In this document: in pieces, positions 1 through 64,000 of the stretch
How the letters are laid out: each line of letters opens with the position of its first letter
Position numbering within the stretch: position 1 is the stretch's first letter
Source: Marinifilum flexuosum
Lineage (GTDB): Bacteria > Bacteroidota > Bacteroidia > Bacteroidales > Marinifilaceae
DNA length: 64,000 nucleotides
NCBI RefSeq assembly: GCF_003610555.1
Contig: NZ_RAPQ01000010.1
Span: forward strand, 124,001 to 188,000
Direction: 5' to 3'
Program-made: the position numbers and the translations under genes
The notes under the pieces: model-generated
The model's database searches: none
Told to the model about the DNA's origin: nothing
Seen by the model: only the letters and a program-made list of their open reading frames with translations

Positions 1-2763
1 TCTAAGTTTAATATAACTTGCATCTTCAATATAACGAGATGATGTTTTGTTCGATAAGCTGTTACCTCCATTAAGGGCCTGAGGATGAGTTGCAATATCA
101 CCAGGCTTCTGCCATCTGCTCCAACCACTGTGTAAGGACATGGCATTAAAAGTTGAGTAAGCACCATCGTTATCATACAACTCTCTTGTTGCATGATAAA
201 TATCAACACCTGAAACAAAATCAAGATTCATACTCAATGTGAAATTCTTATAGCTCATTACAGAAGTTAATCCACCAAAGAAATCAGGGGTTGATGTACC
301 AACCATTTGAAGTGTTGCTTTGTTCCAATCGCTAGTCATAGTAACTCCGCCATCTTCGCCAACAACTTCCCATTCTGGCTTACCATTCTCAGAATTTACA
401 CCAGACCATTTGCGCATATACCATGTGTCGATATCTTCACCAACTCTACGCAATTTATTATCTTTGATAATATCTTCACCTTCGTAAAGTTCAGTAATCT
501 CATTGCGGTTGAGTCCTACATTTGCATCAACTCTCCAAGAGAAACCATTGTCTTGTGCTTTAAAAATATCAGCTCCAAATACCAACTCGAAACCTTTGTT
601 CTTTACAGCACCAATATTTTCCCAATAACCTTTAAAACCGGATGTTGCAGGAAGAGCTACATAATACAATAAGTCCTTGGTATCCTTAATGTAGTACTCC
701 ATACTGATATCAAATCTGTCGAACAATCGAACATCCAATGCAAAGTTGGTACTATATGTTTTTTCCCAAGTGAGGTCATCATTCCCCAACTGTTCTGCCG
801 AAACTGTTGGTGCACCATTATATTGATTTGCGATAGAGTAAAGCTCCTTACTAGGATGATAATTATCTGGCGTATTACCCAATACACCATAACTAGCACG
901 AAACTTCAGTACATCGATTTCATTAATATCAAAGAAATCCTCATTATGAATATTCCATCCTCCACTTACCGAATAGAAGTTTCCATATTTGGTATCTTCA
1001 CCAAATTTGGATGAGCCATCGCGACGGAATGAGAATTGAGCCATATAACGTGATGCATAGGAGTAATTTGCATTGAATAGATATGATTTGAATGCATAGT
1101 TGTCTTTTTTCCCTTCAATTCTTTTCATTTCCGAACCTGCATTTAAAATTTCAGATCCCGATACGATTCCAATTTGTTCTGCCTTAGTAGTTGAGTACTC
1201 ATAATCATTGAACTCGTATGCTCCCATTACCGTAAAGTAATGCTCGTCAACTGTTTTTGTATAACGCAACAATTGATTGGTAAAACGATTCAAACTTTTC
1301 CAATGATAGTTTGAAATTGCACCATTATCGTTTCTGCCTGATGTAGATTGTGGGTCAGTATAACCTGTTTCTGAATGATGTTGATAATCGAAACTATTGG
1401 AAGAAACAAAAGTTAATCCTTCCATCAACTTCACATCAAAACCAAAAGATGGAGACAATCTTAAATTAGTTGATTCTGTGTAATTCCATTGTAAATTGTA
1501 GATTGAGTTGCTTTTATCACGACCAATCCATCCTGAGCTTGGATCTGTTGGATCGATGATATTTCCTTCAGCATCTCTTGGCTTATCGTATGGCATATTC
1601 AGGAACATTTCACTAACTCCCTGTTGCTTATCAGTAACATCACGATAAGTGAAAGCCATTTTTGGATGTAAGGTCAAATAATCATTCACCTTATAATCTA
1701 TATTCATGCGTCCAGCATAACGAGTATAATCATATCCTTTTACAGCTCCTTCTTCATCATACAAATTACCAGAAATGTAAGTTCTTATTTTATCGGTTCC
1801 TCCCGAGAAAGAAACACCATAATCCTGAACAAAACCAAGCTGCGTACCTTCATCAAACCAATCTGTATCTATTGCTTGATTTTCTTCAGTAAACCACTCA
1901 AGGTCAGCATATCCATTACCAAACGATTGAATATATTCAGTCATTTCAGCTGCGTTCATCATACTAAAATTACCAAGTGAAAGATCTGTAATACCTGTTT
2001 TTATAGATACATTAATTACATCTTCTCCACCCTTGGCACTTTTGGTAGTAACCAATATTACACCATTTGCAGCACGAGATCCATATAATGCTGTTGCCGA
2101 TGCATCCTTTAAAATCGAAGTAGACTCAATGTCTTCAGGATTTAAGTGAGGAGCTTCAGCTTGTATAATACCATCAACTACCCAAAGAGGGTCAACACTA
2201 CCACTTAAAGTAGATTTACCACGGATACGAATTTTAGGTGCAGCACCAGGTTGCCCTGAACTCTGAGTAACCATTACCCCTGCTGCTTTCCCTTGTAACA
2301 AATTGGCAACATTAGGTGTAGTTATTCCTTTTAAATCCTTAGAATCTACATTGGTAACCGATCCGGTTAAGTTTGATTTCTTCTGGACTCCATATCCTAC
2401 CACCACTACTTCTTCCAAACTCTCAGTATCTGATTCTAATTTAAAATCAATAACAGTTTGGCTTCCAACTAGAATTTCCTGAGTTTGGTATCCGATAAAA
2501 GAAACAACTAAAATGTTTGATTCATTTTCAGAGTCGATACTGTAATTTCCATTAAAATCGGTGGTAGTCCCAACAGTTGTTCCCTTAATCCACAGGTTTG
2601 CACCAATAATGGTTTCCCCTGATGAAGCATCGGTTACAACACCTGTAATAGTTCTCTTGCCGCTTTGTGCGACTGCTGTTGCTGTCAACAGAACAAGAAC
2701 CAGTGCAGTACTTAATACGCGACTAAGATTTTTGCACGTTTTCTTCATGTTTTTCATTAGCAT
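1..2763 (-). CDS. SusC/RagA-family TonB-dependent outer-membrane transporter (3' end outside window)
   Basis: Translating the minus strand from about 2763 gives an uninterrupted frame to the window edge (about 921 codons; the last ~100 residues of a usual ~1000-residue SusC are missing). It starts with a signal peptide ending near TATAVAQ, then a carboxypeptidase-regulatory-like beta domain (TGVVTDASSGETIIGANL), a TonB-box-like stretch (LEEVVVVGYG), the plug (NLLQGKAAGVMV, then RIRGKST and WVVDGII) and a long barrel rich in Asn, Tyr and Phe. The family imports oligosaccharides through the outer membrane together with a SusD lipoprotein, expected just left of the window. In-frame ATGs lie at 2763, 2757 and 2748; an AGGAAA sequence precedes the first. 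It is divergent from the hybrid sensor at 3254, the usual polysaccharide-locus arrangement. The substrate cannot be read from sequence. Confidence 0.95.
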   Translation of the reverse strand, partial: MLMKNMKKTCKNLSRVLSTALVLVLLTATAVAQSGKRTITGVVTDASSGETIIGANLWIKGTTVGTTTDFNGNYSIDSENESNILVVSFIGYQTQEILVGSQTVIDFKLESDTESLEEVVVVGYGVQKKSNLTGSVTNVDSKDLKGITTPNVANLLQGKAAGVMVTQSSGQPGAAPKIRIRGKSTLSGSVDPLWVVDGIIQAEAPHLNPEDIESTSILKDASATALYGSRAANGVILVTTKSAKGGEDVINVSIKTGITDLSLGNFSMMNAAEMTEYIQSFGNGYADLEWFTEENQAIDTDWFDEGTQLGFVQDYGVSFSGGTDKIRTYISGNLYDEEGAVKGYDYTRYAGRMNIDYKVNDYLTLHPKMAFTYRDVTDKQQGVSEMFLNMPYDKPRDAEGNIIDPTDPSSGWIGRDKSNSIYNLQWNYTESTNLRLSPSFGFDVKLMEGLTFVSSNSFDYQHHSETGYTDPQSTSGRNDNGAISNYHWKSLNRFTNQLLRYTKTVDEHYFTVMGAYEFNDYEYSTTKAEQIGIVSGSEILNAGSEMKRIEGKKDNYAFKSYLFNANYSYASRYMAQFSFRRDGSSKFGEDTKYGNFYSVSGGWNIHNEDFFDINEIDVLKFRASYGVLGNTPDNYHPSKELYSIANQYNGAPTVSAEQLGNDDLTWEKTYSTNFALDVRLFDRFDISMEYYIKDTKDLLYYVALPATSGFKGYWENIGAVKNKGFELVFGADIFKAQDNGFSWRVDANVGLNRNEITELYEGEDIIKDNKLRRVGEDIDTWYMRKWSGVNSENGKPEWEVVGEDGGVTMTSDWNKATLQMVGTSTPDFFGGLTSVMSYKNFTLSMNLDFVSGVDIYHATRELYDNDGAYSTFNAMSLHSGWSRWQKPGDIATHPQALNGGNSLSNKTSSRYIEDASYIKLR

Positions 2764-3253
2764 TTTTTTCCTAGATTAGTTAGTAATCGGGTTATTCATT
2801 CGCTTAATGTCTTTAGCTATTAATTATGCTTCCAACATTGAATCAACCCAAATTTGAAAAATACTAACTTGATTCTTGGGTAAATATTCCGCGATAAGGT
2901 GGAGATTTTAAAAAGCTGGCCATTTGCCAATTTTTTTCATCCTTGATTTTAAGCATTAATAGATAGGAATGAATAGTATTTAAAGGCCATACAGAAGCAT
3001 TTGAGAAATCCTTAATCGAGAAACAAAAGGTTAATATTTCTCCCTGACTATGCTTTAGTGGATATTTTAAGCAATAGAGAGTGATTTTTCAGCATTTACC
3101 TATTATTTAAGCACATAAAACATCAAGAATTTTATTTTTGATGTACATTGTAATGCTTTTATAAAGTCTGTAAAAAAAGTGTGTAATATAGCTTGACAGG
3201 CTATACTATGATGCGTATTTTTGATAATTCCTGAAGAACGAGAAAGATTGACT
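2764..3253. other. Divergent intergenic control region between susC and the hybrid sensor
   Basis: About 490 bp without a credible gene. It must hold the promoters of both the SusC gene (leftward) and the hybrid two-component gene (rightward). AT-rich; the only crisp symmetry is the short palindrome at 3187-3205. In polysaccharide loci the regulator's AraC domain usually binds upstream of susC, so binding sites are expected here, but I could not identify a direct-repeat site with confidence. Confidence 0.6.
3187..3205. promoter_or_regulatory. Perfect palindrome TATAGC-N7-GCTATA upstream of the hybrid sensor
   Basis: TATAGC at 3187-3192 and GCTATA at 3200-3205 are perfect inverted repeats with a 7-bp centre, about 50 bp before the sensor start codon. 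The spacing suits a dimeric DNA-binding protein. No factor can be named; with arms this short it could be chance in AT-rich DNA. Confidence 0.3.
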
Positions 3254-6200
3254 ATGTGCCTAATCAATAAATACAATTCTATGATTTTAGTATTGGTGTT
3301 ACTACTAACATCAATTACATCATTCGCCAACGAAACTACCAACTTTATTCATCTTCAAGCAAAGTACAATGGACAACAAACCAATGCCACCAATGTAGTT
3401 GAAGATTCGAAAGGGTATCTTTATATTGAATCATATGATGGCCTGTTAAAATATGATGGCTATGATTTCAAATTAATTCCTCGATCTAAAATATTTAGTA
3501 AAAAAGCTCACTCAAGCTCTCTGTTTAAATTGTTAAAGCAGAAAAACCAGAACATTTGGGCCGTATCTCGAAAAGGAGATGTTTCAAAATTATTGCCATC
3601 AGGTAAATTTCAGGAGTATGCTTCAACAGTGAATAATCCCAACGAAGATTATCAGTTGGAATCAACAAATGTGGGAGATACAATTATTTGGATGGGATCA
3701 AACAATGGAATGGTGATTGGTCAATCAACCAAAAGCAAAAAAGTAATCAGATTCAACATTCAATCGAACGAGAATATTACTTCTATTTCTCAGGATAACA
3801 GAAATAATGTTTGGTTTGGAACAGGCAAGGGACGAATATTTAAAGGCAACATTAAAACCCAAAATTTGCAAGAAATAAAGGGACCTTTTAGCAATCCATT
3901 TAATACAATTGTACTTAGTACCGATAACTACAATAACCTTTGGATTGGTACGGAATTATATGGTTTCTTTCATTACGACACCAAGACCAAAAAATATGAA
4001 GACTACAAAGAAAAAGACCTGAAACTTAATTTTATTCCTTCCAATATGATTATTCGTATTTTTAAGGATAGTAATGGTTTTATTTGGATGGGAACTGATG
4101 GTGGAGGACTTTATAAAATTGACCCAAAAAGCAAACAGGTTAAACGCTATACGCAACAAAAAACCAATCCTTTCTCCTTACAAAGCAAAACGGTAATTGG
4201 AGTTGGTGAAACCAATAACAAAGACATTTGGGTGTTTACAAATTACGGCAATATAAATATCATTCCAACAGAATCGAATACAGTTGGTTATCATTGTGGT
4301 AGTGTAGATGGATCGCCAACCCGAATTTTATCAGTACTAAAAACTAAAGATGGCAACTTATGGCTAGGAACGGATGGAGAAGGCTTAAGCAAAATTAATA
4401 CACAGGGAAACCCTACTTACCAATACATTGCAAACACAAATTCTTCTAAAGGAATTCCAGGAAACTACATCCAAGCCATTGCGGAAGATAAAAATGGAAA
4501 TTTATGGGTAGGAACCTATTTAAATGGTCTGGCTTTTTTCGATAAAAACACCAATCGATTTATCCGAATAAAAACTGCTAACCAATATGGTCAAGTTGGA
4601 ACTGATGTTCGCTCCATTTACATCGATAAAAAAGATAGAGTTTGGATAGGTAGTAACATCGGAATCTTTGTTTTTAATAACAAACAAAAACAAATCGCTT
4701 ATTTCCAGCACAACAATCAGGATTTACAAGGAAGTATTGCCGAATTCTTTATTGAAGATGAAACCGGACAATTCTGGATAGGAATGTTTAATGGTGGTAT
4801 TTGTTTAATGGATGAGTCATCCAGTCTGCAAGATTCCAGATTCATTACTTATAAATTATCAACATCAAACAATATTACAGAAAGTAGTGTACTGCATGGC
4901 GTAGCCGATCAAAATGGATTCTTATACCTGATTAATGGGTACTCCAAAATAGTGCAGTTCGATATTCACAAAAAAGAAGTGGTACCAATAAAAGGTTTCT
5001 CTTCTGACCAAATACATGGCTGCGTTGCAATTATTTCAAGCGATAAGGATAACATTTGGCTTTCCAAGAACAACGGAATTTCTCACCTTGATTTACATTC
5101 GAGCCAAGAATACTTTTACACCTGGAAAAATGGCATTATTAAAGGTAAATTCCTTACAGGGAGTGCTTTTCAAGATTCTGACGGAATCATTTACTTTGGG
5201 GGAATAGAGGGGGTCAACCACTTTAACCCCAACAGCATGCAAACGCAAAAAAAAGACCTAAATCTGTCTATCAATCATATAGAGATTGTGAACCAACATG
5301 CTGATGAAATTATTCCTGAACAAGTTGCCAACGGAATCGAGCAAACCAAAACATTGAAACTTAATCACAATCAAACTTCATTCTCGTTTCAGTTTTCTGT
5401 GATTAATGATCACCTTGGCCCTAACTATTCTTATGCTTATCGTCTTAAGGGATTTAACGACAATTGGATCACCACAAGGGAAAACAGAGTAGCCACTTAC
5501 ACTAATATTCCTTATGGAGACTATACCTTTGAAGTAAAAGCTGGAACAAAACCCAACGACTGGAACATTGCTGCTAAATCAATCGATATTAAAATTCTTC
5601 CTCCTCTCTGGAAAAGGTGGTGGGCCTATACAATTTATGCTTTTCTTCTTTTCGTAATTAGTTTTTTCATTATCCGATACTACATTATGTGGGTAGGCCT
5701 AAAACAAAAGCTATTGTTGGAAGAGATTCAAAATGAAAAGAACAAGGAACTTTATGCAATGAAAATGAATTTCTTTGCAAAGATGTCGCACGAAATACAA
5801 ACCCCTTTAACTCTCATACTTTCGCCTATTGATAATATGATTGAGCGAGCAGAAGGAAATCTATTACTATCGCAACGTTTACAGGTGATTAAAAACAATG
5901 CAACACGACTTTCCAGAATTGCAATGGAACTAATGACCATTCGAAACAAGGAAATGGGAAAACTTAAGATTCGTGCCAGTGAAAACAATGTGGTAAATCA
6001 TTTGAATAAAGTTGCACTATCCTTTATGGAACAGGCCCGTTTTAAGCAAATTGATTTAAGCCTGGAATGTGAATCAAAGAATATCATGCTATGGTATGAT
6101 CATCAAAAACTGGAACACATTATTTATAATCTTCTGACCAATGCTTTTAAGTTCACACCACGCGATGGAAAAATCACATTAGCAATTAAAGAAGAAACGG

Positions 6201-7333
6201 ATACCAATAAGATATTCATAAAAGTTACCGATACTGGAATTGGAATTCCAAAGCATGATTTAGAGAATATTTTTAATCTGTTCTATCAATCAAAAGATGG
6301 AAAAAGAGTAGGAGGAACAGGAATAGGTTTGGCACTTACCAAAGAACTAATTCTTCTGCACAAAGGTAAGATAAAGGTTGAATCTGAAATTAACAAAGGA
6401 ACCACTTTTACCATAGCTTTGCCAATGGGAAAAGAACATTTCAGCAGTGATGAAATCATTATACAAGATATTGTAGAAACTAAAATTGAAAATACAACCA
6501 GTATTCTGACTTCAAATACAGAGCATACCGAAACCATTACAGATGAGAATAAAAAGACATTGCTTATTGTTGAAGACAATTTTGAAATGTTACTATTTTT
6601 AGAGGATAGTTTTAAAGCTTATTATAATGTAATCACTGCTCAAAATGGACAGGAGGCATTAGACAAAGCTACTACTCTTAAAATTGACATTATTCTTAGT
6701 GATGTAATGATGCCAATTATGGATGGTGTTACGCTTTGCAAGCATTTAAAAGAAAAAAGAGGTACTCGACATATCCCAATTATTTTGCTTACAACTAAAA
6801 ATGCAACCGCATCGAAATTGGAAGGATTACAATTTGGTGCAATAGAATACCTTAACAAGCCTTTTAATGTAAAAGAGCTATTGCTTAAAGTGAATAACAT
6901 TTTGGAAGCTCAACAAAGATTAATTGAGCAATACAGAGCCGAAATATTAACTGAAAGTAAGGAGATTGAAGTTCAATCACCTGATGAGAAGTTTATTGAA
7001 TCCGTAATCGTGGAAATGGAACGAAACTTCGATAATCCAGATTTTCGTCTTGAAGATTTGGCCGAACCGTTAAATATGAGTTACTCCAATATTTACAGGA
7101 AATTTCAGGCACTTACCGATAAAACTTTGGTTGACTTCATGCGAACTTTCCGTTTAAAGAAGGCTATTCCTTTGCTTGTAAAACACAACTTCACCATTTC
7201 CGAAATTGCATTTCAGATTGGCTTTAATGATCCCAAATATTTTTCGAAGTGCTTTAAAAAGGAGTATGGTGTAACTCCAAAGCAATACAAGCAACAAAAC
7301 CATTCAACAACTGACAATATCATTGAAAATTAG
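3254..7333 (+). CDS. Hybrid two-component system sensor/AraC-type regulator (HTCS)
   Basis: One-protein signalling system that senses a glycan fragment in the periplasm and activates a polysaccharide locus. ATG at 3254 is preferred over 3221 because it begins directly before a signal peptide (MCLINKYNSMILVLVLLL) and has a GAGAAAG sequence upstream. Domains, numbered from 3254: beta-propeller repeats about 30-640 with many IWMGTDGGGL-like blades; Y_Y_Y domain about 700-785; one membrane helix about 787-808 after WKRWWAY; HisKA with H846 in SHEIQTP; HATPase with NAFKF and DTGIGIP motifs; receiver with phospho-acceptor D1150 in LSDVMMP; C-terminal AraC helix-turn-helix about 1255-1350 ending near FKKEYGVTPKQYK. 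All parts look intact. It probably controls the divergent SusC locus, and perhaps the next two genes, since only 2 bp separates it from the cytochrome gene. Confidence 0.95.
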   Translation: MCLINKYNSMILVLVLLLTSITSFANETTNFIHLQAKYNGQQTNATNVVEDSKGYLYIESYDGLLKYDGYDFKLIPRSKIFSKKAHSSSLFKLLKQKNQNIWAVSRKGDVSKLLPSGKFQEYASTVNNPNEDYQLESTNVGDTIIWMGSNNGMVIGQSTKSKKVIRFNIQSNENITSISQDNRNNVWFGTGKGRIFKGNIKTQNLQEIKGPFSNPFNTIVLSTDNYNNLWIGTELYGFFHYDTKTKKYEDYKEKDLKLNFIPSNMIIRIFKDSNGFIWMGTDGGGLYKIDPKSKQVKRYTQQKTNPFSLQSKTVIGVGETNNKDIWVFTNYGNINIIPTESNTVGYHCGSVDGSPTRILSVLKTKDGNLWLGTDGEGLSKINTQGNPTYQYIANTNSSKGIPGNYIQAIAEDKNGNLWVGTYLNGLAFFDKNTNRFIRIKTANQYGQVGTDVRSIYIDKKDRVWIGSNIGIFVFNNKQKQIAYFQHNNQDLQGSIAEFFIEDETGQFWIGMFNGGICLMDESSSLQDSRFITYKLSTSNNITESSVLHGVADQNGFLYLINGYSKIVQFDIHKKEVVPIKGFSSDQIHGCVAIISSDKDNIWLSKNNGISHLDLHSSQEYFYTWKNGIIKGKFLTGSAFQDSDGIIYFGGIEGVNHFNPNSMQTQKKDLNLSINHIEIVNQHADEIIPEQVANGIEQTKTLKLNHNQTSFSFQFSVINDHLGPNYSYAYRLKGFNDNWITTRENRVATYTNIPYGDYTFEVKAGTKPNDWNIAAKSIDIKILPPLWKRWWAYTIYAFLLFVISFFIIRYYIMWVGLKQKLLLEEIQNEKNKELYAMKMNFFAKMSHEIQTPLTLILSPIDNMIERAEGNLLLSQRLQVIKNNATRLSRIAMELMTIRNKEMGKLKIRASENNVVNHLNKVALSFMEQARFKQIDLSLECESKNIMLWYDHQKLEHIIYNLLTNAFKFTPRDGKITLAIKEETDTNKIFIKVTDTGIGIPKHDLENIFNLFYQSKDGKRVGGTGIGLALTKELILLHKGKIKVESEINKGTTFTIALPMGKEHFSSDEIIIQDIVETKIENTTSILTSNTEHTETITDENKKTLLIVEDNFEMLLFLEDSFKAYYNVITAQNGQEALDKATTLKIDIILSDVMMPIMDGVTLCKHLKEKRGTRHIPIILLTTKNATASKLEGLQFGAIEYLNKPFNVKELLLKVNNILEAQQRLIEQYRAEILTESKEIEVQSPDEKFIESVIVEMERNFDNPDFRLEDLAEPLNMSYSNIYRKFQALTDKTLVDFMRTFRLKKAIPLLVKHNFTISEIAFQIGFNDPKYFSKCFKKEYGVTPKQYKQQNHSTTDNIIEN

Positions 7334-7335
7334 CA

Positions 7336-8730
7336 ATGACCATATTAAAAAAACACAAATTCCCTTTATTTATTCTGGCAGCATTTCTTTTTGCATTTGC
7401 ATTTACGGCAAGTCTAAAAGGAATAGATCAGTACACATCAACCGATGAGTATTGTGTTTCCTGTCATGTTCATACTCATGCCGATAACAGTTGGAAACAA
7501 GCAAGTCATTACAATAACAAAAGCGGTGTAGTTGTACACTGTGTTGACTGTCATCTTCCTCCAAAAGATCATATGAATTATTGGCCTCAGAAGATCAAAG
7601 CTGCATCTAAAGATTTGTATTCTTTTTACTTTACCGATCACTCAAAAATCGATTGGGAAGAAAAATCGAAATTAAAACATGCCAAGAAATTCACTTACAA
7701 TGAATCCTGTATCAACTGTCATGACAACTTGTTTCCTCTTCATCTTTCAAAAAAAGGTGATAAGGCGCATTTATATTACAAGAACAACAAAGACAAACTG
7801 GATTGCATCAACTGCCATTTAGACGTTGGACATGGTGGCGAAAAAATGCACAAAGCCAACAAAGCATTCTTGCAAAAAGATAAAATAGCAGAGGCATTTA
7901 AAGTGGCAACAATCATTACCAAGTTTGAAAATTTTACAGAACAAATCCCTGGTACAGATGTATCATTTGAAATGATTGCCATTCCCAAACCAGACACGAT
8001 TGCGACTTTCTTTATGGGGAAAATTGAGGTATCGTGGAATGAGTACAAAACATTCCTTGAGGAAACAGAATCGGAAGGAAGGCTTACTGAAAGTAATGCA
8101 GATGTTGATGCCATTAGCGGTGCAACTCCTCCTTTTGGCGATCCATCGCAAGGCTGGGGAATGGGACAAAGGCCCGCCATTACCATGACATGGCATGCTG
8201 CTAACACCTATTGCAAATGGCTTTCGCAAAAAACAGGCAAAACTTATCGCTTGCCTACAAAAGAAGAGTGGATTCATGCCTGTAAAGCAAATAGCAATGA
8301 AGATTTTTTCTTTGGAGGCAAGATAAAAGACTATAAGGAACGCAAGCTTCCTGTGAACCTATTCCGATCTCCCGATGAAAAAATCAATGAATATGTAATT
8401 TGGTCCGGGAACAGCAATGAGAAAACATCTTTGCCAAATCAGGTAAAACCTAACCCTTTTGGACTAGTCAACATGCTTGGCAACGTGAAAGAATTTTGTT
8501 CTGATGAGATCAATATCAATGGCAAAACAGAACATGTTATCATGGGTGGATCATTCAATAGCAAAGCAGAAGATCTACCATACAATAAAATCGATCACAC
8601 ACAGCATGAGGCCTGGATGATTACAGATCCACAAATTCCGAAAAGCATTTGGTGGTATTCAGATTGTACCGATGTTGGATTCAGAGTAGTTTGTGAATTT
8701 CCTAATAAACAAAGCAAGAGTCATGAATGA
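7336..8730 (+). CDS. NapC/NrfH-type tetraheme cytochrome c fused to an FGE/SUMF1-like domain
   Basis: The protein has an N-terminal membrane anchor (about residues 9-28) followed by four heme-binding CXXCH motifs at C40-H44, C69-H73, C125-H129 and C157-H161, the heme count of NapC/NrfH proteins that take electrons from menaquinol to periplasmic partners. From about residue 190 to the end lies a formylglycine-generating-enzyme-like (SUMF1/EgtB/PvdO) fold with GNVKEF, MGGSF and DVGFRVVCE motifs. The paired catalytic cysteines of true sulfatase-activating enzymes are not evident, so this half may be a binding or structural module or a different mononuclear enzyme. It sits 2 bp after the hybrid sensor and overlaps the next gene by 8 bp, so co-expression and a shared function with the Gfo/Idh/MocA protein are likely. 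The domain calls are firm; the electron partner is inference. Confidence 0.88.
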   Translation: MTILKKHKFPLFILAAFLFAFAFTASLKGIDQYTSTDEYCVSCHVHTHADNSWKQASHYNNKSGVVVHCVDCHLPPKDHMNYWPQKIKAASKDLYSFYFTDHSKIDWEEKSKLKHAKKFTYNESCINCHDNLFPLHLSKKGDKAHLYYKNNKDKLDCINCHLDVGHGGEKMHKANKAFLQKDKIAEAFKVATIITKFENFTEQIPGTDVSFEMIAIPKPDTIATFFMGKIEVSWNEYKTFLEETESEGRLTESNADVDAISGATPPFGDPSQGWGMGQRPAITMTWHAANTYCKWLSQKTGKTYRLPTKEEWIHACKANSNEDFFFGGKIKDYKERKLPVNLFRSPDEKINEYVIWSGNSNEKTSLPNQVKPNPFGLVNMLGNVKEFCSDEININGKTEHVIMGGSFNSKAEDLPYNKIDHTQHEAWMITDPQIPKSIWWYSDCTDVGFRVVCEFPNKQSKSHE

Positions 8731-10069
8731 ATCATACGAACAAAGTCGCAGAAAATTTATCCGCAATGCAGCAGCTGCAGGTATAATTGGTGCTGTTGGT
8801 TTTAATAGTCTTTTCACTTCTTGTAAGGGAGGCAAGCCAAGGGAGTATGATTTTCCACCTATGCTACCTACAGCCCCCGACGGTCCGCTTTTAAAAGCCG
8901 GAGTGGTTGGGTGTGGATATCGTGGAACCGGTGCTGCCATTAATTTCTTAAATGCAGGTCCAAACCTGGAAATTGCAGCCTTGGCAGATGTTTTTCAGGA
9001 TCGTGTTGATGCTTGCAGAAAGCAAATAAAAGAAAAGAAGGGTGTTGAAGTATCGCCTGACAAATGCTTTATTGGTATCGATTCTTTCGAAAAACTGATG
9101 GAATGCGATTTGGATATCGTGATTTTGGCAACTCCGCCTCACTTCAGACCACAACATTTCGAGGCATGTGTTAAGGCACAAAAACATGTTTTCATGGAAA
9201 AGCCTATCGCAGTTGATCCGGTTGGCGTACGATCGGTAATGGTTTCGGCAGAGAAAGCAAAAATGCTTGGATTATCGGTAATAACCGGAACCATAAAGCG
9301 TCATCAGCAAGATTATATAGAAACCTTTAAGCAGGTAAATAATGGTGCAATTGGAGAAATTGTATCGGCAAATAGTTACTACAATGTTGGAAAACTTTGG
9401 CATCGAAATCCTCGTGCCGATTGGTCAGAACTCGAAAATATGATTCGCAATTGGGTAAACTGGTGCTGGCTTTCGGGCGATCATATCGTGGAACAGCATG
9501 TTCACAACCTGGATACCGTAAATTGGTTTGTTGGCAAACATCCTGAAAAAGCCCTTGGCTTTGGTGCCCGTCATCAACGAATAACAGGCGATCAGTACGA
9601 CATGTTTAGTGTGGATTTCGTGTATGATAAAGACATTCATTATCACAGCATGTGTCGTCAAATTAACGATTGTTCCAATTCGGTTTCCGATAGAATTCAG
9701 GGCACCAAGGGATATACCAATTGCGAGAATAGCATTTTTGATTTGGATGGAAGCATAAAATGGACATTCGATTATCCAAAGAAAGGAACAGGCAAAAACA
9801 TCAGCCGATTGCAAACCAATCCTTTCGATCAGGAGCATATCGATTTGGTAACTTCTATTCGAACCAACCAGGCAATTAACGAAGCATTTCAAATTGCAGA
9901 ATCTACCCTAACAGGAATCATGGGAAGAATTTCAGCATATACAGGCAAAGAGGTTAGCTGGGATGAGATGATGAATTCCGATTTGTATTTGGGCCCAAAA
10001 ACCTACACCATTGGCTCAGTAGATATCCCAAAAGAAGTTCCTAAACCGGGAAAGGCTCCTGCGAATTAG
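8723..10069 (+). CDS. Tat-exported Gfo/Idh/MocA-family NAD(P)-type oxidoreductase
   Basis: ATG at 8723 places a twin-arginine signal (SRRKFIR, then a hydrophobic segment ending near LFTSC) at the N-terminus and has AAGAG just upstream; an in-frame ATG at 8693 would bury it. The mature part starts with a Rossmann dinucleotide-binding loop (AGVVGCGYRGTG) and carries the family EKP motif (VFMEKPIAVDP), then a substrate domain with HNLDTVNWF. The ~450-residue length is normal for the exported branch common in Bacteroidota and Planctomycetota. Such proteins oxidise or reduce sugars using tightly bound NAD; GH109 is a related group, but I do not claim glycosidase activity. The start overlaps the stop of the cytochrome-FGE gene (8723-8730), implying translational coupling and a periplasmic redox step on a sugar. 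Confidence 0.9.
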   Translation: MNESYEQSRRKFIRNAAAAGIIGAVGFNSLFTSCKGGKPREYDFPPMLPTAPDGPLLKAGVVGCGYRGTGAAINFLNAGPNLEIAALADVFQDRVDACRKQIKEKKGVEVSPDKCFIGIDSFEKLMECDLDIVILATPPHFRPQHFEACVKAQKHVFMEKPIAVDPVGVRSVMVSAEKAKMLGLSVITGTIKRHQQDYIETFKQVNNGAIGEIVSANSYYNVGKLWHRNPRADWSELENMIRNWVNWCWLSGDHIVEQHVHNLDTVNWFVGKHPEKALGFGARHQRITGDQYDMFSVDFVYDKDIHYHSMCRQINDCSNSVSDRIQGTKGYTNCENSIFDLDGSIKWTFDYPKKGTGKNISRLQTNPFDQEHIDLVTSIRTNQAINEAFQIAESTLTGIMGRISAYTGKEVSWDEMMNSDLYLGPKTYTIGSVDIPKEVPKPGKAPAN

Positions 10070-10110
10070 AAATATCGCAGGTAAATATTTTTTAACTTTT
10101 GTAAGTTACG

Positions 10111-10222
10111 ATGTATATCAGGGGTATGATACGCTCGATACCTTTACCATGTCACTACCGATATCAAGGGTATGATACGGTCGTTATCCTGACCATGTTA
10201 CTACCGATATCAGAGGCCTGAC
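10111..10222. repeat. Tandem 46-bp repeat, about 2.4 copies
   Basis: The word ATATCA recurs at 10115, 10161 and 10207, exactly 46 bp apart. Full units share GGGTATGATACG, a TCG, and a CCATGT(C/T)ACT tail; the third copy decays after about 16 bp. It lies between the Gfo/Idh/MocA stop and the shared terminator. Function unknown. Confidence 0.75.
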
Positions 10223-10270
10223 ATTGCTGAAGACAGAAAAATGTTCAAGTTGTAAATCATGAATAACAAA

Positions 10271-10309
10271 AAACCCAAAGGTCAGATTGAACATCCTCAC
10301 TTTGGGTTT
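10271..10309. terminator. Bidirectional intrinsic terminator
   Basis: AAACCCAAAG (10271-10280) pairs with CTTTGGGTTT (10300-10309) around a 19-nt loop, with A-rich flanks on the left and TTTA on the right. It separates the convergent oxidoreductase and hexosaminidase genes. Confidence 0.75.
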
Positions 10310-10331
10310 AAAAATCATAATTTAAAACAAA

Positions 10332-11918
10332 CTATTCTTTCATCTCCGCTTGTTTCTCTTCGGCCCAAGGCACCAATTTCGATTGATAGTAATTGATCTC
10401 CTGAAACTCGAATCTTGTTTTTTGTTTTCCCAATCGAACTTTGTATTCATCCCAGGAATTGTTTTGATCAGGTGACCAACCCAATTCAGCATAGCCCAAT
10501 AAACGAGGGAAAGTTAGATATTCAATGTCATCCATTGTTTCGATGGTTTCGGCCCAAAGAGGAGCTTCTATACCGATAATATCCTCTTTATCGATTCCTT
10601 CCACATTTCCTTCTAAGGTCCAATTGTAAGCTTTATCCACCTCAAGATAGCCTGCCCAATGCAATCCTAGTGGCGAGATTGAGTCATACTGCATATCCAT
10701 ATACGCACGAGTTGCCGGCGACATTAGTATTTTAACGTCCTGTTCAACGGCTTTTAAAGCGTTTTTAGGCTTGGTTTGCCAGAACTGTGCAACAGCACTT
10801 TTATCAAGCTCAGCAGCGGCAATATCTGCCCAACCCATTACTTTTTTATTGTGAGCAAGTACAATCTTTTGCACTCTCTCGATAAACTTGATGTAATCTT
10901 TCTTCTTGGTTGCATGTGATTCATCACCTCCAATATGGATGTACTCACCAGGAGTTAAAGCAGCCAATTCACGAATTACATCATCAATAAATTTGTAAGT
11001 AATTTCTTTATTGGTTGCCAAAGTACTAAAACCAACACGTGTTCCGGTATATGCTTTGCGAGCCTTTCCGTCAGCATTTAGTTCTGCATACGAAGCCAAA
11101 GCAGCATTGGTATGTCCAGGCATGTCAATTTCAGGTACAATGGTAATAAATCGATCAGCTGCATACTGCACAATCTCTTTGTATTGCTCTTGCGTATAGA
11201 AACCACCTTCGCCTCCACCTACTTCTGTTTTTCCACCAATTTCGGTAAGCTTAGGCCATGATTTAATTTCCAATCTCCAGCCCTGATCATCTGTCAAATG
11301 CAGGTGTAAAACATTCATTTTATAAGCTGCCAGGTAATCGATGTATTGCTTCACTTCATCAACATCAAAAAAATGACGAACCACATCCAACATGGCACCA
11401 CGATATCCATATTGTGGATAATCTTCGATGTTTCCGCTTGCAATTAACCAAGGGCCTTCTTGTTTCTTTTTAGATTCAATTTTAGCAGGCAACAATTGAC
11501 GTATGGTCTGAATTCCTCTATACAATCCTTCTGCTTTATAGGCTTGTAAAGAAATTTTACGAGGATCAATTGTCAAATTGTATCCTTCTTTGCCTAACTT
11601 TTCAAATTTGTCATCAAGAATTAAGGATATGCCTCGGCTGCCCAGTGGCGTTTTTAATTCTTTAATTTTGGGTTGAAATCCTGTTGCAGGTGCAATCAGT
11701 TCCACCAAATGATTTGCAATTTTCTTAGCTTCCTCATTTCCTGTTTGGATATGAATTTGAGTATGCTTGTTCCACTCAAAAGAGCTTCCTGTTGCTTCCA
11801 ATTTTACAGGTTTCGGAATCAGATTTTCTTTCGCTAAATCCATTGGAACCGGCTCTTTACAAGATGTGAATACTAAAGCAATAAAAAGTACAAATAGTAA
11901 AGGTTTTAGTTTAGTCAT
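10332..11918 (-). CDS. GH20 beta-N-acetylhexosaminidase, lipoprotein
   Basis: 528-residue enzyme expected to remove terminal beta-linked GlcNAc or GalNAc from glycans. The N-terminus is a lipoprotein signal with lipobox FTSC (Cys about residue 20), so it is likely anchored in the outer membrane or periplasm. A GH20b N-terminal domain (about 30-150) precedes the TIM-barrel (from about 165, YRGAMLDVVRHF) with HLHLTDDQGWRLEI and the catalytic Asp-Glu pair D332-E333 in IHIGGDESH; WAGYLE and EAPLWAET motifs follow. It is the last gene of the amino-sugar cluster, 35 bp after the ROK kinase, and probably supplies the free HexNAc the other genes use. Confidence 0.93.
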   Translation of the reverse strand: MTKLKPLLFVLFIALVFTSCKEPVPMDLAKENLIPKPVKLEATGSSFEWNKHTQIHIQTGNEEAKKIANHLVELIAPATGFQPKIKELKTPLGSRGISLILDDKFEKLGKEGYNLTIDPRKISLQAYKAEGLYRGIQTIRQLLPAKIESKKKQEGPWLIASGNIEDYPQYGYRGAMLDVVRHFFDVDEVKQYIDYLAAYKMNVLHLHLTDDQGWRLEIKSWPKLTEIGGKTEVGGGEGGFYTQEQYKEIVQYAADRFITIVPEIDMPGHTNAALASYAELNADGKARKAYTGTRVGFSTLATNKEITYKFIDDVIRELAALTPGEYIHIGGDESHATKKKDYIKFIERVQKIVLAHNKKVMGWADIAAAELDKSAVAQFWQTKPKNALKAVEQDVKILMSPATRAYMDMQYDSISPLGLHWAGYLEVDKAYNWTLEGNVEGIDKEDIIGIEAPLWAETIETMDDIEYLTFPRLLGYAELGWSPDQNNSWDEYKVRLGKQKTRFEFQEINYYQSKLVPWAEEKQAEMKE

Positions 11919-11953
11919 CGTTGTGTATTTTGATTGTTTTTTGTTGATTCAAA

Positions 11954-12916
11954 TCATGATACGATCTTCTCATCGTTCCAAATTAAGGCTGCCGCTCCCA
12001 ATATTGCAGCATCATCGCCCAATTGAGAAGGCAACAACTTCACTTTGTCCTTGTATAGGAACAACATATTCTCATCCATAGCTTCTTTCACGGGATCGAA
12101 TAGCAAGTCACCTGCCTTAGCAAGTCCTCCAAACAAGAAAATAGCCTCTGGAGCTGTTACTGATGCCACATTGGCCAAAGCTTCCCCAAGCATTTTTCCA
12201 GTGTATTTAAATGTTTCCAATGCTACAGAATCACCCTCACTAGCCGCTTCAGCAACCATTTTTGCATTCAGGTTATTAAAAGGAATATCACGCAAGGTAC
12301 TTTCCCCTAAATGCTTTGCCAATAATTTGTATACAGATCTTTTTACACCTGTTGCTGATACGTAAGTTTCCAAACATCCTTTTCTACCACAAGCACAATC
12401 TCTACCTCCCGGGCGAACAATGATATGTCCTACTTCTCCAGCGAAACCTTCATATCCATATAGTAAATCGCCATTAACAACAATTCCACTACCCAATCCT
12501 GTTCCCAAAGTAATAACCATGAAATCAGACATATTTTTGGCGCCACCAAAAATTCTTTCTCCTAATGCAGCAGCATTGGCATCATTGGTAACTTTTACCG
12601 GAACATTTAATTTCTCATTTACCATTTTAGCAATTGGCAGTGTACCTTTCCACCTTAGGTTAGCAGCATTCTCGATTGTTCCGGTTCTATAACTACCATT
12701 CGGAGCCCCAATTCCAACACCAACAATACAAACTTCGGTTTCAACGTTCTCAAGCGAAGAGTTTATCTCCGCAATCAAATCCTCAATATAATCCTCAAAG
12801 TGCTCTTTTGTTTGGGTCGGAATATTTCCCTCAGCTATAGTATTCCCCTTAGAGTCAATGCATCCAAATACGGTATTTGTTCCACCAATGTCGATTCCAA
12901 TTGCTATTTCTGTCAT
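11954..12916 (-). CDS. ROK-family sugar kinase (glucokinase/N-acetylhexosamine kinase type)
   Basis: ATP-dependent sugar kinase of about 320 residues. The ATG at 12916 is preferred because the protein then begins MTEIAIGIDIGGTN, the phosphate-binding loop; an upstream in-frame ATG at 12952 adds 12 non-conserved residues. Visible motifs are the catalytic region TNDANAAALGE, the second phosphate loop LGTGLGSG, the sugar-binding GEVGHI and the ROK zinc site CACGRKGCLE. Downstream of a terminator (13191-13218) and upstream of the GH20 gene, it may form a two-gene unit with it. Glucose, GlcNAc or ManNAc could be the substrate; context favours an amino sugar or the glucose family, but sequence alone does not decide. 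Confidence 0.88.
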   Translation of the reverse strand: MTEIAIGIDIGGTNTVFGCIDSKGNTIAEGNIPTQTKEHFEDYIEDLIAEINSSLENVETEVCIVGVGIGAPNGSYRTGTIENAANLRWKGTLPIAKMVNEKLNVPVKVTNDANAAALGERIFGGAKNMSDFMVITLGTGLGSGIVVNGDLLYGYEGFAGEVGHIIVRPGGRDCACGRKGCLETYVSATGVKRSVYKLLAKHLGESTLRDIPFNNLNAKMVAEAASEGDSVALETFKYTGKMLGEALANVASVTAPEAIFLFGGLAKAGDLLFDPVKEAMDENMLFLYKDKVKLLPSQLGDDAAILGAAALIWNDEKIVS

Positions 12917-13190
12917 TGTATTATTAATATTTTCTTTCGACCAATAGGCCAATTAATTATTCCAGGCAAAGAACTCCAAAAGATGAAGGAATGTGAAAGT
13001 CTAACTACTCTGAAATTGTTTCATCCAAGAAATCCACTTAAAACCTGCTTCAATATTTTCGTCTGGTAAATTTGTGCAAAATCCACGATACAATCCAGTT
13101 TCGATTCAATTTTCTTTTACCCCAAAAACACCTTTCAATGATTAAGAACCTATTAACCTAAGCTCGATATTGGTTCCTAATAAAAAAAAT
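12917..13190. other. Spacer upstream of ROK kinase/GH20 unit
   Basis: Gene-free, AT-rich stretch. With the terminator beside it, it probably contains an internal promoter for the kinase and hexosaminidase. I see no clear operator. Confidence 0.4.
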
Positions 13191-13218
13191 GGACCGAAGG
13201 GCCTAAACCCTCCGATCC
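13191..13218 (-). terminator. Intrinsic terminator after the NagB/PIG-L gene
   Basis: On the minus strand GGATCGGAGGG pairs with CCCTTCGGTCC (11 pairs, two G-U) and is followed by ATTTTTTTTATT. It lies 20 bp beyond the stop of the gene ending at 13239. Confidence 0.8.
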
Positions 13219-13238
13219 TATGGTATTTGTGTGTGGTA

Positions 13239-15566
13239 CTAAAACGGATTTTCTTCTACAGCTTTTTCCAAATCTTTAGCCATTGTAACAAACTCCTCGG
13301 CGGTCATTTCTTTCATGTAAACCAATCCGTGAGTTGCTCTTACCAATGGATGATCATTTTCGTAGAAGAAGTTTTTACCCAACAAGAGTTGAATTTGCTT
13401 TAATTGCTGTACCCAAACTTTTTGAGTCAGCTCATTAAACTTGCCATCGTACTCATAACTTGGGAATGATGCATTTACCTGACTCATGTAACATTCGGTA
13501 AATGAATTCTCCAATACATCAAGAGAGTTTAAGGATACCGGCACAATATAATCTGCATCTGCCGGATGATACTTGAACCAAACATTTCTGTATCCAATAA
13601 TTCTTAATTTAGAAAGATCCTCTTCTTCTCCCCACTCCTTAACAGCTCCTGCAATTGCTTGCAATACTTTGTAGTGAGTATCAGGACCACTTCCTTCCGG
13701 ATCCATAGCCAAACTGATGGTAGTTGGCTTGTATTTTCTAAATTCTTCCAAAACCGGAAGCATATCTCTGTTCTTTTCAGGAAGTTCAGTAAAAATATCT
13801 CCCTTATAGAAACCTAAACGCAAGTGGTGAACATTGTTTACCGGAACCCCGAAGTGTCCCCATACCAATTCTTCTTCGAACTCACGAACCATACCCTTCA
13901 TTTTCTGAACCTCTGGTGAGTTCTTTCCACCATCGTAGGCACTTTCCAGCTCGCCAATTACACTTGCAATTACTTTATTTAAATGGAACTTATCCTGTAC
14001 TTTCCAAATTCCTACGATCGATCTGATCACACGGTGACACAAACCTCTACGTTTGCCATTCTCGTTACGCTCAGCAACTGAGTTCAAAAAGTGAGAAACG
14101 TCTTTGTCCCATTTCTTATCATATCCTACTTCAAAGAAGTCAGGATATTCCAACATTTGAACTTCATCATTTGAAATAAAGTTCTGACACTCTTTTAAAA
14201 CGCCAATGATAAATCCATTAGTAACTGCAGTAAAACCAGAAGTCAAAACCGAAAAGTGAATTTCGTTGCTAGCAGAACGTACCTGACGGTTAATGTAAGG
14301 CATAATACCTAATGCGATATCATCATGATGCGGACCTGTATGATAAACCACCTCATCATTATCAGCTTTCATTCCTTTTTCAAGCTTATTTTGGATTGCA
14401 TCGATAACCAACTGTACCGTATCCTCACTTAAATTAGGTATTTGACTGGTATATGGATCAGCTTTTAAATCTTCAAGCGTTAGGTGATGTCCATATTTAT
14501 TAAGTTTCTGACACAAATCAATTACTGCTTTCTCAGTTTTTGTTTGTGTCCACTCACCCTCTTTGTAGTATTGATTTACAGAATCGGTAAGCTTACATGC
14601 AGCTCCGGTTGTTAGGTAAAAACGACCATTTTTCTGACGTTGAAGTACAGAAGCAGGATAAACAGCATCAGGCTTACTTTCCAATGAACCTTTTACAATA
14701 TCTGCCTTAGCTTCACCAGCTGCAAAAATAATTGAAACAGCATCTTTATCGTGAGTAATTGTATCCAAACCAATGGTAATCACCAATCGGTTTCTCGATA
14801 CTTCAATTCCTCCCAAATCACCAGCAGCAACTGCTTGTGTTTCAAAGTTGGTTTTGGTTAATCGTGTAGTTGAATAGTGATCCGAACCACGCGTATTAAA
14901 TGCGATGTGACCATCAGGACCAATTCCTCCCAGGAAGAAACCAATTCCACCTTTTTCACGAATCTTCTGCTCGTATTGTGTACACCAATTGTCAATCATG
15001 AAGATTGAATCTTGCTGCATTTTCTCTACTTCACTTGTTGCTTCACGGTAACGAAGCGACAAATCGATATTGTAATCCGGGAATACCTCAAGGAATGATT
15101 TATTATCAACCAAAGGAATTTCCTCTGAATTAATTAACAAAGCATTCTCTTTCTTCAATCCAAATCCTTCAATGTAATATTTCATCACATAGTTGTAAAA
15201 ACTATTGTGCTGACGAGGATCAATCGGATAAAACTCATCGATTTGAACAAATTGTAATCCACTCAAATCAGGCTTAGCCATTTCGCCTAACCCGTATTGA
15301 GAACGAATTTCAATTCCTTTCTCATTGTCCCAGTTTTCCAACAAAAACTGCGTGTATTTGATAAAATATTCAGGAGTTTTACCCGTAGGTAAACTAATTA
15401 CTCCATTAGGGTTTTGCTCCGCCCATTCTAAAAAGCGCAGCGAGGTCATCAATCCTAATTTTGGGAAATTATCAACCGTAACATATGGAATTTGGGCTGT
15501 CATTTCCTGCATTCCTGATAATTCATAGAATGCTTGCTCTACTCTTGATTCAAATCTTTTTTCCAT
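13239..15566 (-). CDS. Glucosamine-6-phosphate deaminase-like protein fused to a PIG-L/LmbE deacetylase domain
   Basis: 775-residue two-domain protein. Residues about 1-350 resemble NagB (glucosamine-6-P to fructose-6-P plus ammonia), with SLPTGKTPE, VQIDEFYPI and GGIGPDGHIAFN motifs; this is far longer than the ~260 residues of E. coli NagB. From about residue 400 a PIG-L/LmbE zinc-deacetylase fold begins with PHHDD (412-416), a variant of the family HPDD motif, and continues with a metal-binding-type region around VPVNNVHHL. One polypeptide could thus deacetylate an N-acetyl sugar and deaminate the product, replacing a separate nagA, which I do not see here. The family fusion is known in Bacteroidota under deaminase-like names; the deacetylase role is inference. 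It is followed by a strong terminator. Confidence 0.85.
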   Translation of the reverse strand: MEKRFESRVEQAFYELSGMQEMTAQIPYVTVDNFPKLGLMTSLRFLEWAEQNPNGVISLPTGKTPEYFIKYTQFLLENWDNEKGIEIRSQYGLGEMAKPDLSGLQFVQIDEFYPIDPRQHNSFYNYVMKYYIEGFGLKKENALLINSEEIPLVDNKSFLEVFPDYNIDLSLRYREATSEVEKMQQDSIFMIDNWCTQYEQKIREKGGIGFFLGGIGPDGHIAFNTRGSDHYSTTRLTKTNFETQAVAAGDLGGIEVSRNRLVITIGLDTITHDKDAVSIIFAAGEAKADIVKGSLESKPDAVYPASVLQRQKNGRFYLTTGAACKLTDSVNQYYKEGEWTQTKTEKAVIDLCQKLNKYGHHLTLEDLKADPYTSQIPNLSEDTVQLVIDAIQNKLEKGMKADNDEVVYHTGPHHDDIALGIMPYINRQVRSASNEIHFSVLTSGFTAVTNGFIIGVLKECQNFISNDEVQMLEYPDFFEVGYDKKWDKDVSHFLNSVAERNENGKRRGLCHRVIRSIVGIWKVQDKFHLNKVIASVIGELESAYDGGKNSPEVQKMKGMVREFEEELVWGHFGVPVNNVHHLRLGFYKGDIFTELPEKNRDMLPVLEEFRKYKPTTISLAMDPEGSGPDTHYKVLQAIAGAVKEWGEEEDLSKLRIIGYRNVWFKYHPADADYIVPVSLNSLDVLENSFTECYMSQVNASFPSYEYDGKFNELTQKVWVQQLKQIQLLLGKNFFYENDHPLVRATHGLVYMKEMTAEEFVTMAKDLEKAVEENPF

Positions 15567-15657
15567 TTCTCTCTAATAAATCTTTTTCGGCTGAATCTCC
15601 ACCACACAAGGAGAAAACGGCTTGTTATCTATGAGTTAGCTTTTATTACACACAATT

Positions 15658-16761
15658 TTAGGCAGACAATTCCTGACAATACTGATTCACCACCTGGTTC
15701 ATCTCTTCAAACTGTTCTTCCATGCTTGTAAGCAACTTATACTGAGCATGAGTTCGAATTAGATTGTGTTCCGGCGATTTCACTTTGTAATAATTGTCTC
15801 CATCTATATAATCCATAAGGAATCTTAACACCTGTTCGTAAGTAATGTACTTGGCCGAGAAAGCAAGATATTCCAACTCTTTTTCCGTTAGGAACGAAAT
15901 TGTTTCTCCCAAATAACCTTTTGTATAAGCTGTGAAAATTTCCATATCCATGCTTACATTATCAAGGTTCTCATCATCCTCCAAACCAGTGTTTGTATAT
16001 GATCTCATTGCATCACCATAATCATTCAATACTGTACTATTCAAAACAGTATCCAAATCGATAACGCATAAATCATTTCCATCCTGATCGAAAAGAATGT
16101 TGTTGATTTTAGTATCGTTGTGAGTTACACGGGTAGGAATGGTTCCATTTTCAACCAACTCCCAAAACTTCAACATCTCCTCACGACGCGACTCAACCCA
16201 TTCAATTTCCTTCTGTAAATCTTTTTTTCTACCTACAGGATCATTCGCCAATACCTCATCCCATTGCTTAAAACGGAATCTGATATTGTGAAATCCTGGA
16301 AGAATATCAACCAAAGGCTCTTTCATATCGGCCAACATCGCCTGGAATTTTCCAATTCCTTTTCCACCTGCGAATGCCAATTCGGGACTATCAGCAGCTT
16401 CATAGGTAATATTGTCCTTAATGAACATGCATATCGTCCAATAATCATTATTCTCATCTGCAAAATAAGGAAGCCCTTCTTCAGTAACATTAATCGTCAT
16501 AGCTTCTCGACTAGTATCTCCTCCTGCAGCTTTAATTTTTGCTTTCAGATGAGCCGTTACTTTTTGAATATTCCCCATCATTCCGGGAACATCCTTAAAA
16601 ATGTTGGTATTCTTTCTTTGTAGTATATAATTTGGTGATTCTTCTCCCTCTGTAGTGATCAGAAAAGTATCATTAATAAATCCTTCACCTAATGGCTTAA
16701 TATCCTCGATCTTTCCTTCCAATACGAATTTCGAAGCAACATCAAACAATTTATCCTTCAT
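15658..16761 (-). CDS. NahK-like anomeric N-acetylhexosamine kinase (aminoglycoside-phosphotransferase fold)
   Basis: 367-residue member of the APH/choline-kinase fold, close in length and motifs to N-acetylhexosamine 1-kinase. Visible are the N-lobe PLGEGFINDTFLI, catalytic loop THNDTKINNILFD and metal-binding CVIDLDTV. NahK makes HexNAc-1-phosphate from HexNAc and ATP, the substrate of the sugar-1-P nucleotidyltransferase two genes upstream. Located 46 bp after the sugar permease and 91 bp before the NagB/PIG-L gene, in one direction. An alternative is a general phosphotransferase-family protein, but context favours the sugar kinase. Confidence 0.78.
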   Translation of the reverse strand: MKDKLFDVASKFVLEGKIEDIKPLGEGFINDTFLITTEGEESPNYILQRKNTNIFKDVPGMMGNIQKVTAHLKAKIKAAGGDTSREAMTINVTEEGLPYFADENNDYWTICMFIKDNITYEAADSPELAFAGGKGIGKFQAMLADMKEPLVDILPGFHNIRFRFKQWDEVLANDPVGRKKDLQKEIEWVESRREEMLKFWELVENGTIPTRVTHNDTKINNILFDQDGNDLCVIDLDTVLNSTVLNDYGDAMRSYTNTGLEDDENLDNVSMDMEIFTAYTKGYLGETISFLTEKELEYLAFSAKYITYEQVLRFLMDYIDGDNYYKVKSPEHNLIRTHAQYKLLTSMEEQFEEMNQVVNQYCQELSA

Positions 16762-16807
16762 AATTTATCTTTAAATGGCGTATCTTAATGCAACACCTAT
16801 TTTCAAT

Positions 16808-18031
16808 TTATTTCGTTCTTACCTTATGTCCTTTTATCCCGTAGTATAAAATGTATAGGAAACATGGCACACAAATCCAATATGCATTTTGTCCTCCTAC
16901 AGCATCTTTCACGAATCCATAAAGAGTAGGAATAATAGCACCACCAACAATTGCAATTACCATTAAAGATGATCCTGCCTTAGTAAACTTACCCAAGTCG
17001 GTCATAGCTAAAGGCCAAAGAGCAGGCCACATCAACGAACATCCCAAAGCCATAAATACAATGAAGAAAATAGACCATTCTGCTGGTACTAACACAACCA
17101 TTAGAGATCCAAACAAAGCAGCAATCGCACAAATTTTAAGTGCAGCAGCCTGACTAAGATATTTAGGAATAAAGATGATACCACAGATATAACCAATCAC
17201 CATTCCTACCGGAGCAATCCATGCATAATATTCAGGGTTTGCTAAACCTAAACTCTCTGCATAATCTACCAAGGTTCCAAGAGATACTGTTTCAACACCA
17301 ACATATAGGAACAAAGCAAATACTCCTAAAAGTAAGTGTGGAAATTGCCATACTGATGTTTTATTCGCAGCATATGGACATTCTTCAGCAGAATCTTCAT
17401 CTTCTCCAGCAGCTTTCACCTCAGGAAGTTTAGCTACCAAGGCCAATACACCCAATAAAATGAAAATCGCAATAATGATATAGAAAGGAACATTAATATC
17501 GGTAAGAGCAACATCCTTCACTTCTTTACCAATTACCAATGCCAGGAATAAAGGAGCAATAGGCCAAGCCAATTTATTGGCAACCCCCATATAACTCATT
17601 CTTTTTGCAGCACTTTCCATTGGGCCTAAAATGGTGATGTACGGATTTACAGATGCCTGCAAGAAAGTATTTCCCATTCCACTAATAAATGAAGCTACCA
17701 AAAACAATGGAAGACTTTCCATTTGTGCAGATGGAATAAACAAATAGAATCCCAGAGCAAACATCAGAAAGGACAATGCCATTGTTTTCTTATATCCGAT
17801 TTTCCCGATTACCAATGATGCTGGATAACCAAATATTAAGAATGCAGAAAAAGTTGCTGCAATAACCAAGTATGATTCTGCAGATGAGATTCCTAATGTT
17901 TTATTCAATAAAGGAACGATATAACTATTAATTCCTAAGGCAAAACCAATTGCAAAAAACATCACCCCAACCACAATCAGTGGGATCATGAATTTCTTTG
18001 TTCCAGAGTCTGTTGTTTGTGTACTCACCAT
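16808..18031 (-). CDS. MFS sugar transporter (FucP/NagP type)
   Basis: 407-residue inner-membrane permease with about 12 hydrophobic helices. The N-terminal half carries GINSYIVPLLN and GYPASLVIGKIGYKK, the family intracellular loop motif, and GNTFLQASVNPYITIL, typical of the FucP/GlcP/NagP branch of proton symporters. A hydrophilic central loop about 200-220 (KAAGEDEDSAEE) separates the halves. Placed between the nucleotidyltransferase and the HexNAc kinase, so it most likely imports the HexNAc released by GH20. The exact sugar is inferred. Confidence 0.88.
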   Translation of the reverse strand: MVSTQTTDSGTKKFMIPLIVVGVMFFAIGFALGINSYIVPLLNKTLGISSAESYLVIAATFSAFLIFGYPASLVIGKIGYKKTMALSFLMFALGFYLFIPSAQMESLPLFLVASFISGMGNTFLQASVNPYITILGPMESAAKRMSYMGVANKLAWPIAPLFLALVIGKEVKDVALTDINVPFYIIIAIFILLGVLALVAKLPEVKAAGEDEDSAEECPYAANKTSVWQFPHLLLGVFALFLYVGVETVSLGTLVDYAESLGLANPEYYAWIAPVGMVIGYICGIIFIPKYLSQAAALKICAIAALFGSLMVVLVPAEWSIFFIVFMALGCSLMWPALWPLAMTDLGKFTKAGSSLMVIAIVGGAIIPTLYGFVKDAVGGQNAYWICVPCFLYILYYGIKGHKVRTK

Positions 18032-18134
18032 AACAATAAATTTATTTTCAATTAATGATTTTCTATAATTTAACGCTTATGGTTTCTCTCCAACTAGTTA
18101 CATCTCACATCGCAGAAACCATGTACTTACAATA

Positions 18135-19034
18135 CTATTCCCAAAGTTTCGAAGGATAAACACCTTTCTCAATCAACTTATTAATTGCATTCTGTGCCTT
18201 TTCCTTGTCTTCTTTATAAGTCACTCCAAACCATTGAGCATTCGACTTCAATACTTTAATCTGAGTATCTCCTTCTTCAATAATTTCAGCTACAACCGAA
18301 GGAATAAAGAATTCAGACTTCAACTGATCACCTTTCTCTTGAAGGAAAGTTTTAAACTGACTATCTAAATGATCGAAAAGCTTAGGAGTAAATCCCCAGA
18401 AATTCATTGATACAGTTGCATCCTCAGGAAGTGGATACCATTTCTCATCTTCCAGGTAAGCAATATTTTCCGGTAGTTTCTCGATATGAGTTCTTTCTAC
18501 AACTGTTTCCAAATGATCGTTTTCATTGGTAGCACAAACTCCTCTTGATACCGAACCATTCTCAGAAATTGTATTCGCCAACTGATAACCAACCATGCAG
18601 TTTTCCTGATCACTAATTGAATTTCTCAAGTAATCGGCAATGGTTTGAAAAGCTTCCACTCCATAATAATCATCGGCATTGATTACAGCAAAAGGTTCTT
18701 TAATACAATCCCTTGCCATTAAAATAGCATGCCCGGTTCCCCATGGCTTTTCTCTTTCAGGATTATAGCTTGCTCCTTCCGGAACTTTGAATAATTCCTG
18801 ATTCACGTAATCCACATCAATCTTACCAGCTAGCTTTGCATTGAATAATTCCTTAAATTCTTTTTCGAAACTCTCGCGAATTACAAATACAATTTTTCCA
18901 AATCCTGCCTTTATTGCATCGTGAATAGAATAATCTATAATGGTCTCATTTGATGGTCCAATCGGATCCATCTGTTTCAATCCGCCATATCGACTTCCCA
19001 TTCCTGCTGCTAATACTAATAATGTTGGTTTCAT
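18135..19034 (-). CDS. Sugar-1-phosphate nucleotidyltransferase
   Basis: 299-residue nucleotidyltransferase with the N-terminal nucleotide-binding loop LAAGMGSRYGGLKQM, GHAILMARD and the metal-binding INADDYYG. The family joins a sugar-1-phosphate to UTP or another NTP. As first gene after the ROK repressor and in line with a NahK-like kinase, it likely turns HexNAc-1-P into UDP-HexNAc, giving a salvage route that avoids glucosamine-6-P. The Bacteroidota members are often annotated only as nucleotidyltransferase; specificity is not shown by sequence. Confidence 0.82.
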   Translation of the reverse strand: MKPTLLVLAAGMGSRYGGLKQMDPIGPSNETIIDYSIHDAIKAGFGKIVFVIRESFEKEFKELFNAKLAGKIDVDYVNQELFKVPEGASYNPEREKPWGTGHAILMARDCIKEPFAVINADDYYGVEAFQTIADYLRNSISDQENCMVGYQLANTISENGSVSRGVCATNENDHLETVVERTHIEKLPENIAYLEDEKWYPLPEDATVSMNFWGFTPKLFDHLDSQFKTFLQEKGDQLKSEFFIPSVVAEIIEEGDTQIKVLKSNAQWFGVTYKEDKEKAQNAINKLIEKGVYPSKLWE

Positions 19035-19176
19035 GAGTTTTTTCTTTTGTATCGATTATCACACAAAACTTCAAGTAATTTTAATTGGTAAGCTATCCGT
19101 ATAGCTACTATTAAAACTTACAAGTTCGTTCCATCTGTATTTTTTATATTTATCCTTAAGTCATTGATAAAAAGAA

Positions 19177-19245
19177 ATTGATTCCCGCAGAACACTACTA
19201 CTACAATTGAATATTAAACCAAAGTTTAACCATGCGGGAATCAAT
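19177..19245 (-). terminator. Large hairpin, likely terminator of the ROK regulator gene
   Basis: ATTGATTCCCGC (19177-19188) and GCGGGAATCAAT (19234-19245) are perfect 12-bp inverted repeats. The loop holds a second stem (TTAAAC/GTTTAA). On the minus strand the structure begins 11 nt after the regulator stop and is followed by TTCTTTTT. The large loop is unusual for a plain terminator. Confidence 0.6.
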
Positions 19246-19255
19246 AATTTCTCTA

Positions 19256-20482
19256 TTAATCTAAACTTAAAACACTTCTCATCACATTTGCCATTGTTCC
19301 CATTAATGCTGAATCATCCAGCAAATCGGAACAAACCAATTCTGTTTCAGAACTAATTCTACTCATGGCATATTTATTCATCGACATGGTAACCGGATCA
19401 ATCACAAACTTCCCAGCATGTGCAATTTTTCCTCCAATAATTACCATTTCCGGATTCAACAAGTGAATCAGAGTAACCAGTCCTTTTCCCAAATACTCAC
19501 ACATTTGGTTCAACTGATCTATTGCAAACTGATCTCCCTGCAATATGGCTTCTACCACTGCTCTTAGATCAATTTTTTTATTTTCTTTTTTGTAATTCGC
19601 TAAAAGTGTAGGCTGTCCCTTATCAACAGCTTCTCTGATATTTTTTACCAATATCTTTCCTGAAGTTAAAGTCTCAAGGCATCCAATTTTGCCACAATAA
19701 CAAAGCTTGCCTTCCGGATCAATTAAAATATGACCAAACTCCCCTGCAAAACCGTTTTTACCAGAATGAAGTTCACCATTCAAAATCATTCCAAGACCAA
19801 TACCATTACTTAAATTTAAGCACAGTACATTTTCCTTGTCAATTGCTTTACCAAACGCTTTCTCTCCCAAGGCCATAGTTCGGGCATCATTGTCTAGCAA
19901 CACATTTATACCTAGCCTATCTCCTAAAACACGAGCCAAACCATTTTCAGCTACCGACAGATGAGTATGACTTAATCCTTGTTTGGCATCAACCAAACCT
20001 GGAATCGAAATTCCCACAGCTAGAAATTTTTCTCTCGATATTCCCAATTGGGAAATCATTGACTCAATCTTATCTACTAAAGAATTTAAGTAATCATTAC
20101 TATTCTCCAGATCAAAATACTTTATCTCTTCCCTAAATATTTGTTTGTTCGATAAATCAAACACAGCCAAATTCAAAGTATGCAAATTGATATCTACACC
20201 AATTACATATTGATATTCGGAGTTTAGACAAAATAAATTTGGACGACGACCTCCTATTGATTCTCCAACACCTTTATCCAATAACATTCCATAGCTCATC
20301 AAATCATCTACCAATGATGCTACCAATGGTTGACTTATTTTAACAGCTTTAACAATTTCGGCAATTGATGCGGCACCATTATAATATAGGTGACGAACAA
20401 TTTTACGATACTGTTCCTGTTTTCTTTTTACAGAATTAGCTACCCCTTGCAGGTTCTTTTCATATAGAAATTGTGGTCTCAA
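19256..20482 (-). CDS. ROK-family transcriptional repressor (NagC/XylR type)
   Basis: 408 residues: an N-terminal winged helix-turn-helix (about 20-80; GAASIAEIVKAVKISQPLVA) and a ROK sugar-binding half with NDARTMALGEKAFG, the GEFGHILIDPEG motif and zinc site CYCGKIGCLE. Such proteins bind a sugar or sugar phosphate and release DNA. There is no in-frame ATG before residue ~80, so the start is probably the TTG at 20482, preceded by AGAAGGAAAACG, a good ribosome-binding site. It heads the amino-sugar cluster and probably controls it; a large hairpin follows the gene, so the downstream genes may have their own operator-bearing promoter at 19035-19170. Confidence 0.88.
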   Translation of the reverse strand: MRPQFLYEKNLQGVANSVKRKQEQYRKIVRHLYYNGAASIAEIVKAVKISQPLVASLVDDLMSYGMLLDKGVGESIGGRRPNLFCLNSEYQYVIGVDINLHTLNLAVFDLSNKQIFREEIKYFDLENSNDYLNSLVDKIESMISQLGISREKFLAVGISIPGLVDAKQGLSHTHLSVAENGLARVLGDRLGINVLLDNDARTMALGEKAFGKAIDKENVLCLNLSNGIGLGMILNGELHSGKNGFAGEFGHILIDPEGKLCYCGKIGCLETLTSGKILVKNIREAVDKGQPTLLANYKKENKKIDLRAVVEAILQGDQFAIDQLNQMCEYLGKGLVTLIHLLNPEMVIIGGKIAHAGKFVIDPVTMSMNKYAMSRISSETELVCSDLLDDSALMGTMANVMRSVLSLD

Positions 20483-20643
20483 ACGTTTTCCTTCTATTAT
20501 TGATTTGTAATCTGAGGGTAAAATTACAATTTATTTTTACAAACAAACAATTCTTTTATAATTTTTTTTAAAAGTATTCGTTTTTGATTCTAATACTCTC
20601 AAAAAATCAAGGGAAATAAACGATTAGGGATATAAAAAAGAAA

Positions 20644-20665
20644 AAGGGCCTTAAAAAGGACCCTT
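20644..20665 (-). terminator. Intrinsic terminator of an unassigned minus-strand transcript
   Basis: On the minus strand AAGGGTCC pairs with GGCCCTT (one bulged base) around TTTTTAA and is followed by TTTTCTTTTTTA. It lies well past the terminator of the DUF4097 gene (20887-20909), so it implies a separate transcript between the two. Confidence 0.65.
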
Positions 20666-20693
20666 AATCAAAGAAAACCAATTAATTATGCTA

Positions 20694-20876
20694 TTAAAAC
20701 CAAAATCCCGGGACACCACTCCCAATTTTTGGGAAACCATTATAAATGATTTCGCATAGATAATTACAAGCTGCGGGCCAAAAATCCTTTTGCCCTGTAT
20801 ATGTGTTACTTAAGAAAAAACCTATTAAATTCCTCACAGCAAAAGTGTCCGATAGCATCACATCTAATGTTCGCAA
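20694..20876 (-). other. Possible small ORF or RNA between two terminators
   Basis: A minus-strand frame of up to 60 codons with TTG start (or 54 codons from an internal ATG) ending GSGVPGFWF. I do not recognise it. It has aromatic residues and a plausible composition but no clear ribosome-binding site. A small hairpin GTTCG-tttg-CGAAC lies at its 5' end and CCAAAA/TTTTGG pairs near its 3' end. It could be a small protein, a structured RNA, or nothing; the two flanking terminators are the main reason to list it. Confidence 0.25.
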
Positions 20877-20886
20877 ACGAACAAAA

Positions 20887-20909
20887 AAAGAGGACTAATT
20901 GTCCTCTTT
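20887..20909 (-). terminator. Intrinsic terminator of the DUF4097 gene
   Basis: AAAGAGGAC and GTCCTCTTT form a perfect 9-bp stem with a 5-nt loop; on the minus strand it is followed by TTTTGTTCG. It begins 8 bp after the stop codon. Confidence 0.85.
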
Positions 20910-20916
20910 AAATACT

Positions 20917-21897
20917 TTAATAATAAGTCTGATCTCCCGAACTACTCTTTCCATGTATCCAAATCTCCCCATTTCTCAAATAAAGCTTCTTATCTGCTTT
21001 TCTATTGCCAGCTCTTAAATTTCCCGACGATGCCACCAAATCAAAACTCAATTGGTCAGGATCATTTCTTAACTTCAAATCAATATTACCTGAAGTAGTA
21101 TAAAAGAATGCTTCACCAACCAGCAACAAATTATTCCCTTCAATATCCCCGGAACTAGCAGTCAAATGCAAGTACACTTTTGAATTATCAATCTCCATAC
21201 TACCTGAGCTCGATACATTCTTTAATCTTCCAACAAGATTATCAATTTCTATATCTCCTGAAGTAGTTCTTGAAGAAATATCTCCTTCAATGTATTTAAA
21301 TTCCAAGTCTCCTGAAGATGCCTGCGTTGAGATATTCCCAACTACCTCCTTAATTTCCTGATCACCCGAAGTAGACTCCATGTCCAAATTACCAATGTGA
21401 TTTTTTACGGAAATTTCACCAGAAGAAGTCTCCAATTCTAAATCGCCCTTTATATTTTGCATACCAATATCTCCCGAACTAGCATGTATCGAAGTGTATT
21501 TAGCAACAAGACCTTCACAATAAACATCGCCCGATGAATTTTTCACCTGCACTTTAATATCAGCTGGAACCTTAAACTGCAATTTAGATTCAATTCTTCC
21601 ACTAAATGAAAATGGTGAATCAATCCAAACCATCAGTTTATCTCCAGATACATCATATTTTATCTCAAACTTCTTATTTCTGAATGATGACCCTTTAATT
21701 TCACCATCAAACTTTACATCTGCCCTATCACTACCAATAATTTCAACATCACAAAAAGAACCTTTTACCTCAAGTTTATCAATACCATCGAACACCTTGT
21801 GTTCTTCTGCATAAATGGTTTGTGAAAATAAATTTGCTGAAGAAAGCAGACATAAACCCAATACCACCAATTGTATAAATCTCACTTTTGTTTTCAT
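20917..21897 (-). CDS. DUF4097-family secreted beta-helix protein
   Basis: 326 residues with a signal peptide ending near SANLFSQ. The body is a ladder of about ten repeats of ~20 residues built around (A/T)SSGD(I/L), for example ASSGDIGMQNI, TSSGEISVKNH, TTSGDIEIDNL, which is the DUF4097 single-stranded beta-helix seen in putative adhesins and membrane-stress proteins. The protein should be periplasmic or on the surface; no enzyme motif is seen. It is divergent from the FNR-type reductase gene, sharing a 162-bp control region, and ends at a strong terminator. Confidence 0.82.
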   Translation of the reverse strand: MKTKVRFIQLVVLGLCLLSSANLFSQTIYAEEHKVFDGIDKLEVKGSFCDVEIIGSDRADVKFDGEIKGSSFRNKKFEIKYDVSGDKLMVWIDSPFSFSGRIESKLQFKVPADIKVQVKNSSGDVYCEGLVAKYTSIHASSGDIGMQNIKGDLELETSSGEISVKNHIGNLDMESTSGDQEIKEVVGNISTQASSGDLEFKYIEGDISSRTTSGDIEIDNLVGRLKNVSSSGSMEIDNSKVYLHLTASSGDIEGNNLLLVGEAFFYTTSGNIDLKLRNDPDQLSFDLVASSGNLRAGNRKADKKLYLRNGEIWIHGKSSSGDQTYY

Positions 21898-22032
21898 TTC
21901 TTATATATTTTTAGGATGAATGCGTAAATTCAAATACTATATTATGACGCTTATTAAGCAAGCTTAGTTACAGTCAATAGCTATGACTTGTAAAATCAAT
22001 TTCACTATTTAGAATCTTTATAAATTAATTAC

Positions 22033-22040
22033 TATATTTG
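22033..22040 (+). promoter_or_regulatory. Likely -7 element (TATATTTG) for the FNR/rlmN unit
   Basis: TATATTTG matches the Bacteroidota TAnnTTTG -7 consensus and lies about 20 bp before the start codon at 22060. A -33 TTTG at the ideal distance is not obvious. Confidence 0.45.
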
Positions 22041-22059
22041 CCCTCTCAAAATGTAACAT

Positions 22060-22731
22060 ATGAATTCAAATACAGATCAAAAGAACAAACTTCACACTAC
22101 TAGTATTCTTGAAAACAATGAAATATCGCCAGGCGTTTATGTATTAAAATTCAAGAAAATTAAAGATTTTAAAGCAGGACAATACCTTGGTTTGACAACT
22201 GATTTAAGCGTAACTCCCAGGTTATACACCATTGCAAGTGGCATTCAGGATGATGAAGTAAACATCCTGTATAACCTAAAAGATGATGGATGGCTAACTC
22301 CAAGACTTAGTGAAATTAAACCTGGAACAGAACTATTTGTTACCGATCCTGACGGTGATTTTAATGATGACTCATCTCCTGCATGGTGGATTGCATCAGG
22401 AACTGGAATTGCCCCCTTTTCATCTATGTTCCGATCCGGATTAAAAGAAAACAAAACACTTATTCATGGTGGCAGACATACTCATTCATTCTACTTTGAA
22501 AATGAATTCCTACCAGAAATGGGTGAAAATTATATTCGCTGTTGCTCACAAGAATCTGGTGATGGTTTGTATAGTGGAAGATTAACCCGATATTTGCAGG
22601 ATATTCCAGAGCTCCCAAAAAATTGTAGATTCTTTTTGTGTGGTAGCCCTGAAATGGTAGTTGAAGTTCGCGATTTGCTAATCAACCGAGGAGTTGAATA
22701 CAATAAAATTGTGGCTGAGATCTACTTTTAA
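22060..22731 (+). CDS. FAD/NAD(P)-binding ferredoxin-reductase-type oxidoreductase
   Basis: 223-residue FNR-family protein. The FAD domain holds RLYTIAS (the RxYS-type flavin motif); the NAD(P) domain starts with WIASGTGIAPFSSM and ends with FLCGSPEMV and the C-terminal aromatic EIYF typical of ferredoxin-NADP reductases. No iron-sulfur domain is fused. It probably moves electrons between NAD(P)H and a ferredoxin or flavodoxin. It precedes rlmN by 18 bp; since RlmN is a radical-SAM enzyme needing low-potential electrons, a shared transcript would make sense, though that link is inference. Confidence 0.85.
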   Translation: MNSNTDQKNKLHTTSILENNEISPGVYVLKFKKIKDFKAGQYLGLTTDLSVTPRLYTIASGIQDDEVNILYNLKDDGWLTPRLSEIKPGTELFVTDPDGDFNDDSSPAWWIASGTGIAPFSSMFRSGLKENKTLIHGGRHTHSFYFENEFLPEMGENYIRCCSQESGDGLYSGRLTRYLQDIPELPKNCRFFLCGSPEMVVEVRDLLINRGVEYNKIVAEIYF

Positions 22732-22749
22732 TCTGATTAATACTGAAGA

Positions 22750-23793
22750 ATGGGGAAAGAGATTCTATTAGGAAAAAGTTTGAATGAATTAACTCAAGTA
22801 GTTAAAGATTTGGGACTGCCAAAGTTTACTGCCAAACAAATTGCCGATTGGTTGTACAAAAAAGATGTAACGGAAATCGATCAGATGACCAACTTGTCTT
22901 TAAAGGCAAGAACTGCCTTAAAGGAAAAGTACGACTTTGGTACAACTGCATCAACCAAAGTACAAGAGTCGGTTGATGGCACAAAAAAATACCTTTACCC
23001 AACCAACCACGAAAACAAATTTATTGAAACAGCTTATATTCCAGATAACGACAGAAACACCTTGTGTGTATCATCACAGGTTGGATGTAAAATGGGATGT
23101 TTGTTTTGCATGACAGGAAAACAAGGATTCCAAGGACAATTGTCGAGTGGTGAAATCATCAATCAAATTCGAAGCCTACCGGAAAGAGAAAATCTTACCA
23201 ATATAGTATATATGGGCATGGGCGAACCTCTTGATAATGTTCCTGAAGTTCTAAAGTCTCTTGAAATATTGACATCGGATTACGGAATGGCGATGAGCCC
23301 AAGAAGAATTACCGTATCCACCATTGGTATTATTCCAGGAATGGTTGAGTTTCTGGACAATAGCGAATGTCACCTTGCGGTTAGCTTGCACTCTCCGTTC
23401 GACGATGAGAGAAAGAAATTAATGCCGGTACAAAATGTTTATCCTATTAAAGATGTATTGAAAATCATTAAGGACTTTGATTTTGGAAGACAAAGAAGAG
23501 TTTCTTTCGAGTACATCATGTTCAAGGGGATTAACGATACTGCGCAACATGTAAAGGAACTTTGTAGAATTTTGGATGGCATCAAATGCCGAATCAACTT
23601 AATTCGCTTCCATCCTATTCCAAACACTCCTTTGGATGGATCCGATGATCAAACCATTGAATATTTCAAAGATCAATTGAATAAAAAGGGAATTACCACT
23701 ACAATTCGTAGATCAAGAGGTTTGGACATTTTCGCAGCCTGTGGTTTATTATCAACCAAAGAGTTGGTAAAGCAACAAGAGAAAGATTTTTAA
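22750..23793 (+). CDS. rlmN: 23S rRNA (adenine-2503-C2)/tRNA A37 methyltransferase RlmN
   Basis: 347-residue radical-SAM methyltransferase; full length. The iron-sulfur motif CxxxCxxC is C113-x3-C117-x2-C120 (CKMGCLFC). Also seen are YMGMGEPLDN (SAM binding), RRITVSTIG, LAVSLHSP and the C-terminal methyl-accepting Cys region FAACGLL. It methylates C2 of A2503 in 23S rRNA and A37 of some tRNAs. It lies 18 bp downstream of the FNR-type reductase and ends at a strong terminator. Confidence 0.97.
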   Translation: MGKEILLGKSLNELTQVVKDLGLPKFTAKQIADWLYKKDVTEIDQMTNLSLKARTALKEKYDFGTTASTKVQESVDGTKKYLYPTNHENKFIETAYIPDNDRNTLCVSSQVGCKMGCLFCMTGKQGFQGQLSSGEIINQIRSLPERENLTNIVYMGMGEPLDNVPEVLKSLEILTSDYGMAMSPRRITVSTIGIIPGMVEFLDNSECHLAVSLHSPFDDERKKLMPVQNVYPIKDVLKIIKDFDFGRQRRVSFEYIMFKGINDTAQHVKELCRILDGIKCRINLIRFHPIPNTPLDGSDDQTIEYFKDQLNKKGITTTIRRSRGLDIFAACGLLSTKELVKQQEKDF

Positions 23794-23817
23794 AACCTCA
23801 GAATATATAAAACAAAA

Positions 23818-23839
23818 AATCCTGCCAATTGGCAGGATT
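23818..23839. terminator. Bidirectional intrinsic terminator
   Basis: AATCCTGCC-AATT-GGCAGGATT is a perfect palindrome with T8 on the right and A-rich DNA on the left, lying between convergent rlmN and the LacI gene. Confidence 0.92.
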
Positions 23840-23862
23840 TTTTTTATATCATATACTGTATT

Positions 23863-24882
23863 TTATCTCTCACTGGATGTTCTTACCAACAAGTCAGCAT
23901 GAACAACAACTTCTTTCACATCCTTAGCTCCTGGCTTATCTTCCATTTGGTCAAACAAAAGCTTTGCAGCTTCTCGTCCAACTTGCTTAGGATTTTGATC
24001 CATAGTCGACATAGATGGCTCCATGTAACGTGAACGACGGCTATTTGAAAATCCTACTACAGCAACTTCTTCCGGAATCTTAAGACCCAATTCTTTTGCC
24101 GCAGTCATTGCTCCAATTGCCAATTCATCGTTAATTGCAAAGAAAGCATCTGGTCGGTTCGAACGCTTTAAAAGCTCCAATGAAGCATTCTTAGCATCTT
24201 CAACTGTAAAATCACATCTTGAAATTAAAGTTTCATCTATTTCCATCCCCTTCTCTTTCAAAGCCTTTTTGTAACCTCTCATACGGTTTCTACCAAAAAG
24301 CATGTACTCAGGACCTGTTAAGAATGCAATTCGCTTGGCTCCTCCTTCAATAAGGTGAGTTACTGCTGCATGAGCTGCTGCTGCATCATCTGCTACAACT
24401 TTTGATACCTCAAGTTCTTTTGATGTTCTATCGAAAAGTACCATTGGTACGCCCATATCCTGAATTTTATGAATGTGATCGTATGTACTTGTTGCACGTG
24501 ATAAAGAAAGGATAATTCCATCCATTCTCATATTAAGAAATCCGTTTACATTCTTCTCTTCTTTTTCCATTTTTTCATTCGAAGAACTCACGAACACCTG
24601 GTATCCAAATTCGTCAGCAACCTGCTCAATCCCTTTTACAACCGATGCGTAAAAAGAACTTACAATCTGTGGAACAACAACCCCAATAGTATTCGACTTT
24701 TGAGTTTTTAAAGCAACAGCCAACGGGTTTGGTTGGTACTTTAACTCTTTAGCCAATTTCTGAACAGCCTCTCTTGTTTGTAAACTGATTTCAGGATTGT
24801 TTTTTAAAGCTCGGGATACAGTTGAAACAGAAATGTTTAATTTTTCTGCAATGTCCTTAATGGTTACAGGTTTATTTGCCAT
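23863..24882 (-). CDS. LacI-family transcriptional regulator
   Basis: 339 residues. The N-terminal helix-turn-helix VTIKDIAEKLNISVSTVSRAL is followed by the hinge (YQPNPLAVAL) and a periplasmic-binding-protein-like effector domain from about residue 60 (NTIGVVVPQI) to LLVRTSSE. Full length. Binds a sugar or sugar phosphate and DNA as a dimer. No transport or catabolic gene is adjacent in the same direction, so its regulon is probably elsewhere plus itself; a palindrome at 24923-24939 is a candidate autoregulatory site. Confidence 0.95.
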   Translation of the reverse strand: MANKPVTIKDIAEKLNISVSTVSRALKNNPEISLQTREAVQKLAKELKYQPNPLAVALKTQKSNTIGVVVPQIVSSFYASVVKGIEQVADEFGYQVFVSSSNEKMEKEEKNVNGFLNMRMDGIILSLSRATSTYDHIHKIQDMGVPMVLFDRTSKELEVSKVVADDAAAAHAAVTHLIEGGAKRIAFLTGPEYMLFGRNRMRGYKKALKEKGMEIDETLISRCDFTVEDAKNASLELLKRSNRPDAFFAINDELAIGAMTAAKELGLKIPEEVAVVGFSNSRRSRYMEPSMSTMDQNPKQVGREAAKLLFDQMEDKPGAKDVKEVVVHADLLVRTSSER

Positions 24883-25277
24883 AGTACAAATTTTAATCTT
24901 ATTTCAATAAATCAGATAAGGTGTCATTAATATAATGACTTTTATCAGTTTATCCAATAACACACAAAGATAGTATAATTTAATTAGGAGATGTATTTGC
25001 TTAAGCACTTTTTCACCCAATTTACCTAGGTGTTTTCACTCATTACTCAATATATAATGATGGATTAACACTAATTTAACCTTAGAATTCATTTTCTCCG
25101 AAACACCTATTAATCTTGGTTCTCAGAGATTACTTTCAAACCATCCAGCTCACAATAGCACATCTTATGATGAAAACAATCATTATAATACGATCCGCTA
25201 ACTATTACGAACTGGTAGGAAAATAGATTAACGCATTAAATCTTTAATAAGTTCGAAATGCGATTTAACCCAAACTC
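24883..25277. other. Intergenic region upstream of the LacI regulator
   Basis: About 395 bp without genes. It contains the palindrome at 24923-24939 and a looser pair, AGGTGTTTTC near 25027 and GAAACACCT near 25098. It also receives the end of the aldehyde dehydrogenase gene (stop at 25278), whose terminator I cannot see clearly. Confidence 0.45.
24923..24939. promoter_or_regulatory. Perfect palindrome GTCATTA-ata-TAATGAC, candidate operator
   Basis: Two perfect 7-bp arms around ATA, about 41 bp before the LacI start codon. The location suits negative autoregulation. It lacks the central CG of many LacI-family operators, so assignment is tentative. Confidence 0.4.
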
Positions 25278-26669
25278 CTAAATCTTACTTGATTTGATTA
25301 CCATCAATTTTTCTCTTGTCATTTCGTGCATTGAATAGGGAATTCCACCAACCCCAATTCCTGAAGCATCTCTTCCTCCAAATGGCATCCAATCCACACG
25401 GAATGCAGTATGATCATTAACGGTTACCGTTGCAGCATTGAACTGATTTACCGCATTCAAAGCTTTATCTATATCCGAGGTAAATACTGCCGACTGAAAT
25501 GCCAATGGCAATGAATTCGATAAATCAATTGCCTCTTGCATGTCTTTATAGCTGTAAACACAAATTACAGGTCCGAACACCTCCAATTGCGATACTTTCG
25601 AAGTTTGACAAGCATTCAACAACACCGTTGGTTCATAACAGGTATCGGAAATCTTATTCCCTCCGCATAACAATTTGGCTCCATCAGCTACCGCTTCTTT
25701 TACCCACTGGTCAACACGATCAACCTCATAGGTTTCAATTAGTGGCCCCACTTCGGTTTGTGGATCTAATGGATCTCCTACTTTCAAGGTTTTAGCAATA
25801 TTAACCAACTGTACGCAGAATTGATCCACAACTTTTTCCTGAACAAAAACGCGCTGTACCGATACACAAACCTGGCCTGCATGGTAAAATCCTCCTTTGG
25901 CCAAAGCTGGAATCGCCTCCTCCATATTGGCATCCGATTCTACAATAACTGGTGCCGATCCTCCATGCTCCAAGGCACATCGGGTTCCTGCAGCCAATTT
26001 CGAACGCAAGCTCCAACCCACCTCAGCAGAACCAATAAAGGACAAATAATTCACTCGCTCATCCTTCACCAAATTCTCTGCATTGGTTCTGTCGCATACC
26101 ACGACCTCAGCCCAATCGGCTGGCAAACCTGCTTCCTTCATCATATTTACCAATTCGATTGCCGACATTGGTGTGCTTGTAGCAGGTTTAATCAGAACAG
26201 GACAACCTACTGCAAAAGCAGGAATTACCTGGTGAACCGCAAGATTCAAAGGGTGATTAAATGCACTAATACTCAAAACCACACCAATGGGTTCGCGCAT
26301 GGTAAATCCCCAACGGTTTATGGATGCCGCAGTAGTTCCCATAGGGATCTGCTCGCCTTTCATTTGGCCGATGTGCTCAATGGCCAACTGCACCCCATTT
26401 ATGGCACGAAGTACTTCAACCTTACTATCCTGATAGGGTTTACCTCCCTCGGCAGCGGCAATTTTGGTCAATTCCTCTACACGAGTTTGCATAATGGCTT
26501 TGGTTTTCTCCAAAATCGCGATACGCTCATAAGGTTTTAGCCATCTCGATTTATCCTGAAAAAGGGCGTATGCATTTGCTATTTTCTCTTCCACTTGTTG
26601 ACTGTTGAGCAAAGGAATCTCTTTGATCAAACTGCCATCAAATGGTGAATTTACTTTTATTGTGTTCAT
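25278..26669 (-). CDS. Aldehyde dehydrogenase family protein
   Basis: 463-residue NAD(P)-dependent aldehyde dehydrogenase. Catalytic residues are visible: N138 (SAFNHP), K161 (LIKPATSTP), general base E234 (ALEHGGSAP) and nucleophile C268 (HAGQVCVSV), with FIGSAEVG for the cofactor and the C-terminal MPFGGRDASGIGVGG. Cytoplasmic. The sequence is of the branch annotated as generic ALDH, near lactaldehyde and non-phosphorylating glyceraldehyde-3-P enzymes; the substrate is not decidable. It is divergent from the XRE/S24 regulator with a 157-bp shared spacer, so regulation by it is possible. Confidence 0.93.
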   Translation of the reverse strand: MNTIKVNSPFDGSLIKEIPLLNSQQVEEKIANAYALFQDKSRWLKPYERIAILEKTKAIMQTRVEELTKIAAAEGGKPYQDSKVEVLRAINGVQLAIEHIGQMKGEQIPMGTTAASINRWGFTMREPIGVVLSISAFNHPLNLAVHQVIPAFAVGCPVLIKPATSTPMSAIELVNMMKEAGLPADWAEVVVCDRTNAENLVKDERVNYLSFIGSAEVGWSLRSKLAAGTRCALEHGGSAPVIVESDANMEEAIPALAKGGFYHAGQVCVSVQRVFVQEKVVDQFCVQLVNIAKTLKVGDPLDPQTEVGPLIETYEVDRVDQWVKEAVADGAKLLCGGNKISDTCYEPTVLLNACQTSKVSQLEVFGPVICVYSYKDMQEAIDLSNSLPLAFQSAVFTSDIDKALNAVNQFNAATVTVNDHTAFRVDWMPFGGRDASGIGVGGIPYSMHEMTREKLMVIKSSKI

Positions 26670-26826
26670 AGTGTGTGTTTAAATTTTTGCCAACACAAAA
26701 TACAAGTTTTTGTCCTGATTAAAGCTCATCATATCAATTTTTAAATGCTTTAATGGCATAAAATCGCTGAAAGAAAGCTTCAAAGCACTACTTTTGTTGT
26801 TCTCAAAAATTACACACAGAAATTTC

Positions 26827-27522
26827 ATGAAAAATCTAAATAAGAACCTCAAACATTTACGAATTAGAAAAAGACTATCGCAAAGCAGACTTTCTGCTCG
26901 CATAGGAATTGGAGCCTCATCAATCAGCTCTTACGAACAAAGAAGAAGTACCCCCAAAATATCTACACTTTTAAAATATTCCGATTACTTCAACCGCAAT
27001 TTGGATGAGTTGGTGAAATCGGATATTGAGCAAGCAGAGAGAGAAAAGAAGCAAGACACAAAAGGAGAAAACCTAAGAATTCTTCCGATTTTGGTGGATG
27101 AGAAAAACGACGAAATGATTTCCCTGGTTCCCGTTAAAGCTGCAGCCGGATATTTAAATGGCCACTCGGATGCCGAATTCATTAGCGAGCTGCCAAACTT
27201 TAGAATGCCCTTTGCCGAGCTATCGGAAAACAAAACCTACCGTGCATTCCAAATTGAGGGAGAAAGTATGCTGCCAGTACCTGCAGGATCGTACATCATT
27301 TGCGAGTATTTGCAAGATTGGGAATTGATTAAGGACAACACCAGCCACATTGTGGTGACTACCGACGATGGCATTGTGTACAAACGCGTGGTGAAGGATT
27401 TCGACAACAATCAACTGCTTTTGAACTCCGACAACAAAGAATACCTATCCTTCGAGGTAAGCCTGAATCAAGTGGTAGAGGTTTGGAAGGCATTGGGGTA
27501 TGTGAGCTTTCAATTGCCGTAG
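26827..27522 (+). CDS. XRE-type regulator with S24/LexA-like peptidase domain
   Basis: ATG at 26827 starts 231 residues: a helix-turn-helix about 6-60 (LSQSRLSARIGIGASSISSYEQ), a charged linker, and an S24 domain about 95-225. The Ser-Lys dyad is S147 (IEGESMLP) and K187 (GIVYKRVV), with an AAAG stretch at 105-108 where LexA/CI proteins cleave themselves. All parts for autoproteolysis are present. No phage genes adjoin it, so it may be a stress-responsive chromosomal regulator. Divergent from the aldehyde dehydrogenase, a plausible target. Confidence 0.85.
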   Translation: MKNLNKNLKHLRIRKRLSQSRLSARIGIGASSISSYEQRRSTPKISTLLKYSDYFNRNLDELVKSDIEQAEREKKQDTKGENLRILPILVDEKNDEMISLVPVKAAAGYLNGHSDAEFISELPNFRMPFAELSENKTYRAFQIEGESMLPVPAGSYIICEYLQDWELIKDNTSHIVVTTDDGIVYKRVVKDFDNNQLLLNSDNKEYLSFEVSLNQVVEVWKALGYVSFQLP

Positions 27523-27540
27523 TTTCACGAAAATATATTT

Positions 27541-27691
27541 AACCACAAAGTATACACAAAGGTGTTTCACAAAGAACACGAAGAAATTCAAAAAACATCA
27601 CAAAATCAATGTTTTCCATTGGCCTACATCAATAAAACATTAAAACTTTGTGACCTTTGTGAAACACCTTTGTGTCCTTGGTGGTTCAAAT
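27541..27691. repeat. Palindromic dispersed repeat with perfect 20-bp inverted arms
   Basis: CACAAAGGTGTTTCACAAAG at 27555-27574 is repeated in inverse at 27655-27674, within longer imperfect arms beginning AACCAC and ending GTGGTT. The centre is AT-rich with no ORF. Related ACCACGAAGGACACGAAGG-type sequence recurs near 28713-28752 and a degenerate form near 54284-54357. Confidence 0.75.
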
Positions 27692-27703
27692 CGTTTTTTT
27701 ACC

Positions 27704-27711
27704 TACATTTG
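27704..27711 (+). promoter_or_regulatory. Likely -7 element (TACATTTG) of the EamA permease gene
   Basis: TACATTTG fits TAnnTTTG and lies 32 bp before the ATG at 27744, just outside the right arm of the palindromic repeat. Confidence 0.5.
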
Positions 27712-27743
27712 TTCGGATTTATTCATTCTAAATAAGAATAACA

Positions 27744-28700
27744 ATGAACTCAATTGCTTCTGCAAGTAATTACAAGGGCGTACTTTACGCTATGGTCACT
27801 GCATTTTTATGGGGTTTTCTTCCCATTTTCCTTAAAGTGGCCCTTAAGGATATCGATCCCATCAGCATTGTGTGGTTCCGATTCTCTTTTGCCTTTTTGG
27901 TGCTGTTCATCTACTACCTGATAACGGACCGAAAGCAGTTGAACATCATCAAACGTCCGCCCCTTTTGCTCATTATTGCAGCAATTGGCTTGGGGGTAAA
28001 CTACATTGGTTTCTTAAAAGGCTTGAATTATACCAGCCCGAGTAATGCACAAATTATTATACAAAGTGGTCCAATAATGCTGGCCTTGGCAGGGGTTCTT
28101 TTCTTTAAGGAAAAGCTGAATCTAAAACAAATGGTCGGCTTCGGAATTGCCGGCATTGGTTTGTTCCTGTTCTACCGCACTCAACTGCAAACTTTCATTC
28201 ACGATACCGATGCTTTTAACCTTGGCTTTTTCTGGGTGGAGCTGGCTGCCGTAACATGGGTACTTTATGCCGTTTTGCAGAAGAAACTGGTGCAGCAACA
28301 TCCTGCACAGGTGCTGAATATGGTACTGTATGGAATTCCGGCTTTGATTTACACACCTATGGCCGATTTTTCTGCTTTCCAGGGATTGGATTTTAAAACA
28401 TGGGCCATTGTGGTATTTCTTGGTGTAAACACCTTGGTTGCTTACGGATCTATCGCCCTGGCATTTAAATATACCGAGGCCTACAAGGTGAGCATTATTG
28501 TAACGCTTAACCCAATTATTACCCTAATTGCCATGTCGGTTCTTACCTATTTGCAGGTAAGTTGGATACAACCCGAAAGCATGACGCTTTACTCGCTAAT
28601 TGGTGCAGTATTGGTAATTGGTGGTGCAGTAACTGCGGTGTTTTTCTCGAAAGCGAAGAAGGAAAAAGCGCTTGCTGTACAGAAAGAGGTGGCGAAGTAA
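27744..28700 (+). CDS. EamA/DMT-family membrane permease
   Basis: 318-residue protein with about ten hydrophobic helices arranged as two EamA repeats (first about 10-145, second about 160-305). Typical motifs are AFLWGFLPIFLK near the start, SPSNAQIIIQSGPI and FFKEKLNLKQMVGFGIAGIGL closing the first half. These drug/metabolite transporters export metabolites or amino acids; the substrate is unknown. Stands alone between two repetitive stretches and is richer in G+C than its flanks. Confidence 0.92.
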   Translation: MNSIASASNYKGVLYAMVTAFLWGFLPIFLKVALKDIDPISIVWFRFSFAFLVLFIYYLITDRKQLNIIKRPPLLLIIAAIGLGVNYIGFLKGLNYTSPSNAQIIIQSGPIMLALAGVLFFKEKLNLKQMVGFGIAGIGLFLFYRTQLQTFIHDTDAFNLGFFWVELAAVTWVLYAVLQKKLVQQHPAQVLNMVLYGIPALIYTPMADFSAFQGLDFKTWAIVVFLGVNTLVAYGSIALAFKYTEAYKVSIIVTLNPIITLIAMSVLTYLQVSWIQPESMTLYSLIGAVLVIGGAVTAVFFSKAKKEKALAVQKEVAK

Positions 28701-28712
28701 GGGTAAAAAGTT

Positions 28713-28886
28713 AAACCACGAAGGACACGAAGGTGTTTCACAAAGAACGCAATTGACACTGGCAGCTCCTGTGAATTAATAATTCACAGGTTTTGAGTTT
28801 GGGATTTTTAATCCTTACAAATCGAATTTAAAATTCTTGACTCCATGAGCCCTGATTACAAATCAGGACTAGCGGGGTCATACTTT
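28713..28886. repeat. Repeat-derived spacer with two hairpins
   Basis: Begins with an ACCACGAAGGACACGAAGG-type copy of the element seen at 27541. CCTGTGAATT-AAT-AATTCACAGG (28768-28790 region) is a perfect 10-bp hairpin and may end the EamA transcript. Near 28850, CCTGATT-ACA-AATCAGG forms a second hairpin followed by CTAGCGGGG. No gene. Confidence 0.5.
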
Positions 28887-29036
28887 CTATGCTCCAATAT
28901 TTCCCTTTGCTTTATAGAAATAGTCATAATTCATTAGCATTAATCCAAGAAATTTGTAAACAACTAAATCGAAGATAACTAGTCCGTTAGTGATTAAAAT
29001 ATTCTTGATTGAAAAAACTCTTTTCAATTTATCCAT
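28887..29036 (-). CDS. Small putative membrane protein, 49 residues
   Basis: ATG at 29036 gives MDKLKRVFSIKNILI and one hydrophobic segment (about 15-37, including LVIFDLVVYKFLGLML), then a short polar tail. The start overlaps the end of the upstream gene by 8 bases (ATGGATAA), an arrangement that supports translational coupling and a real gene. I do not recognise a family. Low G+C like the neighbouring accessory genes. Confidence 0.45.
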   Translation of the reverse strand: MDKLKRVFSIKNILITNGLVIFDLVVYKFLGLMLMNYDYFYKAKGNIGA

Positions 29037-29388
29037 CCCAAACAGAATATTCAGTAACTGTGTTGTAATTATCAAATTTGATTGTTAATCGCCCTGTATT
29101 TATTCCTCGTTTTGAATATCCCAAATAATACCCAAATTCGATATTTGTTTTAGATTCAGGTTCGCCTAATAATTCTATGATTTGAGTTTTTGTCATTCCC
29201 TTTAGTTCGTAATCATTTCTCAAACTATTCATCATATCCCAACGGAGAGACCATTCAGTTTCTGATTCTGTCCAGTTTTTCCATTTTTCAGAATCAAATC
29301 GTTTGTGAGTGATATTTCCTCTAATTACAAATCCTATTAGAATTAATACTCCAACTCCTAAAATCCCATATTTAAAAATCTTGCTCAA
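29029..29388 (-). CDS. Hypothetical membrane-anchored protein with BamE-like C-terminal region
   Basis: 119 residues: one N-terminal membrane helix (about 6-24) and a soluble domain. MTKTQIIELLGEPES followed by a YYLGYS strand and RLTIKFDNYNTVTEYSV resembles the BamE/SmpA-type fold in which a short helix with LGxP precedes beta strands. That resemblance is by eye only. It is followed by and overlaps a small membrane-protein ORF. Lies just beyond the palindromic boundary of the nuclease cassette. Confidence 0.6.
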   Translation of the reverse strand: MSKIFKYGILGVGVLILIGFVIRGNITHKRFDSEKWKNWTESETEWSLRWDMMNSLRNDYELKGMTKTQIIELLGEPESKTNIEFGYYLGYSKRGINTGRLTIKFDNYNTVTEYSVWDG

Positions 29389-29401
29389 TGTTATTTTTTT
29401 A

Positions 29402-29533
29402 TGCCCTACAACGGATGGCGCTATGTAACGTAGGCGCCTTAGTTGATTTATGTTTCAATTTTTATAAAAAGCACAAAACCTTCGAAAACCCGAGACCCGC
29501 CTATGTTATATGATCGCTTGTTACCTGCTGGGC
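29402..29533. repeat. 132-bp imperfect palindrome at the left edge of the nuclease cassette
   Basis: The left arm (GCCCTACAACGG... CTATGTAACGTAGGCG) and right arm (CGCCTATGTTATATG... TTACCTGCTGGGC) can pair, with the best run (T)ATGTAACGTAGGCG against CGCCTATGTTATAT. The right end, GTTACCTGCTGGGC (29520-29533), is matched in inverse at 31217-31230. Confidence 0.6.
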
Positions 29534-29534
29534 T

Positions 29535-30614
29535 TTATTCATTTTCTTGCCCTTGTCTAATTTGGTCTAGCCATTCTCTATCAATATTTATTATCGAAAA
29601 AGGCATTTCAGCATTATTTCTTTGATTAAATACAAATATTTTAGAAAAAAACTCTTGCTTAATATCTAAAGCAACGGCTTTGTCGAGATTGAACTTATTC
29701 CAGTGATTGAAAATTCTCTTAGGTACGAAAAAATCAAAATCAGTCCGTTGTGTATTATTTCTTGAATTAAACACAGTAAGTCTCCAGACATTTGGTCTGG
29801 TCGAAAACCAATGAATTTCTGCTTTTAGTGGGGAGAAATCACCCAAATCACTTAGAATATTATTTTGTGTAGAATTGCTTTTGAATAAAAAAACCATATC
29901 TCCTGTTTCAAGCAATCCAACATATGAATATCGAATTGCTGTATCAGCGGAAGTAACGATAGCTCCAATAATATTGCCCGAATTTAAAAAGAGATGAGCT
30001 CTATGATATTTTTCATCTTGAAGTCTCCCTGTTCTATCCTTAAAGAAATCATAAATGTTTTTTATATCATCTTCAATAAAACTATCAATCAGGGCTTGGT
30101 CTATATCATTAAAATGCCTAATTGTATTTGGTCCTAAAAACCAACTCAATGAAAGAAGTGGTATTTTATTATTTGTAGCAAATTCTATTGCTGGTTTACT
30201 AAACTCGTTGATGGTAGCAACACCAACTTGAAATAAATACCTATTCCTTATTTCTATTGCGTAATCGGCTCTTCGATTATTCTGTCTACCTAACAAACTA
30301 TCTTCTGTAACAATTTCAAAATCATTAATGTCATTTCTTAATCCCAGAGCATTTCTTACAATAGGTAATCCAACAGTTGCTCCATATGCTTTACATTCAA
30401 ATATTAATTGAGTTGGATAAGAAAAGGGCATTTGAATTGGAGGGTTCATTATTATATCTGCATCATGTGCAGCACCTTTCCCATTAATATAGAAAAGTCC
30501 ACCACGTTCAAATGAATACACATCATCAGCAATGACATTTGAAAACCCACAGTTTTTAAGGAGATTTCTTATTATATATTCTAGTAATGCTCCTTTTAAG
30601 TTTGATGCTTTCAT
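29535..30614 (-). CDS. Putative PD-(D/E)XK restriction-like endonuclease
   Basis: 359 residues. The N-terminal third has the layout of a PD-(D/E)XK nuclease core: helix with E12 (ALLEYIIRNLL), D51/D53 (AAHDADIIM) and E73-C-K75 (IFECKAYGATVG) followed by a helix (VRNALGLRND). A second region about 105-150 (NRRADYAIEIRN) and a C-terminal domain of about 200 residues are unassigned. The active-site pattern suggests DNA cleavage; the target is unknown. It follows a two-TM protein by 6 bp as a two-gene unit, a layout seen in defence cassettes. AT-rich with no methylase nearby, so it is not an ordinary type II restriction pair. Confidence 0.65.
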   Translation of the reverse strand: MKASNLKGALLEYIIRNLLKNCGFSNVIADDVYSFERGGLFYINGKGAAHDADIIMNPPIQMPFSYPTQLIFECKAYGATVGLPIVRNALGLRNDINDFEIVTEDSLLGRQNNRRADYAIEIRNRYLFQVGVATINEFSKPAIEFATNNKIPLLSLSWFLGPNTIRHFNDIDQALIDSFIEDDIKNIYDFFKDRTGRLQDEKYHRAHLFLNSGNIIGAIVTSADTAIRYSYVGLLETGDMVFLFKSNSTQNNILSDLGDFSPLKAEIHWFSTRPNVWRLTVFNSRNNTQRTDFDFFVPKRIFNHWNKFNLDKAVALDIKQEFFSKIFVFNQRNNAEMPFSIINIDREWLDQIRQGQENE

Positions 30615-30620
30615 CTTTTT

Positions 30621-31196
30621 TTATTTGATTAATCCCTTGTCTGCAAGTTCTTTCCTCGCTTCCGCCGTTAAGATAATACTCATAATATTTACGTTCTTGG
30701 AGTCATTATAACCAAGTTCTTTTCTTAATTCTTTGATAAAATTGTCTCCGTCTTTGAACAAATTAAATTTTTCTTGCTTCCCTTCACTTTCAACAAGTTT
30801 AGAGTCAAAATCAATGTATTTCTTTATTAGTCTGTCGCTGCCCCAATTCATAAGACCTTTTTTGAATAGAAGCATTTCTTCTTCGGCTTTGCGTGAAAGT
30901 CCATTTTGCCCTTTTTTGACTTTGAAAAGCATTTCAAAATATGAATTGTAAAAATGTTCAAACACTTTTTGTTTCTCTTTCAAAATATGCAATTCATATT
31001 CTCTCTCTCTTGCTTTCTTATTATTTATACTCACTGTCAAAACTGACGTAAATGCAGCCACAATAATTGCTACAATTCCAAGAATTGAAATCTTAGATTG
31101 TAAATCGTCTACGAAGAATATTCCCCAGAATAAAAATCCGAGAAGAAGAAGGAACAGGAATATCATCCAAACTCTAGAAAGTGTATCTTTTATCAT
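30621..31196 (-). CDS. Two-TM protein with cytoplasmic helical domain, partner of the nuclease
   Basis: 191 residues. Two hydrophobic helices at about 9-29 and 37-57 are followed by a charged helical stretch (KKAREREYELHILKEKQKVFEHFY) that may form a coiled coil, and an all-alpha tail. I do not recognise a family; length and layout recall small membrane effectors or sensors next to defence enzymes, but no diagnostic motif is seen. First gene of the two-gene unit, 6 bp before the nuclease. A 12-bp inverted repeat lies upstream at 31280-31318. Confidence 0.6.
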   Translation of the reverse strand: MIKDTLSRVWMIFLFLLLLGFLFWGIFFVDDLQSKISILGIVAIIVAAFTSVLTVSINNKKAREREYELHILKEKQKVFEHFYNSYFEMLFKVKKGQNGLSRKAEEEMLLFKKGLMNWGSDRLIKKYIDFDSKLVESEGKQEKFNLFKDGDNFIKELRKELGYNDSKNVNIMSIILTAEARKELADKGLIK

Positions 31197-31216
31197 TGTG
31201 TCTTGTTTTATATTTA

Positions 31217-31230
31217 GCCTTGCAGGTAAC
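31217..31230. repeat. Inverted copy of the cassette-end sequence
   Basis: GCCTTGCAGGTAAC is the inverse of GTTACCTGCTGGGC at 29520-29533 with 12 of 14 matches. The two flank the nuclease/two-TM genes closely, 1 bp after one stop and 20 bp before the other start. Confidence 0.5.
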
Positions 31231-31279
31231 TATTTATTTGTGCACTTGTACGCTCACTTTTAATATCTCAGAGTAAAAA

Positions 31280-31318
31280 GGTACACAATACATACCCCAT
31301 AGGTCAGTATTGTGCACC
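31280..31318. promoter_or_regulatory. 12-bp inverted repeat upstream of the nuclease cassette
   Basis: GGTACACAATAC (31280-31291) and GTATTGTGCACC (31307-31318) pair at 11 of 12 positions around a 15-nt centre. It lies 84 bp before the two-TM start and could be an operator or a hairpin. Confidence 0.4.
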
Positions 31319-31521
31319 TATTAGTTAATCGCAAACCCAAATCTACAAAATTATAATCAACAAAACCACCCAACTTAAATTCACTTTTTAATTCAATCTA
31401 GTTGAACCACTCAAAACCTCCGAATTCACAGAAAAAACAAAAATACCACACCTTAAAGTCTGAATTATTTTTAATAGCCAAACCAACAAAAATGGAATGG
31501 AGTAATAATGCCGTGGAAAAT

Positions 31522-31832
31522 GGCTGTAGAAATTCCTAAGGCACGTTCTTTCAGTTTGAATGAAGCTTTTGAACTTAAAAAGCTACGATCTTTGACTTAA
31601 AAAAGGCCTTTTTAATCTGTTAGGCAGGTTTTCAATCGAAGAAAATGGGTTTTTAAATTAAAAAGGAGCGTTTTTAGTTTTAGAAAGGTAGTTTTCAATT
31701 TAAAATCACCTTTCCAACTCATTTAAAACACCTTTTCAAATTCAAAAAGCACGTTCATTTTTAAAAAAAATGGCTTTTCACCTTCAAAAGGCCTCTTTTA
31801 TTTTAAAAAACGCTCCTAAAAATTTCCCAATT
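31522..31832. repeat. Degenerate array, ~21-bp units paired into a 42-bp period
   Basis: Short G/C-rich words (GGCACG, GCT, GGCC, GGG, GGAGCG, GGT, CACC, CACC, GCACG, GGC, GGCC, CGCTCC) alternate with T-rich then A-rich stretches ending AAAA. Their starts are at 31522, 31540, 31565, 31582, 31605, 31623, 31647, 31665, 31687, 31707, 31729, 31749, 31772, 31790 and 31811. From 31540 the steps alternate long and short (25,17,23,18,24,18,22,20,22,20,23,18) and each pair sums to 41 or 42. The units are not identical, unlike CRISPR or satellite repeats. Confidence 0.65.
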
Positions 31833-31919
31833 GGCATTACCAATTCAATATTATCATATTTTATCTTCGAAAGCTGCATTCTCATTCGAAGAATGGGTCT
31901 AAAAAATTTTTTAGGGAGC
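31812..31919. repeat. Palindrome ending the array
   Basis: GCTCCTAAAAATTT (31812-31825) pairs with AAATTTTTTAGGGAGC (31904-31919) allowing small bulges. Inside, CTTCGAA and TTCGAAG near 31865-31891 form a second stem. The last G/C word of the array is part of the outer arm. Confidence 0.55.
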
Positions 31920-32220
31920 TTCTTTTCGTCAATTCCCCCACAACAAATCCTTCAGCCCAACAAAACATCGAATGTAACTTAATTTTTAATCACAAATCCA
32001 TCCTTCATCAAGCATTTATCACCTAAAAAAGGTATGACCAATATTTGAAAAGAAATCAAATACCAAAGCTTAATTTCATGCAATTATTTTTTATTGTTTG
32101 ATTAATCTTTTTTAAATTAGATTCTGTTATTCCCAATCGGATACTCAGTCAAACTAATCAAACACACAGCTTTCGAGTATTGTCAGGGGAAATTTATTTC
32201 TAATAAAAATTACTAGTCAA

Positions 32221-32973
32221 ATGGAAAAAGTAAGAGTCCATTATTCATGCGATAGCGCGGAGGTTAGTAATACCACCAGCGCAATTCGATCCAAATTTGC
32301 CGAAGAAGATTGGTCGGCAGATTTAATTCTCAGTAAAATTCTTGCAGATATTGCAGTGGAGCATCCAATTCTTGAACAGGCAATTGAAGCAGTTCACGGG
32401 AACACTTTAAAAGCCAATGTGAGAGCCGAGGATGAGAAGGCGGGGAAAGATTACATCTGCTTGAAGAATTTTATAAAAGCAAACCTTTCTGTTCCCGAAG
32501 CGAACATTAGAGAGGCAGCAGTAGAGGCCTGGAAGCTTCTGGTAAGTCATAATCCAAAGCTTGATCAGCAAAATTATGCCCGTCAGATTGAACTGAGCAA
32601 CTCATTTATCACCAACCTTAAAAGTCCAACTTTTAAGCCTTTAATTGACTTGCTAATTGGTGTACCTGAAAGAGTGGAAAAATTTACTGCATCCACAGCT
32701 TCGCTGGAGGCAGCCTATAAGAAGATGGCTACCACTAAATCGGAAAAGATGGATTTGCCTGCTCCTTCGACACAAAAGAACAAGATTCGCAGCATCATTA
32801 ACAACAGGTTAATGACCTATTTGGAAGGCGCTGTTGATGCACTTCCTGAAAAATATGAGGCTACTTATAAAGCCATCTGCGAAAGCATCGAAATTAATAA
32901 CGAAAAAGCCCGCGCTCGCCAAACCTTAAAAGAAAGTCAAAAGGAAAAAGAGCCGGAAGAAGATATTGCATAG
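32221..32973 (+). CDS. DUF6261-family protein
   Basis: 250 residues, cytoplasmic, mostly alpha-helical by composition, no signal or membrane segment. It starts MEKVRVHYSCDSAEVSNTTS and contains KAGKDYICLKNFIKANL and KNKIRSIINNRLMTYLEGAV; the C-terminal ~25 residues are highly charged (KESQKEKEPEEDIA). I recognise the overall look of DUF6261 proteins of Bacteroidota; no function is known to me. It is preceded by a kilobase of non-coding DNA with the phased array and followed by a good terminator, so it is transcribed alone. G+C is higher than in the DNA upstream. Confidence 0.65.
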   Translation: MEKVRVHYSCDSAEVSNTTSAIRSKFAEEDWSADLILSKILADIAVEHPILEQAIEAVHGNTLKANVRAEDEKAGKDYICLKNFIKANLSVPEANIREAAVEAWKLLVSHNPKLDQQNYARQIELSNSFITNLKSPTFKPLIDLLIGVPERVEKFTASTASLEAAYKKMATTKSEKMDLPAPSTQKNKIRSIINNRLMTYLEGAVDALPEKYEATYKAICESIEINNEKARARQTLKESQKEKEPEEDIA

Positions 32974-33006
32974 GTTTTAGGTTTGTATTATTTATTGTCA
33001 TGAGAA

Positions 33007-33030
33007 GCAGCCCTTTGGGGTTGCTTTTTT
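33007..33030 (+). terminator. Intrinsic terminator of the DUF6261 gene
   Basis: GCAGCCC and GGGTTGC (one G-U) form a 7-bp stem with loop TTTG followed by T7, 34 bp after the stop codon. Confidence 0.85.
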
Positions 33031-33042
33031 TATGCAGACTTA

Positions 33043-33151
33043 CCTCACCCCAACCCTCTCCTCAAGGAGCTGGCAGCTGCTGAATTCTTGACATATGATC
33101 TGTTTGTTGTTTTCCTTCTTCTCTAGAGCTTGTCCCGACAGGGGGATGAGG
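33043..33151. repeat. Dispersed ~110-bp palindromic repeat, copy 1
   Basis: Starts CCTCACCCCAACCCTCTCC and ends GTCCCGACAGGGGGATGAGG, so the ends are inverse of one another. The middle carries TGCTGAATTCTTGACATATG. This copy has small deletions and substitutions relative to copy 2. Confidence 0.85.
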
Positions 33152-33208
33152 GGAAATACATTTGATATTGAATTTCAAAATCACCTCACTCCTTCTCTTG
33201 AAATAACT

Positions 33209-33324
33209 CCTCACCCCAACCCTCTCCTCAAGGAGAGGGAGCTGGCTGCTGCTGAATTCTTGGCATATGGTCTATTGATTGTTTTCCTTCTCCTCGAGGA
33301 GAAGGTCCCGACAGGGGGATGAGG
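33209..33324. repeat. Dispersed ~110-bp palindromic repeat, copy 2
   Basis: Most complete copy: CCTCACCCCAACCCTCTCC, AAGGAGAGGGAGCTGGC, TGCTGAATTCTTGGCATATG, TTCCTTCTCCTCGAGGAG, then GTCCCGACAGGGGGATGAGG. It ends a few bases before the stop codon of the minus-strand membrane gene at 33331. Confidence 0.88.
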
Positions 33325-33330
33325 GGAAAA

Positions 33331-33912
33331 TCAATCCTCAATCTCCATCTCACGAATCGAATCGGTAATCGGAAGGATCTTCACTTTTTTATCTACCCAA
33401 ATAAAAATAACATTGTTGGTTTTGCCAATAAGCTTACCGCTAATGGTTTTGTCATCGGTGTAATGAATGGTATATTTTTCCTTCCCGTTTATGGAGGAGC
33501 GGAAAAGTCGTCCGTAAAAGTCGGCAGCAAAATACAGGTAGGCAATTAAAGCTATTGTAAAAGTTAGCAGTTTATAGGCTCTGTGCCACGATTTCCTGCT
33601 TAATCCGAGAGAAAATAGGTAATACATTCTGGGACATTTTCTCTCCCAATAACTATCAAGCTTAAAAAGCAGGTAAATAAATGTAAGCGAAGCCATGGTA
33701 AACAGGATAATAACGTAATCCTGAAAGGGTGCAATCAAGAAATCGAATATATCGGCATACTGAAAAATATTAATGCCAAATTCTGAAAATTTTTGATGCT
33801 TAAACAGCATTCCCATTCCTACCAAAAAGAGGTAAAAAATAGTTACAATTGATTGCAGTTCCTTAATAATTAGCTCGTAGGAATCCTTTATTAGTCCTTC
33901 CTTTAATTCCAT
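33331..33912 (-). CDS. Hypothetical membrane protein, 193 residues
   Basis: About three hydrophobic helices (about 22-38, 66-85, 112-130) with an amphipathic N-terminus (MELKEGLIKDSYELIIKEL) and a soluble C-terminal beta-rich tail (KEKYTIHYTDDKTISGKLI, NNVIFIWVDKKVKILPI) resembling a small ligand- or nucleic-acid-binding fold, unassigned. No family recognised. It is flanked on both sides by copies of the ~110-bp repeat, so it may have been moved or duplicated together with them. Confidence 0.7.
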   Translation of the reverse strand: MELKEGLIKDSYELIIKELQSIVTIFYLFLVGMGMLFKHQKFSEFGINIFQYADIFDFLIAPFQDYVIILFTMASLTFIYLLFKLDSYWERKCPRMYYLFSLGLSRKSWHRAYKLLTFTIALIAYLYFAADFYGRLFRSSINGKEKYTIHYTDDKTISGKLIGKTNNVIFIWVDKKVKILPITDSIREMEIED

Positions 33913-34010
33913 AGTTTGTGTTGTAGAGTAAGGACATGAAAGTAAGAAATTATTGGGAAGAACGCTATACTAATAAATGATAGTACCTCCGTTTTTCCTT
34001 ATTCAACTCA

Positions 34011-34120
34011 CCTCAATCCTCTCCCGAGGAGAGAAAGCTAGCCGCTGCTGAATTCTTAGCATATGGTCTATTGATTGTTTTCCTTCTCCTAGAGGAGAAG
34101 GTCCCGACAGGGGGATGAGG
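34011..34120. repeat. Dispersed ~110-bp palindromic repeat, copy 3
   Basis: CCTCAATCCTCTCCCGAGG, TGCTGAATTCTTAGCATATG, TTCCTTCTCCTAGAGGAG, then GTCCCGACAGGGGGATGAGG, in the same orientation as copies 1 and 2. Confidence 0.88.
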
Positions 34121-34182
34121 TGTTTAATCTTGGCCTTGAGGGCCTTCCTCCCGATCCCCAAAAATAACATCACATAATCACC

Positions 34183-35061
34183 CTACACATGATCCCGAGG
34201 CTCAACATGAATGGTAGCCGCAAATCCATATTTTCTTTTGATTTCCTTCTCGATTTCGGTGGAAATATCGTGCCCGGTTTTTATGGACATATCGTGTGGC
34301 AGCTTGATATGGAAGGTAACCTCGGTATGGTCGCCATAAGAGTGGACGTGAAAATGATGCGGATTGATGGCATGTGGATAGATCTCCTCGCAAGTTTTCT
34401 TCAAGTCGTCTAATAGTTTCTGATCGGGACTTTCCCCCAATATGGAATGAATGGAATCTCTAATGATTTCGTAGGCCGCATAGCCAATCATAAAGGCAAC
34501 AATCATCCCCAGTGCACCATCAACCCACCAGAAATATTTCCCAACAAAAATACCCGCCAAAATCACAAATGAGGATATGGCATCGCTACGATGGTGCCAC
34601 CCATCGGCCTTTAGCACTTTCGAATTGGTTTTGCGAGCACCGTAAAAGGCAAACTGCGCAAGGGCTTCCTTCACCACAATGGAAATAATCATTACCACAA
34701 TGGCAATGGTTCCAAACTGCGACGATTCACCATCTCTTAACGTATGATAGGATTCTATTACAAAGTCGAAAGCAACCAGCAGCAGCAGAATCCCAATGAT
34801 AAAGGCACTAATTAAATCGGCCCTGCCGTGTCCGAAAGGATGATCTTCGTCGGCTGGTTTTTTAGAAATTTTTGCTCCTATCAATACAATAACAGAGCTT
34901 AAACTATCAGACAAGGTATGCCAGGCATCGGCAATAATGGCAATGGATCCTGTAACCAATCCGGCCCAATATTTCAAAATAAAGAGTACAATATTTCCTG
35001 CAATGGATAGCCAACCTTCCGTTTCGGCCCAATTCGATTTATTTAACTCAAATTTTTTCAT
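34183..35061 (-). CDS. Cation diffusion facilitator (CDF) family metal efflux transporter
   Basis: 292 residues, six membrane helices followed by a cytoplasmic metal-binding domain. The transport site is shown by HxxxD pairs in helix II (DAWHTLSD, H48/D52) and helix V (DGWHHRSD). HPFGHGR follows helix II as in ZitB/CzcD/FieF relatives. The C-terminal domain has HFHVHSYGDHTEVTFHIKLP, typical CDF histidines. It exports Zn, Fe, Mn or similar divalent ions in exchange for protons; the metal is not decidable here. Monocistronic, flanked by repeats. Confidence 0.94.
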   Translation of the reverse strand: MKKFELNKSNWAETEGWLSIAGNIVLFILKYWAGLVTGSIAIIADAWHTLSDSLSSVIVLIGAKISKKPADEDHPFGHGRADLISAFIIGILLLLVAFDFVIESYHTLRDGESSQFGTIAIVVMIISIVVKEALAQFAFYGARKTNSKVLKADGWHHRSDAISSFVILAGIFVGKYFWWVDGALGMIVAFMIGYAAYEIIRDSIHSILGESPDQKLLDDLKKTCEEIYPHAINPHHFHVHSYGDHTEVTFHIKLPHDMSIKTGHDISTEIEKEIKRKYGFAATIHVEPRDHV

Positions 35062-35392
35062 ACGATCTGATAGTCAAAGCATCTAAAATAATGATTTTAT
35101 ATCATTTATTATTCGATCTAATTAAGGTAAAATGCCGTCCCTATCAAAATAGGGATTAATTAAAATACTAATCAAGGCTTAAAATAGCTGTACCGATTAG
35201 ACAATATTGATTTTTTTCACCTTTTCAAATTGAGTTTTTCCCTCCTAGGGAAAATCCCGACAGGGAAAAGGGTGAAATAATCAAAATACACCCTTCTGGC
35301 TGTCGCCATCTTCCCTGAAAGGGAAGAACTCCTAAATAGATCTCCCCTATTACTTTTTATACTATATTTTCAACATTAAATACCAATCGGGA
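35062..35392. other. Intergenic region with palindromic repeat remnant
   Basis: Holds nested inverted repeats at 35258-35305: CGACAG with CTGTCG and GGGTG with CACCC. The words TCCCGACAGGG and CCTCCTAGGG resemble the 3' half of the ~110-bp repeats, suggesting a diverged fourth copy. It may also end the 5'-nucleotidase transcript. The promoter of the CDF gene should lie near 35070-35160. Confidence 0.45.
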
Positions 35393-36325
35393 TTAGACTA
35401 AATTCCCCTCTACTTTCATCAATTGTGAATCTGCCAATTTGCTTTTCTTTTTCTTATCGATATAAAAATCGATTCTTCCCAAAGCAATTCCGGCCCAACC
35501 AACCTGGTTGATAATTACCTCTTCCCCATCCAGGTTTTTCACTCGTTCTGGTTTTTCCAATAAGGTATGAGAGTGACCGCCTAGAATTACATCAACACCA
35601 CGGGTTTGCTTGGCAAATTCCATATCGCAATCTTCACCAATATTGCTGGTGTGTCCCATGTGCGAAAGACAAACTACCAAATCGCAATTGTTCTCCTCTT
35701 TCAGGATTCGAACCATATCCTTAGCCACATCCACCGGATCGATATAGGTAATGGTTTCGCGATTGTGAGGTTCTACATAGCCTGTAAGATCAACACCAAG
35801 ACCAAAAACACCAATCTTAAGTTCTCCCTTTTCGAAGATCTGGTATGGAGGAATTTTGCCTTCCAAATCGGTACCGCTAAAATCGTAATTGGCATTTAGC
35901 AAAGGAAAATTACGATTCTTTATTTGCGAGGTAATCCCCTTAATACCATTGTCGAACTCGTGGTTTCCAATATTACCGGCATCGTAACCAATTTTCGACA
36001 TCAATTTGTATTCTGCTTCCCCTTTAAAGAAGTTAAAATATGGCGTTCCCTGATAAACATCGCCACAATCCAATAGTAAGACATGCTCCTCTTCTCTTCT
36101 TACCTTTTTCACCAAAGCATTTAGTCGGGCAAAACCTCCCAATCCACCATATTTTGGATCTTTTTTTGGAAATGGTTCAATGCGCGAATGCAAATCGTTT
36201 GTATGCAATAAGGTAATTTTATGCTTGCTGTTCGAAGCTGCAAAAAGTGATTTGGTAAACAATCCACTACTTATAAATGCCCCGGTTAAACCCAATTTCG
36301 TAATAAATTCTCTTCTATTCCACAT
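35393..36325 (-). CDS. Tat-exported metallophosphatase domain of 5'-nucleotidase (UshA N-terminal type)
   Basis: ATG at 36325 starts MWNRREFITKLGLTG, a twin-arginine signal; an earlier in-frame start at 36340 adds nothing. About 310 residues forming only the calcineurin-like half of UshA: metal ligands in LLHTNDLHSR, LLDCGDVYQGTP, GNHEFDNG, LSHMGH and LGGHSHT. It ends where the C-terminal nucleotidase domain would start. That domain is encoded by the gene immediately upstream, whose stop overlaps this start by 11 bp, so the two probably assemble into one periplasmic nucleotide or sugar-nucleotide hydrolase. Confidence 0.92.
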   Translation of the reverse strand: MWNRREFITKLGLTGAFISSGLFTKSLFAASNSKHKITLLHTNDLHSRIEPFPKKDPKYGGLGGFARLNALVKKVRREEEHVLLLDCGDVYQGTPYFNFFKGEAEYKLMSKIGYDAGNIGNHEFDNGIKGITSQIKNRNFPLLNANYDFSGTDLEGKIPPYQIFEKGELKIGVFGLGVDLTGYVEPHNRETITYIDPVDVAKDMVRILKEENNCDLVVCLSHMGHTSNIGEDCDMEFAKQTRGVDVILGGHSHTLLEKPERVKNLDGEEVIINQVGWAGIALGRIDFYIDKKKKSKLADSQLMKVEGNLV

Positions 36326-37097
36326 TGTAAATCCTCCCATCTAGTTTAGCCGATACTTTTTCTCCTTTTTTGTGCTTCTTGCTCATGTGTTTAATGATTT
36401 CCGAACGCAACAATCGGTGCATGTGTCGAAATGTTTTGCGTTTTTCGAAGGCAGTAAATCCGCCACCACCATTTACCAGGTAGTCAACACTCATTACATG
36501 ATATATTTTCGTAGGCTCAATTGGCTTTCCATCCACAAGAATGTTTACCGCTTTTCTGTCTTTAATGCCCATTTTTGCTCCACTTATGCCTTCGCCACCA
36601 AAGTAAGCAACGCGTTGAAACAATTCTATCAGCTGTTTTCCTTCCATTCCAACAATTACCAACTTGTTTTTAAAAGGCAACATCTCGTATACCCTTCCGG
36701 TAGATATTTCTCCCTTCGATAGTGAAGTTCTAATTCCTCCCATATTCAACAAAGCCACATCAACCCCATGCTTTAATTGCTTCTCTTTGCAAAAATCGTT
36801 ACCAATTTCGAACATGGCATCGGCAAGGTAGTTGGATAGTAAACCTTCTGGCTTACCTGTTACCATATCCATTTCGGCCACCGAAATAATGGTATTCATT
36901 TCCCCATCCAACTGGTGTTTATACAGATTGATCAGGTTGGTTAAGCTGGTATCCTTTGCTGATATCTGATCCAGATCAGCATTAATGGTGTAATGTGATT
37001 CTACCTTATTGGTAGTTTGCTTCGAACTGCCCACACAGGAACTTAAGCCTGCAGCAATCAAAACAATAAAGAGTGATTTGATTAAATTTCTTCTCAT
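36315..37097 (-). CDS. 5'-nucleotidase C-terminal domain lipoprotein
   Basis: ATG at 37097 (MRRNLIK) is chosen because a lipoprotein signal follows with lipobox LSSC at about residue 21. Residues about 75-235 form the 5'-nucleotidase C-terminal fold: SNYLADAM, VALLNMGGIR, GRVYEMLPFKNKLV and VDYLVNGGGG; these supply the substrate-binding half of UshA/CD73-type enzymes. It lacks any phosphatase domain; that is the next, overlapping gene. The order is C-domain first, the reverse of the fused enzyme. Membrane anchoring here with a Tat-routed partner suggests a two-subunit enzyme. Confidence 0.9.
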   Translation of the reverse strand: MRRNLIKSLFIVLIAAGLSSCVGSSKQTTNKVESHYTINADLDQISAKDTSLTNLINLYKHQLDGEMNTIISVAEMDMVTGKPEGLLSNYLADAMFEIGNDFCKEKQLKHGVDVALLNMGGIRTSLSKGEISTGRVYEMLPFKNKLVIVGMEGKQLIELFQRVAYFGGEGISGAKMGIKDRKAVNILVDGKPIEPTKIYHVMSVDYLVNGGGGFTAFEKRKTFRHMHRLLRSEIIKHMSKKHKKGEKVSAKLDGRIYNVE

Positions 37098-37467
37098 GTT
37101 AAAAATAAAATACACTTTAGTCTTTTATTGACCGGTAAAATTATAAATATTCAATTATCATCTGCAAATAATCGACAATATCAGTTCACATTTAATACTA
37201 CAATTGGTATAATACTCCCTTTACATGATGTCATGCAAGAATGGTATTAAATATCAATCAGAATAAATATCCTCTGATACATTTATAATACCGATTATTA
37301 ATTAATATGCGCCATTTGTTCGTTTTACTCCAAATGACTAACTAATTATATATCGGCATTTCAATTTAATATTTCACAGTTTCGCCAAGGCTCACTCTGA
37401 AATTTAAATGGTATAAAATGGTTTATTGTGGTATGATTTTCAATAAAAATCAATTGAATTGACCTGA
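37098..37467. other. AT-rich intergenic region between dinB and the nucleotidase pair
   Basis: About 370 bp with no gene. It must carry the promoter of the nucleotidase pair and the end of dinB. Words such as TATAATACC and ACCGATTATTAATT recall the palindromic spacer at 42401-42480, but no clear arms are found. Confidence 0.35.
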
Positions 37468-38532
37468 TTAAAAATCAATTGTAAGCTGCATAGGTTCCGA
37501 TTCGTCTATTCTGTTCGATACAGATAATCCAATGAGACGAATGCTTGTTTTCAGCTGTTCCTGATCCAAGAGCTCTTCTGCAAGTTTTTGAATCATTTCT
37601 TCACCTTCAAGCACCTGCAAAAGCGTTCTGCTTCTCGTTTCCTGCTCGAAGTTACTATATTTTAACTTCAAAGTTAAGGTTCTGCCTCTAAATCCACTTT
37701 TTTCCAATCTGCGAACCAATGATTCTGTCGTTTTCTTCAGGTCTTTTTTAATCTCCTGTGTATCGATTAAATCATTTCGATAGGTATGTTCGGTTCCAAC
37801 CGATTTCCTGATTCGATTTGGATTTACAGGTCTGTCGTCAATCCCCCTGGCAATATTGTAATAATAGGCTCCATTCTTTCCAAACAATCTGCTCAAATCC
37901 AAAAGACTTCTCTCTTTTAAATCTTTTCCCCTAAAAATTCCAAGTTTGTGCATTTTATCTGCTGTAACCTTACCAACTCCATAAAATTTGTCAATTTGCA
38001 AATCGTTGATAAAACTCTCGATATTCTTGGGAGGAATCACAAACAATCCATCGGGCTTGTTTACATCCGAAGCAATTTTAGCCAGGAATTTATTTACCGA
38101 TATCCCAGCAGAAGCGGTCAAATCAGTCTCTTCTTTAATGCGAGCCTTTATCTCCTGTGCAATTAATGTAGCCGAAGGCAGATTCTTCTTGTTATGGGTA
38201 ACATCTAAAAACGCCTCATCGATAGAAAGCGGTTCAACCAAATCGGTATACTCGTAAAAAATGCTCATAATTTGATTGGAAACCTCCTTGTAACGATCGT
38301 GACGGCCGCGAACAAAAATCAAGTGTGGACAGCGCTTTTTTGCAATTTTCGAAGGCATTGCAGAGCGAACTCCAAATCTACGTGCTTCGTAACTTGCAGC
38401 TGCAACAACTCCCCTATCTCCATCACCTCCAACGGCTATGGGCTTATTGCGCAATTCAGGATTATCCCTTTGCTCCACCGAAGCAAAAAAGGCATCCATA
38501 TCAATGTGAATTATCTTTCGAATCTCGTCCAT
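37468..38532 (-). CDS. dinB: DNA polymerase IV (Y-family translesion polymerase)
   Basis: ATG at 38532 gives MDEIRKIIHIDMDAFFASVEQ, the usual DinB start; an in-frame ATG at 38568 adds 12 unrelated residues. About 354 residues. Catalytic acids are D11 in HIDMDAFF and the SIDEAFLDV pair; YEARRFGVRSAMP, the helix-hairpin-helix (GVGKVTADKMHKLGI) and the little-finger domain (RGRTLTLKLKY) are present. The C-terminus ends MQLTIDF, a good beta-clamp-binding type peptide (QLxxxF). Full length. Divergent from the MATE gene. Confidence 0.96.
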   Translation of the reverse strand: MDEIRKIIHIDMDAFFASVEQRDNPELRNKPIAVGGDGDRGVVAAASYEARRFGVRSAMPSKIAKKRCPHLIFVRGRHDRYKEVSNQIMSIFYEYTDLVEPLSIDEAFLDVTHNKKNLPSATLIAQEIKARIKEETDLTASAGISVNKFLAKIASDVNKPDGLFVIPPKNIESFINDLQIDKFYGVGKVTADKMHKLGIFRGKDLKERSLLDLSRLFGKNGAYYYNIARGIDDRPVNPNRIRKSVGTEHTYRNDLIDTQEIKKDLKKTTESLVRRLEKSGFRGRTLTLKLKYSNFEQETRSRTLLQVLEGEEMIQKLAEELLDQEQLKTSIRLIGLSVSNRIDESEPMQLTIDF

Positions 38533-38629
38533 ATTTCCACTGCAAATATTTGAATAATCATGAGGCAATCAAAAAATAATCGCTGCCATTTTTGTAATTT
38601 TACGCCCTATTTAAAAGCAATTCGAGAAA

Positions 38630-40141
38630 GTGAATAAAATCAAAGATCTTACCTCAGGAAATATATTTATACAAATTGTAAAGTTGGCAATTCCAATTAT
38701 TGCCACTTCGTTTGTGCAAATGGCCTATAACATGACGGATATGGCCTGGCTGGGGCATGTAGGAAAGGAAACGGTTAGTGCAGTTGGAATGGCTCTTTAC
38801 CTGGTTTGGTTCGGTTCTTCATTGATGTACATTACCAAAATTGGAGCCGAAGTTGGGATCTCTCAATCTATTGGAAGAAAGAATTTTGATGATGCAAGAT
38901 CATTTGTAAAGAATGCGTTTAGTTTGTCTTTGCTGATTTCAACTGCATTTGCTGCCATTGTATGGTTTTTTGCCCATCCAATTATTAGCACCTTCAATAT
39001 CGAAAGTGATTTTGTAAATCAAACAGCTGTTGACTATTTAAGGTTTGTTGCATTTGGAATGCCATTTACCTTTTCGAATATAAGCATCTCGGGGATTTAC
39101 AATGGAATTGGAAATACAAGAACACCTTTCATTGTCAATACAATTGGATTGATCATGAACATCGTTCTCGATCCGATTTTGATATTTGGCTGGGGCGATA
39201 TTCCGGCTATGGGAGCCAAAGGTGCTGCCATTGCTACAGTTGGTTCTCAGTTCACAGTGTTTATAATATTCATTTACAACCTGTACATCAGGCAAAATCC
39301 ATTATCCATTAAAAACTACATTGGCAAATTGCAGCGTCAATACTTGCAACCGATTTTTAAAGTTGGAGGGCCTGTGGCACTACAGTCGGTTTGTTTTGCT
39401 TTTCTAGCAATGATTTTGGCTAGAGTTCTAAACGACATCGTTGAAGGTGATGAAGGCCCCTTTGCCGTGCAAGCTATTGGGGGACAAATTGAAGCCCTAT
39501 CCTGGATGACAGCCTTGGGTTTTTCAACAGCTTTAGGAACATTCACTGGTCAGAATTTTGGTGCGGGCAAATGGGATCGAATCCAAAAAGGTTTTTTTTA
39601 TACACTGGGAATTGCTGCTTTTATTGGAGTTATTAGTACAGTTCTTTTCTTCTTTTTTGGAGAAACTATTTTTGGCTTATTCATGAATCAAAAAGATGAA
39701 AAAGTGATTCAAATGGGAGTTGTTTATTTAATTATTTTAAGTTACTCTCAAATCTTTATGTGCATTGAAATCACCGCAACAGGAGCTTTCAATGGAATAG
39801 GGAAAGCTGTTCCCCCTGCAATTGTTGGCATATCGGGGAATATTTTACGTATACCTTTAGCATTCTTTTTAAGTTATACCTTAATAGATTTCCTACCCGA
39901 ATTTAATCAGTACATATCTTCTGATACCATTATAGCTACAGGAGTTTGGTGGGGATTAACTTTATCAAGCATTTTGAAAGGAAGTATATTGTTCTTATGG
40001 TTTTTACTACTACTGTACAAACATCCTGAAAACAAGCATCCATTACCTTTTCAAAAATTTTGGATTCGACTTTTACCAAGCAGATTACGTCAAACATCAA
40101 TTGTAATTAACCCGTTAAAAGATGAAAAATTAAACGGATGA
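38630..40141 (+). CDS. MATE-family multidrug efflux transporter
   Basis: 503 residues with about 12 membrane helices in two MatE repeats; MTDMAWLGHVGKETVSAVGMA and GIYNGIGNTRTPF are typical first-repeat motifs, repeated as EALSWMTALGFSTALGTFTGQNFGAG and TGAFNGIGKAVPPAI in the second. Start codon is GTG at 38630, with CGAGAAA just before it. Exports cationic drugs or metabolites with Na+ or H+. The stop overlaps the start of mnmD by 4 bp (ATGA), so both are translated together. Confidence 0.93.
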   Translation: MNKIKDLTSGNIFIQIVKLAIPIIATSFVQMAYNMTDMAWLGHVGKETVSAVGMALYLVWFGSSLMYITKIGAEVGISQSIGRKNFDDARSFVKNAFSLSLLISTAFAAIVWFFAHPIISTFNIESDFVNQTAVDYLRFVAFGMPFTFSNISISGIYNGIGNTRTPFIVNTIGLIMNIVLDPILIFGWGDIPAMGAKGAAIATVGSQFTVFIIFIYNLYIRQNPLSIKNYIGKLQRQYLQPIFKVGGPVALQSVCFAFLAMILARVLNDIVEGDEGPFAVQAIGGQIEALSWMTALGFSTALGTFTGQNFGAGKWDRIQKGFFYTLGIAAFIGVISTVLFFFFGETIFGLFMNQKDEKVIQMGVVYLIILSYSQIFMCIEITATGAFNGIGKAVPPAIVGISGNILRIPLAFFLSYTLIDFLPEFNQYISSDTIIATGVWWGLTLSSILKGSILFLWFLLLLYKHPENKHPLPFQKFWIRLLPSRLRQTSIVINPLKDEKLNG

Positions 40142-40842
40142 AAAAATTAAAAAGGGAGCTTAAAGTAACTGAGGATGGTTCTCATACATTCTACATGCCC
40201 GATTTGGATGAGCATTATCACTCTACCCATGGGGCCAGGCAGGAATCTATGCATATTTTCCTGAACGCAGGATTTCATTTCTCACTGCAGGATCCATTAC
40301 ACATTCTGGAAATTGGTTTTGGAACGGGATTAAATTGTTTTTTAACGGTTAAGGAAACAGAAAAGCTTAATAGAAAGGTAATTTACCATTCCATTGAACT
40401 TTATCCCTTGGAAAAAGAATTGGTTCAGGATCTGAATTATGCTGATCCATCGGATGAAGCATCTTGCGAAATGTTTCAAAGGCTGCATTCCTGCGAGTGG
40501 AATACCGATATTCAAATCAATGAAAATTTTACATTGCGCAAACTGCAAGGAGATTTAATTGAATACATGTTTTCATCAAAATATGATTTGGTTTACTTCG
40601 ATGCATTTGCACCAGATGTACAACCAGATTTATGGAGCCAAGATGTATTTGAAAAAATCTATCATGCATCTAATTCAGAAGCCATATTGACGACCTATTG
40701 TACCAAGGGAATTGTAAAAAGAGCCTTACGTGCTGCCGGTTTTCAGGTAAAAAGATTACCAGGACCTCCGGGTAAAAGACAAATGTTACGTGCCACTCGC
40801 ATAGATGATTTTGACTCGACAAAAGCAAGTGAACAACTGTAA
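40138..40842 (+). CDS. mnmD: tRNA 5-methylaminomethyl-2-thiouridine methyltransferase MnmD (stand-alone)
   Basis: 234 residues, matching only the methyltransferase half of bifunctional MnmC (DUF752). SAM-binding EIGFGTGLNCFLT, and the diagnostic VYFDAFAPDVQPDLWSQDVF and PPGKRQMLRATR are present; the FAD oxidase half of MnmC is absent. It completes the mnm5s2U34 wobble modification. Starts within the MATE stop codon (ATGA overlap). Confidence 0.88.
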   Translation: MKKLKRELKVTEDGSHTFYMPDLDEHYHSTHGARQESMHIFLNAGFHFSLQDPLHILEIGFGTGLNCFLTVKETEKLNRKVIYHSIELYPLEKELVQDLNYADPSDEASCEMFQRLHSCEWNTDIQINENFTLRKLQGDLIEYMFSSKYDLVYFDAFAPDVQPDLWSQDVFEKIYHASNSEAILTTYCTKGIVKRALRAAGFQVKRLPGPPGKRQMLRATRIDDFDSTKASEQL

Positions 40843-40959
40843 AAAAAACTTAAATTCATGTGCAGTTTCGCATATGTGAAGGAAAAGCCTTACCTTAGTC
40901 GATCTTTATGATCATATTAATCATAAATTAAACAAGAAAATAACAAATAATTATATAAA

Positions 40960-41562
40960 ATGAAGTACACAGAAGAACAAGATAAGGTATCTTATTGCCT
41001 TGGATTAAGCATCGCAAGCAACCTAATTACATCAGGAGTAAAAACCATTAGCACTGAGCCATTCATGGAAGCACTTGATGCTGCGTTCAATGGTAAAATG
41101 CCAGAACTTTCTCCAGAAGAAGCAAACCAAATCCTTCAAGAATTCTTTACCAAAGTTCAGGAAGAACAAGCTGGTGCTGCAATCGAAGCTGGAAAAAAAT
41201 TCTTAGCTGAAAATGCTAAAAAAGAAGGTGTAACTGCTCTTGAAAGTGGTCTTCAGTATGAAATCATTACAGAAGGTAATGGTGATTTACCAAAAGGTAC
41301 TGATAGCGTAAAATGTCACTACCATGGTACTTTGATTGATGGAACAGTTTTCGATAGCTCTGTTAACAGAGGTGAGCCTGCTACATTCCCAGTGAATGGT
41401 GTAATTGCAGGATGGGTTGAAGCTCTTCAATTAATGCCTGTTGGATCGAAATGGAAATTATATGTTCCTTCTGATTTGGCTTACGGTGCTCAAGGTGCTG
41501 GTAACTTAATCGGTCCTCACACAACTCTTATTTTTGAAGTTGAGTTGTTAGAAATCGTATAA
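40960..41562 (+). CDS. FKBP-type peptidyl-prolyl isomerase, cytoplasmic (FklB-like)
   Basis: 200 residues without signal peptide. N-terminal dimerisation region (about 1-85; KVSYCLGLSIASNL, then a helical EEANQILQEFFTKVQEEQ) and an FKBP domain (about 90-200) with SVKCHYHGTLIDGTVFDSS, VIAGWVEALQLMPVGSKW and YGAQGAG. This is the FKBP22/Mip layout. Catalyses prolyl cis-trans isomerisation during folding. Paralogue of the next gene, 24 bp downstream. Confidence 0.93.
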   Translation: MKYTEEQDKVSYCLGLSIASNLITSGVKTISTEPFMEALDAAFNGKMPELSPEEANQILQEFFTKVQEEQAGAAIEAGKKFLAENAKKEGVTALESGLQYEIITEGNGDLPKGTDSVKCHYHGTLIDGTVFDSSVNRGEPATFPVNGVIAGWVEALQLMPVGSKWKLYVPSDLAYGAQGAGNLIGPHTTLIFEVELLEIV

Positions 41563-41586
41563 TAATAAACCAAAATAGAACGCAAA

Positions 41587-42291
41587 ATGAAACTAAAAGC
41601 ATTGTCTCTTGCACTTGGATTAGGTGCTATGACCCTTGTTTCTTGTAACCAAAACGGGAATAAGGATGTTGCCTTAAATAATCAAATTGATTCTGTTAGT
41701 TACGCTATTGGTATTAACTTCGGAACAAACCTTAAGAAAAGCAATATCACTGAATTTAACGAAGCAGCTATTCTTGCTGGTATTTATGATGTGATTGATG
41801 AAGATTCTTTGAAAATTGAATTGCGTGAAAGTGGATCTGTAATCAATACTTACATGAGAGATCTTCAGGCAAAAGTTGGTGAAGAAAATATCGCTAAAGG
41901 TGAAAAATTCTTATCTGAGAATGCTAAAAAAGAAGGTGTTATAACTACAGCTAGCGGCTTACAATACAGAGTAATTTCAGAAGGAACTGGTGAAAAACCA
42001 TTGGCTACTGATCAAGTAAAAGTTCACTACCGTGGAACAACTATCGACGGTAAAGAGTTTGATTCTTCTTACAAAGCTAACAAGCCTGCTACTTTTGCTG
42101 CAAACCGCGTAATTAAAGGTTGGACTGAAGCACTTCAGTTGATGCCTGTTGGTTCTAAGTACGAATTGTTCATTCCTGCTAAATTGGCTTATGGTCCTCG
42201 TGGTGCAGGTGGAGCTATTGGTCCAAACGAAACTTTGATTTTCGAAGTTGAACTTTTGGAAATTTTAACGCCAGCAGAACCTAAAAAATAA
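41587..42291 (+). CDS. FKBP-type peptidyl-prolyl isomerase, lipoprotein
   Basis: 234 residues with lipoprotein signal (LVSC, Cys about residue 20). Same architecture as the preceding gene: N-terminal helical region (VSYAIGINFGTNLKKS) and FKBP domain from about 115 (SGLQYRVISEGTG, VKVHYRGTTIDGKEFDSS, VIKGWTEALQLMPVGSKYE, YGPRGAGGAIG). It is the envelope counterpart of the cytoplasmic FKBP, consistent with tandem duplication and acquisition of a lipobox. Ends before a strong terminator. Confidence 0.94.
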   Translation: MKLKALSLALGLGAMTLVSCNQNGNKDVALNNQIDSVSYAIGINFGTNLKKSNITEFNEAAILAGIYDVIDEDSLKIELRESGSVINTYMRDLQAKVGEENIAKGEKFLSENAKKEGVITTASGLQYRVISEGTGEKPLATDQVKVHYRGTTIDGKEFDSSYKANKPATFAANRVIKGWTEALQLMPVGSKYELFIPAKLAYGPRGAGGAIGPNETLIFEVELLEILTPAEPKK

Positions 42292-42327
42292 TTGACCTGT
42301 AGTTTCAGGACGATACATTAAAAACAG

Positions 42328-42361
42328 AACCCCTTTTGATGAAAATCGAAAGGGGTTTTTT
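42328..42361 (+). terminator. Intrinsic terminator after the FKBP pair
   Basis: AACCCCTTTT and GAAAGGGGTT pair around a short AT-rich loop, followed by T6, 37 bp after the stop. Confidence 0.9.
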
Positions 42362-42676
42362 GACTCTTATACCATTTAAATATTAAAGTGCGCAGGTATA
42401 ATGCCGATACATATTCAATCCCGAAGTTCGGGATTAGAAGTGAAACGCTCTAAAGACTTATTTTGAATAGTAATCGGTATCAACGATTTCTAGAAAAACT
42501 TGACTTACATTTCCGCCTGCGGATTCATATCGCAGGTTGACAATTTTTTAAGCCCATATCTTTTTTTTAGATTTGCATACTTTTGCAACTACCAAGACGA
42601 TGTTGTAAATTTAAAATCTTGTTTTCACCTTTTGAAAACTAATAAAACTGTATAATAACCAATAAAATAAATAGTC
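42362..42676. other. Spacer with a palindromic element before the cyclophilin gene
   Basis: Arms 42401-42418 and 42463-42480 match inversely at 14 of 18 positions; a perfect hairpin AATCCCGAA-g-TTCGGGATT sits inside at 42417-42435. A further hairpin CCTGCG/CGCAGG lies near 42517-42537. TACTTTTG at 42578-42585 is a likely -7 element for the cyclophilin gene. Confidence 0.5.
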
Positions 42677-43111
42677 ATGTACGCTGAAATTCATACCGAA
42701 AAAGGAGTGATGAAAGTAGAATTCTACGAAAAAGACGCTCCAAAAACTGTTGAAAATTTTGTAAACCTATCGGAATCCGGATTTTACGACGGACTAAATT
42801 TCCACCGTGTAATTCCTAGCTTTGTTATTCAAGGTGGTTGCCCTGATGGAACTGGTGCTGGCGGACCAGGTTATTCAATCGACTGTGAATTGGATGGAGA
42901 CAACCAATATCACGACAGAGGAGTTCTTTCTATGGCACACGCTGGTAGAAACACAGGTGGATCGCAGTTTTTCATTTGCCACAACCGCGACAACACTTCT
43001 CACTTAGACAGAAACCATACTTGTTTTGGTAAAGTTGTTGAAGGTCTTGATGTGATTGATGACATCCGTGCTGGCGACAAAATCGAAAAAGTTGTAATCA
43101 TTAAAGAGTAA
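42677..43111 (+). CDS. Cyclophilin-type peptidyl-prolyl isomerase
   Basis: 144-residue cytoplasmic cyclophilin, PpiB size. Core motifs are FYEKDAPKTVENFVNL, the catalytic Arg in FHRVIPSFVIQGG, the SMAHAGRNTGGSQFFIC strand and HTCFGKVVEGLDVID. No signal peptide. Accelerates proline isomerisation. Followed at 24 bp by the DUF3127 gene and a shared terminator. Confidence 0.96.
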   Translation: MYAEIHTEKGVMKVEFYEKDAPKTVENFVNLSESGFYDGLNFHRVIPSFVIQGGCPDGTGAGGPGYSIDCELDGDNQYHDRGVLSMAHAGRNTGGSQFFICHNRDNTSHLDRNHTCFGKVVEGLDVIDDIRAGDKIEKVVIIKE

Positions 43112-43135
43112 TTCCTAAAAGATAATTAGATACAG

Positions 43136-43507
43136 ATGAATTTTGAAATCAACGGAAAAGTAATCGTTAAAGATGACACTCAACAAATTAGCGATCGCTT
43201 TAAAAAAAGAGAGTTTGTAATTGAAGTAGAAAATGAAAGAAATTCTGAATGGAACGATTTCATTAAATTCCAATTAACTCAAGACAGATGTGACCTTTTG
43301 GAACCAATTTCTTTGAATGAAGAAATTAAAGTTTCTTTTAACATTCGCGGTCGCAAATGGGAAAAAGATGGAAGAGTAAACTACTTCTCTAATTTGGAAG
43401 CTTGGAGAATTGAAAAAGTACAAGCTGAAGCAGCAATTCCAGAAATGCCAGAATTTACTGCAGATGATGTACCACCTGCTCCAGAAGAGGACGATCTTCC
43501 TTTTTAA
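43136..43507 (+). CDS. DUF3127 OB-fold-like protein with SSB-like acidic tail
   Basis: 123 residues. The first ~95 are a beta-rich DUF3127 domain (INGKVIVKDDTQQISDRFKKREFVIE, WNDFIKFQLTQDRCDLLE, VSFNIRGRKWEKDGRVNYFSNLEAWRIE) that looks like an OB fold. The tail is disordered and acidic and ends PEEDDLPF, nearly the same as the C-terminal tip of single-stranded DNA-binding proteins (DD(I/L)PF) that recruits repair enzymes. It likely binds nucleic acid, role unproven. Co-transcribed with the cyclophilin gene. Confidence 0.82.
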   Translation: MNFEINGKVIVKDDTQQISDRFKKREFVIEVENERNSEWNDFIKFQLTQDRCDLLEPISLNEEIKVSFNIRGRKWEKDGRVNYFSNLEAWRIEKVQAEAAIPEMPEFTADDVPPAPEEDDLPF

Positions 43508-43520
43508 TTGAAAATATACA

Positions 43521-43550
43521 AACCCATTCCAATCGGAATGGGTTTTTTAT
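43521..43550 (+). terminator. Intrinsic terminator of the cyclophilin/DUF3127 unit
   Basis: AACCCATTCC-aatc-GGAATGGGTT perfect stem followed by TTTTA, 13 bp after the stop. Confidence 0.92.
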
Positions 43551-43588
43551 TGTCTTTTCATTGTGCAATTGTTATTGTATAAAAAAAA

Positions 43589-43610
43589 CTGCCCTTCGCA
43601 TGAAGAGCAG
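43589..43610 (-). terminator. Intrinsic terminator of the sigma/anti-sigma unit
   Basis: On the minus strand CTGCTCTTC and GAAGGGCAG (one T-G or mismatch in the centre) form a stem followed by T8. A second small hairpin (CCGGT/ACCGG near 43638) precedes it, closer to the stop codon. Confidence 0.75.
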
Positions 43611-43663
43611 CTTATCGTCAAAAAAATTATTGAAAAACCGGTTGGCACCGGCTGTGTTTGAAC

Positions 43664-44089
43664 TTATCTAAAGTGAATATATTTATTCATAATTTTATCA
43701 AAGGCTGCCAAAGAAGCCATAGCAACTACAACAATGTAAACAATTACAGGAACCTTCGACAAGCTAACAAAAACTCCATTCAACAATTGATTAATTGGCG
43801 TTAAAAATAATTTATCCAGTTGTGTAAAAAATGGATGCTCCAAATCACTAACCAAAGTTCTTACATCGGTTCCCAGTAATATTATTGCCAATACTACTAT
43901 TAAGCCAATAATTCCTAACCATTGCTTTCTTGATCTTGTTTGTTTTACTTCAATTGGCTTTGCCAACCAATCTTGCATCACATCATCCATTACCTTGTTG
44001 GTAAAACTCTCTGATGGTTCTTCCAACTCCACATCCTTCATTAATTTTTTAATGAATTCGTCTTTATAGATATCTTCTTGCTTGTTCAT
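43664..44089 (-). CDS. Two-TM membrane protein, putative anti-sigma factor
   Basis: 141 residues. A cytoplasmic N-terminus of ~58 residues (DEFIKKLMKDVELEEPSESFTNKVMDDVMQ) precedes membrane helices at about 59-74 and 112-130. It is 20 bp downstream of the ECF sigma gene on the same strand, the normal place for a sigma-controlling membrane protein. It has no zinc-type HxxxCxxC motif. Anti-sigma function is inferred from position and topology only. Confidence 0.65.
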   Translation of the reverse strand: MNKQEDIYKDEFIKKLMKDVELEEPSESFTNKVMDDVMQDWLAKPIEVKQTRSRKQWLGIIGLIVVLAIILLGTDVRTLVSDLEHPFFTQLDKLFLTPINQLLNGVFVSLSKVPVIVYIVVVAMASLAAFDKIMNKYIHFR

Positions 44090-44109
44090 GGTTTTCTTGT
44101 TTCAAAGAT

Positions 44110-44685
44110 CTATAATATTGTTTTTAGCTCTCCGTGTAAAATTGTTTCCAATTGCGAATACAATTTTTTTCGCGCACGATGCAGCTTTACTTTCACGTTT
44201 GACTGGCTTAATCCGGTAACTTCACAAACTTCTTCTACCGAATTTTCTTCCAGATAAAATAGAGTTAATAATGTCCTGTCTTCAGCATTCATTTGTTGCA
44301 AAGCCTTCGTTAGGTACTTTTTCCTTTCATCTGAACGAAGTTCTTGCAATGCCGATTGAGTCGATTTAATATTTACAGATGCTGAATAATCTTCATCAAT
44401 CGAGCTTACATCAAGCTTTTTTTTTCTCAATCTAGATATTGCTGTATTGTAGATGATTCTATACACCCAAGTTGAAAATTTGGCATCTCCTTTATAGGTA
44501 TCCAGTGCTTGATAAGCCTTCAAGAAAGCATCTTGAGCAACCTCTTCGGCATCTTCTCTACTTCCCATTAACTGCAAAGCCACATTAAAAGCCATTTTCT
44601 TGTATTTATCAACAAGAACAGCATATGCACCAGGATCACCTTCCTTTATTTTCGCAATATAATAGCTATCTCTTTTCAATGCCAT
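44110..44685 (-). CDS. ECF-type RNA polymerase sigma factor
   Basis: 191 residues: sigma region 2 about 20-90 (AYAVLVDKYKKMAFNVALQLMG, EDAEEVAQDAFLKAYQAL, FSTWVYRIIYNTAISRLRKKK) and region 4 about 130-185 (LTLFYLEENSVEEVCEVTGLSQSNVKVKLHRARKKL). No other domain. It directs transcription of a small stress regulon. A matching ECF promoter lies upstream (44803-44828), consistent with autoregulation, and an identical one faces the DUF6249 gene. Next gene is a likely membrane anti-sigma factor. Confidence 0.95.
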   Translation of the reverse strand: MALKRDSYYIAKIKEGDPGAYAVLVDKYKKMAFNVALQLMGSREDAEEVAQDAFLKAYQALDTYKGDAKFSTWVYRIIYNTAISRLRKKKLDVSSIDEDYSASVNIKSTQSALQELRSDERKKYLTKALQQMNAEDRTLLTLFYLEENSVEEVCEVTGLSQSNVKVKLHRARKKLYSQLETILHGELKTIL

Positions 44686-44802
44686 ATTAAATCAAACTTT
44701 CAACTCTCAACAAAATCTCATCAATTAAAAAGACAGTTCTTTGTCGAAAAATGTTGCTTCAAAATCAAAATTTAAACTTTTTATTGAATCATCTGTAACT
44801 TA

Positions 44803-44828
44803 GACGCACAAGTATTCGGTTCGGTTAC
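44803..44828 (-). promoter_or_regulatory. ECF-type promoter of the sigma factor gene
   Basis: On the minus strand GTAACC (44828-44823), exactly 15 nt, then GCGTCTAA starting at 44807. This fits the general ECF form (-35 with AAC, -10 with CGTC) and matches the plus-strand element at 44941 in sequence and spacing. Confidence 0.7.
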
Positions 44829-44940
44829 AGACTAAAGAAAATAAGTTCAACATTTCTTTTTTCACACTCAACACATGCAAGTTAAGCTAATGATTTTCAT
44901 CTAAATAATTTATCACGTTAAAACTTTCTTAAAATATTTT

Positions 44941-44970
44941 GTAACCGATTTAAAAAAGGTGGCGTCATAA
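44941..44970 (+). promoter_or_regulatory. ECF-type promoter of the DUF6249 gene
   Basis: GTAACC (44941-44946), 15 nt, then GCGTCATAA (44962-44970), about 80 bp before the start codon at 45050. Same motif and spacing as the sigma gene's own promoter. Confidence 0.7.
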
Positions 44971-45049
44971 AGTTGAAAGCAAAAATCAATAAGCGATTTT
45001 AGTTTATAAATAATGAATTAATTTAAAGTTTAACCTTAAATCACATAAT

Positions 45050-45385
45050 ATGGATATCACAGGTGTAGTAGCAATAATTTCAGTATTTGGATGTGTTCCA
45101 CTAATCATTTTTTTAGTACACAGACATAAAGAAAGAAAAGCATTAATCGAAAAAGGAATGGATATTAGTTTATTGCAAGGAGAAAAAAAGTGTAGCACAC
45201 TTGAAAGTTTAAAGTATGGAATTTTATTGATTGGATTGGCAGCAGGAATCCTTGTTGGTAACATTCTTGATGCCTACACAAGATTAAACGAAGAAGTTTC
45301 TTACTTTTCAATGATCTTCTTATTTGGTGGATTGGCTCTGTTAATTTTTTACAGCATAGCTAAAAAACAACAAGAAACTGAATAG
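45050..45385 (+). CDS. DUF6249-family small membrane protein
   Basis: 111 residues, three hydrophobic helices (about 4-23, 56-76, 87-104) and a short cytoplasmic loop with HRHKERKALIEKGMDISLL, the signature of DUF6249 proteins. They are often met beside ECF sigma genes in Bacteroidota. It is divergent from the sigma gene and has a matching ECF promoter, so it is probably a member of that sigma's regulon. Function unknown. Confidence 0.8.
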   Translation: MDITGVVAIISVFGCVPLIIFLVHRHKERKALIEKGMDISLLQGEKKCSTLESLKYGILLIGLAAGILVGNILDAYTRLNEEVSYFSMIFLFGGLALLIFYSIAKKQQETE

Positions 45386-45411
45386 TTTGAAATAATTTAC
45401 CCCAAACAAAA

Positions 45412-45441
45412 AAATGCGCCTCAATTCGAAGCGCATTTTTT
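45412..45441. terminator. Bidirectional intrinsic terminator
   Basis: AAATGCGC and GCGCATTT pair around an 11-nt loop with A-rich and T8 flanks, between convergent DUF6249 and M64 peptidase genes. Confidence 0.88.
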
Positions 45442-45489
45442 TTATATGTTTTTACACAAACTAGAATCTTGTCTTTCGTAATTCTAAAA

Positions 45490-46773
45490 TTATTTCCCAA
45501 TATGGAATAGAATCACTTTTTCGGCTGCTCTTTCACAAACAGGACAAAAGTGCTTCTCATTGTTCGATTTCATTTTACAATCTTGAACTGGCGAATAAAT
45601 TCCCTTAGACATATAGCCTCCTCCTTCATACACTCCCAATGTTTTTTCATATTCAGGTGTTCGTGGTGTTGGTACTGGTGTTGACTCATCCAACATATCT
45701 TTCCATTTCGAGTTAAAATCAACCATAGTTGTGATGTTTGGTTCCCATGGCTCAACCTCCAGGTTGTAAAAGCCATCGTAAGCAACCTTTGAGTTGTAAT
45801 ACTCATCTCCCAAGCCAACAAATCCATGTCCAAATTCATGGCTTGATACTTCATAGCTTAACTGGTGATCTGCCGAGCAACTTGAATAATAATTGTAGAA
45901 GCCACCTCCTCCATAACGATCGGTATTAATCAACACAAAAATTTGATCGTAAGGTACATTTGCACTAATATCATGTAGTACTTTAATATCAAAAGTTGTT
46001 AAGTATCGAGGTACATCGAAGGTATAAAATGTAGTATTTACCGCTGTATTCTTATAAATATTCTCTCCCGGAACATCAGTTCCTGATTCTTCCGATGCAG
46101 ATTCCAAGGCATAAATATTGAAGTTTTCTGCATACTTATCAAAGGGAGGAACATCCAATAGGTAACCTGCAACTCTTTTTACATCAGCCCTAAATTTTTC
46201 CATTTCTTCAAGTGTATACCCTTCAGCAATAAAAGCGATATCCACACTTTTATCAGGACTTCCCTTCCCCATAAGCTTTGTATAAGGAACTACCATTGGC
46301 TTTTCTCTGCCAATAAAATAATTCTTAGGATCAATGGTATACTCCCAAATTTGCTCCATGCTTCCATCCCATTTTCTTGACTCCAACACAAAACGAGCAG
46401 CATTTTTAGGATATGGCATCACATTCACCTGGTAAAATGCTTTTTTTAATTCCTTTGCTTCTTCCGTAGTTTGCCATTCCTGGAAAAGAGAATTAAAGCC
46501 TTTAGAATAAATCAATTCTCCTGATTCAGCATCATACAATTTGAATCTAAACGTTCCATATCCAAACTTGTCTATCAAATTTACGGTACTTCCTCCCCAA
46601 TGAGGTTCCTCTTTTAACTCCTTTAAAAATACGGTTTGAGAATTTGCATCACCTCCCATCAAATAATCAATTCGAAGGGTTTTATTTTCGAAGTATTTTT
46701 CAAATTTATTTTGTGCATTGCAAAAAGTACTTAATGCAATAAACATCAGAACTAGTAATGGTTTTAGGTTCAT
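45490..46773 (-). CDS. M64-family secreted zinc metallopeptidase
   Basis: 427 residues with a signal peptide (FIALSTFCNAQ). The first ~150 residues form a beta-sandwich of the M64 N-terminal type; the protease domain starts near VDIAFIAEGYT and has the zinc site HEFGHGFVGLGDEY with H312, E313 and H316, where a second part (GLGDEY) supplies the remaining ligand region. A C-terminal CKMKSNNEKHFCPVCERA cluster of cysteines matches the family's end. Full length. IgA-protease-like names in this family reflect one pathogen enzyme; here general extracellular protein digestion is more likely. Confidence 0.92.
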   Translation of the reverse strand: MNLKPLLVLMFIALSTFCNAQNKFEKYFENKTLRIDYLMGGDANSQTVFLKELKEEPHWGGSTVNLIDKFGYGTFRFKLYDAESGELIYSKGFNSLFQEWQTTEEAKELKKAFYQVNVMPYPKNAARFVLESRKWDGSMEQIWEYTIDPKNYFIGREKPMVVPYTKLMGKGSPDKSVDIAFIAEGYTLEEMEKFRADVKRVAGYLLDVPPFDKYAENFNIYALESASEESGTDVPGENIYKNTAVNTTFYTFDVPRYLTTFDIKVLHDISANVPYDQIFVLINTDRYGGGGFYNYYSSCSADHQLSYEVSSHEFGHGFVGLGDEYYNSKVAYDGFYNLEVEPWEPNITTMVDFNSKWKDMLDESTPVPTPRTPEYEKTLGVYEGGGYMSKGIYSPVQDCKMKSNNEKHFCPVCERAAEKVILFHIGK

Positions 46774-46934
46774 TTTACGATTGTTTAAGTTGAAGTGATA
46801 AAAATACGAATAATTAACAGATGGGTATAAGTCACCAATTACAAGATTTTTAATAATAAAAGATTCACATTTTTCTTTTCCTCATCGAAATAGATATCTT
46901 AGATTTTTAATTCACACACAAATTTAATTCGACC

Positions 46935-48173
46935 ATGAAAGAACTATTAGGCGTTCAATTAAAGAACTGGCTAATCAACGAAGGCATTTCAGAATATTGG
47001 GCTGTTCTACTACAATCAGTCATTGCAGCAGTTGTTGTAATTCTTATAGCTTGGTTATCTGATTATATTGCAAAAAAAATCTTAATTGCATTTATAACCA
47101 GAGTTGTAAGAAAAACCAAAACACATTGGGACGATATCTTACTAGAACGCAAAGTTTTTAATAAGATCTCACATTTTGCACCGGCAATAATTATCTATTC
47201 AAGTGCAAGTTTAATTGATCATCAATTATGGAGCAATATCATTGAAAATGGAGCATATGTTTATATGGTTGTTCTTGCAATTATGCTTCTTGATACTTTC
47301 CTAAATGCCAGTAACGATATTTACAATACAATGCCGGTTAGTAAAACACGACCGATTAAAGGATACATACAAATTGTAAAAATCTTCTTTTATGCATTGG
47401 GAATTATTGCAATAATCGCTGTTTTATTCGATAGAAATCCGTTAACAATTATTGCCGGAATGGGAGCATTTGCGGCTGTTATCCTGTTGATTTTTAAAGA
47501 TACGATCTTAGGTTTCGTAGCTTCCATTCAACTATCGGCCAATAAAATGGTGAATATTGGCGATTGGATTACGATGCCTTCTAAAGGAGCCGATGGAACT
47601 GTAATTGATATCAGCTTAAATACGGTAAAAGTTCAAAACTGGGATAAAACAATCAGTACAATTCCAACATATGCCTTGGTTTCCGAATCATTTAACAACT
47701 GGAAAGGAATGGAAGAATCGGGAGGTAGAAGAATTAAAAGGCATTTAAATATCGATGTTAAATCCATTCACTTTCTTTCTGAAGATGACATCAATAAATT
47801 TGAACAAATCAATTTGATTCAGGATTATATGAAAGAAAAGAAAGAAGAAATTCAATCATCTAATCCCGAAGGGGAGATTCCTGTAAACCAAAGAAGACTC
47901 ACAAATGTTGGAACATTCCGGAAATATATTGAAGCATATCTTCAAAATCACCCTAAGATTCATAAGGATATGACTTTCCTTGTGCGTCAGTTGCAGCCGT
48001 CTGAAAAGGGTCTACCAATTGAGATATATGTATTTTCAAATGATCAAGCCTGGGCAAACTATGAAGCCATTCAGGCAGATATTTTCGATCATATTTTTGC
48101 GATTGTACCTGAATTCAATTTAAAAGTCTTCCAGAATCCTACTGGTGATGATTTTCAAAAATTAATGAACTAA
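46935..48173 (+). CDS. Mechanosensitive channel, MscS family (YbdG/YnaI-like)
   Basis: 412 residues. Five N-terminal hydrophobic helices precede the pore helix and the MscS beta domain (TIIAGMGAFAAVILLIFKDTILGFVASIQL, then VNIGDWITMPSKGADGTVIDISLNTVKVQNWD). A large C-terminal region to residue 412 (ending DDFQKLMN) is longer than in small MscS and like YbdG. Opens under membrane tension to release solutes. Followed after 6 bp by the PQ-loop gene, so the next two genes may share its transcript. Confidence 0.93.
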   Translation: MKELLGVQLKNWLINEGISEYWAVLLQSVIAAVVVILIAWLSDYIAKKILIAFITRVVRKTKTHWDDILLERKVFNKISHFAPAIIIYSSASLIDHQLWSNIIENGAYVYMVVLAIMLLDTFLNASNDIYNTMPVSKTRPIKGYIQIVKIFFYALGIIAIIAVLFDRNPLTIIAGMGAFAAVILLIFKDTILGFVASIQLSANKMVNIGDWITMPSKGADGTVIDISLNTVKVQNWDKTISTIPTYALVSESFNNWKGMEESGGRRIKRHLNIDVKSIHFLSEDDINKFEQINLIQDYMKEKKEEIQSSNPEGEIPVNQRRLTNVGTFRKYIEAYLQNHPKIHKDMTFLVRQLQPSEKGLPIEIYVFSNDQAWANYEAIQADIFDHIFAIVPEFNLKVFQNPTGDDFQKLMN

Positions 48174-48179
48174 TTATAA

Positions 48180-48473
48180 ATGAAGAGTATCTTAAAAAAG
48201 CTCGATTTTTTCGAGTCCTTGGGCTGGTTTGGCAATATCATCCTCAGCATTGGAGTGATTCCACAAGTTGTTCAAACTTGGAAAACACATGATGTTGATA
48301 GTTTTAACTGGCCCTTTTTGCTGATGTGGGCTTTTGGCGTGCTGTTTACTTTTATCTATATTGTAAACGGTGATTTAAAAGCTGATAAAAGACAATATCC
48401 ACTTTGGTTAAACTATATGGTTAACATTGTGGCAACTTTTTATCTTTGCTATGCCAAACTGATTTATTCTTAA
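48180..48473 (+). CDS. SemiSWEET-type PQ-loop sugar transporter
   Basis: 97 residues with three membrane helices, the minimal SWEET half. The first helix carries the PQ motif (GVIPQVVQTWKTHDVDSFNWPF) and the second MWAFGVLFTFIYIVNG. SemiSWEETs work as dimers and allow passive flux of small sugars. It sits 6 bp after the MscS gene. Confidence 0.85.
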   Translation: MKSILKKLDFFESLGWFGNIILSIGVIPQVVQTWKTHDVDSFNWPFLLMWAFGVLFTFIYIVNGDLKADKRQYPLWLNYMVNIVATFYLCYAKLIYS

Positions 48474-48487
48474 AACCCCAAATTGAT

Positions 48488-49042
48488 ATGAAGAAATTAT
48501 TTACCCTTTTACTTATACTTAGCTGTTTTGGCTCATTTGCACAAACAAAAGTAGGCGGAGTTGAATTGCCATCGGAAATAATGGTAAAAGAAACAAAATT
48601 GAACTTGCAAGGAGCTGGCACCAGAGTTAAACTTTGGATGGATATGTATGCAATGGGATTGTATTTGGAAAATAAAACCAGTGATGCATCGCAAATCATT
48701 AATACTAACAAAAGCATGGGCATTCGTCTTGAAATTATTTCGGGTTTAATTACTGCTGAAAAAATGGAGAAAGCCACAAGAGATGGTTTTAAAAATTCAA
48801 CCCAAAACAATATTAAACCAATTGAATCCAGAATAAATGATTTCCTCTCAGTCTTTTTAAGCGGTGTTGAGAAGAAAGATATTTTTGAGTTTGTTTACAA
48901 TCCTACTGAAGGAAGCTTGATATACAAAAATGGAGAACTTAAAAAGGTAATTGATGGATTGGATTTTAAAAAAGCACTTTTTGGCATTTGGCTTTGTAAT
49001 AAACCTGCTGATAAAAACTTAAAAGAAGATCTGCTTAAATAG
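48488..49042 (+). CDS. Chalcone isomerase-like secreted protein
   Basis: The ATG at 48488 starts MKKLFTLLLILSCFGSFAQ, a clear signal peptide; upstream in-frame ATG at 48446 would lie inside the preceding gene. The 184-residue product carries VGGVELPSEIMV, LNLQGAGTRVKLWMDMYAMGLYL and LFGIWLCNKPAD, typical of the bacterial chalcone-isomerase-like family. Such proteins bind lipids or fatty acids and the enzyme activity of plants is not expected. Located 14 bp after the PQ-loop gene; followed by a strong terminator. Confidence 0.88.
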   Translation: MKKLFTLLLILSCFGSFAQTKVGGVELPSEIMVKETKLNLQGAGTRVKLWMDMYAMGLYLENKTSDASQIINTNKSMGIRLEIISGLITAEKMEKATRDGFKNSTQNNIKPIESRINDFLSVFLSGVEKKDIFEFVYNPTEGSLIYKNGELKKVIDGLDFKKALFGIWLCNKPADKNLKEDLLK

Positions 49043-49060
49043 AATCAGAAAAGAATAGTA

Positions 49061-49092
49061 AAGGAGTGATTTTTAGATCACTCCTTTTTTTA
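49061..49092 (+). terminator. Intrinsic terminator of the MscS/SemiSWEET/chalcone-isomerase-like unit
   Basis: AAGGAGTGAT-6 nt-ATCACTCCTT perfect stem, then T5. Confidence 0.94.
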
Positions 49093-49156
49093 TTGTATCA
49101 AATTTGAAATTGCTTTCTAAATAAAAGTTTAGCAGATGCAGTTCAAAAAAAAACTT

Positions 49157-49164
49157 TATCTTAG
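49157..49164 (+). promoter_or_regulatory. Possible -7 element (TATCTTAG) before the KAS III-like gene
   Basis: TATCTTAG followed by CACCC is close to TAnnTTTG. A second candidate, TATTTTGCACCC at about 49249, lies nearer the start codon; either places the start at 49300 rather than the in-frame 49240. Confidence 0.35.
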
Positions 49165-49299
49165 CACCCACACCAAACTTATTATCCCTAGGGATAAATA
49201 CTTTTATAACAAATCTTTCGGACTTTAGGAATCTGTTTCTTGAGAAGATATTTTGCACCCTTAATTTTGTGTGCATTTTGTGAAACAAAAACAATAACA

Positions 49300-50385
49300 A
49301 TGAGTACCAATAGATTTTCTAAAATTGTAGGTTCTGGTAGTTATCTGCCAAGTATCGAAATTAAAAATTCACACTTTTTGAACCATGATTTTTTTGAACC
49401 GAACGGACAAAAAATTGAAACTCCAAACGAGGAAATAATTGAAAAATTCCGTGAAATTACCGGAATTGAGGAAAGAAAATATGCTACGAATGAGCAGCAA
49501 GCATCGGATTTGGCTTATTTGGCTGCAAAAGATGCACTAGACTCTTCGAAAATCGATAAAGAAAGTATTGATTATATTCTGGTTGCGCACAACTATGGTG
49601 ATATAAAACCAAATTCAACTTTAACAAGTCAACTTCCATGTTTGGCTGCGAAAGTGAAAAACCTTCTGCAAATTGAAAACCCAAAATGTATTGCTTACGA
49701 TATTCTATTTGGATGTCCAGGTTGGGTTCAGTTAATGATTCAAGCCAACTATTACATTAAATCGGGAGATGCCAACAGAGTATTGGTTATTGGTGCAGAA
49801 ACTCTATCACGTGTTTGTGATCCACATGACAGAGATAGTATGATTTATTCCGATGGAGCCGGCGCCACTATTTTGGAAGCTTGTGAATCGGAAGAAGAAA
49901 CTGGAATTCTATCTCATGCAATGAGAACCGACACCAAAGATCAGGCATATTTTTTAAGAACAGATATTTCGGACAATGCTGATTTTGAAGGAAACAGCAA
50001 CAGCCATTTCATTAAAATGTACGGTCGTAAAATTTACGAATACGCAATTACCAACGTACCTGGAGTTGTAAAGGAAAGTATCGATAAAGCAGGTTTGGAT
50101 ATCAAAGACATTAAGAAAATCCTGATACACCAGGCAAACGAAAAAATGGACGAAGCCATTGGAAAAAGACTATTTAGGCTGTACAAAGAAAGAGAAGTAC
50201 CTGAAGATATCATGCCAATTATTCTTCAAAAAATGGGCAACAATTCTGTAGCTACCGTTCCTGTTCTTTACGATCAAATTGCAAAAGGAACTCTAAATGG
50301 TCACAGTTTAAATCCTGGCGACTATGTTATTTTTGCATCTGTTGGTGCGGGAATGAACATTAACTCTTTTGTATATAAAGTGTAA
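49300..50385 (+). CDS. 3-oxoacyl-ACP synthase III-like thiolase-fold enzyme
   Basis: ATG at 49300 (MSTNRFSKIVGSGSYLP) gives 361 residues and a normal KAS III start; an upstream ATG at 49240 lies in the promoter region. Catalytic triad is visible: C139 (LFGCPGW), H277 (ILIHQANEK) and N314 (GNNSVATVP). The family starts fatty-acid synthesis or makes related beta-ketoacyl products from acyl-CoA and malonyl-ACP. The sequence around the nucleophile (FGCPGW) is of the Bacteroidota branch distinct from housekeeping FabH, so the primer could be unusual. Monocistronic. Confidence 0.88.
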   Translation: MSTNRFSKIVGSGSYLPSIEIKNSHFLNHDFFEPNGQKIETPNEEIIEKFREITGIEERKYATNEQQASDLAYLAAKDALDSSKIDKESIDYILVAHNYGDIKPNSTLTSQLPCLAAKVKNLLQIENPKCIAYDILFGCPGWVQLMIQANYYIKSGDANRVLVIGAETLSRVCDPHDRDSMIYSDGAGATILEACESEEETGILSHAMRTDTKDQAYFLRTDISDNADFEGNSNSHFIKMYGRKIYEYAITNVPGVVKESIDKAGLDIKDIKKILIHQANEKMDEAIGKRLFRLYKEREVPEDIMPIILQKMGNNSVATVPVLYDQIAKGTLNGHSLNPGDYVIFASVGAGMNINSFVYKV

Positions 50386-50760
50386 ATAGAACTTGAAATG
50401 TTAAAATTTTAATCTTTTTAATAAAGATTTATCCAAATGTGTTGGATTCAAAAATAATTTTTCTAAATTAGCAGGGCTGAATCTGATAGAGGCTAGAAAA
50501 TAAAAGGGATTGAGGAGAATAAGATATTATCAGATTTGATTTTGGAATTGCATTCTAACCCTAAAATTACTATACAATATTACCCGAATTAACACTTGTT
50601 GGTTCGGGTAATTTTTTGCTCTTTTTTAAATTGTGATTTAAAATGCATAAACATATAATTAATCAATTTAAGGTTTAAATGCCGAGAAAGAATCCAAATT
50701 AGATTTGCAAAATGGATTCCCTAAAAAAATCCTTTATCTTTCGGTTCTAAGCCTAATCAA
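50386..50760. other. Intergenic region with terminator and promoter of the reductase-like gene
   Basis: About 375 bp. Its one strong feature is the terminator at 50579-50618. TATCTTTC at 50735-50742 is a plausible -7 element for the next gene. No gene or repeat otherwise seen. Confidence 0.5.
50579..50618 (+). terminator. Intrinsic terminator
   Basis: ATTACCCGAA and TTCGGGTAAT form a perfect 10-bp stem with a 14-nt loop followed by T5, although about 190 bp from the KAS III-like stop. Confidence 0.85.
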
Positions 50761-52125
50761 ATGAACCAAATTTCACTTCTTACCTGCCTGATTTTTTCAA
50801 TTATTCTGTTGGCAGGTTTACTGTACGCATCCATTGTTTTTTATCAGGAAAAAGAAAAAAGGGCTGGTTTCAGAGCCATTTTACTTGCTTTACTCCTACC
50901 TCCTATTTACCTGATAACATGGTATTACAACTGGGAAATTGTAGCTCTCATTCTTACAGCCGATCTTTTGATTACCGGAATCCTGTTTCTTATTCCTTTC
51001 GGCAATAAGAAAAACATTACCGATGATTTTCCACAAGCACAGATTGACGAAAGAGATATCATGTTTTCACGAAACGAATTAAAAGAAAACACAGATAGGT
51101 TCAATGAATATTATTCCAAAAACCCAGACAAATTAAAACTGGATAATGAGTTTAGAAAAGAACCCGGATTAACTGCTGATAAATCCATTTTCTTTAATGA
51201 ATTGGCATACAAAGCTGCCAATGCCAGCTTTTTTACGGTAGATCAATTTCATCAAGCTGTAGATGGTAATATCAATCCAAAAAAATCAGATATTTCAAAA
51301 GACGAATTAAGTAATTTTATAAAGGATTGGAGCAAAAAGCTTGGAGTTTTAAATGTAGGAATTGCTGAATTGAAAGATTATCATTTCTATTCGCATAAAG
51401 GTAGAGGTGAAGAATATGGTGATCCTATCGAGAGTTATCATTCACATGCCATTGCCTTTACTGTTGAAATGAGTCAGGAAATGGTGGCCGCAGCACCACA
51501 ATCCTCCATTGTAATGGAATCGGCACAACAGTATTTAGAAGCTGGACGAATTGCTGTTCAATTGGCACAATTCTTAAGAAGCATGGGATTTTCAGCCAGA
51601 GCTCATATCGATGGGAATTACCAAATTGTTTGCCCTTTGGTTGCTCGCGACGCAGGTTTAGGAGAAATTGGAAGAATGGGATTACTAATGACTCCAAAAG
51701 AAGGTCCGCGAGTTAGATTGGGAGTGGTTACCACAGAATTTGAATTGAATACTGACAAAAGAACCAAGGAAAATTCGATGCTTGATTTCTGCTTACAATG
51801 TAAAAAATGTGCCGAGGTTTGTCCAAGCAAATCCATATCGTTCGACGATCCAAAACTTGTGAATGGAATTAAAAGATGGCAGATCAATTCTGAATCTTGC
51901 TTTACCTATTGGTGCAAAGCTGGTACCGATTGTGGTCGTTGTATGGCCTGTTGTCCATACTCGCATCCCAATAATTTACTGCACAACTTTATTCGTTTTG
52001 GAATTAAAAATTCTGCTCTATTCAGAATCTTGGCTGTTCATTTGGATGATTTCTTTTATGGAAGGAAACCAAAATCGGCAGATCTTCCGAACTGGATTCC
52101 TAACAGCAAAAAGGCGCAGAAATAA
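50761..52125 (+). CDS. Membrane-anchored reductive dehalogenase-like corrinoid/iron-sulfur protein
   Basis: 454 residues. Two or three N-terminal hydrophobic segments (about 5-27, 38-57, 60-80) are followed by a domain of the reductive-dehalogenase/QueG type: YGDPIESYHSHAIAFTVEMS, ESAQQYLEAGRIAVQLAQFL and ARDAGLGEIGRMGLLMT, where family members bind cobalamin. Two [4Fe-4S] motifs follow: CLQCKKCAEVCP (C344, C347, C350, C354) and a second set C385/C391/C394/C397 in CKAGTDCGRCMACC. It lacks a Tat signal, so the catalytic part probably faces the cytoplasm behind its membrane segments. Reduction of a halogenated or other compound is possible, but activity is not shown. Confidence 0.78.
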   Translation: MNQISLLTCLIFSIILLAGLLYASIVFYQEKEKRAGFRAILLALLLPPIYLITWYYNWEIVALILTADLLITGILFLIPFGNKKNITDDFPQAQIDERDIMFSRNELKENTDRFNEYYSKNPDKLKLDNEFRKEPGLTADKSIFFNELAYKAANASFFTVDQFHQAVDGNINPKKSDISKDELSNFIKDWSKKLGVLNVGIAELKDYHFYSHKGRGEEYGDPIESYHSHAIAFTVEMSQEMVAAAPQSSIVMESAQQYLEAGRIAVQLAQFLRSMGFSARAHIDGNYQIVCPLVARDAGLGEIGRMGLLMTPKEGPRVRLGVVTTEFELNTDKRTKENSMLDFCLQCKKCAEVCPSKSISFDDPKLVNGIKRWQINSESCFTYWCKAGTDCGRCMACCPYSHPNNLLHNFIRFGIKNSALFRILAVHLDDFFYGRKPKSADLPNWIPNSKKAQK

Positions 52126-52170
52126 ATTTCCTGATTAGAAACGTATTATTTCATATTTGTCCATAAAAAA

Positions 52171-52195
52171 AACGCAGAAAGCTTCTTTCTGCGTT
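52171..52195. terminator. Bidirectional intrinsic terminator
   Basis: AACGCAGAAAG-ctt-CTTTCTGCGTT perfect 11-bp stem with A-rich left flank, between the reductase-like gene and rlmB. Confidence 0.88.
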
Positions 52196-52218
52196 GCAAT
52201 ATTTTTAGTCTTTACAGA

Positions 52219-52959
52219 TTATTTTCTCTGTCGAACAGCTTCGTATACCATTAAGGATGCAGCTACCGAAACATTCAGCGATTCAATCTGACCCAAGATT
52301 GGTACTTTTACCTTTTCATCAGCCAAGCGAAGCAATGCCTCATCAATACCAGTATCCTCCGATCCCATAATAATAGCCGTTGCCAAAGTTAAGTCTGCAT
52401 CGGTATAATAACTTTCAGCCTTCTCGGTTGAAGCTACAATTCGAATTCCTTCCTTTTTAAGATTTCGCACTAGAGTTTTTAGATTCTGTACACGACAAAC
52501 CGGAATTTGATACAATGCTCCGGCTGAAGTTTTAATTGAATCAGGTGTAATTTTAGCCGAATTCTTAAATGGGATAATTATCGCATCAACCCCAGCACAC
52601 TCTGCAGAACGAGCAATGGCACCAAAGTTTCTAACATCGGTAATCTGGTCCAAGATTAAGATTAAAGGAGTTCTACCTTCAGCCATAATTTGTGGCACAA
52701 CATCTTCAACATCCTGGTAAGCAATAGGTACAATTAAGGTAACAACACCTTGGTTGTTTTTCTGGTTAAGTGAATTGATTTTTTCAGCAGGAACAAATTG
52801 ATATTCGATTGATTCATCACGAATTAAATCGAATAGATCTTGGTACAAACGACCAGTTAATCCTTTACGAATTAATACTTTTTCAATTTCTTTACCACTT
52901 TTAATCGCTTCCATTGTTGCTCTAATACCGAACAACATTTCCTGTTTCTGTTTAGCCAT
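52219..52959 (-). CDS. rlmB: 23S rRNA (guanosine-2251-2'-O)-methyltransferase RlmB (TrmH family)
   Basis: 246 residues: N-terminal RNA-binding domain (LFGIRATMEAIKSGKEIEKVLI) and SPOUT knot with LDQITDVRNFGAIARSAECAGVDA (motif 1), IIMGSEDTGI (motif 2) and PILGQIESLNVSVAASLMVYEA (motif 3), all characteristic of the RlmB branch. Methylates the ribose of G2251. It is 4 bp downstream of the DUF418 gene, suggesting one transcript. Confidence 0.93.
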   Translation of the reverse strand: MAKQKQEMLFGIRATMEAIKSGKEIEKVLIRKGLTGRLYQDLFDLIRDESIEYQFVPAEKINSLNQKNNQGVVTLIVPIAYQDVEDVVPQIMAEGRTPLILILDQITDVRNFGAIARSAECAGVDAIIIPFKNSAKITPDSIKTSAGALYQIPVCRVQNLKTLVRNLKKEGIRIVASTEKAESYYTDADLTLATAIIMGSEDTGIDEALLRLADEKVKVPILGQIESLNVSVAASLMVYEAVRQRK

Positions 52960-52963
52960 CTAT

Positions 52964-54208
52964 CTAATTCCTTGATTTTACTTTTAATGCAAGTTGTGGT
53001 TTTTCCTTATAGGTTAGGTATCGCCACAACCATTCCAATGGTCCCATCCTGTAATACTTCAACCAAATATAAGATGAAGTTATTTGAAAAATCCAGATGC
53101 CTAGCATCCAAAATAGCAACTCAAACCTGCTGAACTCACCGAACAATCCAAATCCGTAACTATAAAAAATGATGGAACAAATTACGGATTGGCAAAGGTA
53201 GTTTGTAAAAGCCAATCGACCAACTGCTTCGAAAGCTTTCGTTAAAAATTTCAACAGATTTAATTGATACACCAAAATGATTAAGCCAATGTAGCCTAGA
53301 GAAGTAAAAATGCTGGAAAAATAATTGTACTGATATCCATATTTGAAATAATGTACTACTTCCCATCTATTTTGAGCCATTTCCTGAACGCCATAATTGG
53401 AAATTAATGCACCAATTCCTATCCCAAAAACTGCCATTCCAGCATAAAATAGTTTGGATTTTTTTGCTGATAAAATTCCTTGATTTAAAAGTACCATCCC
53501 TAACAACATCATTCCTGTAGTTCGCCATACAGAAAGCATAAAGAAGCCACCTACCTGATAATTCATGTTTAACTGAACCCTTTTCACAAAAATATCGAAC
53601 CACGAGCCATGTTGATATAAGTTTATTTCAGCAGATAATGACTCAGCAGAAGGTAAAAATTCAGACATTGACTCTTCCATCATTTTTTCTGGCATGGTAT
53701 CAAACATACTTCCAATTGCATAAAAGAAAAGCATAGGAACCAGGTAAAGCAATACAGCGAAAACCAACTTCCATACATCCTTCATTTTACGAAGCAGCAC
53801 AGCAATTAAACCAATAATTGCGTAGGCAACCAGAATATCACCAAACCAAATTAAATAAGCGTGAATCATCCCAAAAAGTAGAAGCCACATCATTCTTCTG
53901 ATGTGAATTTTTGAGCCATCAATCCCTTTATCTGCCAAACGATTCACAAATAATAGAATGCCTGCACCAAACAGAATAGAGAAAATACTCATGAACTTTA
54001 GCTCGGCAAAAACATGAACCAGCCAATAAGAAAAACTTTCCAATTCACTCATTTCTCCCAACACCAAAGGATTGGCAAATGATGCATTTGGCAAAGCAAA
54101 AAGCTGAATATTAATAAATAGAATGCCCAATAGTGCGAAGCCTCTCAAAATATCAAGGGAATGGATTCTTTCTTTTAGGGTAGTTGGAGCAGCATGTGTG
54201 GTTTGCAT
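52964..54208 (-). CDS. DUF418-family membrane protein
   Basis: 414 residues with about nine or ten membrane helices. The start (LKERIHSLDILRGFALLGILFINI) is the heparan-alpha-glucosaminide acetyltransferase-like/DUF418 motif, FSILFGAGI and WFGDILVAYAIIGL follow, and the C-terminal FTNYLCQSVICSIIFYSYGFGLFG and GPLEWLWRYLTY are the DUF418 signature. Function unknown; acyl transfer to envelope sugars has been proposed for relatives. Ends 4 bp before rlmB. Confidence 0.88.
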   Translation of the reverse strand: MQTTHAAPTTLKERIHSLDILRGFALLGILFINIQLFALPNASFANPLVLGEMSELESFSYWLVHVFAELKFMSIFSILFGAGILLFVNRLADKGIDGSKIHIRRMMWLLLFGMIHAYLIWFGDILVAYAIIGLIAVLLRKMKDVWKLVFAVLLYLVPMLFFYAIGSMFDTMPEKMMEESMSEFLPSAESLSAEINLYQHGSWFDIFVKRVQLNMNYQVGGFFMLSVWRTTGMMLLGMVLLNQGILSAKKSKLFYAGMAVFGIGIGALISNYGVQEMAQNRWEVVHYFKYGYQYNYFSSIFTSLGYIGLIILVYQLNLLKFLTKAFEAVGRLAFTNYLCQSVICSIIFYSYGFGLFGEFSRFELLFWMLGIWIFQITSSYIWLKYYRMGPLEWLWRYLTYKEKPQLALKVKSRN

Positions 54209-54245
54209 TTTTTTCTTTCTAAGATAAGAAGATTAAAGAAATAAA

Positions 54246-54360
54246 ATATTTCACGTAAAGGATGCAGAGGTTTTTATTTTAAAAGATCGCAAAGATTTCC
54301 TACACAAAAACTTTAACACAAAGACACACTAAGTTATTGCACAAAGTCCACAAAGAATAT
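54246..54360. repeat. Degenerate ACAAAG-rich dispersed repeat
   Basis: Repeated words (GCAAAGATTTCC, CACAAAGACACAC, CACAAAGTCCACAAAG) resemble the AACCACAAAG/ACACAAAGG element at 27541 but are decayed. No gene. Confidence 0.45.
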
Positions 54361-54410
54361 GTTCACTTTTAGTTTAAGACCTGCAGTCAACCTATTTTCA
54401 GGTAATGACT

Positions 54411-54437
54411 CCTTTATCCTTTATCCTTTATCCTTTA
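54411..54437. repeat. Heptanucleotide tandem repeat (CCTTTAT)4
   Basis: CCTTTAT at 54411, 54418 and 54425 plus a six-base partial copy, 2 bp beyond the ABC-F stop codon (54440). Confidence 0.9.
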
Positions 54438-54439
54438 AA

Positions 54440-56380
54440 CTACTCCCCTCTTTCAGAAATCAATTCCTCTAATTGTTCATTGTATTCTTCCCAGGCCATC
54501 ATTTCATTTTCAAGATCTTGCTTAGCATCCTCATATTTGGTAAAAAGAGATTGATCTTGCATTTTCTCAGGGTTAGAAAGCAAGTCCTCCATTTCAGCAA
54601 TTTGCTCTTCAAACTTGGCTATATTTTCTTCAGCCTTGGAAACATTGCGCTCCATTTTGGTGATTTTTTTACTTAACTCTTTTCTCTCCAGGTAATTCAA
54701 CTTATTTTCCGAAGGAGCTTCTTCAGCTTTCTCTTGAACAATCGCTTTTTTCACTTCTAACTCCTGAAGAGTTTCCATTCGTTTAGCTCTTAAGAAGTCA
54801 TAAATACCTCCCAAGTGTTCTTTTATTTTTTTGTTGCCAAACTCATATACTTTCGAAGCCAAACCATCCAGGAACTCTCGGTCGTGAGAAACAACAATAA
54901 CGGTTCCTTCAAACTGTGACAAGGCCTCTTTCAACACATCTTTCGATTTCATATCCAAATGGTTGGTAGGCTCATCGAGCACCAATAAATTCACTGGTTC
55001 TAAAAGCAAGCGAATCATTGCCAATCGAGATCTTTCTCCTCCCGAAAGCACTTTAACCTTCTTGTCTACATCTTCGCCACGGAACATGAAAGCTCCAAGA
55101 ATATCCCTGATTTTAGTTCGTACATCGCCAACGGCAACATCATCAATCGTATCAAAAACCGTTTTGTTTTCATCCAGAAGTTGAGCCTGGTTCTGAGCAA
55201 AGTATCCAATTTTTACATTATGCCCAAGCTTACAAATACCTGAGTATTCTAACTCGCCCATCAAAACTTTTACAAGAGTTGATTTTCCTTCTCCATTCTT
55301 TCCTACAAAAGCAAGTTTCTCTCCTCTTTCAATTACAAACTCCAGTTCACTTAAAACCAGATGATCGCCATAAGCTTTGCTCAAGTTCTTAGCTTCGCAA
55401 ACCAAATCACCAGAACGAGGTGCGGGTGGAAATTTCAAATTCAATTTTGACATATCTTCCTCATCCACCTCAATTCTATCGAGCTTTTCAAGCTGTTTGA
55501 TTCTTGACTGAACCTGAACAGCCTTAGTTGCCTTATACCTAAACCTTTCAATAAAATCCTCGGTATCCTTAATCATCTTTTGCTGATTGATATAGGCTTT
55601 CATCTGCTGTTCTCTGCGCTCGGCATGCAAAACAACATATTCCGAATATGGAACTTTGTAATCATATATTTTCCCAACCGAAATCTCAACTGTTCTGTTG
55701 GTGATATTATCCAAAAATGCACGGTCGTGCGATACCAACACCACAGCTCCGGGATACACCTTCAAAAAATCTTCTAACCATTGAATTGACTCAATATCCA
55801 AATGGTTGGTAGGCTCATCCAAAAGAAAAACATCCGGACGACGCAAAAGAATCTTAGCCAATTCGATACGCATTCTCCAACCACCGCTAAATTCGTTGGT
55901 CTGACGAGTGAAATCGCTACGTAAAAAACCAAGGCCCAATAAGGTTTTCTCAGCCTCAGCATCAACATTTTCACCACCCATCATGTGGTAACGGTCATTT
56001 TTATCGCTCAAGCGATTAATCAGCTTCATGTAATCTTCCGATTCATAATCGGTACGCTCAGCGATTTCTGCATTAATTTTTGCAATCTCTTTTTCAAGGC
56101 CCAAAACCTCTTCAAAAGCGGTAAGAGCTTCTTCCATTACCGTTCTGCCATCAAAGTGGTTCATTTGCTGTGGCAAGTAACCAATCTTAATCTCCGAAGG
56201 AATGGAAACATTTCCCTTTGTGGCTCCTTGTAATCCCGCAAAAATCTTAAGCAAAGTTGATTTTCCCGCTCCATTTTTTCCAACAAGACCAATTCTGTCT
56301 CGCGAATTCACAAGGAAACTTACCTCTTTAAAAAGAGTAAAACCACCAAATTCAACTGTAAGATTATTTATAGAGATCAT
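54440..56380 (-). CDS. ABC-F family ATPase (Uup/EttA-like)
   Basis: ATG at 56380 (MISINNLTVEFGG) is preferred over 56410 because the ATP-binding domain starts here. About 646 residues with two nucleotide-binding domains and no membrane part: Walker A GKNGAGKST and GKNGEGKST, signatures EFSGGWRMR and LSGGERSR, Walker B LLDEPTNHLD in both, the inter-domain linker (EDFIERFRYKATKAVQVQSR) and a C-terminal coiled coil (LSKKITKMERNVSKAEENIAKFEEQIAEME). This is the ribosome-acting ABC-F layout; the C-terminal coiled coil is like Uup. Translation-factor role is known for the family; it could also give antibiotic protection. Confidence 0.93.
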   Translation of the reverse strand: MISINNLTVEFGGFTLFKEVSFLVNSRDRIGLVGKNGAGKSTLLKIFAGLQGATKGNVSIPSEIKIGYLPQQMNHFDGRTVMEEALTAFEEVLGLEKEIAKINAEIAERTDYESEDYMKLINRLSDKNDRYHMMGGENVDAEAEKTLLGLGFLRSDFTRQTNEFSGGWRMRIELAKILLRRPDVFLLDEPTNHLDIESIQWLEDFLKVYPGAVVLVSHDRAFLDNITNRTVEISVGKIYDYKVPYSEYVVLHAERREQQMKAYINQQKMIKDTEDFIERFRYKATKAVQVQSRIKQLEKLDRIEVDEEDMSKLNLKFPPAPRSGDLVCEAKNLSKAYGDHLVLSELEFVIERGEKLAFVGKNGEGKSTLVKVLMGELEYSGICKLGHNVKIGYFAQNQAQLLDENKTVFDTIDDVAVGDVRTKIRDILGAFMFRGEDVDKKVKVLSGGERSRLAMIRLLLEPVNLLVLDEPTNHLDMKSKDVLKEALSQFEGTVIVVSHDREFLDGLASKVYEFGNKKIKEHLGGIYDFLRAKRMETLQELEVKKAIVQEKAEEAPSENKLNYLERKELSKKITKMERNVSKAEENIAKFEEQIAEMEDLLSNPEKMQDQSLFTKYEDAKQDLENEMMAWEEYNEQLEELISERGE

Positions 56381-56410
56381 ATTAATTCCGTTTTTAAGAT
56401 GTGGCGACAA

Positions 56411-56457
56411 AAATAATGAAGAATGAGCAATTAGTAATGAAGAATTATTAATTGCTC
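56411..56457. repeat. Hairpin in the AAA+/ABC-F spacer
   Basis: GAGCAATTA and TAATTGCTC form a perfect 9-bp stem with a 15-nt AT-rich loop (about 56424-56456). It adjoins AACAGTGA-type repeat DNA that forms the end of the AAA+ gene. It may end that transcript. Confidence 0.5.
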
Positions 56458-56467
56458 TTCAGAAATT

Positions 56468-57217
56468 CTAATTCGATAACTGCTCACTGTTCACAGATAT
56501 CTTTTCACTGATCACTGCTTTCTTCAACATTTCTGACTGAATGATATTCTCCTTTACTTCAGTCATTACGATATTTTCAGCTTCAGCAAAAGAAATATCA
56601 TAAACACGATTTACTTTAGCATACTCTTCAGGGAAACGAGCCAATAGTTTGTCATACAATCGATCAAGATCTTGTTTTTTAGGATTTTGAAACTCCATTT
56701 TCAATTCGAATCTGCGAATCAAAGCCTCATCAATCATATCAATTTGATTGGTTGCTGCAATCATTACAGAATTCTTTGGCAAGTGATCCATCATTTGAAT
56801 CATACCATTCACAACACGTTTCATCTCGCTACTATCCGTGTTGTCATAGTTTCGTTCCTTTCCCAAAGAATCAAACTCATCGAAAAACAAAACTGCCTCT
56901 TGTGTTTCAATCATTTTAAAAGCCGATGCAATATTTCTTGAGGTCTCTCCTAATTTTGAAGAAATAATATTCCCCAGGTTTATTGTTTTGATTTTCTTAT
57001 TCAATTTATTGGCAATTGCCTTTGCTGTCATGGTTTTACCACATCCCGATTTTCCGTATAGCAATATCTTATTGACAACCGGCAATCCATACTTTGTAAG
57101 AATTTCAACATGTTCATATTCTCTTAAAAACTGAGAAATCTGCGAAAAAAGTTGTTCGTCAAAAACAACGTCATTCATGTCAACTTTTCCGTTGTTGGGT
57201 ATAAACAGGTGATTCAT
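56468..57217 (-). CDS. Small stand-alone AAA+ ATPase
   Basis: 249 residues consisting mostly of a single AAA+ module: Walker A GKSGCGKT (55-62), Walker B VLFFDEFDS (109-117), sensor 1 at N157 (AATNQID) and Arg fingers R168-R169 (ALIRRFELKMEF). It resembles the FtsH/SpoVK/katanin type but has no protease or other domain, so it probably acts on a partner protein. The last residues (KISVNSEQLSN) look translated from a common intergenic repeat rather than conserved, so the functional end may be near residue 235. Divergent from the STAS-like gene. Confidence 0.85.
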   Translation of the reverse strand: MNHLFIPNNGKVDMNDVVFDEQLFSQISQFLREYEHVEILTKYGLPVVNKILLYGKSGCGKTMTAKAIANKLNKKIKTINLGNIISSKLGETSRNIASAFKMIETQEAVLFFDEFDSLGKERNYDNTDSSEMKRVVNGMIQMMDHLPKNSVMIAATNQIDMIDEALIRRFELKMEFQNPKKQDLDRLYDKLLARFPEEYAKVNRVYDISFAEAENIVMTEVKENIIQSEMLKKAVISEKISVNSEQLSN

Positions 57218-57265
57218 GCTTAAATATTGTGTTTGCTGTATTTTGTTGTTGTTTATTTAATGTTG

Positions 57266-57273
57266 CAAACTTA
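57266..57273 (-). promoter_or_regulatory. Likely -7 element (TAAGTTTG) of the AAA+ gene
   Basis: On the minus strand TAAGTTTG, matching TAnnTTTG, about 50 bp before the start at 57217. Confidence 0.4.
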
Positions 57274-57304
57274 GTATTTTATCCTTAATCATAAGCAAGG
57301 TCAT

Positions 57305-57334
57305 TTTGAGAGTTTTGCAAAAGAATTACATTTG
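57305..57334 (+). promoter_or_regulatory. Bacteroidota-type promoter of the STAS-like gene
   Basis: TTTG (57305-57308), 18-nt spacer, TACATTTG (57327-57334): both halves of the -33/-7 consensus are present. The gene starts 64 bp downstream. Confidence 0.65.
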
Positions 57335-57397
57335 CGAACTATTTTTCATCAATGAACTCTATAAGAGGGTAAATGTGTTTCTAGAGGGGGGAAGGTA

Positions 57398-57844
57398 ATG
57401 AGCAATATTAGATATTCATATTTGAAAAAAGAAAAGCAATTGGTTATTGCTTGTAATGCTAAGAAAGTAGATCCAGAAATCTTAGTTTCCGAATTTAAAT
57501 CCATGTTCGAAAGCTTGAAACTTGATTCGCCTGTTGATATTCTTATAGACATTAAAGATCTTAACTTAATAGCATCTATTGAAGACAATAAGCTTTATAC
57601 CAACTTTTTTCTGAAAGAAAAGATACATGTTAATGCCAAAAAAATTGCCGTTTTAGCTGATACTCCTTCTCAGGTAGTACAAAGCATGCTACTTTTCGAA
57701 GGAGTAAAACATTTAGGTATTGCCATTAAAGTATTTAATTCTGAAAAGACTGCTTTAGATTGGATCAATTCAAAATGTCAACACAAGAGGAAATTACAAA
57801 TCCATCAAGCTTTATCAAAGCTAACACACAAAAAAGCATCATAA
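57398..57844 (+). CDS. STAS/SpoIIAA-like small protein
   Basis: 148 residues, cytoplasmic, alternating alpha/beta. DSPVDILIDIKDLN, NAKKIAVLADTPSQVVQSMLLF and VKVFNSEKTALDWI-like end (IKVFNSEKTALDWINS) resemble STAS/SpoIIAA-like proteins of the UspA-sized class. A strong Shine-Dalgarno (GGGGGAAGG) precedes the ATG, unusual in this window. Role unknown; a lipid or small-ligand binding function is typical of the fold. Convergent with the glycosidase gene. Confidence 0.65.
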   Translation: MSNIRYSYLKKEKQLVIACNAKKVDPEILVSEFKSMFESLKLDSPVDILIDIKDLNLIASIEDNKLYTNFFLKEKIHVNAKKIAVLADTPSQVVQSMLLFEGVKHLGIAIKVFNSEKTALDWINSKCQHKRKLQIHQALSKLTHKKAS

Positions 57845-57846
57845 AA

Positions 57847-57872
57847 AAGGAGAACTTTAAATTGTTCTCCTT
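57847..57872. terminator. Bidirectional intrinsic terminator
   Basis: AAGGAGAAC-8 nt-GTTCTCCTT perfect 9-bp stem with A6 on the left and TTTAC on the right, between convergent genes. Confidence 0.88.
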
Positions 57873-57878
57873 TACTTT

Positions 57879-58997
57879 TTATTTCTCTTTCGAATAATCT
57901 TTAAAAATCGCCTTTTCGAATTCTATCCAATGTTCGTTAGTCATCCTATCAGGTGTGAACAAACAAATTCCTGTAGCACCATTCACCATCGATTCTCGAA
58001 TTGCTTCTCCAATCTCTTCTGGCAGTAGGCCATGATTCTCAGGATCTGCTTCTTTTGCTTTTGAATCTGGACTTGGGCAAATAAACAAACCACTATAAAT
58101 CGGTCTTTCTCCATTTAAACTTTCAACAGACTCCTTACACATTTTGCCAATCCATTCGGTTCCCTCCAAATAGAAATCATTATAATTCATTGGTAAGAAG
58201 GCATCCAAATTCCACTGATTCCATTCCTGGCGAACCATTTTAACCGCATGTGAATTTGGCCCGGGAAATACCGCTGCCGTAATGTCTTTACCTTGAGCAT
58301 GCACATCTTCAACCAATCGATTAACAATTTTTGTGATCAGATCCTGACGAAACTTTTTCCACTCTTGCAAATCTCTTGCCTTAGCCTGATCAGTGATTTC
58401 GATTCCTGTTTTTTCCTTAAAATCAGCTTTACACTTATCGCAATAACAATAATCAAAATCAGGATATTCCTTATCCATTACCAATCCGTACTTATCCCAC
58501 AATCCTTTTGCAAGAATTACATCAGGGAAACGAATATAATCCAAATGCACACCATCAACCTCTGGTAATCTAGCGATAGTTACATATAAGTTTGACAGAT
58601 ATTTATATACCTCCTCCTTATTCGGACACAAGAAAGTATAATGATCAACATAGGCCGGTTTATCGTAGGCCGATTCTCCGTTTCCATTTACGGCATACAA
58701 TTCTTTGGGAATATTTTTATCTCTGCCTTGAACCATTGTTGGTATCCAGGTATGAAATTCCAGCCCCACCTCTTTGGCAATCTTTCCCACACGTTGATAT
58801 ACCGCAGGATCATGACCTCCGTTATACATCAAACCATCAATACCTTTTTCCTTTAAATCAGTAAATTTTTGTAAAATTTGGGCATCGCTTGCTTCGCCCG
58901 GACCGCCAAGCCATGCAAAACATGGCACTTTAGTTGACTGTTGTGTACCGCACGACACCAACAACAACAAACTGATAACAGCAAGTAGCTTGTTCAT
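57879..58997 (-). CDS. Putative glycoside hydrolase lipoprotein (GHL10/DUF187-like TIM barrel)
   Basis: 372 residues with lipoprotein signal (LLLVSC, Cys about residue 16). The body reads as a TIM barrel of the GHL10 type: GIDGLMYNGGHD, LEFHTWIPTMVQGR, VDGVHLDYIRFPD, then FLPMNYNDFYLEGTEW and GATGICLFTPD. The HLDYIRFP stretch usually carries the catalytic acid region. A CYCDKCKADF cysteine motif is present as in relatives. The substrate is unknown; the protein is probably periplasmic or at the outer membrane. Monocistronic, convergent with the STAS-like gene. Confidence 0.82.
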   Translation of the reverse strand: MNKLLAVISLLLLVSCGTQQSTKVPCFAWLGGPGEASDAQILQKFTDLKEKGIDGLMYNGGHDPAVYQRVGKIAKEVGLEFHTWIPTMVQGRDKNIPKELYAVNGNGESAYDKPAYVDHYTFLCPNKEEVYKYLSNLYVTIARLPEVDGVHLDYIRFPDVILAKGLWDKYGLVMDKEYPDFDYCYCDKCKADFKEKTGIEITDQAKARDLQEWKKFRQDLITKIVNRLVEDVHAQGKDITAAVFPGPNSHAVKMVRQEWNQWNLDAFLPMNYNDFYLEGTEWIGKMCKESVESLNGERPIYSGLFICPSPDSKAKEADPENHGLLPEEIGEAIRESMVNGATGICLFTPDRMTNEHWIEFEKAIFKDYSKEK

Positions 58998-59091
58998 AGT
59001 TAAATTATAAATAAGATTTGTGGCTTTGGAATACTTGCTAAAGATAGCAAATTAAAGTAAGAAGTATTTAGATAGAGTATCAGGAAATGTA

Positions 59092-59160
59092 ATACGACTT
59101 TTTGACCATTCAACTTTTTGACTTTTTGACTATTCGGCTTTTCGACTATTCGACTTTTTA
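59092..59160. repeat. Degenerate CGACTTTTTGACTATT short repeats
   Basis: Six or so copies of (C/T)(G/A)ACT(T)TTT(G/C)(G)AC/ATTCG lie in tandem upstream of rlmD, ending at its -7 element. Typical low-complexity intergenic repeats of Bacteroidota. Confidence 0.6.
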
Positions 59161-59168
59161 TATCTTTG
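59161..59168 (+). promoter_or_regulatory. Likely -7 element (TATCTTTG) of rlmD
   Basis: TATCTTTG is a full TAnnTTTG match, followed by GTGCCC; it lies 26 bp before the GTG start at 59194. The -33 position falls in the repeat tract. Confidence 0.55.
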
Positions 59169-59193
59169 TGCCCAAATTAAAAATATACGACAA

Positions 59194-60603
59194 GTGGGAA
59201 GAAGAAGAAACAGAAAACCCCTTCTGCAAAACATTAAAATTGAGAAGTTAGCCGCCGAAGGAAAGGCCATCGCAAAAGTGGATGAAAAAGTATTGTTTGT
59301 AACAAACGTAATTCCTGGCGATGTAGTGGATGTACAGGTTACCAAAAAACGCAAAAGTTATATGGAAGGTAATCCTGTTTTCTTTCACGAACATTCTCCA
59401 TTAAAAAAAGATGCCTTTTGTGAGCACTTTGGTGTTTGTGGTGGATGTAAATGGCAAAATCTGCCATACGAAGAACAATTAAAGTTCAAGCAACAAGAGG
59501 TAATTGACAATTTGGAAAGAATTGGTAAAGTTGAATTACCTGAAGTGAATGACATTTTAGCATCAGCTAAAACTGAATTCTATCGTAACAAATTGGAGTA
59601 TACCTTCTCTAGCAAGAGATATTTAACCAACGAAGAAATTGCCAGTGGCGAAGATTTAAATCGTACACCAGCTGTAGGTTTCCACGTTCCTCGATTATTC
59701 GATAAAATTGTTGACATCAACAAATGTCACCTACAACCTGAACCATCGAATGCCATTCGCTTGGCAATTAAAGATTTCGCTTTTGCCAACGATCTTAGCT
59801 TTTTCGACATTCGCAATCATGAAGGGTTTTTAAGAACATTAATCATTAGAACTGCGTCCACAGGTGAGAATATGGTAATTGTTACTTTCTACCACGAAGA
59901 TGTGGAAAAGAGAGAGGCATTACTGAATCATTTGGTTGAAAAATTCCCTGAAATCACATCTTTAATGTATGTGATCAACGAAAAGGCAAATGATACCATT
60001 ACCGATCAGGAGGTAGTATTGTTTAAAGGACGCGATCATATCTTCGAACAAATGGAAGATTTGAAGTTTAAAATTGGTCCAAAATCATTCTACCAAACCA
60101 ATTCCGATCAAGCTTACGAATTGTACTGCAAAACACGCGAATTTGCTGAACTTACAGGCGACGAAGTGGTTTACGACTTGTACACGGGAACGGGAACCAT
60201 TGCGAATTTTGTAGCCAAACAAGCCAAACAGGTAATTGGTATTGAATATGTGCCCGAAGCCATTGAAGATGCTAAGGTAAACTCTGAAATCAACGGAATC
60301 AACAATACAAAATTCTTTGCTGGCGACATGAAAAATGTATTGACCAAAGAATTTATCGAACTTCACGGTCAACCTGATACCATGATTGTTGATCCACCAC
60401 GTGCCGGAATGCATGTTGATGTTGTGGAAACCATTCTGCACGCAGCACCAAAACGCATTGTTTACGTAAGCTGTAACTCGGCGACTCAAGCTCGCGATTT
60501 AGCACTAATGGACGAAACCTACAAAGTAACCAAAGTACAAGCTGTCGACATGTTCCCACACACTCATCATGTGGAAAATATTGTGCAATTGGAGAAACGT
60601 TAA
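59194..60603 (+). CDS. rlmD: 23S rRNA (uracil-1939-C5)-methyltransferase RlmD-type
   Basis: 469 residues, starting at GTG (59194; ATG is not available in frame nearby). A TRAM domain (about 12-65), an iron-sulfur cluster motif with C76, C82 and C85 (CEHFGVCGGCKW), SAM-binding DLYTGTGTIANF, IVDPPRAGM and the catalytic Cys in VYVSCNSATQARDL. This is the RlmD/RumA class. RlmD modifies U1939; close relatives (RlmCD, TrmA) are alternatives. Confidence 0.92.
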   Translation: MGRRRNRKPLLQNIKIEKLAAEGKAIAKVDEKVLFVTNVIPGDVVDVQVTKKRKSYMEGNPVFFHEHSPLKKDAFCEHFGVCGGCKWQNLPYEEQLKFKQQEVIDNLERIGKVELPEVNDILASAKTEFYRNKLEYTFSSKRYLTNEEIASGEDLNRTPAVGFHVPRLFDKIVDINKCHLQPEPSNAIRLAIKDFAFANDLSFFDIRNHEGFLRTLIIRTASTGENMVIVTFYHEDVEKREALLNHLVEKFPEITSLMYVINEKANDTITDQEVVLFKGRDHIFEQMEDLKFKIGPKSFYQTNSDQAYELYCKTREFAELTGDEVVYDLYTGTGTIANFVAKQAKQVIGIEYVPEAIEDAKVNSEINGINNTKFFAGDMKNVLTKEFIELHGQPDTMIVDPPRAGMHVDVVETILHAAPKRIVYVSCNSATQARDLALMDETYKVTKVQAVDMFPHTHHVENIVQLEKR

Positions 60604-60624
60604 GTTTTTCAGCCTTAAAATATA

Positions 60625-60657
60625 AAAAGCTCGCAGAGATATTCTTTGCGAGCTTTT
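60625..60657. terminator. Bidirectional intrinsic terminator
   Basis: AAAAGCTCGCAGAG pairs with CTTTGCGAGCTTTT around a short loop, followed by GTTTTTAT on the right; between convergent rlmD and the histidine kinase. Confidence 0.9.
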
Positions 60658-60661
60658 GTTT

Positions 60662-62983
60662 TTATTTAACAATACTTTTAGGAATTGTAAAGCTAAATTT
60701 TGAACCACGCCCAACATCCGATTCTACCCACAATTCACCGCCCAATAGCTCTACAATATCTTTCGATATGGATAGTCCCAGACCAATTCCTCCATGTTGT
60801 CTGATAAGGTGATTTTCGATCTGTCTGAAACGACTAAAAATAATCTTCTGATGCTCTGGAGATATTCCTATTCCTGTATCCTGCACATAAAAAAGAACTG
60901 TATCTTTTAAACTTTCACAACCAATAATAATCTCACCCTCTTTGGTAAATTTAATGGCATTTCGAATCAAATTATTTAAAACCTGTAACAGTTTACCTTT
61001 ATCAGTATGTATTTCAAAATTTGGGTTAAACATGTAATCCAATTTTACACTTAACTTCTTTTTTTCAGCCTCAACAGTATGAAGATTTTTTAAACCAGAT
61101 AAAAATGGATCAAGAGAAACACGATCTACATTTATTTGTAATTTCTTTGCCTCCAACAATGAAGCATCCATTATATCATCCATAATACTCATTAGCTGAT
61201 TTCCACAATCTTTTATTATGGAAGCATACTGTTTTCGCTCTTCATCTGTTAAATCAACATCACCAATAAAATCGGTAAATCCAAGCAAACCATTTAGTGG
61301 GGTTCTAACTTCATGACTCAGATTAGCAAGAAATGCCGTTTTAAGCCTGTCATTTTCTTCTGCCTTAAGCAGGGCATGTGTTAGTTTAGCTTCAATTTGT
61401 TTTTTTTCGGTAATATCCAATCCAACTTTTAAGTACCCTATGATACTATTTTCATCGTCAACCACAGGTGAAATGGAAGCCGACTCCCAATAATAACTAG
61501 AATCTTTACGCTTGTTATAAAATTCTCCTTCCCACTTTTCACCAGACGATATTTTCTGCCACAAATCTTTGTAAACAATAGCGGATTGTTTGCCCGATTT
61601 TAAAATCCTTGGATTTTCTCCTATCAGCTCTTTAAGATCGTACCCGGTCACCTTGCAGAATATCGGATTTACATATTCTATTTCTCCCTTAGTGTTTGTA
61701 ATTACTATTGATGCAGGACTTTGCTCAACCGCATTGGATAGTTTAGTTATTTTAAGCAAGTTCTTATTTCTTTCGGTCACATCCCGAATTACAGAGTGTA
61801 AAAGTTCTACGCCATCAACCATAACAACACCTGACGAAATTTCAACATCTTTAATTTCTCCCGATGCAAGGCGGTGCTTCGCTTTAAATATCGTTTTTGA
61901 GTTAGTTTTAGCTTTCTCAATATTATCCCAAACCGTAACTTCTCCTGCAATATTTAAATCCCAAATTTTAAGATTTAACAGTTCTCTTTTAGAATAACCA
62001 TAGAACTCACAAGCACTTTCGTTCACATCTTTTATCAACCCATTTTCTGGCGACACAAGCATCATTACGGAAGAACTACCGTAAAAAATATTCTTGTATC
62101 TATTCTCCACCTCACTTAACTTCTTCTTTAATTTAACCTTATCGGTTAAATCTACCGCTGAAACTGCAAATTCCTTTTCACTTAACGGAAATGAATCTAC
62201 ATAAATAAACTTCCCAATATCCGAATGATAGGAGTAAAAATTGGTATTCTTGAAATCATTAGTCACCGAATTGAAATAATCAATCCACTCGGGTTCTGTA
62301 TTTGGAAACAATTCCAACAAAGTCTTACCAATCGCTTTTTCTCTTGAAATTTCTATAAATTTTTCGTTCGCCGGATTCATATCCTTGTAGAGTAAATCCA
62401 CCAATTCTCCAGATTTATTCTTAATCGTTTCAAAAATAGCTATAGCTGAAGTTGAAGTTGAAAAAAGTGTTTTGTACTTCAATTCACTTTTCAACAATTG
62501 CTCTACAAGTTTTTGATTTTCTACCTTATACTCTTCCAAAAAGAACTTATTCATTTCTTCCTGATACAATACTTTTAAATCAGACTCGATAATCTTTCGG
62601 AATTCTACCAGCGAGCATTTTATACCTGAATCGAACTTTATTTCCTCCTCATTTACAACATATAAAACTCCAAACAAATCTCCATTCGAAAACTTAAGAG
62701 GATATCCAAAATAATTGAGGTTGTTAAAATTGTTAAGTACAAAATCATCAGAACAAATTTCTTTTTTTGCAGCTAATTCTTTTACATGATCCAAATTTTC
62801 TTGAATCTCTAACATGAATGCTTTATTGCATCCATCACTTTTTAATAAAAGCTCAATATTTGATTCTTTAAAATGAGCGATAATTACATTCGAAATATTG
62901 AATGTCCTTGAAATGAGATTCAATACATCTTGCCATTTACTTAAAATGCGACTTGAAATCTTATAATTTACAACTTCTGACAT
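60662..62983 (-). CDS. Multi-PAS sensor histidine kinase, cytoplasmic
   Basis: About 773 residues from the ATG at 62983 (MSEVVNYK; 62992 is three residues longer). No membrane segment. A GAF-like N-terminal region (about 10-150; VIIAHFKES, YPLKFSNGDLFGVLYVV), then at least three PAS domains (about 165-285, 295-405, 415-540; NIFYGSSSVMMLV, ACEFYGYSKRELL, PASIVITNTKGEIEYVNPIFCKVTGYD), HisKA with H557 in SHEVRTPLNG, and an HATPase with NLIRNAIKF, DTGIGI and GIGLGLSIS. No receiver domain, so it needs a separate response regulator, not in this window. Sensor ligands unknown. Confidence 0.92.
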   Translation of the reverse strand: MSEVVNYKISSRILSKWQDVLNLISRTFNISNVIIAHFKESNIELLLKSDGCNKAFMLEIQENLDHVKELAAKKEICSDDFVLNNFNNLNYFGYPLKFSNGDLFGVLYVVNEEEIKFDSGIKCSLVEFRKIIESDLKVLYQEEMNKFFLEEYKVENQKLVEQLLKSELKYKTLFSTSTSAIAIFETIKNKSGELVDLLYKDMNPANEKFIEISREKAIGKTLLELFPNTEPEWIDYFNSVTNDFKNTNFYSYHSDIGKFIYVDSFPLSEKEFAVSAVDLTDKVKLKKKLSEVENRYKNIFYGSSSVMMLVSPENGLIKDVNESACEFYGYSKRELLNLKIWDLNIAGEVTVWDNIEKAKTNSKTIFKAKHRLASGEIKDVEISSGVVMVDGVELLHSVIRDVTERNKNLLKITKLSNAVEQSPASIVITNTKGEIEYVNPIFCKVTGYDLKELIGENPRILKSGKQSAIVYKDLWQKISSGEKWEGEFYNKRKDSSYYWESASISPVVDDENSIIGYLKVGLDITEKKQIEAKLTHALLKAEENDRLKTAFLANLSHEVRTPLNGLLGFTDFIGDVDLTDEERKQYASIIKDCGNQLMSIMDDIMDASLLEAKKLQINVDRVSLDPFLSGLKNLHTVEAEKKKLSVKLDYMFNPNFEIHTDKGKLLQVLNNLIRNAIKFTKEGEIIIGCESLKDTVLFYVQDTGIGISPEHQKIIFSRFRQIENHLIRQHGGIGLGLSISKDIVELLGGELWVESDVGRGSKFSFTIPKSIVK

Positions 62984-63369
62984 AATTTTCAATTCTATTC
63001 GATAGTAGAATAAATAGTCAACTAAAAATAATTACAGCAAACACACAAATCAACACAGACTCATATTGCAACCCTGACTATTAATAACAAAATGATATTC
63101 TTACCATTAAAAATAACTACAGATACATAAAGTTAAATAAAAATACATTTAACCCAAACATAAATTACAAATAAAATCTATTCATCATTTACTTTCTATA
63201 TGCCATAATACCTTTATTAAATATATATCACATTCACAAAATGCATTCAGCTAACTCTATTATAAAAGCTCAACTTGCAATTTTATATTTTGTTGATTAT
63301 ATTGAGATTACATTCTATCTCTAACTTTAAACTACTACAAGGAAGATTTAACCAAACAACCTCCTACAC
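62984..63369. other. AT-rich divergent spacer between the two sensor genes
   Basis: About 385 bp with very high A+T and no gene. Both histidine-kinase-type genes are transcribed away from it. TATTC-GATAGTA-GAATA near 63001 is a small inverted repeat; no other structure seen. Confidence 0.4.
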
Positions 63370-64000
63370 ATGAAAGGACTGAAATTTCAAACACGACTCA
63401 TACTAGGCTTTTCAACCATACTTTTATTTAGTTTCATAATTGGTATCATTGCATTTATCGAAATTAAAACCATTAGTAAAAACACAGAGTCTATCTATCA
63501 CCACCCTCTAACGGTAAGTAATTCTGTTCGTGATATAAACATTAGCATTAACGCCATTCACCGATCCATGAAAGATGTTGTTTTGGCAAAGAATATTGAA
63601 GAATTATACGAATCAATTTTATTGGTCAACAAACACGATCGCCAGGTTTATGCCTCATTTAAAATTGTAAAAGAACGTTTCCTTGGTGATAAGGAGGTTG
63701 TAAATGATACTTACTCGGCATATCGCGATTGGGAAAAAATCAGAAATGAGGTAATCTTGTTAAAAAAAGGCGGTCACGATGAACGAGCTGCTGATATTAC
63801 CAGAGGTCGTGGCGCTTTTCAAGTAAATCTTTTGTTCGAAAAAACCAAAATCCTTACTGATTTCGCACAAAGCAAAGCTGATGAATTCTACCACAACACA
63901 GTCGAATCAGAAGAAAAAAGTATCGCCATTCTAATCTTCAGTATCTCCTTAATACTACTGATCAGTTTGATTACAGCCGTTTGGCTATCAAAAAGTATTT
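63370..64000 (+). CDS. Membrane sensor with four-helix-bundle periplasmic domain (partial)
   Basis: ATG at 63370 opens a frame that runs past the window's right edge (about 210 codons). MKGLKFQTRLILGFSTILLFSFIIGIIAF-type start is a membrane helix (about 8-28), a periplasmic helical domain of ~150 residues with 4HB_MCP look (NSVRDINISINAIHRSMKDVV) follows, and a second helix (about 178-204) ends in the visible part. Such N-termini belong to chemoreceptors, sensor kinases or diguanylate cyclases; the output domain lies outside. GGAAGA precedes the start. Confidence 0.75.
   Translation, partial: MKGLKFQTRLILGFSTILLFSFIIGIIAFIEIKTISKNTESIYHHPLTVSNSVRDINISINAIHRSMKDVVLAKNIEELYESILLVNKHDRQVYASFKIVKERFLGDKEVVNDTYSAYRDWEKIRNEVILLKKGGHDERAADITRGRGAFQVNLLFEKTKILTDFAQSKADEFYHNTVESEEKSIAILIFSISLILLISLITAVWLSKSI

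Follow-up and report, generated by a model that had tools for sequence, protein, structure and literature searches.

Ahead of a DUF6261 gene of Marinifilum flexuosum lies noncoding DNA whose short words drift from one repeat to the next and whose spacing stays close to whole turns of the double helix. The question raised by this locus is what holds the spacing and whether the gene that follows has any part in it. We addressed it in a 64,000-nucleotide stretch of the genome (contig NZ_RAPQ01000010.1, positions 124,001 to 188,000), here called the window, to which positions given without a locus name refer, and in loci of related genomes. A preliminary description, made from the letters alone, had suggested selection on DNA shape or on an ordered protein array.

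Results

The phased array of the window occupies positions 31505 to 31940 of the forward strand (ends approximate) and is delimited by autocorrelation, unit fitting and gap-poor alignment with copies elsewhere. It consists of about ten degenerate 41.6-bp units made of 20.8-bp half-units, equivalent to four and two turns of B-DNA, in which an AT-centered box (TTTTGAATTCAAAA-like) alternates with a G/C-bearing box (CATTGCCANTCGANNAATG-like). Between 31510 and 31830, base identity peaks at lags 42, 83, and 125, where it reaches 0.52 to 0.54 (z of 7.5 to 7.8, 1000 dinucleotide shuffles), and from these peaks the base period of ~41.6 bp and half-period of 20.8 bp follow. The autocorrelation of G/C positions at the same lags was matched by 0 of 1000 shuffles, and this segment is the top-scoring 320-bp place of the whole window for lags 21 and 42 taken together. 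With periodicity far above that of shuffled DNA, the phased array first noticed by eye is confirmed.

Some details of that first view needed revision. It had placed 14 or 15 words between 31522 and 32220, in steps whose pairs sum to 41 to 42 bp. A 42-position unit profile, fitted iteratively to seven array copies, returned spacings of 42, 41, 42, 41, 42, 42, 41, 42, and 42 bp in the window, which bears out that pair sum, and 40 to 42 bp over the seven copies. The number of half-units is closer to 20 by alignment with other copies, and the segment from 31940 to 32220 is not array. The unit profile correlates at 0.83 with its own reverse complement, giving each unit two symmetry centers ~21 bp apart. 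The palindrome of ~110 bp said to close the array is loosely present at 31805 to 31924 (arms 31805 to 31825 and 31904 to 31924, 71% complementary), but it is one of many such centers, spaced every ~21 bp, and a by-product of units that are themselves palindromic rather than a special closure. At the left end, 31507 to 31535 on the forward strand bears an inverted resemblance to the right end in copies, seen by eye in alignments and in self reverse-complement matches of two copies.

What kind of repeat is this? The units are contiguous and ~52% alike at lag 42, as opposed to the near-identical repeats and unique spacers of a CRISPR array, and the 20.8/41.6-bp period recurs upstream of one gene family, as described below. 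We consider it very improbable that the array is a coding remnant with seven-residue repeats or an ordinary satellite. Twenty-one base pairs do equal seven codons, and one copy carries a 92-codon open frame, but all six frames of all seven copies contain stops and substitutions show no codon-position bias, on which grounds the coding remnant was rejected. A satellite would not set the period found upstream of a single gene family, nor would it account for a base period common to 27 of 39 degenerate noncoding arrays.

Palindromic units also raise the prospect that the array acts as RNA, transcribed as a long leader or separately into a highly paired molecule that DUF6261 or a nuclease recognizes. 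On either strand the window array outdoes its shuffles in folding (z of -4.4 and -4.2), as do a copy near rplS (-7.4) and three other arrays (-4.6 to -7.8, two folded as RNA and one as DNA), and RNAalifold draws one long hairpin in which 23 of 87 pairs are changed on both sides. Yet good folding of both strands is what palindromic units lead one to expect, and any array built of them folds well. The unit profile is clearly palindromic (correlation of 0.57 or more) in 11 of 15 arrays, and compensatory change within units shows no excess over shuffles in these 15 (280 against 307 +/- 31). In the family of the window array, hairpin covariation is weak, with 25 double-change cells against 18.8 in shuffled alignments and 20 of 500 shuffles as high. 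Compensatory change that we had seen by eye in single units was not upheld over the 15 arrays. Since 20.8-bp spacing has no obvious reason in RNA, and no Rfam match exceeded its gathering score (five loci, six matches up to an E value of 1), a role as RNA seems improbable.

The gene itself, at 32221 to 32973 on the forward strand, encodes 250 amino acids and matches Pfam PF19775 with 31.8 bits against a cut-off of 27, bearing out its earlier assignment to DUF6261; it also follows the upstream-array rule set out below. A hairpin and T-run resembling an intrinsic terminator, found by eye, comes directly after it (33007 to 33031, forward strand), so that the gene looks monocistronic; the next gene lies on the opposite strand and has no Pfam match. 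Array and gene sit in a strain-variable island, delimited by a synteny break at 28703 to 33330. The corresponding interval measures 342 bp in Marinifilum D714 and 53 bp in N1E240, and the 4.3-kb island holding the array-gene unit is absent from both. The same island encodes an Mrr-like nuclease (29535 to 30614; 20.9 bits, the Pfam cut-off being 21) and a protein with a weak PADLOC match to 'Effector 1TM' (30621 to 31196), and it could be a small defense-type island. Dispersed repeats, with several copies in relatives, lie at 33197 to 33324 (CCTCACCCC...) and ~31209 to 31331.

Association of phased arrays with DUF6261 genes

We searched fetched loci with our own DUF6261 profile, which gave 52 nonredundant genes from 12 genomes with six genus codes in one family, and called an array where the 1.2 kb upstream of the gene gave a z of at least 6 at multiples of 20.8 bp. 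Each of 18 members that were aligned matches the family with an E value of 0.01 or better; a few of the counted genes were caught by our own profile only, such as L268 at 20.5 bits. An array lay upstream of 41 of the 52 genes, 29 of them at z of at least 8, or 40 of 51 (28 at z of at least 8) once L358, whose upstream signal is a run of N, is removed; pseudogene fragments L355 and L373 were retained as misses. Downstream of the genes, an array was found at 1 of 50. A second set drew on 20 previously unused loci, of which L381 (83 amino acids) and L398 (491 bp of upstream sequence) were dropped. Arrays lay upstream of 16 of the remaining 18 genes and downstream of none, although this set is not fully independent of the first, as at least 6 of its 18 genes are orthologous to genes there.

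By comparison, arrays were called at 7 of 97 other genes preceded by 400 bp or more of DNA free of ORFs, one of these seven (L308) being the array of an adjacent DUF6261 gene. In an unmatched control of 400 randomly chosen genes, 10 had one in the 1 kb before them. Over both sets, 56 of 69 DUF6261 genes have an upstream array; the other 13 comprise six weak cases (z of 4.5 to 5.5), the two pseudogene fragments and five genes with no signal. The preliminary description had asked for a search upstream of other DUF6261 genes and would have been troubled by loci with the gene and no array; apart from those 13, the outcome favors it. The gene had at one stage looked like a coincidental neighbor, given three other copies of the window array that lack it, an idea overturned by the family-wide upstream test. 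That DUF6261 adjoins the array is not accidental.

The 56 arrays have a median length of 325 bp and end a median of 206 bp before the start codon. In the intervening sequence, TANNTTTG occurs in 7 of 56 cases, no more than in shuffled sequence (0.18), and no informative promoter motif was found there. A terminator-like hairpin with T-run follows several of 15 DUF6261 genes inspected. Across genomes, the Pfam profile counts 12, 12, 11, 12, and 9 DUF6261 genes in G000, G002, G003, G015, and G025, all of which have phased arrays in sampled stretches, and 1, 3, and 2 in G009, G012, and G023, where 100 to 200 kb held no phased array. G001, G004, and G011 have six genes each and G020 has three. In G042 the profile finds nothing, yet a 21-bp array (L227) is present.

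Array words follow protein relatedness

To compare words with proteins, we used 43 linked arrays, taken at z of at least 4.9. Array sequence is common to 7 of 7 gene pairs with at least 80% protein identity and to 9 of 13 at 60 to 80%, always in the same direction. Sharing then falls to 4 of 18 pairs at 50 to 60%, 5 of 12 at 40 to 50%, 4 of 88 at 30 to 40% (never in the same direction), 2 of 637 at 20 to 30%, and 0 of 128 below 20%. Protein identity and array sharing are correlated (Mantel r of 0.69, reached by 0 of 2000 permutations, n = 43, with pairs that are not independent), and the correlation spans different genus codes, as in L346, L349, and L378. Words mostly differ, then, unless the proteins are close relatives, and the comparison across arrays upholds the earlier statement that they keep their spacing and not their words.

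Much of this correlation could come from joint inheritance alone; what it shows is that array and gene stay together. Between L333 and L335, conservation is limited to the array, gene, and terminator (-590 to +833), and from these alignments movement of the array-gene unit as a cassette is possible; for L365 and L380, and for L360 and L390, the flank is conserved too. Linked arrays also probably differ in unit number between species, as overlapping matches between L362 and L384 are shifted by ~82 and ~164 bp.

For every gap, arrays show 18 substitutions, the hydE flank of one array copy 11.6, and other noncoding DNA 7.9, so that gaps are 1.6 to 2.3 times rarer inside arrays than outside; the pairs compared are not independent, and one control still includes the first ~110 bp of the L010 array through an exclusion range that was too short. 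A first estimate with MAFFT counted 2679 substitutions and 53 gaps over 21 pairs, and BLAST-like scores brought the figure down to 18 per gap. We regard this as modest evidence for selection on spacing.

DNA shape is another possible cause of fixed spacing. In the window array the A/T tracts keep a phase of 10.42 bp, equalled by 1 of 1000 shuffles, which makes bending plausible there, and a cis-acting site of bent DNA or an HU/IHF-like nucleoid protein, regulating a DUF6261 gene whose product does not bind, would agree with this phasing and with the upstream position in 56 of 69 cases. Over 37 DUF6261-linked arrays, however, the phasing is weak (mean resultant 0.62 against 0.53 in shuffles, above the array's own null mean in 25 of 37), and a generic shape site explains neither words that follow the DUF6261 subfamily nor gene-free copies. 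We judge such a site unlikely. The bending proposed at the outset is plausible for the window array, where the phasing is strong, and is not general. Selection on shape or on an ordered protein array, as first suggested, may be at work, with a modest depletion of gaps in its favor. That interpretation as a whole is partly supported.

Gene-free copies of the window array

BLAST found three further copies of the window array in the same 5.17-Mb genome, 62 to 85% alike and all without the gene. One copy (84% identical) follows an MFS-type gene, another separates a hydE-like radical-SAM gene from a large sensor-kinase-like gene, and the third precedes rplS; the neighbors were named from their translations. 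The four copies, each ~400 bp and at unrelated loci, align over nearly their whole length with few gaps. The preliminary description foresaw neither these copies nor the many phased arrays of unrelated sequence that this genome contains.

The array at the hydE locus (L010, 4294 to 4736) is present in D714, M. breve, and N1E240. D737 retains a short stub of it, and BLAST detected none in M. fragile, M. caeruleilacunae, or the MAG McD1.5. In M. breve (L111, 5435 to 5880) the flank is 93% identical to that of the window strain and the array only 74%, and the array is slightly nearer to the window and C5 arrays (75 to 76%). Because flank and array differ so much in identity, the array seems to have been replaced between loci. 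At rplS, the flank-to-flank interval is 387 to 599 bp shorter in 10 of 10 relatives that match both flanks on one contig; the locus was read in G001 and G002, and both lack the array, with other DNA in G002 as judged by eye. Farther afield, a model of the array (R1) gave only four weak matches of 25 to 27 bits outside the window's genome among 393 genomes of the order. The window array DNA has no match in phages and none in Escherichia coli (megablast only), and that of the L003 array has none in plasmids.

Copies at unrelated loci could also stem from a repeat-propagating pair of the REPIN-RAYT kind, in which DUF6261 or a nearby Y1 transposase would copy the arrays, the linked array being the parent and gene-free arrays the daughters, and copying itself would set the spacing. 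Near-full-length copies of ~400 bp at four loci of one genome, the shorter rplS interval in all ten relatives, the apparent replacement in M. breve, and a Y1 transposase gene beside DUF6261 in G020 all speak for it. But no transposase family is matched by any of 18 DUF6261 proteins, the copies number only four and are far from identical, and no target-site duplication can be read by eye at the empty sites. Of the marks of a MITE, the array ends do bear a resemblance to inverted repeats. Y1_Tnp genes are found in genomes rich in arrays and in genomes poor in them, and among 14 Y1_Tnp flanks a 21/41-bp array was present in two and a lag of 104 in another; the Y1 transposase was accordingly set aside as a cause, for it does not discriminate. 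Copying of this kind we deem unlikely. At the G020 locus with the Y1 transposase beside DUF6261 (L330, 584 to 1159 and 1160 to 1425), a second periodic stretch (lags 105, 65, and 20) lies near the transposase start.

A wider class of phased arrays

A survey of noncoding DNA for degenerate repeats at lags 10 to 150, in sampled stretches of ten genomes, returned 39 hits, a number that counts L253, L238, and L295 twice each and excludes L308:18813 (z above 40). The base period is 20.2 to 21.6 bp or a multiple of it in 27, all of them among the 37 hits from genomes with Marinifilum and Labilibaculum genus codes; G009 gave two hits with other periods in 200 kb. No array was found in 100 kb each of G012, G023, and G008, in one 20-kb stretch of N1E240, or in 49 kb of E. 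coli, and one shuffle per segment gave no hits in the subset of scanned sets so treated. Other Bacteroidales loci (497 kb) yielded eight hits, of which L175 (41 bp) and L138 (63 and 84 bp) fit the period. Without any threshold, bulk noncoding autocorrelation in the two best-sampled genomes is highest at lag 21 and next at 41/42, with a modest z of 3 to 4. Words differ from array to array, and the period stays near two or four turns of B-DNA, non-integer on average.

The genome of the window holds 11 phased arrays in 464 kb sampled, which extrapolates to roughly a hundred. Some gene-free arrays have linked relatives. The array of L365, whose DUF6261 protein is 47% identical to that of the window, resembles gene-free L265 of the same genome at 64%, and in D714 the L384 array has a gene-free relative, L296, at 87%. 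For six sampled gene-free arrays of G000 (L256, L271, L266, L255, L254, and L259), no matching linked array was found. The genes on either side of a gene-free array are mostly codirectional or convergent, and of seven neighbors other than DUF6261, scanned at five loci, six match ordinary Pfam domains (one under its cut-off) and one matches none. Two gene-free arrays from two genera, L267:7145 and L238:10850, are 60% alike over 219 bp, and no linked array with their words was found.

Other periodicities were seen alongside. A smaller set of arrays has a 23-bp base period (L302:5542, L304:16545, L262:16007, and window position 10080), and three hits lie near 71.5 bp (two in L273, one in L283). 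Intergenic simple repeats of 7 or 14 bp, such as GCAGTTA, occur at L109 ~190 to 330, L166:36 to 240, and window 54410 to 54437, and are similar in kind to TAACTGA repeats described in an excerpted report (PMC4679880).

Discussion

The recurring unit is an array of 200 to 600 bp, whose dyad-symmetric sites, centered two helical turns apart, face the same side of the DNA, followed by a DUF6261 gene and often by a terminator of its own. We favor, at a probability of roughly 0.56, the reading that each DUF6261 protein forms an assembly on the phased array ahead of its gene and on the dispersed copies, array and gene being one genetic unit. The small protein, predicted to be all helical, would bind its array cooperatively, dimer beside dimer, and the resulting ordered nucleoprotein patch may control the protein's own gene and mark or organize the dispersed copies. 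Helical spacing would be kept because neighboring proteins must touch, and words would drift along with the protein, giving rise to up to about a dozen separate protein-array pairs per genome. Assembly on one DNA face would fit the two-turn pitch, the dyad-symmetric units of many arrays, the upstream position, the correlation of words with proteins, and the daughters in the same genome; binding, autoregulation, and any chromosomal role are inferred. Several results weigh against this reading, namely compensatory change within units that does not exceed shuffles, a depletion of gaps that is only modest, 13 of 69 genes that lack a clear array, six gene-free arrays of G000 with no linked counterpart, and the 21-bp array of G042, where the DUF6261 profile had no hit.

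In favor of the reading, many DUF6261 members have a basic C-terminal tail (KARARKTR-like). A single-sequence structure model was poor (pLDDT of 49) and unfit for a fold search, and a profile search of the PDB gave E values of 0.004 and worse, with apparently unrelated fragments and no solved homologue. Among mobile elements, two DUF6261 queries found no relative in viral contigs, the DUF6261 protein of L333, from one subfamily, had no match among 72,556 plasmid records, and phages gave one weak match (26% identity over 64%).

The general layout, a protein with its own repeat array, is already known. In type II partition, as an excerpt on ParR/parC relates, each repeat is bound by one dimer, the dimers build up a helix, and the promoter is repressed by the resulting complex (PMC5016525). 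Like ParR/parC and TubR/tubC, DUF6261 is a small-protein gene with an upstream array of repeats, which its product may likewise bind. Unlike type II and III partition systems, DUF6261 is chromosomal, a genome can hold as many as about a dozen of its diverged paralogs along with gene-free array copies, its gene in the window looks monocistronic, and the profile libraries scanned link the protein to no known family. In the window, no motor gene of the parMRC or tubZRC kind (ParM or TubZ) is seen.

REPIN-RAYT systems offer a second comparison, with one gene per repeat family, adjacent repeats, dispersed copies, and gene-repeat coevolution according to part of one account (PMC3116915), and DUF6261 likewise has arrays beside the gene and dispersed gene-free copies. 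The differences are that profiles place DUF6261 outside the Y1/HUH transposases (18 proteins gave no Y1_Tnp match), that each array has about ten 41.6-bp units and not one hairpin, that the window genome has four diverged copies rather than many near-identical ones, and that spacing, not sequence, is common to the array families. BIMEs, or alternating REP arrays, are in the excerpt available of their description intergenic, regularly spaced palindromes in alternating orientation (PMC2817692). DUF6261 arrays are also intergenic with regularly spaced palindromes, but they have no common core word, each having its own, and a period near two helical turns. The helical periodicity of A/T tracts that partial text on prokaryotic curvature signals describes (PMC3940949) differs again from discrete arrays tied to one gene family, in which strong phasing marks the window array and only weak phasing the set as a whole.

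A broader proposal is that DUF6261 proteins are a new class of array-assembling proteins, with up to about a dozen mutually distinct pairs per genome that have nothing but the two-turn pitch of 20.8 bp as a shared code, and that about a hundred arrays per genome form a chromosome-wide, self-diversifying network of nucleoprotein patches. We offer this tentatively, as somewhat short of an even chance. No description of the array-DUF6261 pair, or of similar arrays in Bacteroidetes, was found in the limited literature collection searched, where the name DUF6261 turns up in one paper.

With the array as its partner, DUF6261, a wholly uncharacterized family, gains a first testable role. Conservation of pitch without words escapes ordinary similarity searches. 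If the protein does assemble on its array, several natural orthogonal protein-DNA array pairs would exist in one genome and, if true, the effect of fixed helical spacing on a bacterial chromosome could be probed directly, be it gene control, nucleoid organization, or the spread of a selfish repeat.
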